From positions 62,001 through 126,000 of the forward strand of contig JAPLFH010000009.1 of NCBI GenBank assembly GCA_026390815.1: a stretch of 64,000 nucleotides of DNA. Direction: 5' to 3'. Below are positions 1-64,000 of this stretch, piece by piece; within the stretch, counting starts at the first letter, position 1; every line of letters begins with the position of its first letter. The position numbers were made by a program, and so were the translations under genes. The notes under the pieces are model-generated. The model saw nothing but the letters and a program-made list of their open reading frames with translations, made no database searches and was not told the DNA's origin. This DNA comes from Ignavibacteriales bacterium. GTDB taxonomy: Bacteria; Bacteroidota; Ignavibacteria; Ignavibacteriales; SURF-24.

Positions 1-833
1 ACACAAACAAACGGATTATTTACTGTAAATCCTGATGCATTAATCGAAGATGTAACCAAGACTGACTTGATAATTATTCCTGCGATACATGGTGATAGAC
101 AAAAAGCACTTGAGCTAAACAAAAAATTTATTCCCTGGATAATAAATCATTATAAAAGTGGTACTGAGGTTGCAAGTTTTTGTATTGGTTCTTTTTTCCT
201 CGCGGCTACTGGTTTGTTAAAAGGTAAGCAATGTACAACACATTGGAGATTTACAAATGAATTCAGGAATATGTTTCCTGATGTTAATCTGCTAGATGAT
301 AAAATAATGACTGAAGAGAATGGAATTTATACTAGCGGCGGTGCATATTCTTATTTGAACCTGCTATTGTACCTGATAGAAAAACATGCCGGCAGGGATA
401 TAGCAATTTTAATTTCAAAAGCTTTTATGATAGATATTGATAGGAAAAGCCAATCACCTTTTATTATTTTCGCAGGACAGAAAGATCATGAAGATGAGCT
501 GGTAAAAAAAGCACAAGAATTTATTGAAAGCAATTTCCAAAATAAAATTACTGTTGATCAGCTGCATCAATGCTTGCTTTGAGCAGGAGAAATCTTGAGC
601 GCAGGTTTAAGAAAGCGACCTCAAATACTCTGATTGAATACTTGCAACGTGTAAAAATAGAAGCTGCAAAGTACAGCCTGGAATCATCGCGTGAAAATGT
701 GAATGAAGTGATGTATAAAGTAGGTTATTCAGACACAAAAGCATTCCGGACCACATTTAAAAAAATTACTGGATTATCACCGGTTCAATACCGTAAAAAA
801 TATAACCACGAAGCTTTATACACAAGTGAATAA
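1..833 (+). pseudogene. GlxA-family transcriptional regulator, frameshifted and cut by the window start
   Basis: The gene has a DJ-1/PfpI-like domain followed by an AraC-type helix-turn-helix, the GlxA-family architecture; these proteins act as cytoplasmic DNA-binding regulators. The frame is open from base 1, so the N-terminus lies outside the window. The PfpI part contains the nucleophile-elbow-like stretch ASFCIGSFFLAATGLL. The frame stops at 582 just after ITVDQL. The missing HTH continues in another frame from about 564 as ASMLALSRRNLERRF and ends ...SPVQYRKKY at 833. Joining the frames at 562-566 (ctg/gca sharing one g) restores a normal family sequence, so one base, probably a g, seems to be lost. 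It is either a recent inactivation or an assembly error. Family assignment is firm. Confidence 0.85.
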
Positions 834-941
834 TATTTAGGAATGTAATTGAGGAATATATTTAGATGAAATGGAAATTTATTAAAAACTTATTGTGCGA
901 AAATCTACTACAAAAAGTATTTACATTCTTCAGTTCAACAA

Positions 942-981
942 ATTTCTAAATTCTGACTTCTGTTTTCTGAATTCTATCTTC
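942..981. repeat. low-complexity ttctga/aattct element
   Basis: A short AT-rich run built from variants of 'ttctga' and 'aattct' (aaattctgacttctg, then ttttctgaattct). It sits just beyond the stop codon of the minus-strand SGNH hydrolase. It is one of several intergenic stretches here that repeat a local short phrase. No gene is seen in 834-985. Confidence 0.45.
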
Positions 982-985
982 TTAT

Positions 986-1666
986 TTATTTCACCAATAC
1001 CTTCATCATTTCTAAGGCAACAAATTTATTTCCATCTGCGCTTAAATGTACACCATCGTAAGTAAGTATTCCTTCATGAAGCTGCTTTGGATTGTGAATT
1101 ACTTCGTATTGAATAAATTCTTCTCTAAGATCGCATAAAGTTGTGTTGGTTTCTTTAGCTACTTTTCTGCTAATGTCAGAATATTCATTTAGCATTTTAT
1201 CCAGCTTATTTAAGCTGTCCGATCTTTCTCCAACAACACTTGGAGTGCATAAAATAACTCTTGCACCATTCTCGATTATTTTGCTAATTAAAAATTTCAA
1301 TCCTTCTTCATATTTATCTTTTGTTGTTCCGCCAATCCCCAGATCGAAATGCCAAACATCATTTATACCGATATAAATAAAAACAATTGTTGGTTTCTTA
1401 GAAAGAACATCTTTACCTAATCGTGCAATTAAATCTGTTACCTTATTTCCGCTAATACCGGCGCCTATAATCTCAATTCCTAATTCCTTGTATTTAAAAG
1501 CAATTGAATCGCGAATGATGGTAATGTAACCTCCGGGATTGACACCAAGCTGAGTAATCGAATCGCCAAAGAAAATTATTCTATCATTTTTTTTAAGTGA
1601 AATTGAAAATGCAGCCATTGTAAAAAGTAAAATGATGATTGATAAGATGAGTTTTTTTAATTTCAT
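986..1666 (-). CDS. secreted SGNH/GDSL hydrolase
   Basis: A single-domain SGNH hydrolase of 226 aa, probably a periplasmic or exported esterase acting on an acyl or acetyl ester. A hydrophobic signal segment (KKLILSIIILLFTMAAFS) leads into block I, FFGDSIT, with the catalytic Ser near residue 36. The block II-like GISGNKV, block III GINDVW and the C-terminal DGVHLSADGN with the Asp/His pair are all present. The frame extends upstream to a GTG at 1729, but the ATG at 1666 is preferred because it puts the signal peptide at the terminus. No substrate can be read from the context. A YhcH-like sugar protein lies upstream on the same strand, so sugar-ester deacetylation is possible but unproven. 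Confidence 0.85.
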   Translation of the reverse strand: MKLKKLILSIIILLFTMAAFSISLKKNDRIIFFGDSITQLGVNPGGYITIIRDSIAFKYKELGIEIIGAGISGNKVTDLIARLGKDVLSKKPTIVFIYIGINDVWHFDLGIGGTTKDKYEEGLKFLISKIIENGARVILCTPSVVGERSDSLNKLDKMLNEYSDISRKVAKETNTTLCDLREEFIQYEVIHNPKQLHEGILTYDGVHLSADGNKFVALEMMKVLVK

Positions 1667-1748
1667 TTCAGTAAAAAATTGTTTTGAAAAATTGTTGATC
1701 GAAAAATAAAAGTAATTTTTATAAATCACTAATTTGATGTCATATGAA

Positions 1749-1820
1749 AGACGTCAAACGAGAGATGCAATATGGGACAGGGATTATGGAATTTTATTAT
1801 CCCGTTTCCGTTTGACGTCT
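1749..1820. repeat. 12-bp inverted repeat around agacgtcaaacg
   Basis: agacgtcaaacg (1749-1760) is perfectly mirrored by cgtttgacgtct (1809-1820). The 48-nt interior itself contains gggattat and attatccc as a weaker inner pair. The element lies between two minus-strand genes. It could be a terminator-like hairpin for the YhcH gene or one of the intergenic hairpin elements of this window; it has no T-run. Confidence 0.6.
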
Positions 1821-1861
1821 GACATTTCACATTTGATAACTCCTAGGAAAAAAGTAAACGA

Positions 1862-2308
1862 TTAAAGCGCAACCTTAAGAACAGCTTTATGAACAAAGTC
1901 ATCTGCAACCATTGGAGAATGTGCATCTTCGGGAAAAAATATTGCAAATGTGCCTGGTTTAAGAGTTAACCAGTTTACCGGCGTGTCAGAATATAAACCC
2001 ATGTCGCTTGTTTCATCATAACTTCTTTCAAGTTGATGGCAGTCTAAAACCGATTTCCATCCAATAGTTTCTGTTCCGTTCAGAACAATTTGAATATCAA
2101 CGTAATTCCGATGAAATTCCAATTTAGATTCTTCTTTCTTTCTACCTTTTTTATTAGAAACCATACAATAAACATTTTTCTTATCGACTTCGTAGGAACC
2201 TGCTTCCATTTCTATCAGTTCATTATTAACTACATATTCGAATGCAGTTGCAAAACCCGGATGCAATCGGTAATACTTATAAGCATTTTTAATTTTATCA
2301 ATTATCAT
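1862..2308 (-). CDS. YhcH/YjgK/YiaL family (DUF386) cupin-like protein
   Basis: A full-length 148-aa member of the YhcH/EbgC family, small cytoplasmic cupin-like proteins associated with sugar (including sialic acid) catabolism. Recognisable parts are the EFHRNYVDIQIVLNG strand with the metal-binding His/Asp positions, the E-T-I-G-W turn, and FAIFFPEDAHSPM near the C-terminus, which carries the conserved P-x-D-x-H. A good ribosome site (ggaggg) lies just upstream of the ATG at 2308. No sugar kinase or lyase is beside it, so the substrate cannot be inferred. Confidence 0.85.
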   Translation of the reverse strand: MIIDKIKNAYKYYRLHPGFATAFEYVVNNELIEMEAGSYEVDKKNVYCMVSNKKGRKKEESKLEFHRNYVDIQIVLNGTETIGWKSVLDCHQLERSYDETSDMGLYSDTPVNWLTLKPGTFAIFFPEDAHSPMVADDFVHKAVLKVAL

Positions 2309-2464
2309 AATCCCTCCAATGATTTGTTTGTACTGTATTTATAATAACATGGTAATTCTAAAATTCAATTGATAGAAATCAAGTCCAGAGTAAATTCATT
2401 TGCTGAGAATAAGACAAATGAATTTTTATGTTATCATATCTTAAAAATTTCCTATTGATTTTAA

Positions 2465-2519
2465 ACTTCAATCAGAAATTAGAAATGAGTAATCAGGAAT
2501 TAGAAATCACAATTCCCAA
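2465..2519. repeat. low-complexity 'aatcaggaattagaaat' element
   Basis: Direct, imperfect iteration of a phrase: atcagaaattagaaatgag is followed by aatcaggaattagaaatc. It sits immediately after the stop codon of the minus-strand flavoprotein gene. It is the same kind of object as the other phrase-repeat stretches between genes here. No coding potential is seen in 2309-2526. Confidence 0.45.
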
Positions 2520-2526
2520 AATACAA

Positions 2527-3951
2527 TCACCATTGAATTGAATTTAATAAGTAGTTGTTTATAGATGCAGCAGCTTTTCTTCCAGCTCCCATTGCAAGAA
2601 TAACAGTTGCTCCGCCGGTTACAATATCACCACCTGCAAATACTCCTTTTTTAGATGTCCGCATTGAGTCTTCACTAACAAGAATGTTTCCCCATTTATT
2701 AAATTCAAGGTCAGGTGTTGTTTTCTGAATTATAGGATTAGAGCCATTACCAATGGCTACAATAGCCATTTCAATATCAATAAAATGTTCTGAACCTTTG
2801 ATTGGAATTGGTCTTCTTCTTCCGGAAGCATCAGGTTCACCCAATTCCATTTTTTGTAGCTTAACCTTTTTAAGCCATCCATTTTCGCCAACAAACTCAA
2901 TTGGATTTTCAAGAAATAAAAATTCAATCCCTTCATCTTCAGCATGATGGATTTCTTCCTGGCGTGCAGGTAATTCTGCTTTTGAACGGCGGTAAATTAT
3001 GTAAGCGTTTGCAGCTCCAAGCCGCTTTGATGTTCTGACCGCATCCATGGCAGTATTGCCGCCGCCAAAGACTGCAATGTTTTTATCTTTGCAATCGAAA
3101 ATGGGAGTATCGAAATCAGGGAACTTGTAAGCCTTCATCAAATTAACTCTCGTAAGAAATTCGTTTGATGAATAAACACCGTTCAAATTCTCTCCCGGTA
3201 TATTCATAAAGTAGGGGAGCCCGGCACCAACAGCTATGAAAACTGCATCGTATCCATTCGCAAGAAGTTCATCCACTGTATCTGTAAATCCAATTACTGC
3301 ATTAGTCTGGAAATCAACTCCAAGTTTTCGGAGTGATTCAACTTCTGCCTTAACAATTTCTTTTGGTAAACGGAATTCCGGAATGCCGTAAACCAGTACA
3401 CCACCAAGTTCATGCAATGCTTCAAAGACTGTAACATCATGACCCATCTGGATTAAATCACCAGCACAGCTTAATCCTGATGGACCACTGCCAACGATAG
3501 CGACTTTATTACCTGTCCTTGGCTTAAGCTGAGGTGCTCTTATTCCTACTTGCTCTCTTTCGTAATCAGCAACAAATCTTTCTAATCTTCCAATTGCAAC
3601 GGATTCTCCTTTTTTGCCTACAACGCAAACGGCTTCACATTGTTCTTCCTGTGGACAAACTCTACCGCAAACTGCTGGAAGAGCATTATCTTCTTTAATT
3701 TTTGCCGCAGCGCCAAGATAATTTCCATCTTCAACAAGCTGAATGAAATCCCGGATTTTTACGCCAACGGGACATCCACTAATACATGATGGTTTTGGGC
3801 ATTGAATACATCGCATTGCCTCAAGCTTTGCCAATTCTTCTGTATAACCCAAATTAACTTCTTTAAAGTTATGGCTTCTTTGTTCAGCATTTTGTTCAGG
3901 CATTTTTTGCCTGGGAATTTTCATTCTATCTTTTTTCGAAATTTCTTCCAT
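2527..3951 (-). CDS. NfnB/SudA-type NAD(P)H flavoprotein, glutamate-synthase-small-subunit-like
   Basis: A 474-aa cytoplasmic flavoprotein of the GltD-like family. The N-terminal Cys-rich domain (CIQCPKPSCISGCP and CGRVCPQEEQC) should bind [4Fe-4S] clusters. It is followed by an FAD dinucleotide fold (VAIVGSGPSGLSCA), a second Rossmann fold for NADP (VFGGGNTAMDAVRT) and the closing FAD motif VFAGGDIVTGGATVILA. There is no glutamine-amidotransferase or large-subunit partner. The upstream gene encodes a DHOD-electron-transfer-like protein, which is the arrangement of NfnAB (NADH-dependent ferredoxin:NADP+ oxidoreductase) and the related sulfide dehydrogenase SudAB. Which of the two activities applies cannot be decided here, so no symbol is given. 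Confidence 0.85.
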   Translation of the reverse strand: MEEISKKDRMKIPRQKMPEQNAEQRSHNFKEVNLGYTEELAKLEAMRCIQCPKPSCISGCPVGVKIRDFIQLVEDGNYLGAAAKIKEDNALPAVCGRVCPQEEQCEAVCVVGKKGESVAIGRLERFVADYEREQVGIRAPQLKPRTGNKVAIVGSGPSGLSCAGDLIQMGHDVTVFEALHELGGVLVYGIPEFRLPKEIVKAEVESLRKLGVDFQTNAVIGFTDTVDELLANGYDAVFIAVGAGLPYFMNIPGENLNGVYSSNEFLTRVNLMKAYKFPDFDTPIFDCKDKNIAVFGGGNTAMDAVRTSKRLGAANAYIIYRRSKAELPARQEEIHHAEDEGIEFLFLENPIEFVGENGWLKKVKLQKMELGEPDASGRRRPIPIKGSEHFIDIEMAIVAIGNGSNPIIQKTTPDLEFNKWGNILVSEDSMRTSKKGVFAGGDIVTGGATVILAMGAGRKAAASINNYLLNSIQW

Positions 3952-4004
3952 ATGCGATTCTTTATAAATAATACATTATATATATAATTTTTCTTAACAC
4001 AATT

Positions 4005-4883
4005 TTATTTCTCATTCACTGGTAAAGGTCCCGCTGAGCGAGATGGGGATAGGCTTTCTAATTTACATTGATGTTTTTCACTTGCAATCTTTTCAAATCC
4101 AAGATATGATTTATTTCTTTGGATTAATAAATCAAAATCAACTTTATGTGCATCGAACTCTGGACCATCAACACAAACAAAAACTGTTTTATTATCAACT
4201 GTAGCACGGCAACCACCGCACATTCCTGTTCCATCAACCATAATTGGATTTAAGCTTACAACTGTTTTAATTCCAAAAGGTCGTGTAACTTCCGCTATAG
4301 CTTTCATCATTGGAATGGGACCAATGGCAAGCACAAAATCAATTTTCCTTCCTTCATCAATTAACGCTTTAAGTTTTTGAGTTACAAATCCATGAAAGCC
4401 ATAACTGCCATCATCTGTAGTTGGATATACTTCATCGCAAATCATTTTCATTTCATCTTCAAGCATTACCAGCTCTTTAGTTCTTCCCCCAATAATTCCG
4501 ATAGTGTAGTTGCCCGCCTGTTTTAATGCTACAGCAGTTGGAAAAGCAATTGCAGTTCCTACACCCCCACCGATGCTGACTGCTGTTCCAAATTTTTCTA
4601 TGTGGGAAGGTTTACCGAGCGGACCAACTACATCCATTATAAATTCATTGCTTTCCAATCTATTAAGTTCTTTGGTAGTTTTTCCAATCCCCTGAACTAT
4701 AATTGTAATTGTACCATTTGAATTATTTGAATCTGCAATTGTTAGTGGAATTCTTTCCCCGCCTTCTTTTATGCGGATTATTACGAATTGACCTGCTTTT
4801 CGTTTTGCTGCAATCTTTGGCGCTTCGATAACAAATTTTTTAATGTCAGGTGAAAGGAACTCGGCAGATAATATTTTATACAT
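4005..4883 (-). CDS. NfnA/SudB-type FAD/[2Fe-2S] electron transfer subunit
   Basis: The protein (292 aa) resembles PyrK and the small subunit of NfnAB. An FAD-binding barrel (AGQFVIIRI, then RIPLTIAD) is followed by an NAD-binding fold (SIGGGVGTAIAFP) and a C-terminal [2Fe-2S] segment, GTGMCGGCRATV with a further Cys in VFVCVDGPEF. It is the first gene of a two-gene minus-strand operon, 53 bp upstream of the large subunit. The last 17 or so residues (ESLSPSRSAGPLP...) look like an extra tail and come from a more GC-rich stretch at 4027-4051 that is partly self-complementary. The pyr genes are far away, so a PyrK role is unlikely. Confidence 0.85.
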   Translation of the reverse strand: MYKILSAEFLSPDIKKFVIEAPKIAAKRKAGQFVIIRIKEGGERIPLTIADSNNSNGTITIIVQGIGKTTKELNRLESNEFIMDVVGPLGKPSHIEKFGTAVSIGGGVGTAIAFPTAVALKQAGNYTIGIIGGRTKELVMLEDEMKMICDEVYPTTDDGSYGFHGFVTQKLKALIDEGRKIDFVLAIGPIPMMKAIAEVTRPFGIKTVVSLNPIMVDGTGMCGGCRATVDNKTVFVCVDGPEFDAHKVDFDLLIQRNKSYLGFEKIASEKHQCKLESLSPSRSAGPLPVNEK

Positions 4884-5279
4884 AGTTTACTTATGGATAT
4901 TATAAAAACGTGGTGCTAATATAATTATTAAAAATAAAAATCAATAGTGTAAATATTATTGATTTTAGCTTAATAGTCTTCAGTTCCACTCTGTAAAAAA
5001 TTATTTATACTAAAAAGAAAGTGGTTTTAGTAAAATGGATATATAGGAATAGAGGTATAAGGGAATAGGGGTATATAGGCATTATTCACGTTTTATACCT
5101 CTATACCTTTATAACTTCTATACCCAACATCTCTATTAAATATAAATCACCTAAAAGAATCTAAAACTAATTTATTTCAGGTATGATTAAATGTTTTAGT
5201 GATTAAATCGATTCATTCAAGTTGATTTTGTCAGGTTAAATAATTATTTAGCAAACAACTTTATAAAAATTGATGACCA
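4884..5279. other. intergenic region between divergent genes
   Basis: Non-coding region between the divergently read NfnA-like gene and the DASS transporter. It must hold both promoters, but no convincing boxes could be picked out of the AT-rich background. It contains the inverted-repeat element at 5046-5124, listed separately. Confidence 0.5.
5046..5124. repeat. intergenic hairpin element, 'ggtata/tatacc' phrase
   Basis: A purine-rich left arm (repeats of aatagaggtataagg and aataggggtata) faces a pyrimidine-rich right arm (tatacctctatacct, then cttctataccc). The core pair tagaggtata (5050-5059) and tatacctcta (5094-5103) is perfect and extends by one pair at each end. Both arms are themselves built of iterated 'ggtata' units, so many alternative pairings exist. 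Confidence 0.6.
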
Positions 5280-6866
5280 ATGAAGTTCAAACATTCAGAT
5301 TCAGGAAGTCCATTTGAAAATTACAGGCAGATAGTTGGATTCTTTTTAGGTCCAGCTCTTTTTCTTTTTATTATTCTAATCCCAACACCAGAAAGTTTTA
5401 TTGCAATTGCCAAGAAAGCGTTGAATGTTACTGAAGCAACTGCAGAAGTTTTAAATGTTGCTTACTCATCCAAAGTAGTGCTTGCATTGCTACTTCTTAT
5501 GATTGTTTGGTGGATTACTGAAACAATCCCAATTCCTGTTACTTCATTATTACCAGGAATTATACTTCCAATTTTTCATGTTACTGGATTAGTTGGTGGT
5601 AAAGCGTTTATTTTCGATTCTAAAAATATTTTTATGAATTATGCCAATCCAGTTATCTTTCTTTTTCTTGGGGGTTTTCTTCTTGCCGCCGCAATGCAAA
5701 AAGTTGGTTTAGATAGAAGATTTGTTTTGTACATTTTAACCAGGGGAAAGCTGGCTAACAATACAAAATTGATCGTACTGGCATTTATTTCTATTACTGC
5801 TTTTATTTCAATGTGGGTTTCGAATACTGCAACAGCAGCAATGCTACTTCCACTTGGACTTGGTATTTTATCGCAAGTTGGAATTAAGGGATCTGATTCT
5901 AATTTTGGAAAATCTTTAATGCTGGGAATTGCTTGGGGAGCATCGATTGGTGGAGTTGGAACAATCATCGGAACACCACCAAATGGAATTTGTGTTTCTA
6001 TTTTAAGCAGCACTGGATTAGCTAAAATAAACTTTATAGATTGGATGAAATTCGGCATTCCATATGTTTTTATTTTTGTACCGGTTGCATGGTTCATTTT
6101 AACAAAACTTTTTCCACCGGAAATTAAAGCAATTCTTGGTGGAAGAGAAATGTTAGTTGAAGAAAGAAAAAAACTTGGGAAGTTAAGCAAAGAAGAAAAA
6201 TTAACTATAATTGTTTTTGCTATAGCTGTGTTTCTCTGGATATCAAATCCATTCTGGGATTTTATATTACCAGTTTCAATCGTACAAAAGCTAAGTACTT
6301 TTGATGAATTTGTTGTTGCGTTGTTTGCTGCAATTCTTTTGTTTGTTATTCCAGTTGATCTGAAGAAACAGAAATTTGTTCTTACCTGGTCAGATGCAAA
6401 ATTTGTTGATTGGGGAACTCTACTTTTATTCGGTGGTGGTATTGCACTTTCTGATGCAATGTTTAAAACCGGTTTGGCAAGTTGGATTGCTACCTCTTTT
6501 GTTGATTTCATCGGAACTCCTTCGCCTGTAATACTTTTATTTTTAATTGTACTGATGATCGATCTTCTTTCAGAAGTAACTTCTAACACTGCTGTTGTTA
6601 CAATGATGATTCCGATAATGATCTCAATTGCCAAAGGGATTGGTGCAGATCCGATTACTCTTTCTATCGGTACCGCTTTAGCCGGATCGCTTGGATTTAT
6701 GCTGCCGGTTGCTACACCTCCAAATGCTTTAGTTTATGGAACAGGTTATATTAAAATTAAGGATATGGTTAAAGGTGGTTTTCTATTGGATATTTCCGGT
6801 TGGCTGATTGTAATTTTTGTAATTTATGTTTTCGCGTATAAGATATTTGGAATAGTATCTTTCTGA
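5280..6866 (+). CDS. DASS (SLC13) family carboxylate transporter
   Basis: A 528-aa inner-membrane protein with more than ten hydrophobic segments, of the divalent anion:Na+ symporter family, which takes up C4-dicarboxylates, citrate or sulfate with sodium. It carries the two SNT signatures expected of the inverted repeats: WVSNTATAAMLLPL near residue 180 and VTSNTAVVTMMIPI near 435. Each is followed by a P-rich helix break (GTPPNGICVS and ATPPNALVYGTG). The ATG at 5280 is the first possible start, since an in-frame stop (5274-5276) lies just before it; no strong ribosome site is visible. Substrate cannot be told from sequence alone. Confidence 0.9.
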   Translation: MKFKHSDSGSPFENYRQIVGFFLGPALFLFIILIPTPESFIAIAKKALNVTEATAEVLNVAYSSKVVLALLLLMIVWWITETIPIPVTSLLPGIILPIFHVTGLVGGKAFIFDSKNIFMNYANPVIFLFLGGFLLAAAMQKVGLDRRFVLYILTRGKLANNTKLIVLAFISITAFISMWVSNTATAAMLLPLGLGILSQVGIKGSDSNFGKSLMLGIAWGASIGGVGTIIGTPPNGICVSILSSTGLAKINFIDWMKFGIPYVFIFVPVAWFILTKLFPPEIKAILGGREMLVEERKKLGKLSKEEKLTIIVFAIAVFLWISNPFWDFILPVSIVQKLSTFDEFVVALFAAILLFVIPVDLKKQKFVLTWSDAKFVDWGTLLLFGGGIALSDAMFKTGLASWIATSFVDFIGTPSPVILLFLIVLMIDLLSEVTSNTAVVTMMIPIMISIAKGIGADPITLSIGTALAGSLGFMLPVATPPNALVYGTGYIKIKDMVKGGFLLDISGWLIVIFVIYVFAYKIFGIVSF

Positions 6867-6907
6867 GAGATGCTGAATTCTTATCTTACATAAAAGTTAA
6901 AGTTCAG

Positions 6908-6994
6908 TCTTAATCTTGCTCTTACTCTTCATCTTAATATACTTTAAAATTTAAAAGAAGAGTAGGAGTAAGAGCAGGATCAAGAATCTTTTAA
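6908..6994. repeat. intergenic hairpin element, 'ctcttactc/gagtaagag' phrase
   Basis: Left arm tcttaatcttgctcttactc (from 6908) is mirrored by gagtaagagcaggatcaaga (about 6965-6985), with an AT-rich loop. The centre, ctcttactc/gagtaagag, is perfect, and the stem can run to nearly 30 imperfect pairs. It sits between convergent genes (transporter stop 6866, protease stop 7029), so it may act as a two-way terminator. The left arm is pyrimidine-rich and the right arm purine-rich, as in the other elements. Confidence 0.65.
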
Positions 6995-7028
6995 TAAGAA
7001 CCTCGTTGGATTAGCTAATTCCTAAAAT

Positions 7029-8435
7029 TTAAGTCTCAATTAGAAATTTCGTTCGCTGTTTCCCATCATCATCAATCCTGTTACCGTCTGCGTCAACTTC
7101 AATTATTTCACCCAAATTCAAATCCTTAAGTTGATTTTGCAAAATATTTTTATCACCGACAATAACTATCACCAATTCATTTTCAAAAATGTTTTCATTG
7201 GCAGAAAGAATTGCTTCTTCCAAAGAAACTTTAGTAATGTTTTCAATATATGTATTGAAGTAATCATCGGGCAGAGAATGGATTACTTTGTTGGTTAAGT
7301 TTCTTGCAACATGTCCGTATGTTTCAAACAGCGATGGATATTTCCGGATGATAGAAGCTTTGGCAAGTTCCAGTTCAACTAAACTTATTTGTTCTTTTAT
7401 TCCTTTCAATTCTTTAAGAATTTCCTTTACTGCGTCTGAAGTGTTTTGGTTATTTACAGAAGTGCTTACAGAAAAATGAGCAGCATCCTTGTTGTAATTA
7501 AAAGATGAATGAGCACCGTAAGTGTAACCTTTCTTTTCCCGCAGGTTAATGTTAATCCTGCTTGTAAATTGACCACCGAGAATCATATTCATAATTTGCT
7601 TTGAAAAATAATCTTCGCTTTTTCTAGGAGAAGAGATTTGTCCAATTCTAATTTCGCTTTGTGCTGCTGCATCTTTATGAACAAAATATATTTTTGTTGC
7701 TGTCTTTACAGAAGGAATAATTTTAAATGAAGTGAGGGGAGAAGTTCTCCAACCGTTTAAATATTCATGAAGTTCTTTTTGAAGTTCAAATTTTTCAATA
7801 TTTCCAACAACAACCAAAGTAGAATTATTGGGAATAATGAATGCTTGATAGAATTTTTTTAAATCATCATTTTCAATTTTCTCCACAGTATCATTAAAAC
7901 CACTTTCAGGAAAAGAATATGGATTTTCTTCACCATATAACATTTTTTCAAAAACTGTAGAAGCAACATAGGAAGGTTCATCTTTTGATTGAAGTATTCT
8001 TACAATCGTTTTTCTTTTCTCACGTTGGAAATCATTTTCATCTAAACGCGGATTTATGATTACATCTGCAAACAGTTTCATCGAACGTGGTAAATTTTCT
8101 GTAAGAGTTAACAGCGAAACGTAAATGGAATCCTGGTCCGAAAAAACCTGTAGAACAGAGCCGAGCAATTCAATTTCATTATTTAATTGAAGAGAGTCGT
8201 ATTCTCCGGCACCTTCATCAAGCATTGCTGCAAGCAAGTTAGACAATCCCTTTTTATCTGCTGGATCATATTTGCTTCCAGCTTCAACAACAAGGTTCAT
8301 TTGTATTATTGGAAGAGTTTCTTTTCTAACAAATAAAATCTTTAATCCGTTTTCAAGTTCAAATTTTTCTATCTCTGGTAGATGGAAAGTAATCTCTTTT
8401 ACAGGTGATGGTTTTATTGTTCTAAATTGGTTCAT
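7029..8435 (-). CDS. M16 family peptidase-like subunit, catalytically inactive
   Basis: A 468-aa pitrilysin/M16-family protein. The N-terminal half aligns with the family (LENGLKILFVRKETLPIIQMNLVVEAGSKYDP), but the zinc site is gone: the place of HxxEH reads GLSNLLAAMLDEG. The C-terminal half keeps the substrate-binding Arg/Tyr motif, LREKKGYTYGAHS. This is the pattern of the non-catalytic partner in two-subunit M16 enzymes, such as the Sphingomonas peptidase and mitochondrial processing peptidase. Its start codon abuts the stop of the active-subunit gene upstream, so the two are co-transcribed and probably form a heterodimer. No signal peptide is evident. Confidence 0.85.
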   Translation of the reverse strand: MNQFRTIKPSPVKEITFHLPEIEKFELENGLKILFVRKETLPIIQMNLVVEAGSKYDPADKKGLSNLLAAMLDEGAGEYDSLQLNNEIELLGSVLQVFSDQDSIYVSLLTLTENLPRSMKLFADVIINPRLDENDFQREKRKTIVRILQSKDEPSYVASTVFEKMLYGEENPYSFPESGFNDTVEKIENDDLKKFYQAFIIPNNSTLVVVGNIEKFELQKELHEYLNGWRTSPLTSFKIIPSVKTATKIYFVHKDAAAQSEIRIGQISSPRKSEDYFSKQIMNMILGGQFTSRININLREKKGYTYGAHSSFNYNKDAAHFSVSTSVNNQNTSDAVKEILKELKGIKEQISLVELELAKASIIRKYPSLFETYGHVARNLTNKVIHSLPDDYFNTYIENITKVSLEEAILSANENIFENELVIVIVGDKNILQNQLKDLNLGEIIEVDADGNRIDDDGKQRTKFLIET

Positions 8436-9722
8436 TTAAATTCCTTCAGATTCAGATGAAATTTTCGGTACTACTTTTAACTCAACATAAGGTTTAAGTA
8501 AATATTCTTTTGCAACATTTTTTATTTCCTCACGGGTAACCTGGTTGTATCTGTCCAAATCCTGCCGGAAGGAATCTGGTTCGTTCAAAAAGAAATTGTA
8601 TTCGTTTATTCTATCAACAAGGTTTTCCAGATTTTGCATTGAATAGATGAATGAAGATTTAATCCCATTTTTTGATCTTGTCAATTCTGAATCAGTAATT
8701 CCTTCAGCAATTAGTTTGTTTATTTCAATAAAAATTTCTTCTTTAAGTTTATCAAGCGAAATTCCCGGTTTGGCAGTGGCAACAATTATAAAGCTGCCGC
8801 TTAACTTTGCTGAGTATTGATAAACTGAAATTTGCTGTGCAATTTCTTTTTCAAAGACAAGACTCTTGTGAATTCGTGCATTCTTAGAACCGCCGAGAAC
8901 ATCAGCAAGAATTTCTAATCCCGTATCATCTTTTGAGAAGGCGATTGCCGAATGCCATGCTAAATATAAGCGTGGAAGTTGAACATTATCTTCGTGCATG
9001 ATTGAAATGTTTTTTCCAAGGTTAGCGATTGGCATTTTGATATCCGGTAATTCATTCCCTTTAGGAATTGAACCAAAGTAAAGCTCGATTAATCTTTTTG
9101 CTTCATCAATGTCAAACTCACCACCAACAACCAGTGTGGAATTATTTGGTGAATAATAGTTCCGGAAAAAGTTTTCAACATCTACCAATTTCATACTTAA
9201 AATATCTTTCATCCATCCTATTGTTGGCGCGTGGTAGGGATGATCGTTAGGATAAAGGTTGGAAAACAAAATTTCCCATGCTAAACCATAAGGCGCATTA
9301 TCGTAACGCTGAAGTCTTTCATTTTTAACAACATCAATCTGGTTTGTTAATTTTTCCTGATCCAATGAAGGCAATAGAAATCCCATTCTGTCGGATTCAA
9401 GCCATAAGGCAAGCTCTAAAAAATTTGAGGGAACTGTTTCATAATAGTTTGTTCTATCCAGGCTTGTTGAACCATTCAAGTTTCCGCCGGCTTCCTGAAT
9501 GTATTGGAAGTGCATTTGTTTTGGAATATTCTGCGATCCTTGAAACATCATATGCTCAAATAAATGAGCAAATCCGGTTTTTCCATTTGGTTCATTTGCC
9601 GAACCGACATGATACCAGAGATTAACAGCTATAAGCGGAAGATTTTTATCCTGAAAAAGAATTACTTCCAATCCATTTGCCAGTTTATATTTTTCGTACT
9701 CGATTTTAAGAATGTCCTTCAT
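8436..9722 (-). CDS. M16 family zinc metallopeptidase, active subunit
   Basis: A 428-aa M16 protease. The inverted zinc motif HLFEH is at about residue 49-53 (GFAHLFEHMMFQGS), with the third ligand expected in the downstream ALWLESDRMGFL stretch. The following PNNSTLVVGGEFD and the C-terminal M16_C half are typical. The C-terminal half lacks the clear R-x-x-x-G-x-Y motif that its neighbour has, which supports the division of labour between the two subunits. It is the first gene of the pair, and its stop codon abuts the ATG of the inactive subunit. No clear signal peptide is seen. The likely role is processing or degradation of peptides. Confidence 0.88.
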   Translation of the reverse strand: MKDILKIEYEKYKLANGLEVILFQDKNLPLIAVNLWYHVGSANEPNGKTGFAHLFEHMMFQGSQNIPKQMHFQYIQEAGGNLNGSTSLDRTNYYETVPSNFLELALWLESDRMGFLLPSLDQEKLTNQIDVVKNERLQRYDNAPYGLAWEILFSNLYPNDHPYHAPTIGWMKDILSMKLVDVENFFRNYYSPNNSTLVVGGEFDIDEAKRLIELYFGSIPKGNELPDIKMPIANLGKNISIMHEDNVQLPRLYLAWHSAIAFSKDDTGLEILADVLGGSKNARIHKSLVFEKEIAQQISVYQYSAKLSGSFIIVATAKPGISLDKLKEEIFIEINKLIAEGITDSELTRSKNGIKSSFIYSMQNLENLVDRINEYNFFLNEPDSFRQDLDRYNQVTREEIKNVAKEYLLKPYVELKVVPKISSESEGI

Positions 9723-10100
9723 TTTGCTTTCGTTAGATTATTAAATAAAAATATGGAGTTCAATATACCTGATAACAGTTATTTTAAGCAAGAAGTTTAA
9801 TCTTAATTTCAACTTTATTTGGTTAGTGATTAAATTAAATGTTATGTGATAAAAATTGTTCAATTGCTAAATTGCATAACTGTTTGCAACAATTTATCTT
9901 TGGCTTTAGCAATTCGACAGTGTGTAATAATTCATGAATTAGCTAATTATTTTTTAGATCGGGTTTTGAATAGTTCTGTATTAGGAGCAATCATGACTGA
10001 AATAATTCCAGTTGAGCTAATCGAAAAGAAAATTTTGTTGATACGAAATCAGAAATTTCACCTTTTTTTGTAAAAATCTAAAGGAATAAATTAATACTTT
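9723..10100. other. intergenic region with low-complexity 'caattgctaaattgc' stretch
   Basis: No convincing gene in 378 bp. At about 9855-9925 there are phrase-like runs: caattgctaaattgcataa, then caacaattta, then ggctttagcaattc. The first and last are roughly complementary (attgctaaattgc against gctttagcaatt). It probably belongs to the same class as the other intergenic elements, but it is more degraded. Confidence 0.4.
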
Positions 10101-11336
10101 TTACTTCAACAAAAATTCAATCCTTTCTAACTTACCATCAATATTTTGTCTTGGATATACATCGAAAATTTTACAAAGCAAAGGATAGATATCTATATTC
10201 CAGATTGTGCCGGTTTGGTAACCCGATTTAAAATCTGGACCAATTGCATAGAAAATACCATGCATATCTGTGTTGTTATTATCGTAACCATGGTTTCCAC
10301 CAACAGATTTTTTTTCCATCCAGGATGCGGATTTATTATCAACCAGAGACCAACCAATATCGGCAATAACAATGATGGAAGAAATAAAAGGATGGGAAGA
10401 AAAATGATAATATTCCGGCATCTCTTCCTTTTTATAAACTTTATAATGATCTTCCTTTTCTTTCAGATTTCTATACGTTACTTCTAAGTTTTCTTTGGAT
10501 GGTTCAATCATCATTACCGGACCATCTCCCTGGATTTTATTTCCTTGTCCGATAATGTTTTCTATATTAACAACCCTGGAATTGCTTATATCAGTCATTC
10601 CATGATCTGAAAGTATTATTACATCCGTACTATCAAGCATATTTATTTTTTTTAGTTGTGTAAAAAGAAATCCCACAATGCTATCAAGGTGCTGAATAGC
10701 AATATTAACCTGGGTAGATGTTGTCCCAAATTTATGTCCTTTCGAATCTGTTTCATCAAAGTACAAAGTTATAAAATGAGGACGTTCATTATAAGGAAGT
10801 TTAAGCCAATTTATAACTCCATCAACTCTTTTATTGTAATTTCTTTTATGTTCATAGGTTTCAAAGTAAGTAGGGTGCCGGTAAGACAATTTCATTTCTG
10901 AACCGGGCCAAAAGTAGCTGGCTGTTTTTATTCCTTGTCTTTCTGCAGTTTCCCAAAAAGGTTCACCCAAGTACCATCTTGCATTAGTAACTGCGCTTGT
11001 ATCGCCAATTGAATACTCTTCATTTCTGAATGGATCTTCAAATTCATTTTGAATTATTCCATGATTTTGAGGATACATACCTGTAATTATTGAAAGATGA
11101 TTTGGAAAAGTTTTTGAGGGGAACGAAGGACGAAGAGATAATGCAGAAACGCCATTCTTTTTTATAAAATCTAAATTCGGAGTCAGATTTCTGTTTGTAT
11201 AATCCCACCGAAATCCATCAAATGAGACTAAAATTAAATAAGGTTTACTTTTGGCAGAAGATAAATCATTACAAACAAATACAAATAATACAATCCAAAG
11301 CAGAAAAATAGTTCTATCAAATTTTCTAATATTCAT
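10101..11336 (-). CDS. secreted alkaline-phosphatase-superfamily phosphodiesterase (NPP type)
   Basis: The protein resembles ectonucleotide pyrophosphatases/phosphodiesterases, zinc enzymes that cleave phosphodiester or pyrophosphate bonds outside the cytoplasm. A signal peptide (FLLWIVLFVFVCNDLSSA) precedes VSFDGFRWDY, which has the first metal Asp. The nucleophile Thr lies in PSFPSKTFPNH. The remaining metal ligands are in DSKGHKFG, LSDHGMTD and GGNHGYDN. Length (about 410 aa) fits the bacterial enzymes. The frame extends three codons upstream to a GTG at 11345; the ATG at 11336 was chosen. The gene stands alone, so the substrate is open. Confidence 0.87.
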   Translation of the reverse strand: MNIRKFDRTIFLLWIVLFVFVCNDLSSAKSKPYLILVSFDGFRWDYTNRNLTPNLDFIKKNGVSALSLRPSFPSKTFPNHLSIITGMYPQNHGIIQNEFEDPFRNEEYSIGDTSAVTNARWYLGEPFWETAERQGIKTASYFWPGSEMKLSYRHPTYFETYEHKRNYNKRVDGVINWLKLPYNERPHFITLYFDETDSKGHKFGTTSTQVNIAIQHLDSIVGFLFTQLKKINMLDSTDVIILSDHGMTDISNSRVVNIENIIGQGNKIQGDGPVMMIEPSKENLEVTYRNLKEKEDHYKVYKKEEMPEYYHFSSHPFISSIIVIADIGWSLVDNKSASWMEKKSVGGNHGYDNNNTDMHGIFYAIGPDFKSGYQTGTIWNIDIYPLLCKIFDVYPRQNIDGKLERIEFLLK

Positions 11337-11617
11337 AATTATCACTCAAATTTTAATTCTTTTTTTTAAAAGGATATTGGCGAATGAAAAATAACAAAAA
11401 TTTAACTTTACTTTTATAATTTTTGCCTCTAATTTACCCAAGCAATTCTAAACAATTAATGGACTTGAGAAATATATTTTGGCTAAAAGTTATTTTATTT
11501 TCAGTTCATCTAACGAGAAAAGACTATTCATATCTCGGGATATTTCTATCAGTTTTAATAATTTGGAAAAATCATTTTTCACAAAACTTATATCATTAAC
11601 TAAATAAGGAGAGGTAT

Positions 11618-14600
11618 ATGAGTATGGTTACAAGAAAGATTTCATTAGTTATATTCCTGTTGTTTTTAATTAGTTGCATTGCATATGGGCAGGGATTAAC
11701 AACTGCCGCTATGAATGGCGTTATTGCTGATAAGGATGGTAATTCTTTAGCTGGGGCAACAGTTGTGGCACAGCATGTTCCTTCTGGTACACAATTCGGA
11801 ACCACAACTCGATTAAATGGTTCATGGAATTTACTAAACCTTCGTGTTGGTGGTCCTTATGCACTTAAGGTTTCTTTTGTCGGTTATAAAACTCAGACTA
11901 TTGAAAACATTGATCTTAAACTTGGACAAAATCTTAGAGTCGATTTTACGCTTGCAGAAGAAGCGGTTCAACTTAGTGGTGTAAGTGTTACAGCAGAAAG
12001 GAACGCAATTCTTAGTACATCACGAACTGGTGCATCTACTAACATTGATTTAGGTCAGATCAAAGCATTCCCAACTATTTCAAGAAGTTTCTCAGATTAT
12101 GCTAAGTTCACACCACAAGTTTCTGGAAGTGGTAATTCAGAAAGAGGAGGATATGCTGCAGGAAGAAATAACCGTTATAATAATATTCAGATTGATGGTA
12201 CACAATACAATGATTTATTTGGATTAGGAACCACTGGTGCACCTGGAGGACAGGCTTTTACTAACCCAATTAGTTTGGATGCAATCCAGGAATTTCAGGT
12301 TGTTATTGCTCCTTACGATGTTAGGTACGGAGGTTTTACTGGTGGAGGTGTAAACGCAATCACGCGAGCTGGCACTAACAATTTTAGTGGTTCCGCATAT
12401 TATTTTGGAAGAAATCAGAACTTTGTTGGTATTAGTCCCGATGCTTTACGCGCAAAATTAAGCAAGTTCACAGAATATCAAACTGGTTTTAGAATTGGTG
12501 GACCTATATTAAAAGACAAAATGTTTTTCTTTTTAAATGGTGAATTAACTAAACGCAACTCACCTACTTCACAAATATCATTAACACAAAGTTCTGTAAA
12601 AAATGCTGAAACATTAGCAATTGATTTTGCAAATATTCTAAAGAATCAATATGGATATAATCCTGGAAGTTACAGCGATATGACTTTGGAAAGACCATCT
12701 GGTAAATTATTCGCACGGTTAGATTTTAATATTTCTGATAATCATAAATTAACTTTGCGCGATAATTATGTTAATGCTTCGGATGATATTACTGGTTTAA
12801 GCATTACTAATCTTATATTCTCCAGCAGAAACTATAAATTTAAAAGTACAACCAATTCTGCTGCTGCACAGTTGATGAGCACTTTCGGTAACAACATGTC
12901 TAATGAGTTTATTGTTGGGTATACTACAATCCGCGATAAACGTGAAATACCTGGCAGCCCATTTCCTCAAATAGATGTAAGACAGTTTTCCAATCTTACC
13001 TTATCTGCCGGTACTGAACAATTTTCGGGCGCAAATAAATTAAATCAGGATATTATTGAAATTACAGATAACTTTTCCTATCTGTGGGGCAACCATGTTT
13101 TTACAATTGGTACTCACAATGAATTTTTCAAATTCTTTAACTTATTTGTTCGTAATTACTATGGCTACTATGTTTTTGACAACCTGGATAGCTTGAGAAA
13201 TGGACATCCAACAAGTTATGAACATTCATATTCACCTACGGGTGATCCTGAACCGGCTGCAAAATTTAATGCAGTACAATTAGGCGGTTATATTCAGGAT
13301 GAATGGAGAGTTTCACCTAATTTAAAATTAACACTTGGTGTTAGGGTAGATGTTCCTTCCTTCCCGGATAAACCAGCAACAAATGATTCTGTTGCAAAAT
13401 ATTTTGGTTCTCTGGGATATGGAACGGACATTGTTCCTAAATCAAAATTATTGTTCTCGCCACGCGTCGGATTTAATTACGATGTTATGGGAGACCGCTC
13501 AACATTATTACGTGGTGGCGTTGGAATATTTACTGGACGAATTCCTTACGTTTGGATTTCAAACCAATATGGTAACACAGGTATTCTGTTAAATGAAACT
13601 ACTGGCGATAAAACTACTCCGTTTATAACCGATGTAACTAAGATACCCGTGGCTGGTTCGAAGGGTGTTAGTGCAAGCAAAAGAGCGGAAATCAATTTGT
13701 CAGATCCAGATTTGAAAATGCCTCAATTGCTAAGATTTAACTTAGGATTTGATAAACAGCTTCCGTTTGATTTTGTTGGAACTGTGGAGTTATTATATTC
13801 CAAATCAATTAATGATATGATTTATCAGGATGCTAATATTGGAAAGGCAACTGGTAATTTATACGATGGAAGACCGATATATACAAAACCAGTTAGTTCA
13901 GCAAACTTTACTAGAGTTATGGTAATTAAGAATACAAGCAAAGGTTACCAATATAGCTTATCTGTACAATTACAGAGACAAGGATTTAAGGATGGAGTAT
14001 ATGCTAACGTAGGCTATACATATGGAAGAGCTTTCGATCAGAATAGTGTTGTATCCAGTCAGGCTCGTTCACAATACAGATTCAATCCAATTGATGGCGA
14101 CCCTAATGACCCTAAATTAACCAGATCTAATTTTGAAGTTAGACATCGTCTTTTTGTTGCTCTTTCATACATAGCACAGTTTGCAGAGAATTGGAATACA
14201 ACATTCTCTTTATTCATTAATGGTCAATCGGGACGTCCATTTGCTTATACTTATTCAGGTGATATTAATAAAGACGGACATGATGGAAATGATCTTATCT
14301 ATATTCCAAAAGACAAAAATGATATATACTTAGGTTCTATTGATAAAACCACTAAGGCTTTTGTATCTGCAAGCGCTTCTAATTATGATGCTTTGGACAG
14401 ATACATTGGAAGAGATGATTATTTGAAAGATCACCGTGGGGAAATTGCTGAGCGCAATAGTAATGTTGAACCTTGGTTTACCGAAGTAGATTTAAGAATC
14501 GCTCAGAATATTCCAATATTTGCAAGTCATAGTTTTGAATTGACTCTTGATTTATTAAATGTTCTTAACTTGCTAAATCCGGATCAATGGGGATGGGTAA

Positions 14601-14779
14601 AAACAGTTAATTATACTGATAATCTTATAACTTATGTCGGTGATGGAAAGGTAAATGCTGGAACTCCACAAGAAAAAACTGTTCAAGTATTTAGTTTTAA
14701 AGATAAACCAAATCCATATCAGAAAGACAATATTCTTTCCCGCTGGCAAATGCAGTTGGGTATCCGATATTCTTTCTAA
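11618..14779 (+). CDS. TonB-dependent outer-membrane receptor with carboxypeptidase-regulatory-like N-terminal domain
   Basis: A 1053-aa outer-membrane receptor. A signal peptide ending near YGQG is followed by an Ig-like CarboxypepD_reg domain (MNGVIADKDGNSLAGATV ... FVGYKTQTIENI). Next comes a plug domain (ISLDAIQEFQVVIAPYDVRYGGFTGGGVNAITRAG) and a long beta-barrel that ends in an aromatic C-terminal strand (LGIRYSF). The architecture is that of Oar/SusC-related TonB-dependent receptors. There is no SusD-like partner, so import of a specific glycan cannot be claimed. The ribosome site aggagagg lies a few bases before the ATG at 11618. A strong terminator follows, so it is monocistronic. Confidence 0.9.
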   Translation: MSMVTRKISLVIFLLFLISCIAYGQGLTTAAMNGVIADKDGNSLAGATVVAQHVPSGTQFGTTTRLNGSWNLLNLRVGGPYALKVSFVGYKTQTIENIDLKLGQNLRVDFTLAEEAVQLSGVSVTAERNAILSTSRTGASTNIDLGQIKAFPTISRSFSDYAKFTPQVSGSGNSERGGYAAGRNNRYNNIQIDGTQYNDLFGLGTTGAPGGQAFTNPISLDAIQEFQVVIAPYDVRYGGFTGGGVNAITRAGTNNFSGSAYYFGRNQNFVGISPDALRAKLSKFTEYQTGFRIGGPILKDKMFFFLNGELTKRNSPTSQISLTQSSVKNAETLAIDFANILKNQYGYNPGSYSDMTLERPSGKLFARLDFNISDNHKLTLRDNYVNASDDITGLSITNLIFSSRNYKFKSTTNSAAAQLMSTFGNNMSNEFIVGYTTIRDKREIPGSPFPQIDVRQFSNLTLSAGTEQFSGANKLNQDIIEITDNFSYLWGNHVFTIGTHNEFFKFFNLFVRNYYGYYVFDNLDSLRNGHPTSYEHSYSPTGDPEPAAKFNAVQLGGYIQDEWRVSPNLKLTLGVRVDVPSFPDKPATNDSVAKYFGSLGYGTDIVPKSKLLFSPRVGFNYDVMGDRSTLLRGGVGIFTGRIPYVWISNQYGNTGILLNETTGDKTTPFITDVTKIPVAGSKGVSASKRAEINLSDPDLKMPQLLRFNLGFDKQLPFDFVGTVELLYSKSINDMIYQDANIGKATGNLYDGRPIYTKPVSSANFTRVMVIKNTSKGYQYSLSVQLQRQGFKDGVYANVGYTYGRAFDQNSVVSSQARSQYRFNPIDGDPNDPKLTRSNFEVRHRLFVALSYIAQFAENWNTTFSLFINGQSGRPFAYTYSGDINKDGHDGNDLIYIPKDKNDIYLGSIDKTTKAFVSASASNYDALDRYIGRDDYLKDHRGEIAERNSNVEPWFTEVDLRIAQNIPIFASHSFELTLDLLNVLNLLNPDQWGWVKTVNYTDNLITYVGDGKVNAGTPQEKTVQVFSFKDKPNPYQKDNILSRWQMQLGIRYSF

Positions 14780-14801
14780 ACTTTATTCTTTTCTCAATTC
14801 T

Positions 14802-14832
14802 AAAGCCCCTGGAATAATCCCGGGGCTTTTTA
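14802..14832 (+). terminator. rho-independent terminator after the TonB-dependent receptor
   Basis: aaagcccctgg, a 6-8 nt AT-rich loop, then cccggggctttttaatt. This is an 11-bp stem with one mismatch followed by a T-run, 22 bp after the receptor stop codon. Confidence 0.85.
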
Positions 14833-14890
14833 ATTATAAAAATTAAATTCTCAAAAAACATATTGAATTAATAAATCAAACAATTATTTT

Positions 14891-14960
14891 CCATCATCCA
14901 TCATCCATCATCCATCATCCATCATCCATCATCCATCACCCATCACCCATCACCCATCAA
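14891..14960. repeat. 7-bp tandem repeat, ten units of ccatcat/ccatcac
   Basis: Exactly ten head-to-tail heptamers: six ccatcat, three ccatcac and one ccatcaa. One strand is purine-free apart from A. The array lies between the receptor terminator and the KdsC-like gene, about 60 bp before its start. The clean switch from -cat to -cac units suggests expansion by slippage. It is far too short in unit length to be CRISPR. Confidence 0.95.
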
Positions 14961-15019
14961 CGCATTTTTCATTTACTATTTCTTTTTGTAGTTTAGCAAC
15001 AACATTTGGAGAATTTTCA

Positions 15020-15526
15020 TTGATCGATAATATCATATCCTTAAAAGAAAAAATTAAAAAGATAAAACTGATAATTACAGATATAGACGGCGTGTGGACC
15101 GATGGCGGTTTATACTACACAACAGACGGCTTAGTAATGAAAAGATTCCAGGTGAAAGATGGAATGGCAGTAAACCTTCTTAAAGAAAAAGGAATTGAAA
15201 TTGCTATTGTAAGTGGAGATGCTTCTGAGATTGGTATAGTGAGAGGACAAAAATTAAAGATAGATCTGCTTTATAAAAATGTATTGGATAAGAAAAAGGT
15301 TTTAGACGAAATTTGTCAATTAAGAAATTTGAAATACGAGAATATTGCATATATCGGTGATGATGTAAATGATCTGGAGGCGCTAAAAGTTGTTTCAATA
15401 TCAGCGGCACCTTCTGATGCAGTTAAAGAAGTGCTGTCAGAAGTTGATTATGTTTCTTCCAGGAAAGGTGGTGAAGGCGCATTTAGGGACTTTGCTGATT
15501 TAATTATCTCCAATCTTGATAAATAA
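15020..15526 (+). CDS. kdsC: HAD-superfamily KdsC-like phosphatase (3-deoxy-octulosonate 8-phosphate phosphatase)
   Basis: A 168-aa minimal HAD phosphatase of the tetrameric KdsC type, which has no cap domain. Motif I is ITDIDGVWTDGG (nucleophile Asp and acid/base Asp), motif II is AIVSGDAS, the Lys motif lies in VLDKKKVL, and motif III is YIGDDVNDLEALK. Between motifs I and II sits the family-typical hairpin LYYTTDGLVMKRFQVKDGM. KdsC makes KDO for lipopolysaccharide; close relatives act on nonulosonic acids, so the exact substrate is likely rather than certain. The start is a TTG with a tggaga ribosome site. It is 14 bp from the next gene and may share a transcript with it. Confidence 0.8.
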   Translation: MIDNIISLKEKIKKIKLIITDIDGVWTDGGLYYTTDGLVMKRFQVKDGMAVNLLKEKGIEIAIVSGDASEIGIVRGQKLKIDLLYKNVLDKKKVLDEICQLRNLKYENIAYIGDDVNDLEALKVVSISAAPSDAVKEVLSEVDYVSSRKGGEGAFRDFADLIISNLDK

Positions 15527-15540
15527 TATTGAGGAATAAA

Positions 15541-16974
15541 ATGAAAAAATATCTGTTAATCATTGTTTATTTATTGTCAGGATGTTTGTCAGCTCAAACC
15601 AAATTTGAAAGTATTAATAAAGAAATATTTGCGGGCAATTTTACAAACGCAACTAAAATGATTGATTCAGTTATTGCAAACACTGCTTCGCTTAATTCCC
15701 TTGAAAAGTATGATTTAGAATTTGAGAAGGATAAGATGAACAGAGTCCGTTTGGATTTTAATAAAACTAAAGATGATGTTATTCCATACATTAAAAAATA
15801 CTATCCAGAAGTAAATGAAACTATGCTGGAGAAATGGGAAAAAGATAAATCACTTGAATGCAAAATAATTGATGGACAGAAAAAATATTTTGCTCGGGCG
15901 GCTTCAAATCTTTTTTTAATCAATAAGGAAGCTAAGCTGCAGAAAGAAAAAGTAAATGGTAAAACGGTTGACAAATTGGATGAATTTTTACTAAAACATA
16001 TTCCGGAAATTATTGATCAGTCAACCAAACTTAATAAACAAATTGTTGTACCTATTAAAATGCGAATCAAATATTCTCTTACCGTTCTTCCAAACACTGT
16101 TCCCGATGGTGAAATTATCAGATGTTGGTTACCTTTTCCGCGTGAAGGGAGTAAAAGACAAACAGAAATAAAATTGATTTCCATTAATGAAGATAATTAT
16201 ATAGTTGCCGATAATAAAAATCTTCAAAGAACTGTTTATTTAGAGAAGAAAGTAGAAAAAGATCAACCAACAACTTTTCTAATGGAATTGGAATATACCT
16301 GCTCCTCTGAATGGTTAAATATTGATCCTCTAAAATTAAAATCTTACGATATCAATTCTGAACTCTATAATAATTTTACAGAAGAACGTCCACCACATAT
16401 TGTTTTTACAGATGAAATAAAGAACCTATCAAAAAAAATAGTTGGAGACGAATCTAATCCATTTCTTAAAGCAAGAAAAATTTTCGAATGGATTAACGAC
16501 ACCAAACCATGGGCAAGTGCAAGAGAATATTCTACTATCGAGAACATTTCTGATTATTGTTTAGCAAATTGTCATGGCGATTGCGGAATTAAAACTTTGT
16601 TATTCATGACGTTAGCTCGTTACAATGGAATTCCAACACATTGGCAGAGCGGTTGGATGATGCATCCACCAGAAGTAAACCTGCACGATTGGTGCGAAGC
16701 TTACTTTGAAGGTTATGGTTGGATTCCAGTTGATCAATCTTTTGGATTGCAGAATTCTGATGATCCAAAAGTAAAATATTTTTATTTGGGTGGAATGGAT
16801 TCGTATCGCTTAATTGTTAATGATGAATATTCTCAACCATTATTCCCGGCTAAAATTTATCCTCGCAGCGAAACTGTAGATTTCCAGCGCGGAGAAGTTG
16901 AATGGCGTGGTGGCAATCTTTACTTTGATAAATGGGATTATCATATGGAAGTGGAGTATTTAGAAAATTTGTAA
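15541..16974 (+). CDS. transglutaminase-domain lipoprotein
   Basis: An exported protein of 477 aa with a lipobox (VYLLSGC) after a short hydrophobic segment, so it is probably membrane-anchored. The C-terminal half is a transglutaminase-like cysteine-protease fold: Cys in NCHGDCGIKTLL, His in VNLHDWCEAY and Asp in WIPVDQSFG. The N-terminal half has no recognised domain. An upstream TTG (15529) would add four residues, but gagg sits at the right distance from the ATG at 15541. The last 68 bp (16895-16962) recur downstream of the HEPN-MNT genes, where the same reading continues to a different C-terminus (VEYLTDDKK). The present tail may therefore be a rebuilt one. Confidence 0.85.
   Translation: MKKYLLIIVYLLSGCLSAQTKFESINKEIFAGNFTNATKMIDSVIANTASLNSLEKYDLEFEKDKMNRVRLDFNKTKDDVIPYIKKYYPEVNETMLEKWEKDKSLECKIIDGQKKYFARAASNLFLINKEAKLQKEKVNGKTVDKLDEFLLKHIPEIIDQSTKLNKQIVVPIKMRIKYSLTVLPNTVPDGEIIRCWLPFPREGSKRQTEIKLISINEDNYIVADNKNLQRTVYLEKKVEKDQPTTFLMELEYTCSSEWLNIDPLKLKSYDINSELYNNFTEERPPHIVFTDEIKNLSKKIVGDESNPFLKARKIFEWINDTKPWASAREYSTIENISDYCLANCHGDCGIKTLLFMTLARYNGIPTHWQSGWMMHPPEVNLHDWCEAYFEGYGWIPVDQSFGLQNSDDPKVKYFYLGGMDSYRLIVNDEYSQPLFPAKIYPRSETVDFQRGEVEWRGGNLYFDKWDYHMEVEYLENL
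16895..16962 (+). repeat. direct repeat, upstream copy (3' end of the transglutaminase gene)
   Basis: This 68-bp stretch is matched at 17724-17791 with a single difference (a at 16902, g at 17731). Here it encodes the end of the transglutaminase protein and the frame closes as ...VEYLENL. The two copies are 829 bp apart and bracket the HEPN and MNT genes. Confidence 0.95.
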
Positions 16975-17036
16975 AAATAATCCGGACCAGTTCTTTATTA
17001 AGAAATAGTTATATTACCAATAAAAAATAAGCTTAA

Positions 17037-17426
17037 ATGGAAAAGCAGGAAATCATTAAATATTGGATAGAAACCTCTGAGAACGATTTAAAATCTTCAT
17101 CCACTATTTTTGAATCTGGTAAATATGACTGGACTCTATTTATTGCTCATCTTGCATTAGAAAAATTATTGAAAGCTTACTGGGTAAAAAATAACAATAC
17201 ACTAATTCCACCCAAAACACATAATCTGGCAAAAATTGCAGTTGATGCTAAGCTCAATTTAACAGACGAGGAGAAAATCTTTTTACTGGAAGTTAACGAA
17301 TTTAATATTGAAACTCGTTATCCCGATTATAAGTTTGAATTTTATAAAAAATGCACGAGAGAATTTACGGAGAACTATTTGCAAAAAATTAAAGAGTTTT
17401 ACAAATGTATTCGCAAGAAAATATAA
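17037..17426 (+). CDS. HEPN domain protein (putative toxin of a HEPN-MNT pair)
   Basis: A 129-aa all-helical HEPN protein of the COG2250 type. It begins with the usual IIKYWIETSENDLKSSSTIFESGKYDWTLFIAHLALEKLLKAYWV pattern in two pieces and contains the conserved His region KTHNLAKIA. In known HEPN-MNT pairs the HEPN protein is an RNase-like toxin and the nucleotidyltransferase silences it. The canonical R-x4-6-H active site is not obvious here (IPPKTHNL has no Arg at the usual distance), so RNase activity is uncertain. It overlaps the next gene by 22 bp. The pair lies inside a direct-repeat-flanked segment, which suggests insertion. Confidence 0.82.
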   Translation: MEKQEIIKYWIETSENDLKSSSTIFESGKYDWTLFIAHLALEKLLKAYWVKNNNTLIPPKTHNLAKIAVDAKLNLTDEEKIFLLEVNEFNIETRYPDYKFEFYKKCTREFTENYLQKIKEFYKCIRKKI

Positions 17427-17716
17427 ATCAGATAATAAAAAAGTTGATAGAATTCATTTCTGAAGAATTGGAAATCAAAGGTGTTTACCTCTTTGGTTCA
17501 TATGCCAACGGGAATCCTGAAGATTATAGCGATATTGATTTAGCAATTATATCTGATGATTTTGATGGCGATCGTTTTTCTGATAGAAAAAGACTTAACA
17601 AGTTCATTATTAAAACATCTCTCGATATTGAAATACATCCATTCAAGACCAAAGACTTTTCAACTGATAATCCTTTTGTTACGGAAATCATTAGAACAGG
17701 GAAGAAAATTGTTTAA
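17405..17716 (+). CDS. MNT-type nucleotidyltransferase (putative antitoxin of a HEPN-MNT pair)
   Basis: A minimal nucleotidyltransferase of 103 aa. The family motif is complete: GSYANGNPEDYSDIDLAI gives G-S-x10-D-x-D with both metal-binding Asp residues. A third carboxylate is expected in SLDIEIHP. Relatives neutralise HEPN toxins, in MntA/HepT by AMP transfer to the HEPN protein. It is translationally coupled to the HEPN gene by a 22-bp overlap. Confidence 0.85.
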   Translation: MYSQENINQIIKKLIEFISEELEIKGVYLFGSYANGNPEDYSDIDLAIISDDFDGDRFSDRKRLNKFIIKTSLDIEIHPFKTKDFSTDNPFVTEIIRTGKKIV

Positions 17717-17723
17717 ACTCATT

Positions 17724-17791
17724 AAGTTGAGTGGCGTGGTGGCAATCTTTACTTTGATAAATGGGATTATCATATGGAAGTGGAGTATTTA
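17724..17791 (+). repeat. direct repeat, downstream copy (relic or original 3' end of the transglutaminase gene)
   Basis: Second copy of the 68-bp stretch at 16895-16962. Read in the same frame it gives VEWRGGNLYFDKWDYHMEVE in one piece and then runs on as YLTDDKK and a stop. This could be the original C-terminus of the transglutaminase protein, cut off when the HEPN-MNT segment arrived. Confidence 0.93.
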
Positions 17792-17811
17792 ACTGACGAC
17801 AAAAAGTAATT

Positions 17812-17930
17812 CTCTGAATCGGGGAATGGACGAAACGGAGAAGCGGTAACTTGGAGATCCATGAAATTTCATTTGTCCTAGAGTTTCCCAATCTCCCCAT
17901 CACCGATTCTCCCGCTCTCCGATTCACACA
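17812..17930. repeat. intergenic hairpin element, 'aatcgg(a/g)ga' phrase
   Basis: Left arm tgaatcggggaatgga (17814 on), followed by cggagaagcgg and ttggagat. The right arm is ccaatctccccatcaccgattctcccgctctccgattca, in pyrimidine-rich form. The outer tgaatcgg/ccgattca pair is perfect; the interior pairs imperfectly because both arms iterate cgg-gaga-like units. Purine-rich left and pyrimidine-rich right arms match the other elements in style but not in sequence. Confidence 0.6.
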
Positions 17931-17960
17931 ATTATTTGACAATGCTACCATAAACTTCCC

Positions 17961-18015
17961 TTGACTTTCATCTCCTAAAATTATAATATTAGTGGGCAAA
18001 TGTTCACTAATATTC
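17961..18015 (+). promoter_or_regulatory. sigma70-like promoter with overlapping palindromic operator
   Basis: ttgact (17961-17966), a 16-bp spacer, then tataat (17983-17988). Overlapping the -10 box is a perfect 10-bp inverted repeat, aatattagtg (17986-17995) and cactaatatt (18006-18015), with a 10-bp centre, ending 4 bp before the ATG at 18019. The placement is right for a repressor site controlling the DnaE-like gene. Given the family (error-prone polymerases are often SOS genes), LexA is a candidate, but the motif is not one I can assign. Confidence 0.6.
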
Positions 18016-18018
18016 AAA

Positions 18019-19710
18019 ATGAAAATAATCAAACTAAATACCGATCCCGCTCTGATTGAGATGGAAAAATACCATTTACCGCAGGATAGACAGAAGGTAA
18101 AGAACATCTCCAGCTTTCATCCACCTCTGCCCCGCAGGACGGATAAGGTTAAGTTTGATATTTATGATTACGAAATGCTCTTCAACGATGAAGATACCGC
18201 CAAGCTTATTCGCGAAGGGAACACGATCGGATGTTTTTATATTGAATCGCCCGGAATGCGCTCGCTTCTTAAACGCCTTGAGGTCAGTAATTTTGAAATG
18301 CTTACTGCCGCAAGTTCGGTCATTCGTCCGGGAGTTGCAGAAAGTGGAATGATGCAGGAGTTTATTGCCCGCCACAAAGATCCCAAACGCAGAAAATATT
18401 TGGTGCCGGAGATGGAACTATATCTTGGCGAAACTTACGGCGTGATGATCTATCAGGAAGATGTAATCAAAGTTGCTCATCATATTGCAGGGCTTACGTT
18501 GGAAGAAGCTGATCTGCTCCGCCGTGCGATGAGCGGCAAGATGCGCTCGCACGAAGCTATGAAAAGATTAACCGATAGATTTTTCTTTTGCAGTAAACAG
18601 AAAGGACTTAAAGATGAAGTGGCAAAAGAGCTCTGGCGGCAGATAGAATCGTTTGCAGGATATTCGTTCTGTAAGGCGCACAGCGCATCGTTTGCATTGC
18701 TGTCTTATCAGGTTGCGTTTCTTAAGGTGCATTATCCCGCCGAGTTTATGTCGTGCGTTCTAAGCAACCAGGGTGGATTTTATTCGCCTGCAGTTTACAT
18801 TCAGGAGTGCAAACGGCTTGGACTTGAAGTAAAACTGCCTTGTGTAAACCACAGCAATTATGAGTACACCGGCGAAGGAAAAACTGTCCGCATCGGTTTA
18901 ATGGCGATTAAAAATTTTTCCCGCACTTCCGGCGAGAAAATTATTGTTGAAAGGGAAGAGAACGGCAGGTATGTTTCGTTGGCGGATTTCCTGGTTAGAG
19001 CAAGAATAGCTTATGAAGAAACAGCGCTTCTTATCCGCTGTGGTGCAATGGATTGTTTTAAACTTACACGCCCCACACTTATGCGCCTGCTGGATGTTTA
19101 TCTTCACCACAGAAAAATTCTTAATGATGGTTACAATGATTTATTCCTGAAGGAAACTTTCAAGTTGGAGGAGGAAGTGGTAACCGATATTAATTACAGC
19201 ATCGAAGAAATCTGCGCAATTGAATATGAAACATTTGATTATATGATAAGCAAACATCCGCTGGAATTTTTTAGTGAGTGGATAGAACAGCCCGCCATTA
19301 TTAAAGCGGCGGATATGATGAAGTACAATGGCAGAAAAATTAAAATGATTGGCTGGTATATGACTTCGAAGCGCATCAAAACGAAGAACGGCGAAATAAT
19401 GAAATTCCTTTCGCTTGAAGATTTGACCGGAACGTTTGAAGCAGTGATCTTTCCGAAAACATATTTCCGATATGCCGAAGCAACTCTTTCGATGGGACCA
19501 TATTTGGTTGAAGGAAAAGTTGATGCCGAGAATGGACACAATCTTATTGTCGAGAAGCTTGAAGTTCTTTCATCAATAGGTGTGAAGTCGATAACTCAAA
19601 AAGACAGCTCGGAAAATAAATACTATGGTGATGTTGAGAAGATTCACGAAGATGAATTTTACGTGGTGAGTTCGTTAGATCAGGAACAACTTAAGAAAGC
19701 ATATCTTTAA
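18019..19710 (+). CDS. DNA polymerase III alpha-like protein lacking the PHP and catalytic palm (truncated DnaE)
   Basis: The sequence matches the middle and C-terminal parts of the second DnaE-type polymerase found in Bacteroidota: DTIGCFYIESPGM-like start of the fingers (TIGCFYIESPGM), ASSVIRPGVAESGMM, ETYGVMIYQEDVIKVAHH, LRRAMSGKMRS and SFAGYSFCKAHSASFALLSYQ. A C-terminal OB-fold follows (KIKMIGWYMTSKRIK ... GTFEAVIFPKTYF). At 563 aa it is about half the usual 1000 aa or more. The PHP domain and the palm with the three metal-binding Asp residues are absent. It is GC-richer and differs in codon use from its neighbours. It is probably a 5'-deleted remnant, yet it keeps an intact frame and a promoter-like site. 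An alternative GTG start at 17992 lies inside the palindrome and is disfavoured. Confidence 0.8.
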   Translation: MKIIKLNTDPALIEMEKYHLPQDRQKVKNISSFHPPLPRRTDKVKFDIYDYEMLFNDEDTAKLIREGNTIGCFYIESPGMRSLLKRLEVSNFEMLTAASSVIRPGVAESGMMQEFIARHKDPKRRKYLVPEMELYLGETYGVMIYQEDVIKVAHHIAGLTLEEADLLRRAMSGKMRSHEAMKRLTDRFFFCSKQKGLKDEVAKELWRQIESFAGYSFCKAHSASFALLSYQVAFLKVHYPAEFMSCVLSNQGGFYSPAVYIQECKRLGLEVKLPCVNHSNYEYTGEGKTVRIGLMAIKNFSRTSGEKIIVEREENGRYVSLADFLVRARIAYEETALLIRCGAMDCFKLTRPTLMRLLDVYLHHRKILNDGYNDLFLKETFKLEEEVVTDINYSIEEICAIEYETFDYMISKHPLEFFSEWIEQPAIIKAADMMKYNGRKIKMIGWYMTSKRIKTKNGEIMKFLSLEDLTGTFEAVIFPKTYFRYAEATLSMGPYLVEGKVDAENGHNLIVEKLEVLSSIGVKSITQKDSSENKYYGDVEKIHEDEFYVVSSLDQEQLKKAYL

Positions 19711-19774
19711 TTGCTGATTTGAGATTGCTGATTGTGGAATGAAAAACCTGTACTCCGAAATCAGAATTCTGAAA
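19711..19774. repeat. low-complexity 'ttgctgatt / gaaatcaga' element
   Basis: ttgctgatttgagattgctga iterates ttgctgat, and further on gaaatcagaattctgaaatc is nearly its own complement. It sits between convergent genes (DnaE-like stop 19710, YajQ stop 19775). Confidence 0.45.
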
Positions 19775-20269
19775 TCATTTGTAGTTTGTAAATTGAGTTG
19801 GAAAAGTTAAGTCAGCCTCTTTAACCATTTTTATAACTTCTTGCAGATCGTCTTTTTTAGCGCCGGTAACACGAATAATTTCATCCATTATCTGGGAATT
19901 AACTTTTAGTTTAGCATCTTTAATCATCTTTACTATTATTTTAGCATTGTCTTTAGAAATTCCACTTTGAAGATCTATTTTTTGTTTCAGTCGGCCGTTT
20001 GCTGCTGGTTCGGGTTCACTGAATTTCATAGACTTTAAAGAGAGTCCGCGTTTAATAAATTTTGTTTGAAGAATATCAATTGAAGCTTTTCGGGAATAAT
20101 CATCCTTTGTATTGATGTTAATTAGCTTGTCCTTTTTGTTTAACTCGAGAGTAGTATTGGAATCTTTCAAGTCGTAACGCTGATGGATTTCTTTGATTGC
20201 CTGGTTAAGCGCATTATCAACTTCTTGAAAGTCAATTTCAGAAACAATGTCGAATGAACTTTGTGCCAT
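19775..20269 (-). CDS. yajQ: YajQ-family nucleotide-binding protein
   Basis: A full-length 164-aa YajQ protein with the usual duplicated ferredoxin-like fold. It begins SFDIVSEIDFQEVDNAL, continues with IHQRYDLKDS, has KQKIDLQSGISKDNAKIIVK in the middle and VNSQIMDEIIRVTGAKKDDLQ near the end, and finishes with the conserved DLTFPTQFTNYK. Members bind RNA or nucleotides, and some bind cyclic di-GMP. It appears monocistronic. Confidence 0.93.
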   Translation of the reverse strand: MAQSSFDIVSEIDFQEVDNALNQAIKEIHQRYDLKDSNTTLELNKKDKLININTKDDYSRKASIDILQTKFIKRGLSLKSMKFSEPEPAANGRLKQKIDLQSGISKDNAKIIVKMIKDAKLKVNSQIMDEIIRVTGAKKDDLQEVIKMVKEADLTFPTQFTNYK

Positions 20270-20354
20270 AGCTTTTTATCCTAATTTAAATTTCTAAATT
20301 ATAAAGTCTGGTTGAAGTAATTTAACTAAACTAAAAATTAATCATTATACTTCT

Positions 20355-20457
20355 TTACAGTATATAAACTGTAAAACTCATTGTCGGGGCGAGTGTCCCG
20401 ACTTAGTCGGGAGAACCACCGACTTTCCCGATTTCTGATCGGGATGCTCTAACCGGA
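20355..20457 (-). pseudogene. tRNA-Pro relic A, with two TCCCGA palindromes, followed by a relic GIY-YIG start
   Basis: Compared with tRNA-Pro at 20700-20774, this copy keeps part of the D arm (gctctaaccgga on the plus strand), the T-stem and the acceptor 3' side. Two hairpins are exchanged. The anticodon arm is replaced by TCCCGAT-TTCTG-ATCGGGA (20426-20444). Five or so bases of the T-loop are replaced by TCCCGAC-TTA-GTCGGGA (20396-20412). Beyond the acceptor end, 25 bp (20371-20395) are identical to 20687-20711, including the start of the GIY-YIG gene. That start reads MSFTVYIL and then stops (20381 down to 20355). The stop codon of the real GIY-YIG gene lies in the D-arm part of this relic. 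It cannot be a working tRNA. Confidence 0.85.
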
Positions 20458-20697
20458 TTTAATTATTTTTTCAATGAACAATTTACTTTTTGAACTCTTA
20501 AGTTTCCTTTCAAACTTCATAGCTTCTGACCTTGTGGTGAATTCTTTAGAATAAACTACTGTCCAGGGTTTTCCAGTTTTAGTGAAATTGGAATAACCTG
20601 AATTATGATCATTGATTCTTCTCTCCAGGTTATTTGTTTGTCCAATATAATATTTATCAACTGATGAGCTGTGAAGTATGTAAACCGTAAAACTCAT
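20449..20697 (-). CDS. small GIY-YIG nuclease (URI family) directly abutting tRNA-Pro
   Basis: A single GIY-YIG domain of 82 aa: VYILHSSSVDKYYIGQTNNLERRI carries the VYI/YIG pair and the catalytic Arg, and FTTRSEAMKFERKLKSSKS carries the catalytic Glu. The domain is that of UvrC and of homing endonucleases; the role of such stand-alone URI-type proteins is largely unknown. The ATG is only two bases after the tRNA-Pro discriminator base and has no ribosome site of its own. The stop codon lies in a degraded tRNA-Pro copy. The frame is open upstream through the tRNA (reading ...RDQEVGGSNPLAPT), but that part is the tRNA itself, not protein. Confidence 0.8.
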   Translation of the reverse strand: MSFTVYILHSSSVDKYYIGQTNNLERRINDHNSGYSNFTKTGKPWTVVYSKEFTTRSEAMKFERKLKSSKSKLFIEKIIKSG

Positions 20698-20699
20698 TG

Positions 20700-20774
20700 T
20701 CGGGGCGAGTGGATTCGAACCACCGACCTCCTGGTCCCGAACCAGGCGCTCTAACCGGACTGAGCCACGCCCCG
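20700..20774 (-). tRNA. tRNA-Pro (anticodon CGG)
   Basis: Complete cloverleaf on the minus strand: acceptor CGGGGCG/CGCCCCG, D arm GCTC...GAGC, anticodon stem CCTGG/CCAGG with loop TTCGGGA (anticodon CGG), variable AGGTC, and T arm GGTGG-TTCGAAT-CCACT. The discriminator is A. The next bases are CA and then ATG, so the CCA end is not encoded. Damaged partial copies lie on both sides. Confidence 0.95.
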
Positions 20775-20816
20775 AAAATAAAGAATATATTTTCAATCGA
20801 TAAAAGTTAAAAACTA

Positions 20817-20889
20817 TCGAACCACCGACTTTCCTGATTTCTGATCGGGACGCTCTAACCGGACTGAGCCACGCCCCGAAAATAAAGAA
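20817..20889 (-). pseudogene. tRNA-Pro relic B with TCCTGAT...ATCGGGA palindrome in place of the anticodon arm
   Basis: The 39 bp at 20851-20889 equal 20747-20785 (D arm, acceptor 5' side and 5' flank of the real tRNA), and tcgaaccaccgac at 20817-20829 equals 20715-20727. Between these identical flanks the 17-bp anticodon arm is replaced by TCCTGAT-TTCTG-ATCGGGA (20832-20850), which has the same loop as in relic A. The T arm is cut off in mid-loop, so the relic has no acceptor 3' side. Confidence 0.85.
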
Positions 20890-21070
20890 CATATTCTTAA
20901 AAAATTGTTTAAGAAAAATAAAAACTGATCGAAATATATTAAGTTTATTTATCAATGAGAAATCTTAACGCGGATATTTCTAGAATTTAATCTTGGATAT
21001 TTAAGTCTAAATTTATATCTTGCGTAAAGTTTTTCTCAGTTAATTATTTGTTAATCGAACTAGGGTTTTG

Positions 21071-22168
21071 ATGAAACGAGATAATTTACTATTTATAATC
21101 ATTATTGTTTTATTATTCTGCATTACTAACAATTCATTTTGCCTCTCATCTCCAAAATGGACGGCGGAAGTATATTACGTCTCTGATTCAACAGCAAACA
21201 TTTATATTGCACCGTTTCTGGATTCTACCGTTGTTGGAAAATTAAAATATCTGGACAAGTGTATAATAATAATTAACGAAGATAATTCAAATCTCTTTGG
21301 ATGGCGGCAAGTTGTTTATCCTATTAGTGGTTTTATTCAAGAAAAATTTCTGTTTACTCCAAAAGAAAAAACCGCCTATTTAAATCACCTCGGATATGAA
21401 GATTATGAAAATGAAAAATCTCAGTGGCATATACTTATAAAATTCTGCCGACGAAATTATTGTTATATAAAAGAAAAACCGGATTTTCAATCTACAAATA
21501 TTGGAATTATTGAGAAACGAGAAAAATTGGTAATTGTTGAAGAAAGCAATTTTAATAATCAGGTTTGGTCAAAAATTATTTTTCCAGTTACCGGTTATGT
21601 TTTATCGGAAGACATTACTTCTGATTTAGGAAGCTTTACTGTTGGAGTTGGAGCTTCATATGGAATAGGAAATGTTCCTTATGAAAAAAACTTTAGTAAT
21701 ATGAAAGATCCATTAGGAGGTTTTATAGATTTTTCCCAAACCAATGGAAATTTTAGTCTTAGATTCGGATATAACTATGCTGAATCCAATATTTCTAAAT
21801 ATATTTTAAAAACGCAACTTATATATTCGCATATCACTTACACTTTCCTTCGCACCATTAAAGATCATCTGAATTTATATATACTTGCCGGGGGAGGTTA
21901 CTGGTTGGCAAGTTTTCAAAACAAAAAATACGGCACATCATTTCCCTATTTTCCACTTGATAAAGACAAAGGTATAGGTTATTTGGTTGGAGGCGGTTTA
22001 ATTATTAACATCTTCGGTTTCTTTATTGATGGTCAGTATATTTTTCTTGGTTCAAAAATGGCAGTATTTGGGAAAGAACCTTTACCAGGTGAATTCACAA
22101 ATCAATATAAATTATACCCCGGTTCTAATCAGGTGAACTTAACGCTGGGATATAGATTTGTTTTTTAA
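21071..22168 (+). CDS. secreted protein: SH3-like repeats plus outer-membrane-type barrel
   Basis: An exported protein of about 365 aa, not assignable to a named family. After a signal peptide (FIIIIVLLFCITNNSFC) come two similar stretches of about 75 residues that resemble bacterial SH3 domains: TANIYIAPFLDSTVVGKL ... FGWRQVVYPISGFI and CYIKEKPDFQSTNIGII ... VWSKIIFPVTGYV. The C-terminal half (from GSFTVGVGASYGIG) has alternating glycine/aromatic strands and ends in a strand with a terminal aromatic (LTLGYRFVF), as in small outer-membrane barrels. It is first in a run of five exported proteins on the same strand. A TTG precedes the ATG used. Confidence 0.6.
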   Translation: MKRDNLLFIIIIVLLFCITNNSFCLSSPKWTAEVYYVSDSTANIYIAPFLDSTVVGKLKYLDKCIIIINEDNSNLFGWRQVVYPISGFIQEKFLFTPKEKTAYLNHLGYEDYENEKSQWHILIKFCRRNYCYIKEKPDFQSTNIGIIEKREKLVIVEESNFNNQVWSKIIFPVTGYVLSEDITSDLGSFTVGVGASYGIGNVPYEKNFSNMKDPLGGFIDFSQTNGNFSLRFGYNYAESNISKYILKTQLIYSHITYTFLRTIKDHLNLYILAGGGYWLASFQNKKYGTSFPYFPLDKDKGIGYLVGGGLIINIFGFFIDGQYIFLGSKMAVFGKEPLPGEFTNQYKLYPGSNQVNLTLGYRFVF

Positions 22169-22189
22169 TAAAATAAAAAGAGCTCCGAA

Positions 22190-23887
22190 ATGAAAATATC
22201 ACCTCGTTTAAAAAAAGCGAGTGAGGTTGCTTTTATTATCCTCATATCTTTATGGGGAGGATGTGTAAAGGAAAATTTTGTTGAACCAAAGGATCCTTTT
22301 GAACAACAACAATTAAATCCTGATGCACGTGTAATAACTTTAGGTAGTGGAAAAAGTGCCTTAACCTTAAAGACCAATCCTGAAAATATTATTGAAACAG
22401 AAAATGGGATAAGAATAAAAGGAAGTTTGTTTATTGCCAATACCAAATATGGTGATATGCCTCTATCTACGGGTGATTTTTCTCTATTTAAAGACACTAC
22501 AAGATTAGCAAAAGGAACTTCTGACGATTTTTTTTCAGGTCTTAATGGATTTGCATTAACTGATATTCCGCATGAAGGACTATTAAAAGATTTCAAAATG
22601 CTTGGAATGTCAGCCGCAGACTTCGGATTTAAAAAAGGGAGTGAGTTTGAAACAGGAGCTTTCCAGTGGCCTGTAAATGAAGACCGATACTATTTCTATT
22701 ATGAGGATGCAAACAACCCATTGCAGGCAGAACTTGAATCATCATCTTTTTTTAATTTAAAAAAGATTGCAATTGATCCTACTGATCCATTTGTTTTTTT
22801 TACATGCGATTTTAGCGGAACAAAATTAGGCGAACTTAAAGATATTGGATTTGGTGTATCGGTTCAGGGATACCTTCCTTTTGTTCCGGCAGTTACTATC
22901 GGCGGTATTACAGGTTTTAATGGCAACCTGTTCCTTACCGGAACAATTCCAATAAAAAAATACCAGGTTGCATTTACTGGAGAAGCATGCGTAGGATTTA
23001 ATTCCGGAGATCCGCAAGGAATACGAAAATTTTTCCAGGGTAAAGAAAATAATTTTAACCTTGGTATGAATGGTAAATGTACTTTAGACAATGAGATTCT
23101 CGATTTCCTTAATGTTGAAGTAGTTCTTGGTCAAGCTACATTAACTCTTAGTGTTAAAGAATCCGGTGATACACAACTTAAGTTTGCTGGAATACGGGAA
23201 ACACCTCCTTCAAAAGTAAGTGATTTTTTATATGAAATCATCGGTCAGGATTGGGATTTTCTTGATTACATTTTACCTTATGAACAGAAAGAAACATTTT
23301 ATGGAACTATTGGCAATAAATTATCTGAATGGGAATTAGGATTTAAGATGGAATCAAGTTTAAATCTTCCCGGAGATATTCATTTAGAAATGGGTAAAAC
23401 CCAGTTAGAATTAACAACTTCTCACATGTATTTTTTAGGGCAAGCAGTTGTTTGCGGGTTTACTAATATTGGTGTTGAAGGCTATGCAGATAGAACCGGT
23501 AGTTTTAAACTTATGGGTTATGCAAAAAATAGTTTCCATGCAAAAGCCGGTAAGCTATCTATTGGATATGATCTTGGAATGTCAGTTTCACTTGCACTTG
23601 TTGATAAAGTATTTTCATTTACCGGGGAATTTCACTTTAGGGGTGAAGCCTGTTTGGGAAAACTTTGTGCTTCAATTTCTGTAAAAGGAAGCGTAGTAAT
23701 TGCTACTGATGGAACATTTACAGTTTGCTTCTCAATTGGAATAGGAAAATTAGGTTTTGATGTTTGTATAGATTTTACAAAAGAAAATACAGGTAATGAA
23801 AATTTCATTCAAACAATGAAAGCAACAGAAATTCCTCTGGAACAAGTTCCTGTTGAAAATAGATTTCCTGCATATGAACAGGAGTAA
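22190..23887 (+). CDS. lipoprotein of unknown function
   Basis: A 565-aa exported protein with a lipobox (LISLWGGC) near residue 25. The rest is rich in beta-strand-like alternation and glycine, with several short returns to the same pattern (for example GFGVSVQGYLPF, GYDLGMSVSLAL and GEFHFRGEACLGKLCASISVKG). This suggests a repetitive beta-structure rather than a globular enzyme. No catalytic motif or known domain was recognised. It begins about 20 bp after the previous gene and is probably cotranscribed with it. Confidence 0.6.
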   Translation: MKISPRLKKASEVAFIILISLWGGCVKENFVEPKDPFEQQQLNPDARVITLGSGKSALTLKTNPENIIETENGIRIKGSLFIANTKYGDMPLSTGDFSLFKDTTRLAKGTSDDFFSGLNGFALTDIPHEGLLKDFKMLGMSAADFGFKKGSEFETGAFQWPVNEDRYYFYYEDANNPLQAELESSSFFNLKKIAIDPTDPFVFFTCDFSGTKLGELKDIGFGVSVQGYLPFVPAVTIGGITGFNGNLFLTGTIPIKKYQVAFTGEACVGFNSGDPQGIRKFFQGKENNFNLGMNGKCTLDNEILDFLNVEVVLGQATLTLSVKESGDTQLKFAGIRETPPSKVSDFLYEIIGQDWDFLDYILPYEQKETFYGTIGNKLSEWELGFKMESSLNLPGDIHLEMGKTQLELTTSHMYFLGQAVVCGFTNIGVEGYADRTGSFKLMGYAKNSFHAKAGKLSIGYDLGMSVSLALVDKVFSFTGEFHFRGEACLGKLCASISVKGSVVIATDGTFTVCFSIGIGKLGFDVCIDFTKENTGNENFIQTMKATEIPLEQVPVENRFPAYEQE

Positions 23888-23988
23888 AATAAGTTATTAG
23901 ATGATCATTTCGATGTAACGAAGTTAAAAATGAACTTCCATTATCTAAAAATGATCGCGACGCAAATGATGATGAAATTAAAAATGGA

Positions 23989-25254
23989 GTGACAGTTTTG
24001 TATAAAAAATTAATTTTCTTACTACCAGCATTTTTGATTGCTATTTCCTTTGCTTGTAATACTGTTGAAGAGATAAATTATACTTATTCAATCACAAGAG
24101 TTTGGTGGTCCGATTCTATTGATACAAATCTTGATAGATACGTTCAATCAAAGCGATTGAATTTTAATTTACACCTTAAGGAAGGTGTTGTGCGAACTGT
24201 AAATGCTCGGATTTATTACAAACCGCGCGAAGCTTCCAGTTTTACATTCTATGCATTTTCAGGTGAACAAAGTATTAAGGGGAGTGATGTAGATAATATA
24301 TTATTTGTGCCAATTGGAAATACCAATAAAGAATTACCAAGAGGAATTTATGACTTTAAAATTGAAGTTTACGAAACGAGCGGTACCCGTTTAGAAACAG
24401 GATCCGGATCTAGTGATAGCACTATTTTAACAAATCAACCATTTGAAGAATCAGCCAATGATAAAAACTACTCTATTCATACTTGGTGGTCTAACGAATA
24501 TGACAGGAATGGAAACAGTTACTGGCAAAATGCACAGCTTAATATTAATGTTGATCTTGATGCCGAATTGCAAAAAAGTGTATTTGCTAAATTATATTAT
24601 AAGTTAGCTTCTGATACTGTCTATCAACTTTACAATGAATTTAACGATTTTACAATATTTGGGCAGGATATTAAAGATACAGTTTCATGTTTAATTGGGT
24701 CTGCAAATAAGGAATTGAAATTTGGAGAGTATGATTTTAGAATCGAGCTTTTTGAGTCTGGTAGTAACATTCTTGTTGCCTATGCAGATGAAGCTATGCC
24801 TGAACTTAACAATGTTAAATTTGAACAAAGTGATCTTGATTCCTACTTATATATTATTTCTAATGTTTGGTGGACTGACTTGCTTGATTTGGACAATGAT
24901 GGGTTTACTCAGAATAGGAAATTGAATTTTAAGGTTGATGTTGATAAGGATGAACAGCGAACAATTTATGCTATGATATATTACCGGCATCCCGATTCTA
25001 CGGATTATACCCGCTATGATTCTACTTCTAATTTTAATATTTTTGGCAGTAGCGGTAGTAATAATTATATGGTGGAAATAGGTGGATTAAAAACCCAGCT
25101 AGACAGTGCCAAATATGATTTTCTGATTTCGATTTATGAACCTCGCCCAGATAGTTTAAAAATTGTTGAAACTTCTATCAGTGCGTATTCTGATAGTACA
25201 TTGGCTATTCAGAAATTCGAAAAAACTGAACAAGATATAAAAGGGCAGAAATAA
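23989..25254 (+). CDS. lipoprotein with three tandem 'choice-of-anchor H-like' repeats
   Basis: A lipobox (LIAISFAC) is followed by three homologous units of about 130 residues. They begin TRVWWSDSIDTNLDRY, IHTWWSNEYDRNGNSY and SNVWWTDLLDLDNDGF. Each then has an R/Q-x-LNFN-x-like strand, an (A/V)-x-(I/L)-YY strand, and a closing YDF-(K/R/L)-I-x-(V/L/I)-(Y/F)-E. The Asp/Asn-rich start of each unit looks like a calcium-binding turn. The pattern resembles the choice-of-anchor H domain of surface proteins; that match is from memory. The start could be the GTG at 23989 or the TTG at 23998. It is 14 bp before the OmpA-family gene. Confidence 0.6.
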   Translation: MTVLYKKLIFLLPAFLIAISFACNTVEEINYTYSITRVWWSDSIDTNLDRYVQSKRLNFNLHLKEGVVRTVNARIYYKPREASSFTFYAFSGEQSIKGSDVDNILFVPIGNTNKELPRGIYDFKIEVYETSGTRLETGSGSSDSTILTNQPFEESANDKNYSIHTWWSNEYDRNGNSYWQNAQLNINVDLDAELQKSVFAKLYYKLASDTVYQLYNEFNDFTIFGQDIKDTVSCLIGSANKELKFGEYDFRIELFESGSNILVAYADEAMPELNNVKFEQSDLDSYLYIISNVWWTDLLDLDNDGFTQNRKLNFKVDVDKDEQRTIYAMIYYRHPDSTDYTRYDSTSNFNIFGSSGSNNYMVEIGGLKTQLDSAKYDFLISIYEPRPDSLKIVETSISAYSDSTLAIQKFEKTEQDIKGQK

Positions 25255-25268
25255 AATTTGGGAGCAAT

Positions 25269-27260
25269 ATGAAGATCTTATTAGTTTTATTTGTCGCATT
25301 TGGTTTTGTTGTAAGTGAAGCGCAAGAAAAACTTTTTGATGGAGTGGAATCTTCAATAAAGGAAGCCGAAAATCAAAGTGCAAATATTCTTTGTGCAAAA
25401 GATTATGAAGATGCGCTTGAACATTATACCAAAGCTAAGACATACTTCAAAGATGGAAACGCTATTGAAGAAGTTCAAAACGAATTGAATGAAACCTCTC
25501 AAATTATAACCGTTATTAATACAAGTCTTGTCGATAGAGTGAAAGTTTTCAATCTTATTGTTAATGCCCGAAAAGATGCTATTTCTGCACGAGGCGAAAA
25601 ATACACTCCCGTTTTATTTTCTATTGCCGAAAATGAGTTTAAAAATGTGGTTTCAGATTATTCTGATGGAGATGTTGAGAATATAACTTCTTCAATTCAA
25701 AAAATTGTTTTATCATATGACAAAGTAAAAAACTATTCTAATTACGCTGATAGTCTTATTTATAGATGGCAGCCTTTTCAGGATGCTGTTAGTTCACTTG
25801 CTAATTTATTATCACCCACTGAATATACTGAAGGTCTTTTAAAATTTAACAATGCAGTTGAAAACCTTGCTGAAGGAGATGAAAAGAACATTACTGATGG
25901 CTTTATTATCAATGCAGGTGTCCTTTTTAATAATGCCACTTCAAACTCTAAAACATTTACTTCGAAATATCCGGATGTAATTCAGATAAGAAAGGAAGCC
26001 CAAACTGAAGGTGCTGAAACTTATGCTGCAAGTTTGTGGACTGAAGCTGAAGAAACTCTTGCAGATGCGGGACTTGCATTCGAAAATAATGAATATGAAA
26101 AAGGGCGCGAAAAGGCTATTGAAGCAAAAGAAAAATATTTGAGTGCTAAAAATCTTGCTTCAGGAAAGGAATCTAATTCTGAATCTGAAAATTTTTCTCT
26201 CTCGCGTAATAGCTGGTCTTTTGGTTTTGGATTTAGTTATCCGAGGTTTATTAGTTCAAACCTAACTCCTTCTGAAGGTGGTTATGGTGGTTTTCTTTCT
26301 TTACAAAGAAATTTTACTGAACATGTTGGCTTAAGATTACTGGGTAACTATATTCATATGGAAGGGAAAATTGGAAGTTTTAAACAAGGTACTAATCTAC
26401 TTTCGGGTAATCTCGATTTACTTTATTACTTCGTTCCTTGCGAATCCGTTTCGCCGTTCATCTCTATTGGCGTTGGCAGCATTTACTATACATTTAATCA
26501 AAAATTTCCGGAAGGAAGTAATAAAAAATATTTTTTGGAATATCAACTAAACTTTGGATTTGGAGTTGAATGGACTCTTGGAAAAGACTGGAAATTGAAA
26601 AGTGAATTGGATTACCACACACCAACAAATTCTAATTTAGATGGAATCGCAGGTCCGAATCCTGGTGCAGGTATTTTAGGCGGTTCAAGCGATACTTACA
26701 TGAGTTTTGATATTGGTTTAGTTTATTATTTTGCAAAAGGAGAGCGTTCAAGATTGTGCGATTTGTACACCGGTATTTCCACGCAGGGCTCAAATATCAA
26801 TTATGATAAAATTGAAGGCATTGTTAAAAAATATCAATCAAAGCCGAGTGATACTGTCGATTATGCTAAGATTGATGAGATTGTTAAAAAGTATCGAGGA
26901 AGTATTGTTGCCTCAGGAAGAGAAAATTTGATTTTAGTTGGTGTTAATTTTGAGTTTAATAGTACAAGATTAAACCCAGAATCATATCCAACGCTTAACG
27001 ATGCAGTTCAAATACTAATGCAAAATCCCGCATTAAAAGTTGAGATTCAAGGTCATACAGATAATATTGGTTCCGATTCAAAAAATCTAAATCTTTCGAT
27101 TGCAAGAGCAGATACAATAAAAGAATATCTTATATCCAAAGGAGTTGAATCAAACAGATTATCAACTGTTGGTTTCGGTAGCAAGAAACCAGTATCCGAT
27201 AACAAAACAGAATATGGTAGAAGTTTGAACAGAAGGATTGAGTTCAAAATTCTGAACTAA
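25269..27260 (+). CDS. OmpA-family outer-membrane protein with helical N-terminal domain and beta-barrel
   Basis: A 663-aa protein in three parts. After a signal peptide there is a helical region of about 290 residues rich in Glu/Lys/Ala. A beta-barrel-like region follows (SFGFGFSYPRFI to FDIGLVYYFAKG). A C-terminal OmpA peptidoglycan-binding domain ends the protein, with VNFEFNSTRLNPES, KVEIQGHTDNIGSDSKNLNLS and LSIARADTIKEYL then SLNRRIEFKI. Before the OmpA domain a short motif, DYxKIxxIVKKYx, occurs twice (NYDKIEGIVKKYQ and DYAKIDEIVKKYR). It probably ties the outer membrane, and perhaps its lipoprotein neighbours, to peptidoglycan. Confidence 0.88.
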   Translation: MKILLVLFVAFGFVVSEAQEKLFDGVESSIKEAENQSANILCAKDYEDALEHYTKAKTYFKDGNAIEEVQNELNETSQIITVINTSLVDRVKVFNLIVNARKDAISARGEKYTPVLFSIAENEFKNVVSDYSDGDVENITSSIQKIVLSYDKVKNYSNYADSLIYRWQPFQDAVSSLANLLSPTEYTEGLLKFNNAVENLAEGDEKNITDGFIINAGVLFNNATSNSKTFTSKYPDVIQIRKEAQTEGAETYAASLWTEAEETLADAGLAFENNEYEKGREKAIEAKEKYLSAKNLASGKESNSESENFSLSRNSWSFGFGFSYPRFISSNLTPSEGGYGGFLSLQRNFTEHVGLRLLGNYIHMEGKIGSFKQGTNLLSGNLDLLYYFVPCESVSPFISIGVGSIYYTFNQKFPEGSNKKYFLEYQLNFGFGVEWTLGKDWKLKSELDYHTPTNSNLDGIAGPNPGAGILGGSSDTYMSFDIGLVYYFAKGERSRLCDLYTGISTQGSNINYDKIEGIVKKYQSKPSDTVDYAKIDEIVKKYRGSIVASGRENLILVGVNFEFNSTRLNPESYPTLNDAVQILMQNPALKVEIQGHTDNIGSDSKNLNLSIARADTIKEYLISKGVESNRLSTVGFGSKKPVSDNKTEYGRSLNRRIEFKILN

Positions 27261-27313
27261 TTAAAAGAGGGTAAAAGTTTTAAAGTGATCAATAGTTTCC
27301 CCCCTTTTGAATC

Positions 27314-28600
27314 ATGAAAAAATTATTATTTATTCTGATTATTATATCTGGTATTAGTCTATCTCAAACAATTTCATTTGATGAGTTTGTAGAAACGAAT
27401 AAAACCGTTCTTGACAAAAAACCTTTGCTTGAAGTTAAAGATAACCTGCCTGACGATATTATATTAACAGGTGCAGACATTGGCGACTTTTCCGGTGATG
27501 GCAAAAATGACTTTGCACTTGCATATAAAATAAAGAACAGCAGAAACAAAGTAATTTATATCAGTTTATACTGCGATTCACTTTCACACTACATCCCAAT
27601 TTTTTCTGACGCGCTAGAATATTTTGAGCTTCCAATTGAAATTGCTTTTAGCATAGCTAAAAATATTTGTTATGTTACGCAGAAACTTGAAGAAAAAAGC
27701 TGGAAGATAACAGGATATTCTTTTTACAAAAATGAATTTAGTTTAGTTGATAAATATATTACTGAAGTAAAAAAGCTTAATAAAAAATTCCAGATTGGCG
27801 AAGAAAATTATTCAAACTACTCTAATCTTAATTCATTCGTTGGTTATTTTGATCTGAACTCCATTGAACAATTTAAAAAAACAAGTTTCTACATAATGCC
27901 GGTTTATGATTTGGAAAGAAACATTTATAAAGGATTTAAAAGAAAAATAATTATTGATGACTCGTGGAAATGGAAAGATTCTTCGAATGGTAATAAATAT
28001 GGTGAAGTATTTTTTGCAAAAGATAAAGATAGATTGATTCTTGATTTTCGTCTTTACAAATCTACACTTGAAAAATTAGACCCGAATAAAAATAATTTTG
28101 TGGAATTTTATTTTGATCGGTCCAAAGAAAAAATATTGGAAAAAGTTTCTGCTGGTTTAATAAAGAAAATTCCAAAATTCAGAAGTACAATAGATGAAAA
28201 TATTTTTAATTTAACCTTCACTTTTAATTTAAAACAAGCCAATTTATTTAGATTGGAATCAAATATTGGAAAGACTTACAATATTTCTTATAAAGACAAA
28301 ATTAAATTCGATTCAGATTTGGATAGCAGTTTTCACACAAGAATATCCATTCCGATTGCCATTTTTAATCTGCCAGCAGGAGAGAAGTATTTAAACAATT
28401 TCATCTTGTTGAATTTTGCTTTGAAAGATGGAAACAATTTATTTTTACAAAATTCTGATGGTAGCGAAACAGATCCTTCTTCTTATTCCAGATTGGAGTT
28501 CATTGGAAATGATTATTACTATGGATTAATAAAGAATAATAAATTCAAATTGCTGATGGAGCAAATGATAGAAAATGCAGTCGTTCAAAAAAATGATTGA
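27314..28600 (+). CDS. exported protein of unknown function
   Basis: A 428-aa protein with a signal peptide (KKLLFILIIISGISLSQ). Near residue 55 the stretch GADIGDFSGDGKNDFALAY is an FG-GAP/VCBS-like calcium-binding turn. The C-terminal half alternates strands with aromatic positions (FVEFYFDRSK, RISIPIAIFNL), recalling carbohydrate-binding CBM9-like modules, but this is weak. It is the last of five exported-protein genes in a row. Confidence 0.5.
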   Translation: MKKLLFILIIISGISLSQTISFDEFVETNKTVLDKKPLLEVKDNLPDDIILTGADIGDFSGDGKNDFALAYKIKNSRNKVIYISLYCDSLSHYIPIFSDALEYFELPIEIAFSIAKNICYVTQKLEEKSWKITGYSFYKNEFSLVDKYITEVKKLNKKFQIGEENYSNYSNLNSFVGYFDLNSIEQFKKTSFYIMPVYDLERNIYKGFKRKIIIDDSWKWKDSSNGNKYGEVFFAKDKDRLILDFRLYKSTLEKLDPNKNNFVEFYFDRSKEKILEKVSAGLIKKIPKFRSTIDENIFNLTFTFNLKQANLFRLESNIGKTYNISYKDKIKFDSDLDSSFHTRISIPIAIFNLPAGEKYLNNFILLNFALKDGNNLFLQNSDGSETDPSSYSRLEFIGNDYYYGLIKNNKFKLLMEQMIENAVVQKND

Positions 28601-28671
28601 AAAACAATAATGTGCCTTTACTTTTAAATGGAAATCAATTAGCTTTATTGCAGAAAAAAAGTTCTTTTAAT

Positions 28672-28762
28672 TTTATCCAGAGAGATAAAGAAAGATGAAA
28701 AAAATAAATTCGATAATTAAATTAGGAGAGCCTCCACGACGTTGAGTCAAGGAGGATTTTTT
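28672..28762 (+). promoter_or_regulatory. PyrR-binding leader and attenuator/ribosome-site hairpin of the pyr operon
   Basis: tttatc-cagaga-gataaa (28672-28689) is a hairpin whose hexaloop CAGAGA fits the CNGNGA top loop bound by PyrR. About 40 bp later CCTCC (28731-28735) pairs with GGAGG (28751-28755) around an inner GAC/GTC stem, followed by six T. That is a terminator-like hairpin whose right arm is also the ribosome site of pyrR (ATG 28767). PyrR with UMP should favour the closed state. Loop and terminator are seen directly; the mechanism is inferred from pyr leaders elsewhere. Confidence 0.8.
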
Positions 28763-28766
28763 GTAT

Positions 28767-29324
28767 ATGAACATAAAAGCAACAATAATTGATGAAGAGG
28801 GGATGAACCGTACAGTTACGCGTTTGGCACACGAAATCCTTGAACGGAATAAAGGATCGAAAAATCTTGTGATAATTGGAATGCGAACCCGTGGTGAATT
28901 TATTTCTAAAAGAATTTTGGCAAAGATTGCCGAAATCGATAACTCCATTCCTGCAAATGGAGTTTTGGATGTTACTCTTTACCGTGATGATTTTAGAATG
29001 CGCTTAAAGCAACCACAGGTTTCAGTTACTAACATTACTTTCGATGTTAATGAAAAAGATGTAATTCTGATTGATGATGTGCTTTATACAGGAAGAACTG
29101 TCCGCGCAGCATTGGATGCTTTGATGGATCTTGGTCGTTCGAGTACAATTCAATTATGTGTGCTGGTGGATAGAGGACATCGGGAGCTGCCAATTAAAGC
29201 TGATTTCATCGGAAAGAATATTCCAACTTCAATTAACGAAGAGGTTCGCGTTAAGATGAAAGAAATTGATGGAGAAGACGCGGTTTATTTGGTAGATATT
29301 TCTGATGATAAGGCGAAAAGCTGA
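28767..29324 (+). CDS. pyrR: PyrR, pyr operon RNA-binding regulator / uracil phosphoribosyltransferase
   Basis: The protein (185 aa from the ATG at 28767) matches PyrR throughout. It has the N-terminal IIDEEGMNRTVTRLAHEIL, the GMRTRGEFISKRI turn, the strand LYRDDFR, the PRPP-binding motif VILIDDVLYTGRTVRAALDAL and LCVLVDRGHRELPIKADFIGKN. PyrR binds pyr mRNA leaders when UMP is high. The leader hairpin with a CAGAGA loop lies just upstream, so the gene is very likely self-regulated together with pyrB and pyrC. A TTG two codons upstream is less well placed relative to ggagg. Confidence 0.95.
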   Translation: MNIKATIIDEEGMNRTVTRLAHEILERNKGSKNLVIIGMRTRGEFISKRILAKIAEIDNSIPANGVLDVTLYRDDFRMRLKQPQVSVTNITFDVNEKDVILIDDVLYTGRTVRAALDALMDLGRSSTIQLCVLVDRGHRELPIKADFIGKNIPTSINEEVRVKMKEIDGEDAVYLVDISDDKAKS

Positions 29325-29329
29325 TGTAC

Positions 29330-29457
29330 AAAATTCCAAATTATAAATACCCAAAAACAAATAACTTCAAATCATCATAACGGAATCTTAATAAAGTATT
29401 GTATGGAAATGCAATTTGAAATTTTTTTGTGATTTATTATTTGATTTTTGGAATTTT
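29330..29457. repeat. intergenic hairpin element, 'aaattccaaa' phrase
   Basis: AAAATTCCAAA (29330-29340) is the exact complement of TTTGGAATTTT (29447-29457). The interior continues the symmetry loosely (caaataacttcaaatcat against atttgaaattt and attatttgat). It lies inside the pyr operon between pyrR and pyrB, where a folded hairpin could affect readthrough. Confidence 0.6.
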
Positions 29458-29524
29458 CAAAAAGGAATATTTAATAAAATCTAAATACTGAAGTATTGAT
29501 AAAAAAATTAAGAGAGTTAAAAAT

Positions 29525-30445
29525 ATGCCATTATCAAGTAAGCATTTATTAGGATTGCAAGGCGTACCTAAGGAAGACATTCAACTTTTCTTGGATACTG
29601 CGGTAACGTTTCGTGAAGTTTTAGAGAGACCGATAAAGAAGGTGCCCACCTTACAGGGTAAAACAATTGTAAATTTATTTTTTGAAAACTCAACTAGAAC
29701 CAGAATATCATTTGAGCTTGCACAAAAAAGATTATCGGCTGATACTATCAACTTTACAACTTCTTCCAGCAGTACAAAGAAAGGTGAAACATTTAAGGAT
29801 ACTGTTAGAAATATCGAAGCAATGAAAGTTGATATGATAATCGTGCGTCATGCATCAGCTGGTGTTCCACAATTCCTAACGCGTATTTCCAAAGCTAATA
29901 TTATTAATGCTGGCGATGGAGCACACGAACATCCAACTCAGGCTTTACTCGATTTGTATTCCATCAGAGAAAAGCTTGGTAGGTTGGAGGGGCTTAAGGT
30001 TTGTATTGTTGGAGATATTGCTCACAGCCGTGTTGCTCTTTCAAATATTTTTGGACTTAAAACAATGGGTGCTGAAGTTTCTGTATGCGGTCCCGCTACT
30101 TTGATTCCCAGAAATATTGAAAATCTTGGAGTTAAAATAATAAAAAATATAGAAGAAGCTATTGAGCAGCATGATATTCTAAATGTTCTAAGAATTCAAC
30201 TTGAAAGACAAGCTGGCTCATCTTTTCCATCTTTGCGAGAGTATCATAATTATTTTGGAATTACAAAAGAAAAACTCGATAAGTATAATAAAGATATAAT
30301 CATTCTTCATCCTGGACCGATTAACAGGGGAGTTGAGTTATCTTCAGAAGTTGCTGATGGTCCGTACCAGATAATTCTTAATCAAGTTACTAATGGAGTT
30401 GCTATTAGGATGGCAGTACTTTATCTGTTAGGAACAATGAACTGA
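29525..30445 (+). CDS. pyrB: aspartate carbamoyltransferase catalytic subunit
   Basis: Catalyses the first committed step of pyrimidine synthesis, carbamoyl phosphate plus aspartate to carbamoyl aspartate. The 306-aa length is normal. Signature motifs are the carbamoyl-phosphate loop FFENSTRTRISFELA, the mobile-loop SSSTKKGETFKDT, IVRHASAG, DGAHEHPTQALLDLYSI with catalytic His, and HPGPINRGVELSSEVADGP. No regulatory pyrI follows. It stands between pyrR and pyrC. Confidence 0.97.
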   Translation: MPLSSKHLLGLQGVPKEDIQLFLDTAVTFREVLERPIKKVPTLQGKTIVNLFFENSTRTRISFELAQKRLSADTINFTTSSSSTKKGETFKDTVRNIEAMKVDMIIVRHASAGVPQFLTRISKANIINAGDGAHEHPTQALLDLYSIREKLGRLEGLKVCIVGDIAHSRVALSNIFGLKTMGAEVSVCGPATLIPRNIENLGVKIIKNIEEAIEQHDILNVLRIQLERQAGSSFPSLREYHNYFGITKEKLDKYNKDIIILHPGPINRGVELSSEVADGPYQIILNQVTNGVAIRMAVLYLLGTMN

Positions 30446-30504
30446 TGAAAAATAGTTTTTTTGATTTGATTGAAAAGCATTACTGAAATTAAAAGAGGAA
30501 CAAA

Positions 30505-31794
30505 ATGAAAATTGTTTTAAAGAATGTTAACCTTCTTAATCCCGATCAAAATTTAAATAAAAGAACTGACTTGCTAATTGAAGATGGAATAATAAAAAAG
30601 ATTGGTGAACTGAAGTCTGAAGATTTAAAAGGTACAAAAGTTTATGAGTTAAACGATAAGTATTGTGTGCCCGGTTTATTTGATATGCACGTTCACTTAC
30701 GCGAACCTGGAAGAGAAGATGAAGAAACTGTTGAAACAGGTTGCAATGGCGCCGCAACAGGTGGATTTACAGGTATTGCATGTATGCCAAATACAAACCC
30801 AGCAATTGATTCAGCCGAAGTTGTTAAATATATAAAAGAAAAATCTTCTAATCATTTGGTTGCTGTTTTTCCAGTTGCCGCAGCAACACTTGGAAGAAGG
30901 GGAGAGGCTCTTTCCCCAATGGCAGAACTTAACGAGGCAGGAGTTGTAGCATTTTCTGATGATGGCGCTCCGATTTCAAATGCAAAAATTTTGCGCTATG
31001 CTTTTGAATATGCCAATATGTTTAACCTTCCAATAATTGAGCATTGCGAAGATCCTTCGCTTGCTGGTGGTGCGATGAATGAAGGTATAACTTCAACATT
31101 TCTTGGATTACCGGCAATTCCTTCCATAGCAGAAGAATTGATTGTACTTAGGGATATTCAGGTTGCCGAATACACTGGTGGAAAAATTCATATTGCGCAT
31201 ATCAGCACAAAAAACTCAATTGAAATTGTAAGACAGGCAAAGAAGAAGGGACTTAAAGTTTCTTGTGAAGTAACCCCTCATCATTTTACTTTAACAGAGG
31301 AAGCAGTTAAAACATTTGATACAAATACGAAAATGAATCCGCCGCTGCGAACCAAAGAAGATGTTGAAGCAATTCTTGAAGGATTGAAAGATGGGACTAT
31401 AGATTGTATTGCCAGTGATCATGCACCTCATTCAATTGAAGAAAAAGAAATGGAATTTCAAGATGCACCTAATGGAATTATTGGTCTTGAAACTTCCTTG
31501 GGATTATCCTTAAGCGAATTAGTGCATAAAAAAGTTTTAACATTAGAACAACTAATTGATAAGATGGCAATCAATCCAAGAAAAATTTTGAATTTGCCAA
31601 TTCCAAAAATTGCCGAAGGTGAAAAAGCAAACCTGACTATTCTGGATCTTGATGTTGTATGGCAGGTTGATGTAAGCTCATTTAAATCGAAATCAAAAAA
31701 TTCTCCGTTCGATAAAAGATTGTTAACAGGAAAATCTATTGCAGTAATAAATAATGGACAATTCTATTTTGAAAATAAATTTTTAAAAATTTAA
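30505..31794 (+). CDS. pyrC: dihydroorotase
   Basis: Zinc amidohydrolase of 429 aa that closes carbamoyl aspartate to dihydroorotate. Motifs are DMHVHLREPGREDEET (metal-binding HxH), GFTGIACMPNTNP, EHCEDPSL, IHIAHISTKNS and IASDHAPHS. It is of the longer class I type found with pyrB. The ribosome site aagaggaa precedes the ATG, and its stop is followed at once by the next gene. Confidence 0.96.
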   Translation: MKIVLKNVNLLNPDQNLNKRTDLLIEDGIIKKIGELKSEDLKGTKVYELNDKYCVPGLFDMHVHLREPGREDEETVETGCNGAATGGFTGIACMPNTNPAIDSAEVVKYIKEKSSNHLVAVFPVAAATLGRRGEALSPMAELNEAGVVAFSDDGAPISNAKILRYAFEYANMFNLPIIEHCEDPSLAGGAMNEGITSTFLGLPAIPSIAEELIVLRDIQVAEYTGGKIHIAHISTKNSIEIVRQAKKKGLKVSCEVTPHHFTLTEEAVKTFDTNTKMNPPLRTKEDVEAILEGLKDGTIDCIASDHAPHSIEEKEMEFQDAPNGIIGLETSLGLSLSELVHKKVLTLEQLIDKMAINPRKILNLPIPKIAEGEKANLTILDLDVVWQVDVSSFKSKSKNSPFDKRLLTGKSIAVINNGQFYFENKFLKI

Positions 31795-31809
31795 ATGATA
31801 GAGGGATTT

Positions 31810-32538
31810 ATGAAAAACAACCAGTACTTAATTCCGTTTTCAGTTTTAGCTTTTGGATTAATTATCTGCTCAATAATTGTATCAACAACCTGGCGGTATA
31901 ACGCAAAATTAAATCAAACCATAACTGTTACCGGTTCTGCAAAAAAAGATATTGTTTCCGATCTTGGATTTTTGCGCGGTACAATTTCTGCACAGGCTGG
32001 TTCGGCTGGTGCTGCTTTTCAGGAACTGAATTCCAGAAAACCAATTTTGCTGGAGTATCTTGCAAGCAAAGGATTTCCTAAAGATAAAATTAATTTTTTC
32101 ACAATTACAAACTATCCTATCTACGAAGTTGCCAGTAATGGTATTCAAACCCAAAATGTTCTTGGTTATGTTTATAGTCAGAGAATCGAAATCAGTTCCA
32201 CCGAAGTTCAAAAGATAAAAGAAATTTCTTTGGATGTAAGTTCAATCATCAACAAAGGTGTTAGTTTTATGGTTGAAATGCCTGAATATTATTATACGAA
32301 ATTATCTGACCTGAAAATTGAAGTTCAGGCTGAAGCTGCTAAAGATGCTATGAAACGTGGTGAAAGAATTGCAGCATCAACTGATAGAAGTTTAGGACCA
32401 TTGCGTAACGCTAGAATGGGAGTGCTTCAAATTACTCCAAAATTTTCCAATGTAATTTCTGACTATGGAGTAAATGATCTGAGTTCCATAGAAAAAGAAA
32501 TAACCGCTGTGGTTTCAGCATCTTTTGAGATTGATTAA
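31810..32538 (+). CDS. SIMPL-domain (DUF541) membrane-anchored protein
   Basis: The protein begins with one membrane helix (LIPFSVLAFGLIICSIIVS) followed by a SIMPL domain facing the periplasm: ITVTGSAKKDIVSDLGFLRG, TITNYPIYEV, GYVYSQRIEI, and a C-terminal YGVNDLSSIEKEITAVVSASFEI. SIMPL proteins are widespread and poorly characterised (oxidative-stress and outer-membrane links have been reported). The start at 31810 is chosen because gaggga lies five bases upstream; an ATG at 31795, immediately after the pyrC stop, has no ribosome site. It rides on the pyr transcript by position, with no known metabolic tie. Confidence 0.85.
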   Translation: MKNNQYLIPFSVLAFGLIICSIIVSTTWRYNAKLNQTITVTGSAKKDIVSDLGFLRGTISAQAGSAGAAFQELNSRKPILLEYLASKGFPKDKINFFTITNYPIYEVASNGIQTQNVLGYVYSQRIEISSTEVQKIKEISLDVSSIINKGVSFMVEMPEYYYTKLSDLKIEVQAEAAKDAMKRGERIAASTDRSLGPLRNARMGVLQITPKFSNVISDYGVNDLSSIEKEITAVVSASFEID

Positions 32539-32581
32539 TTTGATTCGAGGTTCAAAATTACAAGTAAAGAATCAATAGAAT

Positions 32582-32665
32582 TTAATGCTTTGTATTTTGA
32601 CGTCGTAATAATTCTATGACTATAAATATGAGTACAACAAAACCGATAATAGCAATTATTTCCAT
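32582..32665 (-). CDS. possible 27-aa single-span membrane protein
   Basis: A short frame that begins MEIIAIIGFVVLIFIVIELL and ends RRQNTKH: one hydrophobic helix with a basic tail, as in small membrane proteins. A good ribosome site (gaaggtgg) ends 3 bp before the ATG. It lies 71 bp downstream of the TolC-like gene on the same strand, so it could be the last gene of the export operon. It might also be chance in AT-rich DNA. Confidence 0.5.
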   Translation of the reverse strand: MEIIAIIGFVVLIFIVIELLRRQNTKH

Positions 32666-32736
32666 AACCACCTTCGATTTTTGATGTAAAATATAAAAGC
32701 TATTTCTTTAAGTCAAGTTGGAATTGAAACGAATTA

Positions 32737-34176
32737 TTATTTGGACTTACTGAAATCAACAAGAGTCTTTCTTGATAAATCTGCAAGAGCCAGGTTATAA
32801 TCAATTAGAGCCCCAAGGCTGCTTATTTTTGCATCCGTTAAACGCTGCTGTGTTTGTTGTAAATCGAAACTTGTTATGTTGCCGGCTCTGAACCTTTCCA
32901 CACTTATATTGTAACTTTTTTCAGCCACTTCAACAGTTTTACTAAGAACATCAACACGCGATTTTGCGGATTGAACCCGGTTAACTGCCTGTAGAATTTC
33001 ATTTACAATAGATTGTTTTTGGTTTTCATAACTTACCTGGGATAATTTCAAATTCGCTTCTGCGGATTCTACTTCGCGGGTGTTTTTACCCCAATCCCAA
33101 ACAGGAACTGAAACTGTAAAAATAACGTTACGGTTATCTAAAAAATCTTTGAAAATATTTTTATAATCGTCTGCGTTTTTATTAATTCCATAATTCAAAT
33201 TTAGTTCAGCTTTTATTCTTTTTCTTGCATCAACTTCATCAACAGATAATTCATTCAGCTTTATATCAGTCTCCGAATTGAAAAGTTCCGGACGATTTTT
33301 AAGCGCGGCTTGAATAGCAGTATTTTCATCTACATCCACTAACTTAAATTCAATTGAAGCAACAACATCAATATTTTCATCAAGGCTCAAACCAATCAGA
33401 AGTTTAAAATTATTTTTTGCTTCATCAAAACGGCGTTGCGAACTTAGCAAATCATCTTTACTGGAAGCAAGATCAACTTCAAGCTGAAGAGCCTCAACTT
33501 CAGCTATCAAACCAGCTTTAAATTTGTTCATAGATGTTTCGAAAGAAACCTGGACTTGGTTTACTTTCTCCTGAGTTATTTCCAGATTTTTCTTTTTCTG
33601 ATATAAATCATAAAAAGCTGCAGTTACGTTGTAAACAATATCTGCCTGCGATTTTGTATAATTCTTTTTCGTCTTTTGTAAATTCAATTCAGCTCTTTCT
33701 AAGTTTGCGCTAAGAGTATTGAACGTGAACAATGGTTGTCTTAAACGTAAACTTAGGTTCGAAAAATAATCTCTGTTACTTTGTGAAGAAAAAGATTGAT
33801 CTCTGCGCATTAGCGAACCGATTACGGAAAATTGTCCGTTAGTAAAAACTATTGGCTGATTAATAAAAAGTCGGCTTTCGAAAGTTGTGTTGTTGATCTG
33901 GTAATATTGCTGCAAACCTGTTACTGTATTAAACTGGCTCGATAAACTTCTGGAATAACTTGGTGCATCAACTTCCATATCGATTGATGTCATCAATCCA
34001 AGTTTTACCGCTTCTAATGTTTTTTCTGAACTGATCAAATTAAAATCGGCAGATTTGATTGAGTAGCTTTCTTTTAATGCAATCGAAAGCGCATCTTCCA
34101 GGGTTAGAATTCTTTGAGCAAAAATATTTGAAATGAAAATAAAAAATATAAAAATGGAACTGAATATTATTTTCAT
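32737..34176 (-). CDS. TolC-family outer-membrane efflux channel
   Basis: A 479-aa outer-membrane factor. After a signal peptide (FIFFIFISNIFAQ) it shows the two-fold repeated OEP pattern with long amphipathic helices: LTLEDALSIALKESYSI at the start of the first half, KNRPELFNSETDIKLNELSV at the start of the second, and YNISVERFRAGNITSFDLQQTQQRL near the end. It is last of three genes encoding a tripartite exporter and follows the permease gene by 52 bp. Confidence 0.9.
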   Translation of the reverse strand: MKIIFSSIFIFFIFISNIFAQRILTLEDALSIALKESYSIKSADFNLISSEKTLEAVKLGLMTSIDMEVDAPSYSRSLSSQFNTVTGLQQYYQINNTTFESRLFINQPIVFTNGQFSVIGSLMRRDQSFSSQSNRDYFSNLSLRLRQPLFTFNTLSANLERAELNLQKTKKNYTKSQADIVYNVTAAFYDLYQKKKNLEITQEKVNQVQVSFETSMNKFKAGLIAEVEALQLEVDLASSKDDLLSSQRRFDEAKNNFKLLIGLSLDENIDVVASIEFKLVDVDENTAIQAALKNRPELFNSETDIKLNELSVDEVDARKRIKAELNLNYGINKNADDYKNIFKDFLDNRNVIFTVSVPVWDWGKNTREVESAEANLKLSQVSYENQKQSIVNEILQAVNRVQSAKSRVDVLSKTVEVAEKSYNISVERFRAGNITSFDLQQTQQRLTDAKISSLGALIDYNLALADLSRKTLVDFSKSK

Positions 34177-34228
34177 CGAAAAATCCTTTTATTAAACTTT
34201 GGAATGAAGTTCAAAATCAACCATCAAT

Positions 34229-35524
34229 TTATTCATATCTAAGAGCTTCGATTGGATCTTTATCCGCTGCTTTCTTAGCCGGATAAATTCCAAATCCTAA
34301 TCCAACTGCAGCAGAAACAAAGAAGGCAAGAATAACAGAGAATGGTGTTATTATAGTTCTCCATTCCGCATAAGAAGTAATAGCGGAAGTAAGTATGAAC
34401 CCTAATACAATTCCTAATATTCCGCCGGTTATACTTATTGTTAAAGCTTCAAAAATAAATTGATCAATCAAATCGCGCTTAGTTGCACCAATTGCTCTTC
34501 TAACTCCAATCTCTCGTGTTCTTTCAAGAATATTTGCAAGCATTATGTTCATAATTCCAATTCCACCAACTAAAAGAGAAATCCCGGCAATTGCACCCAT
34601 AACAATATTAAATATTTTTTGAGTTTTTTGTTTTTGTTCAAGAAGTTGTTCCGGTAGAATAACCTCATAATCTTTAACTCCAAAATGTTTTCGTTCAAGA
34701 GTTTTAGTTATAAGATGAGCGGCTTCTTTAAGATTATCAGAATTATCAATTTTTATAACTAATTGATCAACTGAAGTTTTATCCACAACGGCTAACGCTT
34801 GATCTGAATTGGAATAGAAGAAAAAGACTCCTCCACCAAAGTCCGGTTGTTCTTCAAGCTTTTCCATTTTATACGCCATAGTGGAAAAGGGAACATAAAT
34901 ATCTTCATTGAAATTACGAATGCCTAAACCTTCCGTTCCTGCTGTATTTTTAGAAGCTACAACACCAATTACATTAAACCAGAGTGTTCCGATTTTAATT
35001 TTCTTTTGTATCGGTTCTTCAAATTTGAAAAATTTATCTTTTACTCCGGAACCAATAACGCAAACATTAGAATAACCGTCGAGATCATATTTTTTAAAGA
35101 AAGTACCGTAATCCATTTTTGAATTTAAAATGCTAAAAAAATCCGGAGTTGTTCCGATTATTTTGCATTCAATTATATTGGATTTATAAGTTACATTATT
35201 TTTTATTTCGCGCTGAGGTACAACAACTTGTACATAAGGATTAACCTGGATGATTGCATCAGCGTCTTTAGTGGAAAGACCCGGAGAGAAAGATGTTTTT
35301 GACTCCTTGGTTTTTTCTTTAATAATTACTTTGTTAATGATAATATTGTTAGTTCCCATCAGTTCTATTTGTTCGATGGTTTCCTGCTTTGCACCCTCGC
35401 CAATAGAAAGCATTGCAATTACAGCGGCTACGCCAAACACTATTCCAAGCATAGTTAAAGAAGTTCGCATTTTATTAGATTTAAGTTCGTTCAATCCAAT
35501 TTTTAATACTTCAATTCTTTTCAT
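34229..35524 (-). CDS. MacB-type ABC transporter permease
   Basis: A 431-aa inner-membrane protein of the MacB/FtsX class: N-terminal helix (SLTMLGIVFGVAAVIAMLSIGEGAK), a large periplasmic domain, then three helices ending with the conserved GIYPAKKAADKDPIEALRYE. The motif ERTREIGVRRAIGATKRDLIDQFIFEA is diagnostic. MacB itself has a fused ATPase, but here no ATPase domain is present in this protein or its neighbours, so a separate ATPase gene must lie elsewhere. It begins one base from the adaptor gene. Confidence 0.9.
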   Translation of the reverse strand: MKRIEVLKIGLNELKSNKMRTSLTMLGIVFGVAAVIAMLSIGEGAKQETIEQIELMGTNNIIINKVIIKEKTKESKTSFSPGLSTKDADAIIQVNPYVQVVVPQREIKNNVTYKSNIIECKIIGTTPDFFSILNSKMDYGTFFKKYDLDGYSNVCVIGSGVKDKFFKFEEPIQKKIKIGTLWFNVIGVVASKNTAGTEGLGIRNFNEDIYVPFSTMAYKMEKLEEQPDFGGGVFFFYSNSDQALAVVDKTSVDQLVIKIDNSDNLKEAAHLITKTLERKHFGVKDYEVILPEQLLEQKQKTQKIFNIVMGAIAGISLLVGGIGIMNIMLANILERTREIGVRRAIGATKRDLIDQFIFEALTISITGGILGIVLGFILTSAITSYAEWRTIITPFSVILAFFVSAAVGLGFGIYPAKKAADKDPIEALRYE

Positions 35525-35525
35525 T

Positions 35526-36899
35526 TCATTTACCTGTATTTGGCATACTTACAGTTTTACCGGATTCCTTTTCTTCCTCGAGTGTTATTGTTGGATCTCT
35601 GAGCGCAACTACATCACCATTTTCAATTCCTTTTTTAATGATGATAGAGTTTTCACTTTTCTCTCCAACCTCAACAACAGTTTCATCAAAGCTGGAACCT
35701 TTTTTAACATAAATAATTTTTTTACCCTGCTTCTCAAATACTGCTTCCTGTGGAATGAAAAGCACATTTGGAATTTGATTAATAATAAATTTATTACTGG
35801 TAGTCATTCCAGGTTTAAGAATTGAAGATTTGCTTTTGATGCTTACTGTAATTTCAAAAACCTTAACTGTGGAATTTCCTTTTGTCTTACCTAAAGAAGC
35901 AACACTGGAAATCTCACCCTCAAATACAGAATCCTGAAATGCATCTAACCGCACTTCTACTTTTTGTCCTTTGCTTATTCGGCTTACATCAACTTCATTT
36001 ACACTTGTTAAGCTTTCAATCGATGAAAGATCCGGCAGTGTAATTACAGTGCTTCCACCCCAGGTATTATCTCCGATTGAAAACTTTCGACCATTATTGC
36101 TCCAATTAGTTTCGTAAACAACTAATCCTTCTCTTGGTGCAGTAAGAGTAAGCATTGCCAAATCAGTTTTCGCTTTATCCAGGTCAGCCTGTCTTTGTTT
36201 TATTTCTATTTCCGTTCTATTCTTTTCGGATTGCAAAATTATCTTTTTAGATTCTATATCTTTCTTTGTTCTATCATAGCTTAACTGGTCTTTCTGATGC
36301 TGTAGTTTTGCCTGCTGTTGTTTAGCTTCTGCTTCAAACTTCATCTGTTCAAGAGAAAGCTTGGATAATTCATAAGTTAGCTCAGCACTTTTAAGATCGG
36401 ATTCCATCTGTGCTTCCTGGGAGCGATGACCTGCTGCTTGTTTTTCTTTTTCAGAAACTGCTATTTCAAGTTTAGCTTCCGAATCTTTAAGATTGCTGAA
36501 AGCTTCGGTTGGATCAAATTTAAGGACTGTATCGCCACCTTTAACATAATTACCTTCAGGAATTAAATAGACGATTTTTAAGTTCCCTCTAATTCTTGGG
36601 GCAACAACGGCAACTGAATTCTTTGCACGGAGCTCACCGCTTTCAGTTATCGAAACTAAAAAATTTCCTTTTTTAACTTTATAAACGGGAATATTAGGAA
36701 TGGAAGATCGAAAGACGTTTAGTATTCCATATACAAATACTATTAGAATAACTGCAATTGTAATTAAAGTGCTTTTCCTTTTTAAAAATGGTGGAAGTTT
36801 TGACATTTTCAGTTTTGTCTGCAATTTATCTGTGGAGGATTTGAAAATCTCTTTAATTGAATTTCTTTTAAGTGTGGACTTTAGAACGTTTTCTTCCAT
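35526..36899 (-). CDS. periplasmic adaptor (membrane fusion protein) of the MacB-type exporter
   Basis: A 457-aa HlyD/MacA-like protein. A cytoplasmic N-terminus of about 45 residues is followed by one membrane helix (STLITIAVILIVFVYGIL). A biotinyl-lipoyl-like half-domain (GELRAKNSVAVVAPRIRG), a long coiled coil rich in Q/K/E (about residues 140-240), the second lipoyl half (LTAPREGLVVYETNW) and a beta-barrel (GQKVEVRLDAFQDSVFEGEIS) complete it. It is the first gene of the operon adaptor-permease-TolC. Confidence 0.9.
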   Translation of the reverse strand: MEENVLKSTLKRNSIKEIFKSSTDKLQTKLKMSKLPPFLKRKSTLITIAVILIVFVYGILNVFRSSIPNIPVYKVKKGNFLVSITESGELRAKNSVAVVAPRIRGNLKIVYLIPEGNYVKGGDTVLKFDPTEAFSNLKDSEAKLEIAVSEKEKQAAGHRSQEAQMESDLKSAELTYELSKLSLEQMKFEAEAKQQQAKLQHQKDQLSYDRTKKDIESKKIILQSEKNRTEIEIKQRQADLDKAKTDLAMLTLTAPREGLVVYETNWSNNGRKFSIGDNTWGGSTVITLPDLSSIESLTSVNEVDVSRISKGQKVEVRLDAFQDSVFEGEISSVASLGKTKGNSTVKVFEITVSIKSKSSILKPGMTTSNKFIINQIPNVLFIPQEAVFEKQGKKIIYVKKGSSFDETVVEVGEKSENSIIIKKGIENGDVVALRDPTITLEEEKESGKTVSMPNTGK

Positions 36900-37144
36900 T
36901 ATACATCCATTTTAAGTAAAACTTTGTGTAAAACTAACTAATTTATTTTTGGAATTGAAATGTTATTTTGTTGAAAATGCATTTTATGTTTAAAGGAAAA
37001 AGTTGGATTGGAATGGTTCAGACAAAATATTTTTTTAACTAAAATTTTCCAAATAATAAGTAAGTATTAAAGAAAGTAATCAGACGATTATGTGGTATGC
37101 TAACTATAACAAAGAAATTGTGATTCTGAAAATCTACACCTCAA

Positions 37145-38635
37145 TTATTTTTTTATTGGCAATTCAAAAGTAAAGGAAGATCCGATACCTAATTTACTTT
37201 TAGCCCAAACACTTCCGCCATGATCTTCAATTATATTTTTTACAATCCATAATCCTAATCCTGAACTTTCCTCTCCGTGTGTTGGTTTTGCACTTAGCTT
37301 AGCACCTTTTGTAAAAAGTTTGGGTATATCATCCTCTGGTAAACCAATGCCATTGTCCACAACTTCAACAAATACTTTTTTATCGTTAAAATAAGAACGC
37401 ACTTGTACAACCGCATTTGGTTTAGAAAACTTGATTGCATTGTTTACAAGATTATCAATTACTTCATAAATTTTTTCAATATCAAAAGATAGTTCCGGAC
37501 AGTGTTGCGAAGCATTATTAACAAGTTTTATATTCTTTCTTTTTGCATATGCTGTATTTTGATTGCACACATTATCAATAACGGTTTTAATCGAAGACTT
37601 AACTAAAATCAATTCTGGTTCCGGTTCCTTTTTTCCTATAACAACAGACATTTGCTGTGCTAATTGAACAATGCGGACAGAAGTGCTTGCAAGGTATTGC
37701 ATAATTTCCTGCTGTTCAACTGCATTCAAATCATATCCTTCCAAAAGCTCTACATAACCTTTTATTGCAGAGGCGGGATTTTTTATATCGTGTACAGCGA
37801 TTGCAAACAACTTTTCTTTTTGTTCCTGAAGTTCTTCCAGCCGGCGTTTGCTTTCTGTAAGTTTATCTTTTTGATCTATTAGTTGAGCATTTGAATTTTC
37901 CAGATTAATAACATAAGATTTTAACTCTTTTATCTGTTCTTTTAAGAAATCTTTATGATCATCTAATTTTTTAAATTCTGTTTTTAACCTGGTGTTAGCT
38001 TCTACAAGATTTCTTACTTTTTCAATTAGGTGGCTATCCTGTCTGTTAGTATTATTATTTTGCCTTTCAGAAAAATCGAATTTACTTTCGTCATCTTTCT
38101 TTGAGGGCATTCTTTTACGTTTGGAGATTTTTTTTATTGAGAGAATTACGGTTGAGAAAAATATTATTGTAGCAAAAATAATTACTGCATAAGTTAAAAT
38201 CTGTTTATAGCTATCCAGTTTTTTTTCAACAATAGATTGGCTTGCAGTAGATTGGGAATTATTAACAGTAAACTGGGTTACAACCGGGATGGATTCCCAA
38301 CCATCTTCTGCATATCCCTGTATCTTTAAAATATAATTTCCTTCCTCAAGATTGGAAAATGAAATTGATTTTCCGTGTGGGTCTTCCAGATTAACTAATT
38401 TACCATTAAGGAAAATCCGAAAAAGAATTTCATCCGAAGCAATTTTATTTTGAGCAACAGTAAAATAAAAAGTAATTATTTCTTTTTGTTTAATTATTAG
38501 GTTATTCCATTCTTCTAAAGAAACTTCTTTGCTTTGTATTGAAATTGAAGTGAGTTTTGTCCGGTTTTCCTGAGAAAAAATTATGCCAATGGAGGATAGA
38601 TAAATAAAAAGAAAGAGGAATAAAAGCCGGTTCAT
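37145..38635 (-). CDS. membrane sensor histidine kinase with N-terminal extracytoplasmic domain
   Basis: A 496-aa kinase. It has a signal peptide, a beta-rich extracytoplasmic domain of about 110 residues, whose end (LEEGNYILKIQGYAEDGWES) is like the Y_Y_Y domain of propeller sensors, and one membrane helix (ILTYAVIIFATIIFFSTVIL). A coiled coil follows, then the HisKA box AVHDIKNPASAIKGYVELL with the phospho-His and a HATPase domain (NLVNNAIKFS, VDNGIGLPEDDIP, SSGLGLWIVKNIIEDHGG). There is no response regulator alongside, so the partner is unknown. Confidence 0.9.
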   Translation of the reverse strand: MNRLLFLFLFIYLSSIGIIFSQENRTKLTSISIQSKEVSLEEWNNLIIKQKEIITFYFTVAQNKIASDEILFRIFLNGKLVNLEDPHGKSISFSNLEEGNYILKIQGYAEDGWESIPVVTQFTVNNSQSTASQSIVEKKLDSYKQILTYAVIIFATIIFFSTVILSIKKISKRKRMPSKKDDESKFDFSERQNNNTNRQDSHLIEKVRNLVEANTRLKTEFKKLDDHKDFLKEQIKELKSYVINLENSNAQLIDQKDKLTESKRRLEELQEQKEKLFAIAVHDIKNPASAIKGYVELLEGYDLNAVEQQEIMQYLASTSVRIVQLAQQMSVVIGKKEPEPELILVKSSIKTVIDNVCNQNTAYAKRKNIKLVNNASQHCPELSFDIEKIYEVIDNLVNNAIKFSKPNAVVQVRSYFNDKKVFVEVVDNGIGLPEDDIPKLFTKGAKLSAKPTHGEESSGLGLWIVKNIIEDHGGSVWAKSKLGIGSSFTFELPIKK

Positions 38636-38789
38636 ATTTTACTCATTAAGAATGTTTTTTAGGTCTAAAATGCTTCAAAATTATGTTAGAAATTTACTGG
38701 TTTCAATTTATATTATCGGAATTATTTTTGAAATTTCTATCAATTCTAAGGAATAATCTTAATTGTATATTCATTTGGTAAATGAAACA

Positions 38790-39956
38790 TCAAAATGAAG
38801 CTACAAATCCAATTCCGAATTTCCCATATTCATCGTATAAGTTATAATTAAATTCTCCAACTAACCGTACATTTCTTTTCAACATATAACCAAGACTAAA
38901 TGCAGCGGATTTTAAATTTATTCCAGGCACAGAGCTATCATCCTTATCTAACCAATTTACCAATCCAACTGCGTACCATTTGCTATCATCACCATCGGGT
39001 TTGAAAATCAATTCTCCGAATACTCCACGAGTTGCAATTAATTTATTGCTGGTCTTTAGAAAGAGTGGGTTTTTATCTCTCCTTTCCAAATACTGAAAAT
39101 TAAATTCGAACTGATTATAGGAAACTGTTGCATCTATCCCACCTATTGCTAATTTATTAACATTATTGAACTGTTCTTCGTTACCATAATATCCGAATCC
39201 ACCTACACGAAAATTTTGTGTAATCTCTTGCGAAACTCTTCCAAAAAAATTCTTGTATTTATCTTTATCAAAAACATCGTCTTCAGCTCTATCAATACCA
39301 TTTCCATTTAGGATTTCCAGCGCAAATGTTGTTTTGGACGGTAAATTATAAGTCATAAAAATACCTCTATCATAAGTAAGGTTAACATTTGATAACCCGA
39401 CCTTAAATTTATATACGGCATAATCTTCCAAAGTCAAGCGCAATTCCCTTTTAAATAACGGATCAGAAACCTGGAATTGTCCTATGGATATATTCAGTGG
39501 TAACCCAAATACATTATTGAAAGTTAGGTAAGCATCTTCTAAGCCAATTACTTCTCCATTTTCAATTATAAAATAAAAGTAGTAGGAAAGGTTATTTGCC
39601 AAAGCCCCACCGGATATAAATTTTATAATTGATGGAGCGCCGAAATCTAATTTATTAGAGTTGTTTTGATTATAAGTAGCAATTCCATCAATCCTAATAG
39701 CTAAAGGTACATCTCTTAAAAGGGATAATTCATCATCGCCCGTATTTGTAAAATATCTTGGCGCATCATTATCGCTTATAACGAATCCATTGTTTTCAAA
39801 CTCTTCACCAAATGGTTTTAATTTTGGGAAAGGGGAATGGCAGTTTTTACATGTCATATTATACTTTCTTGCAAAAGCAGGAATTGAAAATGAATCTTTG
39901 GACATGAGTACAAAAAGTAAAACTATATTAAGTAGAATTGCAATATTTTTTTTCAT
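38790..39956 (-). CDS. outer-membrane barrel protein with N-terminal haem c site
   Basis: A signal peptide (IAILLNIVLLFVLMSKDSFS) is followed by one c-type haem motif, CKNCH, in MTCKNCHSPFPKLKPFG. The rest is a beta-barrel-like sequence with repeated aromatic strands (LSYYFYFIIENGEVIGLEDAYLTF, FEFNFQYLERRD) ending in a terminal aromatic strand, GKFGIGFVASF. A single haem on an outer-membrane porin suggests an electron path through the outer membrane together with the multihaem cytochrome encoded upstream. The start at 39956 has ggag six bases before it; the frame also allows an ATG at 39971. Confidence 0.75.
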   Translation of the reverse strand: MKKNIAILLNIVLLFVLMSKDSFSIPAFARKYNMTCKNCHSPFPKLKPFGEEFENNGFVISDNDAPRYFTNTGDDELSLLRDVPLAIRIDGIATYNQNNSNKLDFGAPSIIKFISGGALANNLSYYFYFIIENGEVIGLEDAYLTFNNVFGLPLNISIGQFQVSDPLFKRELRLTLEDYAVYKFKVGLSNVNLTYDRGIFMTYNLPSKTTFALEILNGNGIDRAEDDVFDKDKYKNFFGRVSQEITQNFRVGGFGYYGNEEQFNNVNKLAIGGIDATVSYNQFEFNFQYLERRDKNPLFLKTSNKLIATRGVFGELIFKPDGDDSKWYAVGLVNWLDKDDSSVPGINLKSAAFSLGYMLKRNVRLVGEFNYNLYDEYGKFGIGFVASF

Positions 39957-39967
39957 CAGATACTCCA

Positions 39968-41323
39968 TCATTCTAACACAGTAAATGTTGTTGAACTCTC
40001 GTTAACTTTTATTATTTCTGATTCATCCGGAGAAACACCAAGAAAATCTGCTACTGATTTAATCAATCTTTGGTAATAAAGTGTTGCAGTAACTGTTACG
40101 TTGCCAGAAGCAATATCATCCGGAAGATCAAAAGTACAAGTTTCCATTTTTGTCTCTTGTGGTCCAATACGATAATCAACTCCAAGAGATTTTGTGTTCC
40201 ATTGCATTATGGTCATTCCCCCCTGGGGATTAAAATAAGGCATTCTGAAAATCCGATCCCCAATTGGAACACCATCACGTTGAATTCCTTTAAAATTTGG
40301 TTCGCTAAGTGGAATTCCCAAATCCTGATAAGCTAATACATCAGAACCAATAGTGTATTCTTCGCCATCAAAACCTTTTTTATCAACTGGTAAATGAAAA
40401 ACTTTTCCTTTCGAATCAACAGCATCTACGTGCATCCATACAATCCGGTCTTCAACTGAACCTGTTGGAAATTTATGTCCGGCTTTTTGATTAAACAATA
40501 AAATACTAATCTTAACCTCTTCACCTGGTTCAGCTACTCTAATATCGGGATTAATTCGTAATTCAATTGTACCTTTTATTTTTCCAGGATCGTGAGCACC
40601 ATGGAAAAGATGCTGGTTGGCATCGCTATAAATATTTCCCATCATCGCAGTTTTACTTTCAGCTTTGGGCATATGGCAAGTTTGGCATTGAACCCCATTC
40701 TTAAAATACGGACTTGCTTTCCATTCAAGATGAGTTGACTTTACCCAAATACCGTAACTATCTTTTTCATTATGACAGATCCCACAAAAATCTCCTGAAT
40801 TAAAAAGTTCAAGTTTTTTTGATTCGTGAGCTGGAGAAGTTAAACCTGTTCGGGAGCCAAACTTAGTTCTTCCTGTTTCAATAGTGTAATTAAAATTGAA
40901 TGGAGTATCACCAGAAAAACCAGTTATTGAATGACAAACGGAACAAGAAACAGATTCATTTGCGCGTGAATTTTTTTCTGGTCTTGCCGGTGGAATATCA
41001 CCAACCATAAAAGTCATTGGAGAATGACACCCTATGCAGTTGGCTTTTTCTTTAGCAAAAAAGGTATCTTTTTCTGCGTGTGGAACAGCAAGCTTAAAAT
41101 ATTCAATTTCATTCCATTGGTGAGTATATGATTGCGACATTAAAGATTGCTTCCATTGCTGATAAAAATCTCTATGACATGCACTACCACAATATTCAGG
41201 CTTTTCAAAATCGCTATATTTTTTTGTACCGAATAACTGACTACCTGATTTTGGTTGAGCTGATAATTGGTTTACCGTTATATAGATCAAAAACATTGTT
41301 AAAAATCTGGTCAGCAAATTCAT
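39968..41323 (-). CDS. multihaem cytochrome c (five haem sites)
   Basis: A secreted protein of about 450 aa. It carries four CxxCH sites (CIGCH, CSVCH, CGICH and CQTCH) and, first in order, an unusual C-x3-C-H site (YCGSACHRDF). The N-terminal half follows the cytochrome c554-like pattern. The C-terminal half is haem-free and beta-rich (VAEPGEEVKISILLFNQKAGHKFPTG), a C-terminal module often seen in such cytochromes. The start at 41323 is supported by a ggag ribosome site; an upstream GTG at 41341 is possible. It sits 11 bp before the haem-barrel gene, so the two are almost certainly coexpressed. Function is probably electron transfer in the periplasm or at the surface. Confidence 0.88.
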   Translation of the reverse strand: MNLLTRFLTMFLIYITVNQLSAQPKSGSQLFGTKKYSDFEKPEYCGSACHRDFYQQWKQSLMSQSYTHQWNEIEYFKLAVPHAEKDTFFAKEKANCIGCHSPMTFMVGDIPPARPEKNSRANESVSCSVCHSITGFSGDTPFNFNYTIETGRTKFGSRTGLTSPAHESKKLELFNSGDFCGICHNEKDSYGIWVKSTHLEWKASPYFKNGVQCQTCHMPKAESKTAMMGNIYSDANQHLFHGAHDPGKIKGTIELRINPDIRVAEPGEEVKISILLFNQKAGHKFPTGSVEDRIVWMHVDAVDSKGKVFHLPVDKKGFDGEEYTIGSDVLAYQDLGIPLSEPNFKGIQRDGVPIGDRIFRMPYFNPQGGMTIMQWNTKSLGVDYRIGPQETKMETCTFDLPDDIASGNVTVTATLYYQRLIKSVADFLGVSPDESEIIKVNESSTTFTVLE

Positions 41324-41341
41324 ATTAACTCCACCATTCAC

Positions 41342-41757
41342 ATCAAATGGAAATTAGAATCGTAACAAAATTAAAAAACTTAGTATAAAATAATAATTTG
41401 GTTTTACTTAAATATTTTTGATTTGAAAAATAAATCCATTGATAAAAATGCCTGGTAAATGCAGAATAACCAGTAGAAAATATTTTGTTGCTAAATGGTC
41501 AGTAGCTTTTAGTGAGAAGCATATAAAATTTATTCTAAGGATTTTTGTAACTGCAAAATTCATAGTATCTTTTTCGGAATTAGATTTTATTTTTAACTAA
41601 ATATTCAAGACAAAAAATTATTTCTAACCTATATTACAATTGTGAAGATAATAAAAAGAAATAAATGAAAACAGAAATATTTCTTTACCTAAATGCTTTA
41701 TAACAAAATCATTATATTTGATTAAGCAAAATATTTTTTAGGAAAGATCAGAGTAAA
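41342..41757. other. intergenic region, no gene seen
   Basis: A 416-bp AT-rich stretch between two divergent genes. It should carry both promoters. Only the ribosome-site-like taggaaag before 41758 can be pointed out; no ORF, repeat or RNA structure stands out. Confidence 0.6.
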
Positions 41758-42600
41758 ATGTATTCAAAGTTCATTTTAATACTAACAATTTTATTTACGT
41801 GCCTATCAATTAGTAAAGCACAGGATGGATTAGTAAGAAGTTATTACTCTACTGGCAACCTTGAGTCTGCGATCTATTATATAAATGATGTACTTGATGG
41901 AACTTCAAGATTTTTTTATGAAGATGGAGTTTTGAAGGAAGAAAAAACTTATTCGATGGGAAAACTTCACGGCTGGATAAAAACCTATTGGGAGAATGGA
42001 GCACAAAAGGAAGAATTTTATGTAAAAGACGGGGTGAAGGATGGTATTTCAAAAGAGTTTTACATCAATGATGGTCTAAAATTATTAAAGATTTATGATG
42101 TAGGTAGATTAAAGCGAAGTCAATTTGTGGAATATGATTCATCGTTAGCTCCACCAAATAGAGAATCGATTAGAAGTCTTGCAAATACAAAAGAACAAAT
42201 TAAGAAGTTGAATGAGAAGGATAAGAAAATTCTCCCCGATCCAGTTGAATCGATTGTTTTTGGAAATAAAAAAGAAATTGATAAGGAACCCACTAAAGAA
42301 ATATATTATACATTAGTCGATGAATTTCCTAAACCAACTGGTGGACCCAGCGAAATTTTTTCTAAAGCTGTTTACCCTGAATATGCAAAAGAAAATAAAA
42401 TAGAGGGTATAGTTATTATTAGAACTTTTATTGATGAAAATGGTACTCCTGTAAAAACTGAAGTTGTTAAAGGTATTGGATATGGTTGCGATGAAGCTGC
42501 TATGGATGCAATAAAGTTAACAAAGTTTTCATCACCAAAGATTAATGGGAAACCAGTAAAATTTCAATTGCTGATTCCGGTAAAATTTAGAATCAATTAG
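41758..42600 (+). CDS. TonB C-terminal domain protein with MORN-like repeats
   Basis: A 280-aa exported protein with a signal peptide (FILILTILFTCLSISKA). Four MORN/YwqK-like repeats of about 22 residues come next (for example YYSTGNLESAIYYINDVLDG, FFYEDGVLKEEKTYSMGKLHG and YWENGAQKEEFYVKDGVKDG). A TonB C-terminal domain closes it: YPEYAKENKIEGIVIIRTFI, then DENGTPVKTEVVKGIGYGCD and AAMDAIKLTKFSSPKINGKPV. There is no N-terminal TonB membrane helix beyond the signal peptide, so it is probably a periplasmic TonB-C protein rather than a classic energy transducer. Confidence 0.82.
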   Translation: MYSKFILILTILFTCLSISKAQDGLVRSYYSTGNLESAIYYINDVLDGTSRFFYEDGVLKEEKTYSMGKLHGWIKTYWENGAQKEEFYVKDGVKDGISKEFYINDGLKLLKIYDVGRLKRSQFVEYDSSLAPPNRESIRSLANTKEQIKKLNEKDKKILPDPVESIVFGNKKEIDKEPTKEIYYTLVDEFPKPTGGPSEIFSKAVYPEYAKENKIEGIVIIRTFIDENGTPVKTEVVKGIGYGCDEAAMDAIKLTKFSSPKINGKPVKFQLLIPVKFRIN

Positions 42601-42694
42601 TGTTCGGTAGAGACATAAAATAAACTGAAGACAAAAGAAGTCGATTCTAAATTGACAAATAAATTTATCTTCATTAACTTTAAAACAAGATTTT

Positions 42695-42767
<73 letters not shown>

Positions 42768-42811
42768 CAAAATCAAAATAGAAAAAGAATTTTATTTTCA
42801 GCAAAGAAGAA

Positions 42812-42868
42812 GCGTCCCGATAGCAATCGGGAAGGTCAGGAGTTCGATCCTCCTTAGCTCCACAAAAT
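42812..42868 (+). pseudogene. tRNA-Ala relic with TCCCGAT-AGCA-ATCGGGA in place of the anticodon arm
   Basis: The 36 bp at 42833-42868 (variable loop, T arm, acceptor 3' side and 3' flank) are identical to 42738-42773 of the real tRNA-Ala. Directly before them, where the 17-nt anticodon arm should be, stands the 18-nt palindrome TCCCGATAGCAATCGGGA (42815-42832). Before that only gcg of the D-arm end remains. It is not a functional tRNA. Confidence 0.9.
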
Positions 42869-43162
42869 ATTTTATAAATATTGCGGTATTTATGACCTCC
42901 CAAATAATTTGGTTACTCCCCAAGTCAAATTAATCTAAATGCCACATTTTTAATTTTAAATAGATATTCAAAAGCTTGCTTGATTTCATAAAATGAAATC
43001 ATTCAAATTAATATTATTCAATTTAGAATAGGGGATTTTTATGAAGTATGGTTAATAAATTGGAAGTATGGTTCGTAAATGTAATTAACCAGAATAGAAG
43101 TTGGTCCAATCGAACAGACATAAAATCTAAAATTTTCTATTTACTTTTAAATAAAAATACTT
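42869..43162. other. intergenic region with a short direct repeat
   Basis: No gene seen. A phrase ggaagtatggtt...taaat occurs twice in tandem around 43039-43079 (gaagtatggttaataaat and gaagtatggttcgtaaat). The remainder is AT-rich with no clear signal. Confidence 0.45.
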
Positions 43163-44644
43163 TTAACAAAAATCGTTGGATATTTTCCTAAAATGGAATC
43201 CATAAATTGTAAATAGAATTGCCAGTGAGAAAAGTTTAGGTTTTCGGAACAACGACCAGAAAAATAACTTCCAATAGTAAATTCTTTCCTCTCCAATAAT
43301 TCCTAATTTTATTATCGATTTGAATAATGCCATTATATAATTTGGATTGAGATGAAAAACTTTTTTTGATTTCGGTTCAAAATCTTTTAGAAAGTGAATA
43401 ACTCGTTCATAATAGTATTTAGGTGAATAGATGGTGCGGAGGATTTTTTTATATCCATCGAGGAGAACTTTTGAATCCATATGAGGAATAAAGTTAATAG
43501 AAAAGTCTGTATTGTTACCAGTAAAATCGTTTAACAATCTTCCTTCATTCTCCAGTCTTTTCTGAAGTTTAGTTCCTTTAGGTGCATTTAGTAAACCCAC
43601 CATTGCTGTAACAATACCACTTTCTTGAATAAAATCTGTCAACTTTTCGAAAATTGAAGGTGGATCATTATCAAATCCAACAATAAATCCTCCCTGAACT
43701 TCTAATCCGTATTCATGTAAAGTCCGAACACTTGATATTAGATCGCGATTTCTGTTTTGGTTTTTATTACATTCAACCAAACTTTCTTCGTTGGGTGATT
43801 CAATACCGATAAATACAGCTTCAAATCCCGAATTAACCATAAGTCGCATTAAGGTGTCATCATCTGCAAGATTGATAGAAGCCTCTGTGTTAAAGTAGAA
43901 AGGTCTTTTTCTTTTCTCCATCCAATCAGCAATTGCAGGTAGTATTTCTTTTTTAAGTTTTACTTTATTGCCAATGAAATTATCATCAACAAAAAATACC
44001 GGTCCTTTCCAACCTGTAAAATATAATGCATCTAATTCGGCTATTACTTGTTCTTTTGTTTTTGTTCTCGGTTTTCTTCCATAAAGAACTGTAATATCAC
44101 AAAATTCGCAATCGAATGGACAACCACGAGAATATTGAAGATTCATTGAACTATAACTTTTTTGCGAAACTAATTCCCACATTGGTAAAGGTGTTATTGA
44201 AATATCCGCCCATTCTTCTGAAGTGTATAATCGTTTTGGCTTTCCATCATTCAAATCACTTAAAAATTGTGGGAGTGTAATCTCAGCTTCATTAAGTACA
44301 AGATGGTCAACGCTATCGTAATTTTCTGAACTGCTGGTAAATAATGGACCACCGGCAACAATTTTTGTTTTTAGATTTCTACATCGTTCAATTACTTCAT
44401 TGGCAGATTCACTTTGAATTGACATCGCGCTTATAAATACAAAGTCAGCCCAAAGAATATCTTTATCAACCAACTCGCTGGTATTCATATCTATTAATTT
44501 TTTGTTCCATTCATTTGGAAGCAATGAAGCTACAGTTAATAATCCTAAGGGTGGGAAACTTGCTTTTCTTGAAACAAATTTTAAAGCATGCTTAAAACTC
44601 CAGAATGTATTTGGATATAATGGATAAACCAATAATATGTTCAT
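43163..44644 (-). CDS. B12-binding-domain radical SAM protein
   Basis: A 493-aa enzyme with an N-terminal cobalamin-binding-like domain (NILLVYPLYPNTFWSFKHAL ... PPLGLLTVASLLP) and a radical SAM core with the cluster motif CPFDCEFC in YSRGCPFDCEFCDITVLYG. The core continues with GPVFFVDDNFIGNK and EAVFIGIESPNEESL. The C-terminus (YSPKYYYERVIHFLKDF) is the DUF4070 type. Relatives modify lipids or hopanoids or methylate small molecules; the substrate is unknown here. It follows an ECF sigma factor gene by 30 bp. Confidence 0.88.
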   Translation of the reverse strand: MNILLVYPLYPNTFWSFKHALKFVSRKASFPPLGLLTVASLLPNEWNKKLIDMNTSELVDKDILWADFVFISAMSIQSESANEVIERCRNLKTKIVAGGPLFTSSSENYDSVDHLVLNEAEITLPQFLSDLNDGKPKRLYTSEEWADISITPLPMWELVSQKSYSSMNLQYSRGCPFDCEFCDITVLYGRKPRTKTKEQVIAELDALYFTGWKGPVFFVDDNFIGNKVKLKKEILPAIADWMEKRKRPFYFNTEASINLADDDTLMRLMVNSGFEAVFIGIESPNEESLVECNKNQNRNRDLISSVRTLHEYGLEVQGGFIVGFDNDPPSIFEKLTDFIQESGIVTAMVGLLNAPKGTKLQKRLENEGRLLNDFTGNNTDFSINFIPHMDSKVLLDGYKKILRTIYSPKYYYERVIHFLKDFEPKSKKVFHLNPNYIMALFKSIIKLGIIGEERIYYWKLFFWSLFRKPKLFSLAILFTIYGFHFRKISNDFC

Positions 44645-44674
44645 TTATTTTCTCCGCCTAAAAATGTTATTTCT

Positions 44675-45244
44675 TTATTTTACGTAACCATTCTTTTGGG
44701 CATATTGATAAAGCATGGCATAAAGAATTTTTCTTGTACGATGTAAACGTGAACGGACGGTGCCAACCGGGCAACCAATAAAATCAGCAATTTCTTCATA
44801 GGAGTATCCCTCAATATCACACAGAAAAACAATTGTTCGGGATTCATCAGGCAATGCTGATAGTGCGTAAGTAATTTCATCATCAAGAATATTATTAAAA
44901 TCATCGTTGTTATAGTGCCTGGATTTCACTTCATCGGATTTAATTGTTTCATAAAAATTTTCAATGTCTTCATAATTAACTTTCACTGGTTCTCTTTTCA
45001 TTTTACGGTAATCATTTATGAACGAGTTTTTCATAATTTTGAAAAGCCAAGCCTTTGTATTGGTACCTTTTTTATACATATCAAAAAATCTAAATGCTTT
45101 TAATAATGTAGACTGCACTAAATCATTAGATTCGTCATTATCGTGCGTCATTTTCAAAGCAAAATTTTTAAGCGGATTTAAATGAGGTACTACTTCAGAA
45201 TAAAAATCTGAATATTGATAATTCGTTTCAAGTTGTTCATTCAT
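44675..45244 (-). CDS. ECF-type RNA polymerase sigma factor
   Basis: A small sigma-70 relative of 189 aa. Region 2 is HDNDESNDLVQSTLLKAFRFFDMYKKG with TNTKAWLFKIMKNSFINDYRK, and region 4 is YALSALPDESRTIVFLCDIEGYSYEEIADFIGCPVGTVRSRLHRTRKIL in several motifs. The start at 45244 gives the best distance to ggagg; two further ATG codons lie 3 and 12 bases upstream. No anti-sigma gene is adjacent; instead a radical SAM gene follows on the same strand. Confidence 0.92.
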   Translation of the reverse strand: MNEQLETNYQYSDFYSEVVPHLNPLKNFALKMTHDNDESNDLVQSTLLKAFRFFDMYKKGTNTKAWLFKIMKNSFINDYRKMKREPVKVNYEDIENFYETIKSDEVKSRHYNNDDFNNILDDEITYALSALPDESRTIVFLCDIEGYSYEEIADFIGCPVGTVRSRLHRTRKILYAMLYQYAQKNGYVK

Positions 45245-45618
45245 CATTACCTCCATTTGCTTTCTGTATTATGTATGATTTTATGGTAATATTTATTAAC
45301 ACGCACTTTGTTTTGAAACGTATTCGATTTACTACTATATCTCTAACCATATTTTTCTAAACAATTCTTAAGTAAGAATAATTTATTACTTAGTTTTATG
45401 TTTCAATAGGATTTAATAGTTGAAAAGATATTAACGCCATTAGAACGAGGCAATAGTTCATAAGGATGAAAAAGGAACTACATCCTTTGGATGATATCGA
45501 ATTCCAGAAAAGCTGGATTTTATTGGAATAGCTTCTGATTGCTTCTAAGGAAATAAATCTGGTAGGTTAATTTGAGAGAATTCCGAATAAAAATTTTGTG
45601 AACAGATTTTAAACAATA
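45245..45618. other. intergenic region with an inverted repeat
   Basis: No convincing gene in 374 bp. An inverted repeat stands around 45370-45397 (cttaagtaag, then attacttag), which could be an operator or hairpin. Around 45440-45540 the base composition is a little less AT-rich, possibly a decayed sequence, but nothing was recognised. Confidence 0.45.
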
Positions 45619-46239
45619 TTATACATTTCTGATTAAAAGCACTCCGGAATAAATTACTTCAATTTCATCTTTCTTAACTATTAAAGAATCAGAAATATTT
45701 TCAGAATAAAACTGGATAAAGTTTTCTGGTAATTCTCTATAATACTTTAATAATTGCCTGGAGGATTTTAATCTCGCTGCTACCAAAGAGTCGTTTGTTA
45801 ATTTAGAATCAATATCAATTAACACTTTATCTCCTTTCCGTAAAAATCCAAAAGCTTTTTGTTCATTACAAATTACCACAAAGCAATTTTCTTTTTTAGA
45901 ATATGGTAGTACAATCGTTCCGATAATATTATGAGTGGAAAATAAATCTTCACCAAGAATTTGAGATACAACAGGGTACTCATTTCCTGAAACATTAAAA
46001 AGTTCTATGTTCTCATCAAATAAATTTTGAGAATAAGCAATTTTATTAGTATCACTGTCATCTATCTTTATGTTTAATCCTTCCTCAAGTTTTTTAATAG
46101 TAACCTGGTTAGGTTTTTTTGTAGCACCTTTTTTTAAGTTATAAAAAACTTTAGAGCTGATGGAAGTTTTAAGCTCAAGTTCATTATCACTTATCCTAAA
46201 ATCTTTCTCAAGTTTTTTAATGAAGGATTGCCAGTTCAT
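45619..46239 (-). CDS. helix-turn-helix plus S24/LexA-like regulator without an obvious catalytic serine
   Basis: A 206-aa protein. The N-terminal half is an XRE-like helix-turn-helix (FRISDNELELKTSISSKVFYNLKKGATKKPNQVTIKKLEEGL in pieces). The C-terminal half follows the S24 fold: IGTIVLPYS, FGFLRKGDKVLIDIDSKL (the GDxVxxD turn), SLVAARLKSSRQLLKYYREL and IEVIYSGVLLIRNV. In LexA/CI-type proteins the catalytic Ser comes just before the G-D turn; here that place reads NEQKAFGFLRKGD with no Ser. It may therefore sense signals without self-cleavage. Confidence 0.7.
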   Translation of the reverse strand: MNWQSFIKKLEKDFRISDNELELKTSISSKVFYNLKKGATKKPNQVTIKKLEEGLNIKIDDSDTNKIAYSQNLFDENIELFNVSGNEYPVVSQILGEDLFSTHNIIGTIVLPYSKKENCFVVICNEQKAFGFLRKGDKVLIDIDSKLTNDSLVAARLKSSRQLLKYYRELPENFIQFYSENISDSLIVKKDEIEVIYSGVLLIRNV

Positions 46240-46258
46240 AGATATATCAATTTGTTGG

Positions 46259-46654
46259 ATGGAATCTATTCAAAAACTTGAGAATTATCAAGAAATTAAT
46301 ATTCTTAATGAGTGTCTGGCAGAAATTTCTTTCTGCGAATTAATAAGTTTCTTTTCTAGTCTTGCAACTTGTACACACGTACTAATTGCCCGGAAATTTG
46401 TGGCTAACGATTTTAATGGATGCGGAAACGTTTTGAACACTTCCTTAGTTTTATCGTTTTCAGTTGGATTGATTGTGAGACTAATTGGTGTTACTTCAGC
46501 ATTATTTATTCCTTTTTCTTATTTTATTGGAGTTCATTTAGGTTATGGACTTATCGGTGCATGGATTGCACTTCCAGTTTATATCATTCCATATTCAACT
46601 GCAATTTATGTTAAATTCAGATGGGGGAAATGGCAAACTGAGAGGAATTTTTGA
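46259..46654 (+). pseudogene. MATE-family transporter remnant
   Basis: The frame ends in a typical MATE C-terminus (GLIGAWIALPVYIIPYSTAIYVKFRWGKWQ) preceded by LFIPFSYFIGVHLGYG. Ahead of that LIARKFVANDFNGCGNVLNTS resembles the LVGQxLGAxDxxxA loop of the first MATE half. A normal MATE protein is about 450 aa; here about 130 remain, so the middle and N-terminus are gone. Confidence 0.55.
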
Positions 46655-46744
46655 TTTCTTGGAATTTGGAGGTAAGAATTTAAATTATTTATTTTTGCCA
46701 AACCGCTTGACAATATTTGCAGGTTAATTTATATTTACTACGGA

Positions 46745-47155
46745 ATGAAAAGAAACATTACAATATTAAGCATATTTCTAATTCTCATAACTATTGGTAC
46801 CACTTTGGCTGGTGCATACCTCATGTTTTTCCAAGGGAGGAGTGAGGGTGACAATATTGTTTTAGAATGGAAAACAGCCACCGAAGAGAGCGTTCAGAAT
46901 TTTGCTATTGAAAGAAAAGCAATTAACAGCCATGATTTTACAACTCTTTCCTACATATCTCCAAAAGGAAATAACTCCCTTTATACCTACACTGATGAGA
47001 ATGTTTATAAAGCAACAAGTGATATTTATTATTATCGCCTTGCGATATACGAAAAAAATAATCCTACTCCATCTCATTCAAGTGAAATTAGTGTGACTCA
47101 TAATCCTTCCGACGTTAGACGAACGTGGGGAAGTATTAAAGCAATGTTCAGATGA
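46745..47155 (+). CDS. small exported protein with FN3-like domain
   Basis: 136 aa with a signal peptide or anchor (ILSIFLILITIGTTLAGAYLMFF). The stretch that follows, IVLEWKTATEESVQNFAIERKA, is the fibronectin-type segment often found before type IX sorting tails, and continues YYYRLAIYEKNN. No sorting tail is present. It overlaps the SpoIID-like gene by 4 bp (ATGA), which indicates translational coupling. Function unknown. Confidence 0.65.
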   Translation: MKRNITILSIFLILITIGTTLAGAYLMFFQGRSEGDNIVLEWKTATEESVQNFAIERKAINSHDFTTLSYISPKGNNSLYTYTDENVYKATSDIYYYRLAIYEKNNPTPSHSSEISVTHNPSDVRRTWGSIKAMFR

Positions 47156-48471
47156 TATTGAAATTTGGCACATCTAAGATGTTTGCATTTTCAAAAATAA
47201 AGTTCCTCTTGATTTACATTCCAATAATTTTTTATTTAATTTTTTTAACCTACAGTTGTGCTCCTCTAAGTGAAACTCAAACTAAGGAAGAAAAGGATTC
47301 TGTTGAAGTAACTGTTCCCCAAATTAGTCGTCCAACACAAATTAGAGTATTGATTGAAAACGATTTTGCTAAAAAAGAAATTCAGTTCTCAATTCCTGTT
47401 CTTATTAAATTTAATGATTCTCTAATAGCAAGTGCAGATTCTAAAGATAAAATTAAATTTGATATAAATGGTGGCAATATTGAGTTGAAAATTGGTAAGA
47501 AAAAATATGAAAATCCATCATTCGATTTTGAATCTAAAAATCCCAGTCGTTACCTGGAATATAATAAACAATCATATCCTGGTAAGTTGCGGTTAATTTA
47601 TAATTCAGAGAAATTTTGGTTAGTAAATATTTTAGAAGAAGAAGAATATGTACAAAATGTTGTAGCTGCTGAAACGGGTAAACAACTTCTTACAGTTCAA
47701 AACCTTGAATCCATCAAAGCTCTTGCGGTTTGTGTTAGGAATTATTCCTACCTAAAAATTAATGAACATAAAGATGCATTTGATGTTCATGATGATACTA
47801 GAGACCAATTGTACAAAGGATTTATTAAAAGTGATAATGTTCTTGATAGTGCAATTATAAAAACTAAAAACCAGGTTTTAACATTTGAAAATCAATTGGC
47901 TAATGTTTTTTATTTTTCTTCTTGTGGGGGATTTACTGAAAGCTCTGAAAACGTTTTTCCAAAAGCAACTGCACCATATTTAGCAGGAGTAAAGGATGGT
48001 GAGGGACCAAACTGTAAAATCTCTCCTTCGTTCAATTGGGAAGAATCTTTTTCTCAAAAACAGTTAATTAATCTGCTTGTACAAGCAAATTACCTTACTG
48101 GCAAGGATTGGGTGCTAAAAGATATTTATATCGCAAGCAGGTTTAAATCTGACCGGGTAAATGAACTAATTTTTAGTACTGAAAATAAACAAAATGAATC
48201 TAAGAGAATTGTTTTGAGCGGTAATTTAATACGTTCTGTAATCAAAACAAATCAAGGTAAAAATCTTCTAAAAAGCACAGTCTTTGATGTTGCAGTAAAA
48301 AGAAAAAAAAATAATGATATTGACCAGATTAAATTTGTAGGTAAAGGAAATGGGCATGGAGTTGGTTTATGTCAATGGGGTGCAATTGGATTAGCGCAAC
48401 AAGGGCAAAAGTATGATGAGATTTTACAATTTTATTTTCCGGGTACTAAGTTAGAAACACTGAATGATTAA
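47152..48471 (+). CDS. SpoIID/LytB-domain lipoprotein
   Basis: A 439-aa protein with a lipobox (IFLTYSC) and a SpoIID domain: VVAAETGKQLLTVQNLESIKALAVCVRNYSY, then FDVHDDTRDQLYKG, the FSSCGGFTESSENVF motif and the C-terminal GKGNGHGVGLCQWGAIGLAQQG. SpoIID is a lytic transglycosylase acting on peptidoglycan in spore-formers; non-sporulating bacteria carry relatives whose role is in cell-wall remodelling. It overlaps the Maf gene by 8 bp. Confidence 0.88.
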   Translation: MILKFGTSKMFAFSKIKFLLIYIPIIFYLIFLTYSCAPLSETQTKEEKDSVEVTVPQISRPTQIRVLIENDFAKKEIQFSIPVLIKFNDSLIASADSKDKIKFDINGGNIELKIGKKKYENPSFDFESKNPSRYLEYNKQSYPGKLRLIYNSEKFWLVNILEEEEYVQNVVAAETGKQLLTVQNLESIKALAVCVRNYSYLKINEHKDAFDVHDDTRDQLYKGFIKSDNVLDSAIIKTKNQVLTFENQLANVFYFSSCGGFTESSENVFPKATAPYLAGVKDGEGPNCKISPSFNWEESFSQKQLINLLVQANYLTGKDWVLKDIYIASRFKSDRVNELIFSTENKQNESKRIVLSGNLIRSVIKTNQGKNLLKSTVFDVAVKRKKNNDIDQIKFVGKGNGHGVGLCQWGAIGLAQQGQKYDEILQFYFPGTKLETLND

Positions 48472-49042
48472 TTCTGACTTGCCAATATATCTTGCCTCGC
48501 AATCTCCACGTAGAAGAAAATTATTAAAACAATTAAATCTTGAATTCAAATCCTTTAGTGTTGAGCTTAAGGAAGAATTTTTAGATGGGGAACATCCTGT
48601 AAGCACAGTTAAAAGACTTGCACTTGAAAAATTGAACCTGGCAAAACTTAAAATAAGTAAAGGAATTATAATAACTGCAGATACGATTGTGGTTCTAAAT
48701 CACCATGTCCTTGGTAAACCAAAGGATAAAAAAGATGCGATGCATATATTAAATTTACTTAGTAATAAAACACATATAGTTTATACTGGATTTGCTGTTT
48801 ATAATTCTCATTCCAAAAAGACAAAAATTAATTTTGAAAAAACCCTGGTAAAATTTAGACGGTTGGGCAGGAAAGAAATTATTGATTATATAAATACCGG
48901 CAGTCCGATGGATAAAGCTGGTGCTTATGGAATCCAGGATGATTTTGGTGCTGTCTTTGTAGAAAAAATTACAGGTTGTTATTACAATGTTGTAGGGCTA
49001 CCGCTTACAAAACTGTACAAAACATTAAAAGAGATTGTTTGA
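48464..49042 (+). CDS. maf: Maf-family nucleotide pyrophosphatase
   Basis: 192 aa. Maf enzymes remove pyrophosphate from non-canonical or cellular nucleoside triphosphates (dTTP/UTP or modified bases). Motifs are LASQSPRRRKLLKQL, EHPVSTVKRLALEKL, ITADTIVVLNHHVLGKP, GSPMDKAGAYGIQDDFGAVFVEKITGCYYNVVGLP (in pieces). It lies between the SpoIID-like gene (8-bp overlap) and a membrane protein gene whose GTG start is the next base after its stop. Confidence 0.94.
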   Translation: MINSDLPIYLASQSPRRRKLLKQLNLEFKSFSVELKEEFLDGEHPVSTVKRLALEKLNLAKLKISKGIIITADTIVVLNHHVLGKPKDKKDAMHILNLLSNKTHIVYTGFAVYNSHSKKTKINFEKTLVKFRRLGRKEIIDYINTGSPMDKAGAYGIQDDFGAVFVEKITGCYYNVVGLPLTKLYKTLKEIV

Positions 49043-50002
49043 GTGATAGAAAAAATAAGAAGAAATATTTTCACCTCGCTTGCTGTTGCCGCTGTTTTAT
49101 ATCTTGGATTTACCATTTACGCCGATTACAAGCAAGTTATTATTGCTTTTGAAAGATTTAACTGGCTGCTATTTCCTTTTTTACTTTTTTTATCCTTAAT
49201 GAATTATCTTACAAGATTTTTTAAGTGGGATTATTATATAAGGCTTTTAAATATCCAATTAAGTTTTGTTGATTCGATTGCAATTTTTATGTCTGGATTT
49301 ATTATGAGCGTTACTCCGGGAAAAATGGGAGAACTTATGAAAGCATACCTGGTGAAGCAGGTAACGCACGAATCTGTAAGTAAAGTAGCTCCCATTATAA
49401 TGATGGAAAGGATAACAGATTTTATTGCGCTGGTCTTTCTGGCAATGATTGGCGCATATGTTTTCAATTATGGAACGTTCGTTATTATTGGAACAGGTAT
49501 TTTCTGGATTTTACTTACCATTATTATCAGTCATAGAAACTCTTCATTAAAAATTATTGACTGGCTGGGTAAACTAAAATTCCTATCTAAGTACCACGAT
49601 AAAATGATGACAGCTTATGAAAGCTCATTTGTAATGGTAAAACCCTTTCCTTTGTTTTACACAATAATTATAAGTCTTTTTTCCTGGTTCTTTGAATGTT
49701 TTGCTTATTATCTCATTCTTGTTAATTTTAATCTAAACATTTCAGTTTTATGGGCAACCTTTGTTTATACTTTTTCAATTATAGCAGGCGCTATTACAAT
49801 GATGCCCGGAGGATTAGGTGTAACTGAAGGTTCTTTAACTTATTTAATGATCAGATCAAAAGTTCCAATGAATGTTGCTGTTTCTTCAACATTTATTATT
49901 CGGGTTGTTACTTTATGGTTTGCTGTTTTAATCGGAATTTTTGCTGTGGCTTTTTATCAAAAAAGATTTGGTAAAATTGCTTTTGAATCAAATGGAAATT
50001 AA
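49043..50002 (+). CDS. flippase-like membrane protein (LPG synthase TM / UPF0104 family)
   Basis: A 319-aa inner-membrane protein with about eight hydrophobic segments. It carries the family pattern NYLTRFFKWDYYIRLLN, MSVTPGKMGELMKAYLVK (the conserved TPGKxGE), PIIMMERITDFIAL and GAITMMPGGLGVTEGSL. It corresponds to the membrane domain of lysylphosphatidylglycerol synthetases without the catalytic domain; such proteins are thought to move lipids across the membrane. It is directly coupled to maf and uses a GTG start. Confidence 0.88.
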   Translation: MIEKIRRNIFTSLAVAAVLYLGFTIYADYKQVIIAFERFNWLLFPFLLFLSLMNYLTRFFKWDYYIRLLNIQLSFVDSIAIFMSGFIMSVTPGKMGELMKAYLVKQVTHESVSKVAPIIMMERITDFIALVFLAMIGAYVFNYGTFVIIGTGIFWILLTIIISHRNSSLKIIDWLGKLKFLSKYHDKMMTAYESSFVMVKPFPLFYTIIISLFSWFFECFAYYLILVNFNLNISVLWATFVYTFSIIAGAITMMPGGLGVTEGSLTYLMIRSKVPMNVAVSSTFIIRVVTLWFAVLIGIFAVAFYQKRFGKIAFESNGN

Positions 50003-50021
50003 TTATAAGGAAATTAAATAA

Positions 50022-51275
50022 ATGACTGAATATAAGCACATCAAACTGCCTTCAGATGGAGAAAAAATAAAAGTAAAAAATGAAAAACTTCGTGTTCCAA
50101 ATAATCCCATCATACCTTTTATTGAAGGAGATGGAACTGGACCAGATATTTGGAAAGCATCAAAAGCTGTTTTTGATAGCGCCGTTGAAAAAGCATATAA
50201 AGGTAAAAAGAAAATTTCCTGGATGGAAATATATGCCGGTGAGAAAGCAACAAAAGTATATGGAGAAAACGAGTGGCTTCCAGAAGAAACTGTGGAAGCA
50301 ATTGCTGAATTTATTGTTGCAATAAAAGGTCCGCTTACTACTCCTGTTGGAGGAGGTATTAGAAGTTTAAATGTGGCACTAAGACAAAAACTGGATTTAT
50401 TTGCTTGCATTCGACCTGTAAAATATTATCCAGGAGCACCAAGCCCGATGAAGAAACCCAAAGATGTAAACATTATAATCTTCCGTGAAAATACAGAAGA
50501 TGTTTATGGTGGAATTGAATTCAAGGCTAATTCAAATGAAGCAACCGAACTTATTTCTTTTATCAACAATCGTTTTAATAAAGGAATTCGTCCGGATTCC
50601 GGAATTGGTATTAAACCAATGAGTGAGTTTGGTTCCAAACGTTTAGTAAAAAAAGCTATTGATTATGCAATTATTAACAAATGTAAAAGTGTTACTCTCG
50701 TTCACAAAGGAAATATCATGAAGTTCACGGAAGGTTCCTTTAAAGAATGGGGTTACCAGTTAGCAAAAGAGGAATATCAGGAAACCTGCATTACAGAAGA
50801 AGAATTGAATTCCCTTTATGGTGGCAAATTGCCAGAAGGTAAAATTATTATTAAAGATAGAATTGCTGATAGTATGTTCCAGCAGCTTCTTTTAAGACCA
50901 AGTGAATATGAAGTTTTAGCCACACCAAACTTAAACGGAGATTACCTTTCTGATGCGGCTGCTGCACAAGTTGGAGGATTAGGAATAGCTCCAGGGGCTA
51001 ATATAAGCTATCACGTTGGACTGTTTGAAGCAACACATGGTACAGCACCAAAATATGCCGGACTGGATAAAATAAATCCTGGTTCATTAATACTTTCCGG
51101 CGTAATGATGTTGCAATATATTGGCTGGGGGAAAGCAGCAAAGATGATTGAAAGAGCTATAACAAAAACAATCAAATCCAAAGTTGTTACTTACGATTTT
51201 GCCCGGCTTATGATAGGTGCAAAAGAAGTAAAAACATCTGAGTTTGCTGCTGAGATTGTAAAGAATATGAAATGA
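50022..51275 (+). CDS. icd: NADP-dependent isocitrate dehydrogenase
   Basis: A TCA-cycle enzyme of 417 aa, converting isocitrate to 2-oxoglutarate. Characteristic parts are [16 protein letters not shown], the substrate Ser/Asn/Arg region [31 protein letters not shown] (in pieces), [26 protein letters not shown], the metal Asp stretch [17 protein letters not shown] and the coenzyme stretch [12 protein letters not shown]. The length and sequence match the bacterial homodimeric enzyme. A weak ribosome site (aaggaaat) precedes the ATG. Confidence 0.95.
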
Positions 51276-51590
51276 GGTCCCTCTAAAAAGCCCAAATACT
51301 CAAATTGTTATTTCCACAACAGTGGGAAGCTATTCAAAATTCTAGGTTCTATAAATTCCCGCTTGCCTGCTGCAAGCAGGTTTTCATACGAATGACCTTT
51401 TTAGACCAGACTTTATTATTAATCTAAAACCAAAAAAATACCACGATCAGGCGATTGCGCCATTTATACTACTACCATAATTTTGCTTTATCTTAAAGAA
51501 AAATCATAAAATAAATACTTAAAAAATAGATTCAATAACTATCGCTTAACAAACATTAAATCATTTAACAAATAGGGAAAAGGTACAATT
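51276..51590. other. intergenic region with a short palindrome
   Basis: No gene in 315 bp. It holds the palindrome at 51366-51380, flanked by ttcccgc and gaatgacc. The latter recall the common ttcccgc...gcgggaatgac hairpin repeat of many bacteria, here broken. The ribosome site of the next gene is gggaaaagg. Confidence 0.5.
51366..51380. repeat. CCTGCT-GCA-AGCAGG palindrome
   Basis: A perfect 6-bp stem with a three-base loop. A competing fold pairs cttgc (51362-51366) with gcaag (51372-51376). It is a short GC-rich palindrome in AT-rich intergenic DNA, unlike the local phrase-repeat elements and different in sequence from the TCCCGA palindromes at the tRNA genes. Confidence 0.6.
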
Positions 51591-52844
51591 ATGAAAAAAT
51601 TCTTACAAATGTTGGTGCTTTTAATAGCTTTGATTACTTTATCTTCGTCATTAGCATACTCACAAAAAGGCTGGTGGAAATTTGATGATGCTGCTAATTT
51701 GACTGCTGCTGTACCCGGTTACGGAAGTGCTTTGGAACTTACAGGAACTCTTACGGCTATAGCTGGTCCAACTGGTTCAAACGGCGCTGTAACTGTTCCT
51801 AAAGGAAGTTATTTAAAAATGACTCACGGTATTGCACCAAATGGAGGTAGAACTAAAGTTAACAGTTATTCGCTTTTAATTGATTTTAGAATTCCAGTAG
51901 CTGAATGGCATAATTTCTTTCAAGTAGATGAAGTGCCTAATACAAGTGATGGTGATTTATTTATAAAACCAACTGGTGAGATTGGTACTGCTGGAGCTGG
52001 TTATTCTACATTTTTAACCGCATTAAATACTTGGTATAGATTGGTAATTACCGTTAATAATGGAGTTGCCAATAAATCATATATCGATGGTCAGTTAATT
52101 AAGGACTGGAATGCATATGAGATCGATTCCCGTTATGCCCTTAATCCTACTTTACTTCTTTTTGCTGATGATGATGGCGATGATGGAGATATTGATGTTG
52201 CAGAAGTTGCAATATGGGATTCTCCTCTTTCAGCATCTGAAGTTTTAGCAATGGGAGGAGTTGGAATATTACCACTTCCTGTTGAACTCGCTTCTTTTAA
52301 TGCAGCACAATCGAATGAAGGTATAGTTCTAAATTGGTCTACTATTTCTGAAAAAAATAATAGTGGATTCAGTGTTGAAAGAAAAGGACAAACTGACAAT
52401 TGGCAATCAATAGGATTTGTTACCGGAGCTGGAACATCCACAGAAAAACACAGTTATTCTTTTTCAGATCAGGTTGATGGTTCAGGTAAATATTCTTACC
52501 GGTTAAAACAAATTGATCTTGATGGCAGTTTTAAATATTCACAAACAGTTGAAGTTACAACAACTCCAAGTGAGTTTAAATTGCTTAATAATTATCCAAA
52601 TCCTTTTAACCCAGCTACATTCATTGCTTATGAATTATCAACAGATGCATTTGTAACACTGAAAGTTTATAATGCTACTGGCGAACTTGTTGCTGAGTTA
52701 GTTAATGAACTTCAAGTTTCAGGAAAGTACAAAAAGAGTTTTAATGCTTCTTCGCAATATAAATCATTGTCAAGCGGTATCTACTTTGCTGAACTCAGAG
52801 CAAATGAAAAAGTTCAAAGAATTAAAATGATGTTATTGAAGTAA
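51591..52844 (+). CDS. LamG-like secreted protein with type IX secretion tail
   Basis: A 417-aa exported protein. A signal peptide (LVLLIALITLSSSLAYS) is followed by a LamG/concanavalin-like domain (GWWKFDDAANLTAAV to DVAEVAIWDSPLSASEV) with an Asp-rich calcium turn, FADDDGDDGDIDVAE. Next is a fibronectin-like segment (VLNWSTISEKNNSGFSVERKG) and a T9SS type A sorting domain, NYPNPFNPATFIAYELS ... GIYFAELRANEK. It is probably delivered to or anchored at the cell surface. It is paralogous to the next gene over its first half. Confidence 0.88.
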   Translation: MKKFLQMLVLLIALITLSSSLAYSQKGWWKFDDAANLTAAVPGYGSALELTGTLTAIAGPTGSNGAVTVPKGSYLKMTHGIAPNGGRTKVNSYSLLIDFRIPVAEWHNFFQVDEVPNTSDGDLFIKPTGEIGTAGAGYSTFLTALNTWYRLVITVNNGVANKSYIDGQLIKDWNAYEIDSRYALNPTLLLFADDDGDDGDIDVAEVAIWDSPLSASEVLAMGGVGILPLPVELASFNAAQSNEGIVLNWSTISEKNNSGFSVERKGQTDNWQSIGFVTGAGTSTEKHSYSFSDQVDGSGKYSYRLKQIDLDGSFKYSQTVEVTTTPSEFKLLNNYPNPFNPATFIAYELSTDAFVTLKVYNATGELVAELVNELQVSGKYKKSFNASSQYKSLSSGIYFAELRANEKVQRIKMMLLK

Positions 52845-53020
52845 TAAATTATGAATACGGCTGCATCAAACAATTTGAAAAATGCTCCTGATGCAGCTGA
52901 TCATTTTCAAAGTACTTCAAGCAAGGGATTGACGTAATTAGTCATCAGTTTTTTCTCACTAAGAAAAATCATCTTAAATTTGTCAATCTGAATTATTAAT
53001 TAATCTTAGTAAGGTGCAAA

Positions 53021-55006
53021 ATGAAACGCATTACATTTTTTTATTTGCTTTTTTTTGTAGCATCCAGTTCTTTTTTCTATCCACAAATATCCACCCGAAA
53101 AGGTTGGTGGAAATTTGACGATCAAACTAATCCGCTTAAAGCTGAGATAGGTTTTGGAAATGATTTGCAATTAGTTGGAACACATCAAACTATTGCTGGA
53201 CCAGATTCCCAAAACAATGCGGTAAAAATAGGACCCGGAAGCTACTATAAGTTATATCATGGTATTCAGCCTAATGGAGGTGGTGTTCGTGTAAATGAAT
53301 ACAGCATCCAAATTGATTTTCGTATTCCTGAGTTGAACATCTGGCATTGTTTCTTCCAAACAGATACAACAAATGGAAGTGACGGAGATTGTTTTATAAA
53401 TCCATCCGGTAATATTGGAGTGGGTGTAACCGGATATTCTGAACACACAATTGTTACCAATGAGTGGTACAGGTTGGTTATAGTAGTTCAAAATGGAACG
53501 CAGTACAAATATTATTTAGATGGTCAGCTTTTTAACGATGGAGCAAATCAGGCTATAGATGGTAGATTTGCGCTTGATAATTTACTCCTTATTTTTGATG
53601 ATGATGATGGAGAAGACGGTGTAATTGATTGTGCCGAAATTGCAATTTGGGACCATGCACTTACCGCCCAGGAAGTGTTTGCATTAGGAAGTTTCCATGA
53701 GATTGATGTTACTCCACCAAACCCTGTAAGCGATTTATCAGTCAGTCCATTAGAATATCAGAATTTAGTAATTTGGACTGATGTGCCAGGTGAAAATGGC
53801 GAGGTTTATGACATTTATTATTCTGAAAAACCGATAACTGATATAACTAAGGCGGAAGTACTTACCTTAGGTATTCCGGAAAACACACAAGCCAAGGAAC
53901 AAATTCTTCGCTCAGCAGGCACTGACCAGGATTTAACTTATTACTATGCTATAGTTTGTAAAGATTATGCAGGTAATTATTCTGAACCGTTCTATTTGAA
54001 TACGCCAACTATTAATAAAGGAAAGGGAGTTCCAACTATAGCAAACTCTGCACCTGCTAATTTCAAAGCAGATGGAGATTTGGCAGAATGGGCATCCGTC
54101 CCTCAATTTAGAATTATTTTTTCGGAAGGAACTGGTTTTCCTGCTGTAAACGGAAGCTTTGATGGTGACGCAGATATAAGTGGAATTGCTTACTTTGCGA
54201 TGGATAAAGATAACTTTTACTTTGCTGCAGATATTACAGATGATATTTACTCTTGGAAAGCAACTAATGATCCTTGGATGAACGACTGTGTCGATCTTTT
54301 CATCGGTTTATTTGATTCTCACAGAACTTTCTTTGACAGTTACGAACGTGGTGCAACTCCTCATTATCAAATTCGCTTTGATCAAGAAAGGGTTACCACA
54401 TTCTATAGCGATAGTTTATTATTGCTCGGTCCTAATTATTACTTCACAGAAAAGTTTCCTACAGGATATATGTTTGAAGCAAAAATTCCATTCGTTGATA
54501 TAGCAAAAAAACGAAATTATTATTACACTGGAGCAAAGGATAGTGTTTTTGTACCACAAGAAGGAATGAAAATCCCGGTTGATTTCTCAATTAATGATGC
54601 TGATGCAACTGGTGACAGGGAAGTAGTTTTCACTTATTCACCTTATAATGAAGACCAATCCTGGCAAGACCCAACACGCTGGTTATGGACATGGATTGGT
54701 AACAAAATGATTCCTGATGATGTTAATGATACAAAAATTATAAACAGTTATAACTTAGCTCAGAACTATCCGAATCCGTTCAACCCGTCAACTAAGATTA
54801 CATATTCGCTTCAAAATCCTGAGTTAGTTACATTGAAAATATTTGATGTTCTTGGACGAGAAGTTGCAACCTTAGTAAATCAATATCAAACAGCAGGCAA
54901 CCATACTGTAAGTTTTAATGCAGGTAGTCTTGGTAGCGGAATTTACTTCTACAAAATTGAAGCTGGTTCATTCCAAAGTGTTAAGAAATTGATGTTATTA
55001 AAGTAA
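53021..55006 (+). CDS. LamG plus CBM9-like secreted protein with type IX secretion tail
   Basis: A 661-aa exported protein. The first 240 residues are homologous to the LamG domain of the preceding gene (GWWKFDDQTNPLKAEIG ... FDDDDGEDGVIDCAEIAIWD). A fibronectin-like segment (SDLSVSPLEYQNLVIWTDV) follows, then a carbohydrate-binding CBM9-like domain (FKADGDLAEWASVPQFRI, DNFYFAADITDDIYSW, NDCVDLFIGLFD) and the sorting tail NYPNPFNPSTKITYSLQN. It probably binds a polysaccharide outside the cell. A strong hairpin lies after the stop. Confidence 0.88.
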   Translation: MKRITFFYLLFFVASSSFFYPQISTRKGWWKFDDQTNPLKAEIGFGNDLQLVGTHQTIAGPDSQNNAVKIGPGSYYKLYHGIQPNGGGVRVNEYSIQIDFRIPELNIWHCFFQTDTTNGSDGDCFINPSGNIGVGVTGYSEHTIVTNEWYRLVIVVQNGTQYKYYLDGQLFNDGANQAIDGRFALDNLLLIFDDDDGEDGVIDCAEIAIWDHALTAQEVFALGSFHEIDVTPPNPVSDLSVSPLEYQNLVIWTDVPGENGEVYDIYYSEKPITDITKAEVLTLGIPENTQAKEQILRSAGTDQDLTYYYAIVCKDYAGNYSEPFYLNTPTINKGKGVPTIANSAPANFKADGDLAEWASVPQFRIIFSEGTGFPAVNGSFDGDADISGIAYFAMDKDNFYFAADITDDIYSWKATNDPWMNDCVDLFIGLFDSHRTFFDSYERGATPHYQIRFDQERVTTFYSDSLLLLGPNYYFTEKFPTGYMFEAKIPFVDIAKKRNYYYTGAKDSVFVPQEGMKIPVDFSINDADATGDREVVFTYSPYNEDQSWQDPTRWLWTWIGNKMIPDDVNDTKIINSYNLAQNYPNPFNPSTKITYSLQNPELVTLKIFDVLGREVATLVNQYQTAGNHTVSFNAGSLGSGIYFYKIEAGSFQSVKKLMLLK

Positions 55007-55032
55007 ATTTTTGTTGTTATTTATAGCAAGTA

Positions 55033-55062
55033 CAACAAACCTCTCCTTTGAGAGGTTTGTTG
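55033..55062. terminator. perfect 13-bp hairpin between the T9SS gene and the EEP gene
   Basis: caacaaacctctc, loop cttt, gagaggtttgttg: a perfect stem 27 bp after the LamG/CBM9 stop. There is no T-run after it, so it may work as a weak terminator or an mRNA-protecting hairpin. Confidence 0.65.
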
Positions 55063-55095
55063 ACTATAACCATCTGTAACCAAAGTAAATTATTT

Positions 55096-55962
55096 ATGAA
55101 AAAATATATTAAATCATTTGCCACAATACTATTCATATTTATCATAATATCAGCAAGTGTATTTCCACAGCCTATCAGAGTAATGACATTCAATATAAGG
55201 CTTGATAGTCCGGATGATGGAGAAAATATCTGGAAAAATCGGAAGGCAAATCTTACAAGCATGATAGAATTTTATAAAGCAGATTTGGTTGGTCTCCAGG
55301 AAGCACAAAAACATCAAATTGATTTTATTATGAAATCGTTACCTGGGTATGGTTGGTTTGGTGTTGGACGGGATGATGGAAAAGAAAAAGGAGAATTCAC
55401 TGCCATTTTATTTCGTAAGGACAGATTTGATACATTAGAGACTTCAACTTTCTGGTGTTCGAACACACCGGAACATCCTGGTTTAGGTTGGGATGCAGCA
55501 TATCAAAGAATTACTACTTTGGGAAAGTTTAAAGACAAACTAACAGATAAAGCATTTTATTTGTTTAACACTCACTTAGATAATGAAGGAACAATAGCAA
55601 GATTTGAAAGCGCAAAACTCATTAAGAAAAAAATGCAAATTCTTTGCTCTAATTATCCTATCATATTAACAGGCGATTTTAATTCAACTCCTGATTCAGA
55701 ACCTTACCAAATAATTGTTTCAACTTCAGATATTGACACATCTTTAAAACTGGTAGATTCCCATTCAGTTACCAAAGGCAAACCTTTTGGTCCAAGTGGA
55801 ACGTTTACCGGATTTGATCTTAATGCAAAACCGAAAGAGCCGATTGATTTTATTTTTGTAAGAAAGGGAATTACAGTTTTATCCCATGGAACTCTCTCAG
55901 ATTCTTTTGATGGCTATCTTCCTTCGGATCATTACCCGGTTTTAGCTGAAATTATTTTATAA
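55096..55962 (+). CDS. secreted endonuclease/exonuclease/phosphatase-family protein
   Basis: An exported EEP-fold hydrolase of 288 aa. The signal peptide (FATILFIFIIISASVFP) is followed by RVMTFNIRLD (metal Asn), VGLQEAQKHQ (metal Glu), LFNTHLDNEG, PIILTGDFNSTPDSE (Asp/Asn) and the closing PSDHYPVLAEI with catalytic Asp/His. Such proteins cleave phosphodiesters or phosphomonoesters in nucleic acids, lipids or sugars. The start is the ATG at 55096, since upstream codons lie within a hairpin region. It follows the two LamG genes and may act with them. Confidence 0.88.
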   Translation: MKKYIKSFATILFIFIIISASVFPQPIRVMTFNIRLDSPDDGENIWKNRKANLTSMIEFYKADLVGLQEAQKHQIDFIMKSLPGYGWFGVGRDDGKEKGEFTAILFRKDRFDTLETSTFWCSNTPEHPGLGWDAAYQRITTLGKFKDKLTDKAFYLFNTHLDNEGTIARFESAKLIKKKMQILCSNYPIILTGDFNSTPDSEPYQIIVSTSDIDTSLKLVDSHSVTKGKPFGPSGTFTGFDLNAKPKEPIDFIFVRKGITVLSHGTLSDSFDGYLPSDHYPVLAEIIL

Positions 55963-56189
55963 TATCGCTGAAGATTTGTGTTCTAAAATTATTAGATATA
56001 AATAATCCAATTATCCTGATAACCAGATATTCCATTGCAATGTAATTGTTTAAGTTAAATTGTTGTAAAATTAAACCTACGATTATCCATTGGGTAAATT
56101 TGAAGAGTTTAATGTTTTTTCTTCCATTTGATTTTCACTCACATCCTTAGTAATTTTACCTCAAAATTATAATTTAAAAAGGAGGACTT

Positions 56190-56606
56190 ATGTCTCGAGA
56201 TAACGGTATGGGAAAAGGACTATTGGTTGGCTTCCTGGCTGGTTCTGCAATTGGTGCTATCATCGCATTACTTTATGCTCCAAAGAGTGGTAAAGAATTA
56301 AGAGGTGATTTAAAAGAAAAGACTGATGAATTCCTTGATGATGCACAGGAATATTTAGTAACCGCCAAGCAAAAAGCTACGGAAATAATAAACGATGGTA
56401 AAAAGAAATCTGAACGATTAGTAGCAGATGCTAAAACAAAAGTTGATGTATTACTTCAGGATGCAGAAAAAGTTTTAACTGAAGCAAAAAGCAAGGCTGT
56501 TGATTATGTTTCCAGTGGAAAAGAAACAGTTGCTAAGGAAAGCGAAAAACTTAAAAGCGCTTTCAAAGCCGGTGTAGATGCCTATAAAAGTGAAACTAAA
56601 TCTTAA
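56190..56606 (+). CDS. YtxH-domain protein
   Basis: 138 aa. A glycine-rich membrane segment (GLLVGFLAGSAIGAIIALLYAPKSGKELRGDL) is the YtxH hallmark, followed by a long charged helix of about 100 residues rich in K/E/A with near-heptad spacing. It is preceded by a strong ribosome site (aaaggagga). YtxH proteins are linked to general stress in Firmicutes; here the role is unknown. It precedes a small membrane protein by 9 bp. Confidence 0.88.
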   Translation: MSRDNGMGKGLLVGFLAGSAIGAIIALLYAPKSGKELRGDLKEKTDEFLDDAQEYLVTAKQKATEIINDGKKKSERLVADAKTKVDVLLQDAEKVLTEAKSKAVDYVSSGKETVAKESEKLKSAFKAGVDAYKSETKS

Positions 56607-56615
56607 GCGTCAATA

Positions 56616-57008
56616 ATGGAAATACTAATAAATATTTTAATTGCGTTACTATTGGTTGCTACAATTTTCTTGTATGTATACCTAATCCAATTTTTAAAGA
56701 AAAGTGCAACTGCAATAGAAAAATTACAGGAAGACGTTCATCAACTAAAAGTAAATTTTGATCCGGTTCTGTCTAATTTGAATTCGATAAGTGACAGCAT
56801 TGCAAGTGTTTCAAATGTCATCGACAATCAAGTTTCGACTTTAGGAAATCTCGTTGATCAAGTTAAAGTAAAAATAGAAAGTCTTCTGAACATTGATAAA
56901 AAAATTATAGAAAGCTTTGAAGATTCTCCTATTGCCGATCTGTATAGAAAACTTAAAGGCGCATCAAAAGGTGCCTCGGCGTTTTGGGATACTTACAAAA
57001 GAAAATAA
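56616..57008 (+). CDS. small membrane protein, DUF948-like
   Basis: 130 aa with one N-terminal membrane helix (LINILIALLLVATIFLYVYLIQFL) and a coiled-coil tail with repeated LxxIxxxV spacing (LNSISDSIASVSNVIDNQV). The pattern is like DUF948 proteins, which commonly neighbour YtxH genes; the family assignment is from this context and is moderate. Only 34 bp separate it from the EF-G-like gene. Confidence 0.65.
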   Translation: MEILINILIALLLVATIFLYVYLIQFLKKSATAIEKLQEDVHQLKVNFDPVLSNLNSISDSIASVSNVIDNQVSTLGNLVDQVKVKIESLLNIDKKIIESFEDSPIADLYRKLKGASKGASAFWDTYKRK

Positions 57009-57042
57009 CTGATTCGTTGAATTAAAAATTTCTGGAGGTCAC

Positions 57043-59133
57043 TTGAAAGAATACGGACCGGAAGCAATCCGGAATATTGCGCTCATTGGGCATGGTGGAA
57101 GCGGTAAAACTTCACTGTCTGAACTAATCCTTTTTACTGCCGGCGAAATAAATAGAATTGGAAAAATTGAGGAGGGAAATACTGTATCAGATTATAATCC
57201 AAACGAAATCGAAAGACAAATCTCAATAACTGCTGCTCCGCTTCATATTGAATGGAATAACACCAAAATAAATTTTATTGATACGCCTGGTTATTCTGAT
57301 TTTGTCGGTCAGGTTAAAGGATCGCTAAGAATTGTTGATACTGCTGTTTCAATAATCAAATCAGCAGAAGGTGTTGAAGTTGGAACTGAAACAACATGGA
57401 ATTTTGTAAAAAACTATAATCTTCCCGCAGCAATTATCATCAACAAAATAGATAATGAGCACTCCAAATTTGCTGAAACGGTAAAATCAACTAAAGAAAT
57501 TTTGCATCCGGATGTTACAGTTATAACTTATCCGGTACGTGAAGGAATGAACTTCGATACTGTAATCGATATTTTGAAAATGAAAGCTTATACTTATGGA
57601 GATGCAGGAAGTAGGAAAGTAACGGAAGCAGAAATTCCTGCCGACAAAAAAGCAGATGTAGAAAAATTGAGAGAAGAATTAGTTGAAAAGATTGCGGAAT
57701 CCAGCGAAGATTTAATGAATAAATTTTTTGAGAATGGTACATTGACTGATGAAGAATTAATCCAGGGATTAAAAATTGCAATATTGAAGAGAAGTCTTAT
57801 CCCGGTATTTGCTATATCGGCAACTAAAGGTGTTGGCGTAAATAATTTTATTGATTTTGTGAATAAGTATTTTCCAACTCCTTTAGAAAGAGGAAATGTT
57901 GAAGCTAAATTAAAAGATAAGGGAACAAAAATATCTCTACCTTGTGATGCAAAAGCTGAACCTGTTTTATTTATTTTTAAAACTTTGTTGGAACAACATG
58001 TTGGAGAACTTTCTTTTTTCAAAGTTTTTTCCGGAACTGTAACACCTGGACTCGATCTTATTAATCAATCAAATGTAAAGACAGAAAGACTTGGTCAGTT
58101 ATTTATGATGAACGGAAAAAACAGGCAGGATATTGCGCATGTTTTAGCTGGTGATATTGGTGCGGTAGTTAAATTGAAAGATACACATACCAACAATACA
58201 CTTTCATCTAAAAACTTTGCAGTTATTATAGATCCAATTGTATTTCCGGATCCAATCATTCACGAAGCAGTTGTTCCTAAAGCTAAAGGGGATGAAGATA
58301 AAATTTCTGCAGGTTTGCACACTTTGCACGAAGAAGACCCAACATTCATTTCCAAATTCGATCCTGAACTTAGCCAGACAGTTGCTTCCGGACAAGGAGA
58401 ACTTCAGTTGCAGCTTGCTGTTAAATTACTAAAAGATCGTTATGGAGTTGATGTTGATTTGAAAGAACCCAAAATTCCTTACAGAGAAACAATTAAAGGC
58501 AGGTGCGATGAAGCTGAATACAAACATAAAAAACAATCCGGTGGGCGCGGGCAATTTGGTCACGTCTTCTTAAAATTGGAACCATTACCACGCGGTGGCG
58601 ATTTCCAATTTGTTAATGCAATTGTTGGTGGTGTAATTCCTGGTAGATTTATTCCTGCCGTTGAAAAAGGAATTATCGAAACAATGACAAAAGGAATCTT
58701 ATCCGGTTCTAAAATGGTTGATATTAAAGTAACACTTTACTTTGGTTCATTCCACGATGTTGATTCAGATGAAATTTCTTTCAAGATCGCCGGTGCGCAA
58801 GCATTTAAAAAAGGATTCCTGGACGCAAGACCAGTACTTCTTGAACCTATTTATGAAGTTGAAGTAAAAGTACCAGATGAATTTATGGGTGACGTTATGG
58901 GAAATCTTTCTAGCCGTCGTGGAAAAATATTAGGAATGGATTCAGATGGTCCATTCCAGATTATTAAGGCAAATGTTCCTTTATCCGAACTTTATAAATA
59001 TTCAACACACCTCCGCAGTTTAACTTCCGGTAGAGGAATGTATAAAGCAAAATTTTCTTATTACGAAGAGATTCCAAAGGAAGTTGAAGCGAAAGTAATT
59101 GAAGAGTATAAGAAATCGAAAGAAGAAGAATAA
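57043..59133 (+). CDS. EF-G-like translational GTPase (EF-G paralogue)
   Basis: A 696-aa GTPase with the five domains of elongation factor G. The P-loop reads GHGGSGKTSLSE, switch I-like ERQISITAAP, G3 DTPGYSDF and G4 NKID. Later domains include VASGQGELQLQLAVKLLKDRYGVDVDLKEPKIPYRETIKG (in pieces) and the domain V stretch LLEPIYEVEVKVPDEFMGDVMGNLSSRRGKILGMD. The P-loop GHGGSGKT differs from the canonical EF-G GHIDAGKT, marking it as the EF-G-like paralogue class rather than the housekeeping fusA. The TTG start has a perfect ggaggt four bases upstream. Confidence 0.9.
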   Translation: MKEYGPEAIRNIALIGHGGSGKTSLSELILFTAGEINRIGKIEEGNTVSDYNPNEIERQISITAAPLHIEWNNTKINFIDTPGYSDFVGQVKGSLRIVDTAVSIIKSAEGVEVGTETTWNFVKNYNLPAAIIINKIDNEHSKFAETVKSTKEILHPDVTVITYPVREGMNFDTVIDILKMKAYTYGDAGSRKVTEAEIPADKKADVEKLREELVEKIAESSEDLMNKFFENGTLTDEELIQGLKIAILKRSLIPVFAISATKGVGVNNFIDFVNKYFPTPLERGNVEAKLKDKGTKISLPCDAKAEPVLFIFKTLLEQHVGELSFFKVFSGTVTPGLDLINQSNVKTERLGQLFMMNGKNRQDIAHVLAGDIGAVVKLKDTHTNNTLSSKNFAVIIDPIVFPDPIIHEAVVPKAKGDEDKISAGLHTLHEEDPTFISKFDPELSQTVASGQGELQLQLAVKLLKDRYGVDVDLKEPKIPYRETIKGRCDEAEYKHKKQSGGRGQFGHVFLKLEPLPRGGDFQFVNAIVGGVIPGRFIPAVEKGIIETMTKGILSGSKMVDIKVTLYFGSFHDVDSDEISFKIAGAQAFKKGFLDARPVLLEPIYEVEVKVPDEFMGDVMGNLSSRRGKILGMDSDGPFQIIKANVPLSELYKYSTHLRSLTSGRGMYKAKFSYYEEIPKEVEAKVIEEYKKSKEEE

Positions 59134-59156
59134 TTTCTTTTGATTAAATCTATTTT

Positions 59157-59184
59157 AATAACCCCGATTTAGTCGGGGTTATTT
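59157..59184 (+). terminator. rho-independent terminator after the EF-G-like gene
   Basis: aataaccccga-tttag-tcggggttatt followed by T-rich sequence. Its core ccccgatttagtcgggg differs little from the palindrome found in the T-loop of tRNA-Pro relic A (cccgacttagtcggg, one base changed over the shared 15). Confidence 0.9.
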
Positions 59185-59208
59185 ATTTTATACAGTTGAG
59201 AGGTTACA

Positions 59209-59712
59209 ATGGATAGACTTTGGTCACCTTGGCGTTCGAAATATATTGATTCATTTGCTGATGGGAAAAAACCTGATAGCTGCATTTTCTGCAATCAGAA
59301 AGAATCAGATGTGAATGACAAAAATAATCTTATCGTGTATAAAGACAAACTTACATTTGTTGTTTTAAATCTATATCCATATAACAATGGACATATGATG
59401 GTTATCCCTTATAGGCATACAGATGATTTTTCAAGTATAACTCAGGAAGAAAATATTGAGTTGATGAAAAATTTACAGCTATCAGTAAAAGCGCTCGCGA
59501 TTGCAATACATCCGGATGGTTATAACATTGGTGCAAATTTAGGAAGAGTATCTGGTGCTGGAATTGACCAGCATATTCATTTTCATATCGTTCCGCGCTG
59601 GAATGGTGATATGAATTTTATGCCTGTAATAGGAGAAGTGAAAGTTATTTCTCAGGATTTGCTGGAAACAAAAACTAAGTTGCTTAATGCTTTTAAGGAA
59701 ATAGTAAAATAA
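59209..59712 (+). CDS. HIT-family nucleotide hydrolase/transferase
   Basis: 167 aa with the histidine triad HIHFHIVPRW near residue 120 and the zinc-binding pair CIFCNQKE. The N-terminus MDRLWSPWRSKYI is typical of the bacterial Ap4A-phosphorylase-like HIT branch. It acts on nucleotide phosphoramidates or dinucleoside polyphosphates in the cytoplasm. It has its own ribosome site (gagaggt) behind the terminator. Confidence 0.92.
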   Translation: MDRLWSPWRSKYIDSFADGKKPDSCIFCNQKESDVNDKNNLIVYKDKLTFVVLNLYPYNNGHMMVIPYRHTDDFSSITQEENIELMKNLQLSVKALAIAIHPDGYNIGANLGRVSGAGIDQHIHFHIVPRWNGDMNFMPVIGEVKVISQDLLETKTKLLNAFKEIVK

Positions 59713-59817
59713 TATTGAATTCAAGAATTTGTACATTCAATATTACATGATCATTATTTATAATTCAATCTACTCGGTTGCTAATTTCAATTTATCCAAT
59801 TTTCCAGTTTCGTTAAA

Positions 59818-60954
59818 ATGAAAATTTTATTAGCTCCAAATAGTTTTAAGGAATGCTCAAGTTCTGTAGAAATTGCAAGTTACTTTACTCAAGCACTACA
59901 CCAACTTTCCAAATTAAGAAAATTTGATCTCTCAATTATTAGTAAACCCATCTCTGACGGAGGAGATGGTTTTCTTGATGTATGCAAAGAACTTTTCGAT
60001 TTACAAATTATTCAATTCCAAATTACAACACCGTACAATAATGAAAAGATTAACTGCCCGATTGGTTATTCTGAAAAATTAAAAACTATTTTTATTGAAT
60101 CAGCCAAAGTACTTGGACTAAAATTAGTTCCAGCAGAAAATCGTTTACCACTTTTTCTTAGTTCAAAAGGAATGGGAGAATTGTTTAATCAAATTTCAGA
60201 ATTGCAACAATCACATAAAATCAATTTAAATAAAGTAGTTATTGGAATTGGTGGAACAAGTACAACAGATTTTGGAATTGGAATGTGCGCTCAACTTGGG
60301 ATGAAAATTTTTAATGAAAATGATATTGAACTTGCAGCACTACCAAAATATTTTGCAAATGTAAAAAGAATTGAATGGAAGAAACCTGTATTTGAATTTG
60401 ATATCGAAGTTATCCTTGATGTTAATATTCCTTTGCTCGGCTCATCCGGAACAAGCAGAATATTTTCTCCACAAAAAGGTGCTTCTGCTGAAGTTGTTGA
60501 GGAATTGGAAAAAGGATTGCGAAATATTGTTGATATTCTTACCGGTGAAAAGAAAAATAATTTAAGTGGTGCAGGTGGTGGTCTTGCCGGAGCATTTTAT
60601 TATTTTCTTGATGCTAAATACAAATTTGCAAAAAGTTTTATTACCGAAGATTTAGGAATTAACGATGAAATAAAACCTGATTTAATTATTACAGGTGAAG
60701 GACAATTCGATTCGCAATCTTTTTTTGATAAAGCTACTTCTGTTGTAATTGATAAGTATAAAAGCTCTGGGAAACCAATTTTTGTTTGCTGTGGAATTGT
60801 AAAGGATATAGGTGAACTGAAAAATTATGCCAACATCTACTTTATTGAATTGTCTGAATTCTTTAGAAGCAAGGATGAATCAATTAAAGAAATTAAAAAA
60901 GGAATTCATTTAGCCAGCGAAGAGATTATTAAAAAATACTTATCAAACAATTAG
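59818..60954 (+). CDS. glycerate kinase (GlxK/GarK family)
   Basis: A 378-aa type II glycerate kinase. It starts KILLAPNSFKECSSSVEIA, with the nearly universal N-terminal motif, and continues with SKPISDGGDGFLDV, VIGIGGTSTTDFGIGMCAQLG, LDVNIPLLGSSGTSRIFSPQKGAS, GAGGGLAGAFYYF and LIITGEGQFDSQSFFDKA. It phosphorylates glycerate for entry into glycolysis or serine metabolism. The product (2- or 3-phosphoglycerate) is not settled by sequence. Confidence 0.94.
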   Translation: MKILLAPNSFKECSSSVEIASYFTQALHQLSKLRKFDLSIISKPISDGGDGFLDVCKELFDLQIIQFQITTPYNNEKINCPIGYSEKLKTIFIESAKVLGLKLVPAENRLPLFLSSKGMGELFNQISELQQSHKINLNKVVIGIGGTSTTDFGIGMCAQLGMKIFNENDIELAALPKYFANVKRIEWKKPVFEFDIEVILDVNIPLLGSSGTSRIFSPQKGASAEVVEELEKGLRNIVDILTGEKKNNLSGAGGGLAGAFYYFLDAKYKFAKSFITEDLGINDEIKPDLIITGEGQFDSQSFFDKATSVVIDKYKSSGKPIFVCCGIVKDIGELKNYANIYFIELSEFFRSKDESIKEIKKGIHLASEEIIKKYLSNN

Positions 60955-61047
60955 TCTATTAATTCTTCTATTTTGCACTACGATTTTAAGCATTATATTT
61001 AACAATAAAATTCTAAAAAAAATAAAAAGATAGTAAAGGAAAAATCA

Positions 61048-61968
61048 ATGACGGAAAATTTTGAAAAGCTTGAAAAACTAAGAGTCCCAGCTTTAGATGA
61101 AATACTTGGCGTTCCATTCAAAGTTCTAAAAGATGGATTTGTTCGGGTAATAGATTATTTAGGAAGCGATGAATCAATTGTTCAGGCTGCCAGAGTTTCT
61201 TATGGAAAAGGTACAAAGAAGCTAAGAGAAGATGAAGCACTTATCAGGTATCTAATTCGTCATCAACATACAACTCCATTGGAAATGTGTGAAATTAAAT
61301 TACACTTACGGGTTCCAATGGATTGCTGGCGCCAATGGATCCGCCATCGCACAGCAAACGTAAATGAATATTCTACTCGTTATTCAATTGCAATAGATGC
61401 CGCGGAAACAACCGCTCCTGAAGAATGGAGAAAGCAGGCAATTACAAACAGGCAGGGAAGTGAAGGATTTTTAAGTGAAGATACTGGAGAAGAATTAACT
61501 CAAAGAGAATCTGAACTTCACAAAATGACCCGTGATGTTTATAATAAGAGAATTGAAGCTGGAGTTGCTCGTGAACAGGCGAGAAAAGATCTTCTTCTTT
61601 CCACATACACAGAAGCTTATTGGAAAATTGATCTTCATAATTTGCTTCACTTTTTGGAACTTAGAATGGAAGTAAATGCACAATTAGAAATTAGAAAATA
61701 TGCTGAAGTTATTTGCAACGAAATTGTAAAACGATGGTGCCCAATTACCTGGCAGGCTTTCTGGGATTATCAGATGAATGCGATGACTTTTTCTGGTCTT
61801 GAAATAAAAATAATTACAGCAATGATAAATAATGAAAATGAAATGATAACAAATTATGGTAAAGAGTTTGGGTGGTTAAAAGATGATGGAACAAAAAAAG
61901 TACAAAACAGGGAATTATTTGAATTTGAGGAGAAATTGGAAAAGCTTAAAATTAAATCTCCTTGGTAA
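61048..61968 (+). CDS. thyX: FAD-dependent thymidylate synthase
   Basis: Makes dTMP from dUMP using FAD and NADPH. The ThyX signature RHRTANVNEYSTRYS (RHRxxSxNExSxRY, with A in place of the first S) is near residue 98. Upstream is RHQHTTPLEMCEIKLHLRVP, and later RKDLLLSTYTEAYWKIDLHNLLHFLELR. At 306 aa it is longer than minimal ThyX proteins. No thyA is seen in the window. The ribosome site is aaaggaaa. Confidence 0.94.
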   Translation: MTENFEKLEKLRVPALDEILGVPFKVLKDGFVRVIDYLGSDESIVQAARVSYGKGTKKLREDEALIRYLIRHQHTTPLEMCEIKLHLRVPMDCWRQWIRHRTANVNEYSTRYSIAIDAAETTAPEEWRKQAITNRQGSEGFLSEDTGEELTQRESELHKMTRDVYNKRIEAGVAREQARKDLLLSTYTEAYWKIDLHNLLHFLELRMEVNAQLEIRKYAEVICNEIVKRWCPITWQAFWDYQMNAMTFSGLEIKIITAMINNENEMITNYGKEFGWLKDDGTKKVQNRELFEFEEKLEKLKIKSPW

Positions 61969-62022
61969 TTAATTATAAAATTATAACTCAATTTCGAATT
62001 GTAAATTAAACTAACAAATAAA

Positions 62023-64000
62023 GTGAAAAAGACAAAAATAGTAATATTCCTATTCCTCTTATTCTATTCCTTATCAACTTTAATTGTTGGGCAGAGCTTT
62101 AACTTTATTAATTATAGTGATGAGAATGGTCTTGCCAGTAATTTAACAAAAGCCTGCGTTCAGGATTCAAACGGATTTATTTGGATTGCTACAGATGCGG
62201 GCGTTGTAAGATTCGATGGAAAAAATTTTGTTTCTATAAATATTAATTTACCTTCACTTTATATTAAAGATATTTCAATTACACCTTTAAAAGAAATTCT
62301 TATTTCGACAGATCTTGGAGTTGGATACATAACCCAACATGAAAATAAATTCCTATATTCTCCATTGCTTAAAGGTTACACTTTAAAAACAGATACAAGT
62401 TTGTTTTATCCAAAATCAATTTATTTTGATAAAAATAAAAATCTATGGATTAGCGATAATAACGGAGTTGTTTTTTACAAAGATGGTAAACTAAAAAAGT
62501 ACGTTTTCGCTCATGAATATACTACCGATAGTTATTCCAGATCCTTTTCCTTTGCGGAAGATAATGCGGGAAATTTAATTGTTTCGTCTTGGCAGGGCTA
62601 TTTATTCCTCTTTAATAAAGAGCAGGACAAGTTTATTAAATTAGATTATGAACCTTCACAAAAACAGTTCTATATAAATTGTATTTCTTTTCAGAAAGAT
62701 AATTCTTTACTTGCCGGAACCAGTTTTGGAATTCTGAAATTAACTTTCGAAAACAATTTCAAAAAAGTAACATCAAGATTAGTTCTACCACTTGCTCCAG
62801 TATCATCATTTAAGGTGAATAATAATGGTGATTATTACATCGGTACCTGGACAAGTGGGATGTACCTTTGGAAAACTAAAACAAATCAATTGGTAAATCT
62901 TGATGAACTTGGATTTCAGACTGTCAATAATTTATTCCTGGATAAAGAAAATTCAGTGTGGGTATGCTCGGATGCTGGATTAGGGTTAATTCTAAAAACC
63001 ACATTTGCTAAATCAGAATATGAAGAAGATATTCAAAAAACAAGCAATTCTTACATAACTGTTTTAACGGCATCGGACAATGGAGAAATATTTTTCTCTG
63101 ACCAGGAATATATTTATAAGGTTATTGAGAAGGATAAAAAATTTGAATATAAACGGATCCATAACAGTAAGGGGAAAAGAATATTAAGTTTTTGTTTGTA
63201 TGGTAATGAATTATGGATATCATACCGAAATGGTGAATTAGCTCATATTAAAGATCAGAAGGAAAAATTATTTTCTCAGCAGCAGCTCGGTGGCCGATTA
63301 TTTTCGCTTGCATCTGATAGAGATGGTAATTTTTGGGGAATTGATGAAGTAACAAAAAATATAATTCGGATAGATAATAACAATAACATCAAAAAATATG
63401 ATGTAATTAATTTCGTTGGTAAATCACAAATTCTGGAAACTACGAAAGATGGGAAAATTTATTTTATTAGCTGCGATGAACAATTTCATTTCCTTAGATA
63501 CGATAAACCACATGATAAATTTTTAGTTGTTGATATTTCTCAAAATAAAAAACTTGGGGAGTCTACAATCATTTCTGATTTTTATGTTGCAAATGAAAAC
63601 ATAATTTGGATTGCTTCAAATAAAGGCTTATTCAAAATAGAAAATCGGAAGGTTATCGATTTGAATACCAGTGTTTATTCAGATATTCCCTTAAGCAAAG
63701 CTATCTTTGTGGATAAAAATAAAATCTGGATTGGAACGGAGAAAGGTTTATTAATTAATATTAATGGTCAGATAACTTCATTTAATCAAAAAGATGGACT
63801 TCCTAATTCTGTAATTGCACCAAGAGGTATTGCGTTTGACAAAGATAACAGAATTTGGGTTGCTACTTCCAGCGGTTTAGCATATTGGCAAAAGGAAAGT
63901 TTTCAAATTACTAAAACTCCAATGCCGACATTATTAAATATTTCAATAAACAACCAACCTGTAACAATAACGCAAAATGATCTGGAATTTATTAGCAACT
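62023..64000 (+). CDS. two-component-regulator beta-propeller sensor, N-terminal part, cut by the window end
   Basis: The frame opens at a GTG (62023) with a signal peptide (KIVIFLFLLFYSLSTLIVGQ) and stays open to the window end (659 codons). Repeated propeller motifs such as DSNGFIWIATDAGVVRFDG, KNKNLWISDNNGVVFYKDGK, ENSVWVCSDAGLGLI, KNKIWIGTEKGLLI and DKDNRIWVATSSGLAYW mark a Reg_prop propeller, as in hybrid sensor kinases or diguanylate cyclases of this group. The output domain lies beyond the window. It follows thyX by 54 bp on the same strand. Confidence 0.85.
   Translation, partial: MKKTKIVIFLFLLFYSLSTLIVGQSFNFINYSDENGLASNLTKACVQDSNGFIWIATDAGVVRFDGKNFVSININLPSLYIKDISITPLKEILISTDLGVGYITQHENKFLYSPLLKGYTLKTDTSLFYPKSIYFDKNKNLWISDNNGVVFYKDGKLKKYVFAHEYTTDSYSRSFSFAEDNAGNLIVSSWQGYLFLFNKEQDKFIKLDYEPSQKQFYINCISFQKDNSLLAGTSFGILKLTFENNFKKVTSRLVLPLAPVSSFKVNNNGDYYIGTWTSGMYLWKTKTNQLVNLDELGFQTVNNLFLDKENSVWVCSDAGLGLILKTTFAKSEYEEDIQKTSNSYITVLTASDNGEIFFSDQEYIYKVIEKDKKFEYKRIHNSKGKRILSFCLYGNELWISYRNGELAHIKDQKEKLFSQQQLGGRLFSLASDRDGNFWGIDEVTKNIIRIDNNNNIKKYDVINFVGKSQILETTKDGKIYFISCDEQFHFLRYDKPHDKFLVVDISQNKKLGESTIISDFYVANENIIWIASNKGLFKIENRKVIDLNTSVYSDIPLSKAIFVDKNKIWIGTEKGLLININGQITSFNQKDGLPNSVIAPRGIAFDKDNRIWVATSSGLAYWQKESFQITKTPMPTLLNISINNQPVTITQNDLEFISN

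Follow-up and report, generated by a model that had tools for sequence, protein, structure and literature searches.

Why should a palindrome stand where a tRNA gene has its anticodon arm? The question is raised by a short locus in a window of 64,000 nucleotides, the whole stretch of DNA analysed here (Ignavibacteriales bacterium, GCA_026390815.1, contig JAPLFH010000009.1, positions 62,001–126,000 of the forward strand). The locus holds an intact tRNA-Pro (CGG) gene on the minus strand (20699–20774; ARAGORN; Rfam tRNA, 67.5 bits) and two partial copies of it, also on the minus strand. Relic A (20383–20457) is a 3' copy that retains tRNA positions 16–27, 48–58 and 64–76 and is broken by two palindromes. 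Relic B (20817–20879), upstream of the intact gene, is a 5' copy that ends in the T-loop (GGTTCGA). The original prediction was that in both relics a 19-bp palindrome had taken the place of the 17-nt anticodon arm, and alignment confirms it. With the exchanged segments in brackets, the minus strand reads AGAGCG[CCTGGTTCGGGACCAGG]AGGTCGGTGGTTCGA in the tRNA-Pro, AGAGCG[TCCCGATCAGAAATCAGGA]AAGTCGGTGGTTCGA in relic B and AGAGCA[TCCCGATCAGAAATCGGGA]AAGTCGGTGGTTC[TCCCGACTAAGTCGGGA]CACTCGCCCC in relic A. In both relics the match to the tRNA extends up to where the anticodon arm starts, gives way to TCCCGATCAGAAATC(G/A)GGA in place of CCTGGTTCGGGACCAGG, and then resumes. The palindrome is perfect in relic A (TCCCGATTTCTGATCGGGA, 20426–20444); that of relic B (TCCTGATTTCTGATCGGGA, 20832–20850) has one stem mismatch and is otherwise the same. 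One palindrome is thus common to both relics, which do not count as independent cases. The second palindrome predicted for the T-loop of relic A is also present (TCCCGACTTAGTCGGGA, 20396–20412), where TCCCGACTAAGTCGGGA substitutes for five T-loop bases, the 5 nt of tRNA lost there.

What had been overlooked is a gene that separates the intact tRNA-Pro from relic A. This is a GIY-YIG endonuclease ORF of 82 amino acids (20449–20697, minus strand), identified by its sequence, its conserved catalytic residues and a Pfam match (PF01541, 8.3e-19). Its ATG lies 1–3 nt past the 3' end of the tRNA-Pro, and its TAG stop codon is part of the D-loop of relic A. Directly after relic A comes the beginning of another, truncated GIY-YIG ORF (20358–20381, minus strand; ATGAGTTTTACAGTTTATATACTG, compared with ATGAGTTTTACGGTTTACATACTT at the start of the intact ORF), which by its sequence is a remnant of a tandem unit. 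The order at the locus is, then, relic B, intact tRNA-Pro, nuclease, relic A and truncated nuclease. A mechanically called ORF (20449–20955, minus strand) passes in one frame across relic B and the tRNA-Pro into the nuclease; annotation is likely to list this 168-residue artefact as a protein.

The genome has four short GIY-YIG genes, and the same architecture is seen at each: an intact tRNA or tmRNA on one side, a partial copy on the other. Between the intact and partial tRNA copies there is no site-specific integrase, only the GIY-YIG ORF. Like a free-standing GIY-YIG homing endonuclease, the protein has a GIY-YIG catalytic domain with its active-site residues: Y6, Y17, R27, H31 and E63 are kept in 68–69 of 69 proteins, and purifying selection acts on the ORF. 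The closest solved sequences are UPF0213 (1ywl, 1zg2) and SLX1 GIY-YIG proteins, neither of which, to our knowledge, is known as a neighbour of tRNA genes with relics. A group I intron carrying a homing gene was considered and rejected, as the intact tRNA is uninterrupted and about 300 bp leaves no space for an intron core.

Is the exchange peculiar to tRNA-Pro? In this genome, the anticodon arm has been exchanged in relics of tRNA-Pro, tRNA-Ala, tRNA-Pro-TGG, tRNA-Asp (two tandem copies) and tRNA-Gly, the last carrying TCCCGCAATTCAGCGGGA as its exchanged arm. In addition, one tmRNA relic has an insert in its T-loop, and a relic of tRNA-Leu contains another palindrome. Further species are exchanged in this genome or its relatives (Thr, Cys, Asn, Ser, Leu, Arg, Glu and tmRNA). 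The expectation that several independent tRNAs would show the exchange is therefore borne out by Pro, Ala, Asp and Gly within one genome, and the palindromes are not scattered at random through intergenic DNA but placed at arm positions across several independent tRNAs. The Ala case is in the window itself and was absent from the original list. Downstream of an intact tRNA-Ala (GGC) (42695–42768, plus strand; ARAGORN) is a 3' relic (42811–42864, plus strand) in which TCCCGATAGCAATCGGGA (42815–42832) stands for the anticodon arm and is followed by 31 nt identical to the tRNA. This second instance of arm exchange in the window (42695–42864) has no ORF. Elsewhere, a pseudo-tRNA truncated after the T-arm (L068 1535–1600; G000:C15:102142–102198), with GTTCGTTCGCAACGAAC as its anticodon arm, lies 5' of an unrelated ORF, and no intact parent was seen nearby.

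Pattern searches supplied the genome-wide palindrome counts. TCCCGA-N2-8-TCGGGA matches three times in the window, against 0.00 expected from 100 shuffles, and at 15 places in the 4.52-Mb genome, where the reversed control pattern has none. The looser TCCCG-N3-12-CGGGA was inspected at 47 places, of which 18 are in long open frames and several are terminator-like, so some occurrences are unrelated to tRNA relics. Across the order, up to 59 of the 164 genomes have a palindrome followed by a T-arm, a count that is partly noise because matches such as L106, L108 and L109 are ordinary sequence. The reversed pattern matched once there against about 95 times; with the controls in the window and the genome, this rules out chance palindromes. 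A sample across the phylum gave 69 of 393 genomes.

The nuclease profile matches in 77 of the 85 near-complete genomes of the order, with up to 18 copies that are often in tandem. Cultured Roseivirga and Marivirga arenosa (a complete genome) have the tRNA, nuclease and relic architecture. An artefact of metagenome-bin assembly was also considered and is ruled out by the single-contig genomes G035, G043, G048 and G130 together with these isolates. Tandem arrays take several forms: nuclease-plus-relic units with a 315-bp period (L203), nuclease units with a 450-bp period (G048 C1:120135–122165), and relics alone with a 114-bp period (G043 C1:2631742–2632115).

A set unbiased with respect to palindromes was obtained by picking loci through the nuclease (140 ORFs in 94 loci). 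Here 104 of the 140 GIY-YIG ORFs have a partial tRNA or tmRNA copy within 260 bp. Among the distinct relics, 90 in number, 78 are interrupted, and a palindrome marks the break in most of the relics that chaining missed. Among the 89 inserts of at least 10 nt, 94% have a stem of at least 4 bp, and the mean perfect stem is 6.1 bp, versus 3.5 in shuffles. They fall in the T-arm (33), the anticodon arm (25) and the D-arm (20). Each tRNA species has its own characteristic insert place and length (Cys 38/57, Pro 28/46, Asp 51/60), and the letters vary with pairing retained. In Cys, CCCGCC/GGCGGG has become CCCGGC/GCCGGG, and in Asn, TCCGTC/GACGGA has become TCCGGC/GCCGGA, both compensatory changes. 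The claim that an arm is replaced rather than interrupted holds for relics A and B; it does not hold for many relics elsewhere, which are zero-loss insertions at a loop apex. The zero-loss T-loop inserts use the junction GTTC|GA in 18 of 20 cases, and T-loop inserts are frequently two successive 11-nt mini-hairpins. Outside the inserts the relics are 98.7% identical to the tRNA. The tRNA-Ser-GCT relics of L174, L176, L196, L211 and L214 have branched double-hairpin inserts of about 55 nt, in the anticodon or T-loop, with ends that are alike (TCCG..CGAGAT..) and arms that differ.

The history of individual loci bears on whether the units move. At the Tyr-Gly-Thr-Trp-secE-nusG locus, which is conserved, the Gly–Thr spacer of this genome is 334 bp and contains a cassette; in most relatives, two of them from the same family, it is 5–65 bp, and the tRNA-Gly is identical. 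The site of tRNA-Pro beside yajQ is empty in one genome of the same family (L256) and occupied in two from another genus. Occupied and empty alleles of one locus, as a homing endonuclease would leave, are thus found at both Gly–Thr and Pro–yajQ; by themselves they do not prove transfer. The nuclease tree tracks tRNA identity (16 label changes versus 41.4 when shuffled, 0/200). Together, the empty sites and this tree point to small homing-like cassettes, although vertical inheritance with loss would also yield both. Where tRNAs vary between genomes, the relic has the base of its own neighbour in 1452 of 1495 comparisons, which means that relics are copied anew from the local tRNA gene or converted by it. 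When 5' and 3' relics occur together they have one palindrome sequence in common (with one base different here), and this differs between genomes.

The explanation we favour, at roughly even chances of being right, is that the relics are parts of small tRNA-anchored nuclease cassettes, in which the palindrome would disable the leftover tRNA fragment. The unit observed is about 300 bp long and has an intact tRNA, an abutting short GIY-YIG ORF and then a relic of that tRNA; the order can also be the reverse (5' relic, ORF, intact tRNA). The cassette would probably spread by nuclease-induced recombination into tRNA genes. The break would fall in the anticodon loop or the T-loop, the same loops that serve integrative elements as crossover sites, and one complete tRNA would be rebuilt, so that the host retains a working gene. 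The leftover fragment keeps segments of homology, with a palindrome replacing or interrupting one stem-loop at a set place. This would most likely take the nuclease site out of the fragment. It would also leave the repeat in pieces of some 20 bp, below what efficient deletion of the cassette may need. In relics with palindromes, the longest tract shared with the intact gene is 19.5 bp at the median, against a span of 40, and this is near or below the minimum length for RecA recombination.

Several observations fit this cassette explanation less well. Self-cleavage is unaccounted for because the intact tRNA retains the whole presumed target. Some relics have no adjoining ORF (Asp twice and Ala in this genome, Thr twice in G017), so protection of a cassette from deletion is not the reason there. 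Any insert would disrupt homology or a cut site, and the palindromic form itself is therefore unaccounted for. Finally, TCCCG hairpins in RNase P RNA lie outside any tRNA–nuclease cassette and count against it.

These last hairpins lead to the first alternative, a mini-palindrome mobile across the lineage, comparable to the double-hairpin elements of fungal mitochondria, that inserts into or replaces the stem-loops of structured RNAs, relics being permissive and functional RNAs accepting it in variable stems only. We regard this as possible and rather doubtful. In total, 28 RNase P RNA genes (11.5 kb) have 24 TCCCG stems and the 81 kb flanking them have none; no other stem of equal composition occurs more than 3 times, and across the order the hairpins occupy many different positions. 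The RNase P RNA of this genome (L011 1210–1649; G000:C33:189789–190228) has four TCCCG..CGGGA hairpins and still scores 245 bits. In relatives, functional tRNA-Ser and tRNA-Leu have variable arms of the TCCCG..CGGGA type (L121 1748–1834; L128, minus strand, 1411–1500; L103). The tmRNA hairpin TCCCGTAAAGCGGGA and terminator-like places, and the frequent pairing of mini-hairpins in T-loop inserts, also suit a mobile palindrome. Exchange of whole stem-loops thus extends beyond the relics, which fits the wider process of hairpin exchange in the original prediction. Neutral insertion, however, would explain neither the fixed position and length in each tRNA species, nor the 98.7% identity of the relics to the tRNA, nor why other palindrome types (CCTGCC.., TCCGT.., CCCGCC..) are bound to particular tRNAs. 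Because positions are fixed and the rest of the relic is nearly identical to the tRNA, a purely neutral spread is less likely. Nor is a free tiny palindrome, as first envisaged, supported as a full account, since the relics are mostly in a GIY-YIG cassette and palindrome position and length are specific to the tRNA species. Template switching, proposed with it, may be how the palindrome is made. Other bacterial palindromic repeats that spread, the Rickettsia palindromic elements and REP/RAYT repeats, are unlike the relic palindromes in being longer or having other signatures, and are not known to lie on tRNA arms.

A more speculative form of the cassette explanation, and an unlikely one, is a bacterial cleave-and-rescue system. 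The nuclease would attack loops of tRNA and tmRNA genes, hairpins formed in repair of the cut would scar the unselected copies, and the host would come to depend on the intact copy in the cassette; the same repair would reshape the variable stems of both RNase P RNA and class II tRNAs.

It is improbable, in our judgement, that the palindrome is instead the target of the nuclease. Here an Slx1-like, structure-selective GIY-YIG enzyme would cut hairpin or cruciform DNA, and exchange would preserve a stem-loop at the place of the tRNA arm. The nearest solved relatives do include SLX1, a structure-specific endonuclease, beside UPF0213; the exchanged segment retains its stem through compensatory changes, and the tandem arrays suggest repeated breaks. 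Set against these are the relics that have no ORF and the agreement of the nuclease tree with tRNA identity, which may reflect specificity for a sequence or a locus.

A role at the level of RNA, in which the hairpin insulates the relic transcript from misfolding with the intact tRNA, seems very improbable from ViennaRNA models. Native pairing in the tRNA next to a relic is predicted to fall on average from 0.63 to 0.27 when the relic is uninterrupted, and to 0.35 when it has the palindrome (p = 0.011). A scrambled insert does equally well (0.348), which means that the hairpin itself contributes nothing in the model, and several cases run in the opposite direction. Least credible is a functional tRNA-like RNA with a new arm, the other reading in the original prediction: the relic segments are nearly identical to tRNA, but most relics are without one strand of the acceptor stem and many have single arm strands only.

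To return to the tRNA-anchored cassette, its nuclease has its nearest experimental analogue in SegB of phages T4 and T6, which the accessible part of one report describes as a free-standing GIY-YIG homing endonuclease adjoining tRNA genes, with cutting of tRNA-containing DNA and tandem amplification by short-homology recombination (PMC13096335). Both are small free-standing GIY-YIG proteins beside a tRNA gene, and tandem arrays occur in both; SegB differs in being phage-borne, and that part of the report mentions for it no tRNA fragment in which a stem-loop has been exchanged (PMC13096335). Integrative elements in tRNA genes likewise have one complete and one partial tRNA copy at their flanks, in examples of about 9–23 kb (PMC9897764), in contrast to about 300 bp here, with an ORF of 80 codons for a GIY-YIG protein and a partial copy broken by a palindrome. 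The inserts themselves resemble mitochondrial double-hairpin, or repetitive hairpin-forming, elements, which are reported in the accessible part of PMC2800124 (citing Paquin et al. 2000) from variable places in structured RNA genes, with no flanking duplications. As in those elements, one or two short hairpins with conserved stems and variable loops are found here in structured RNA genes. The mitochondrial elements are organellar, and the same part of that source links them to neither tRNA fragments nor a nuclease ORF and describes no replacement of an arm by a hairpin at a fixed tRNA position (PMC2800124).

In open-licence literature we found no description of GIY-YIG genes with tRNA fragments or in Bacteroidetes/Ignavibacteria, nor any of palindromes within the tRNA or RNase P genes of bacteria. 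The combination of cassette family and swapped hairpins looks to be undescribed in the open literature searched. The units form a widespread group of minimal nuclease cassettes tied to tRNA genes within a major bacterial phylum, and look to be selfish. The natural series of hairpin-for-hairpin exchanges makes the evolution of stem-loop replacement as units directly testable, and the cassettes would account for annotation errors such as false tRNA calls and nuclease ORFs that run into tRNA sequence.

Two further observations concern tRNA genes. Downstream of a tRNA-Ser in L100 (1490–1530) is a nested palindrome, CCACTATCCCGCAAACGGGACAAGTGG, and a similar array of many copies is found at G043 C1:2997910–3000172. 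In L098 and L099 (around 1475–1550, minus strand), an apparently functional tRNA-Ala(GGC) has TCCCG/CGGGA as its anticodon stem and a normal loop, ATGGCAT.
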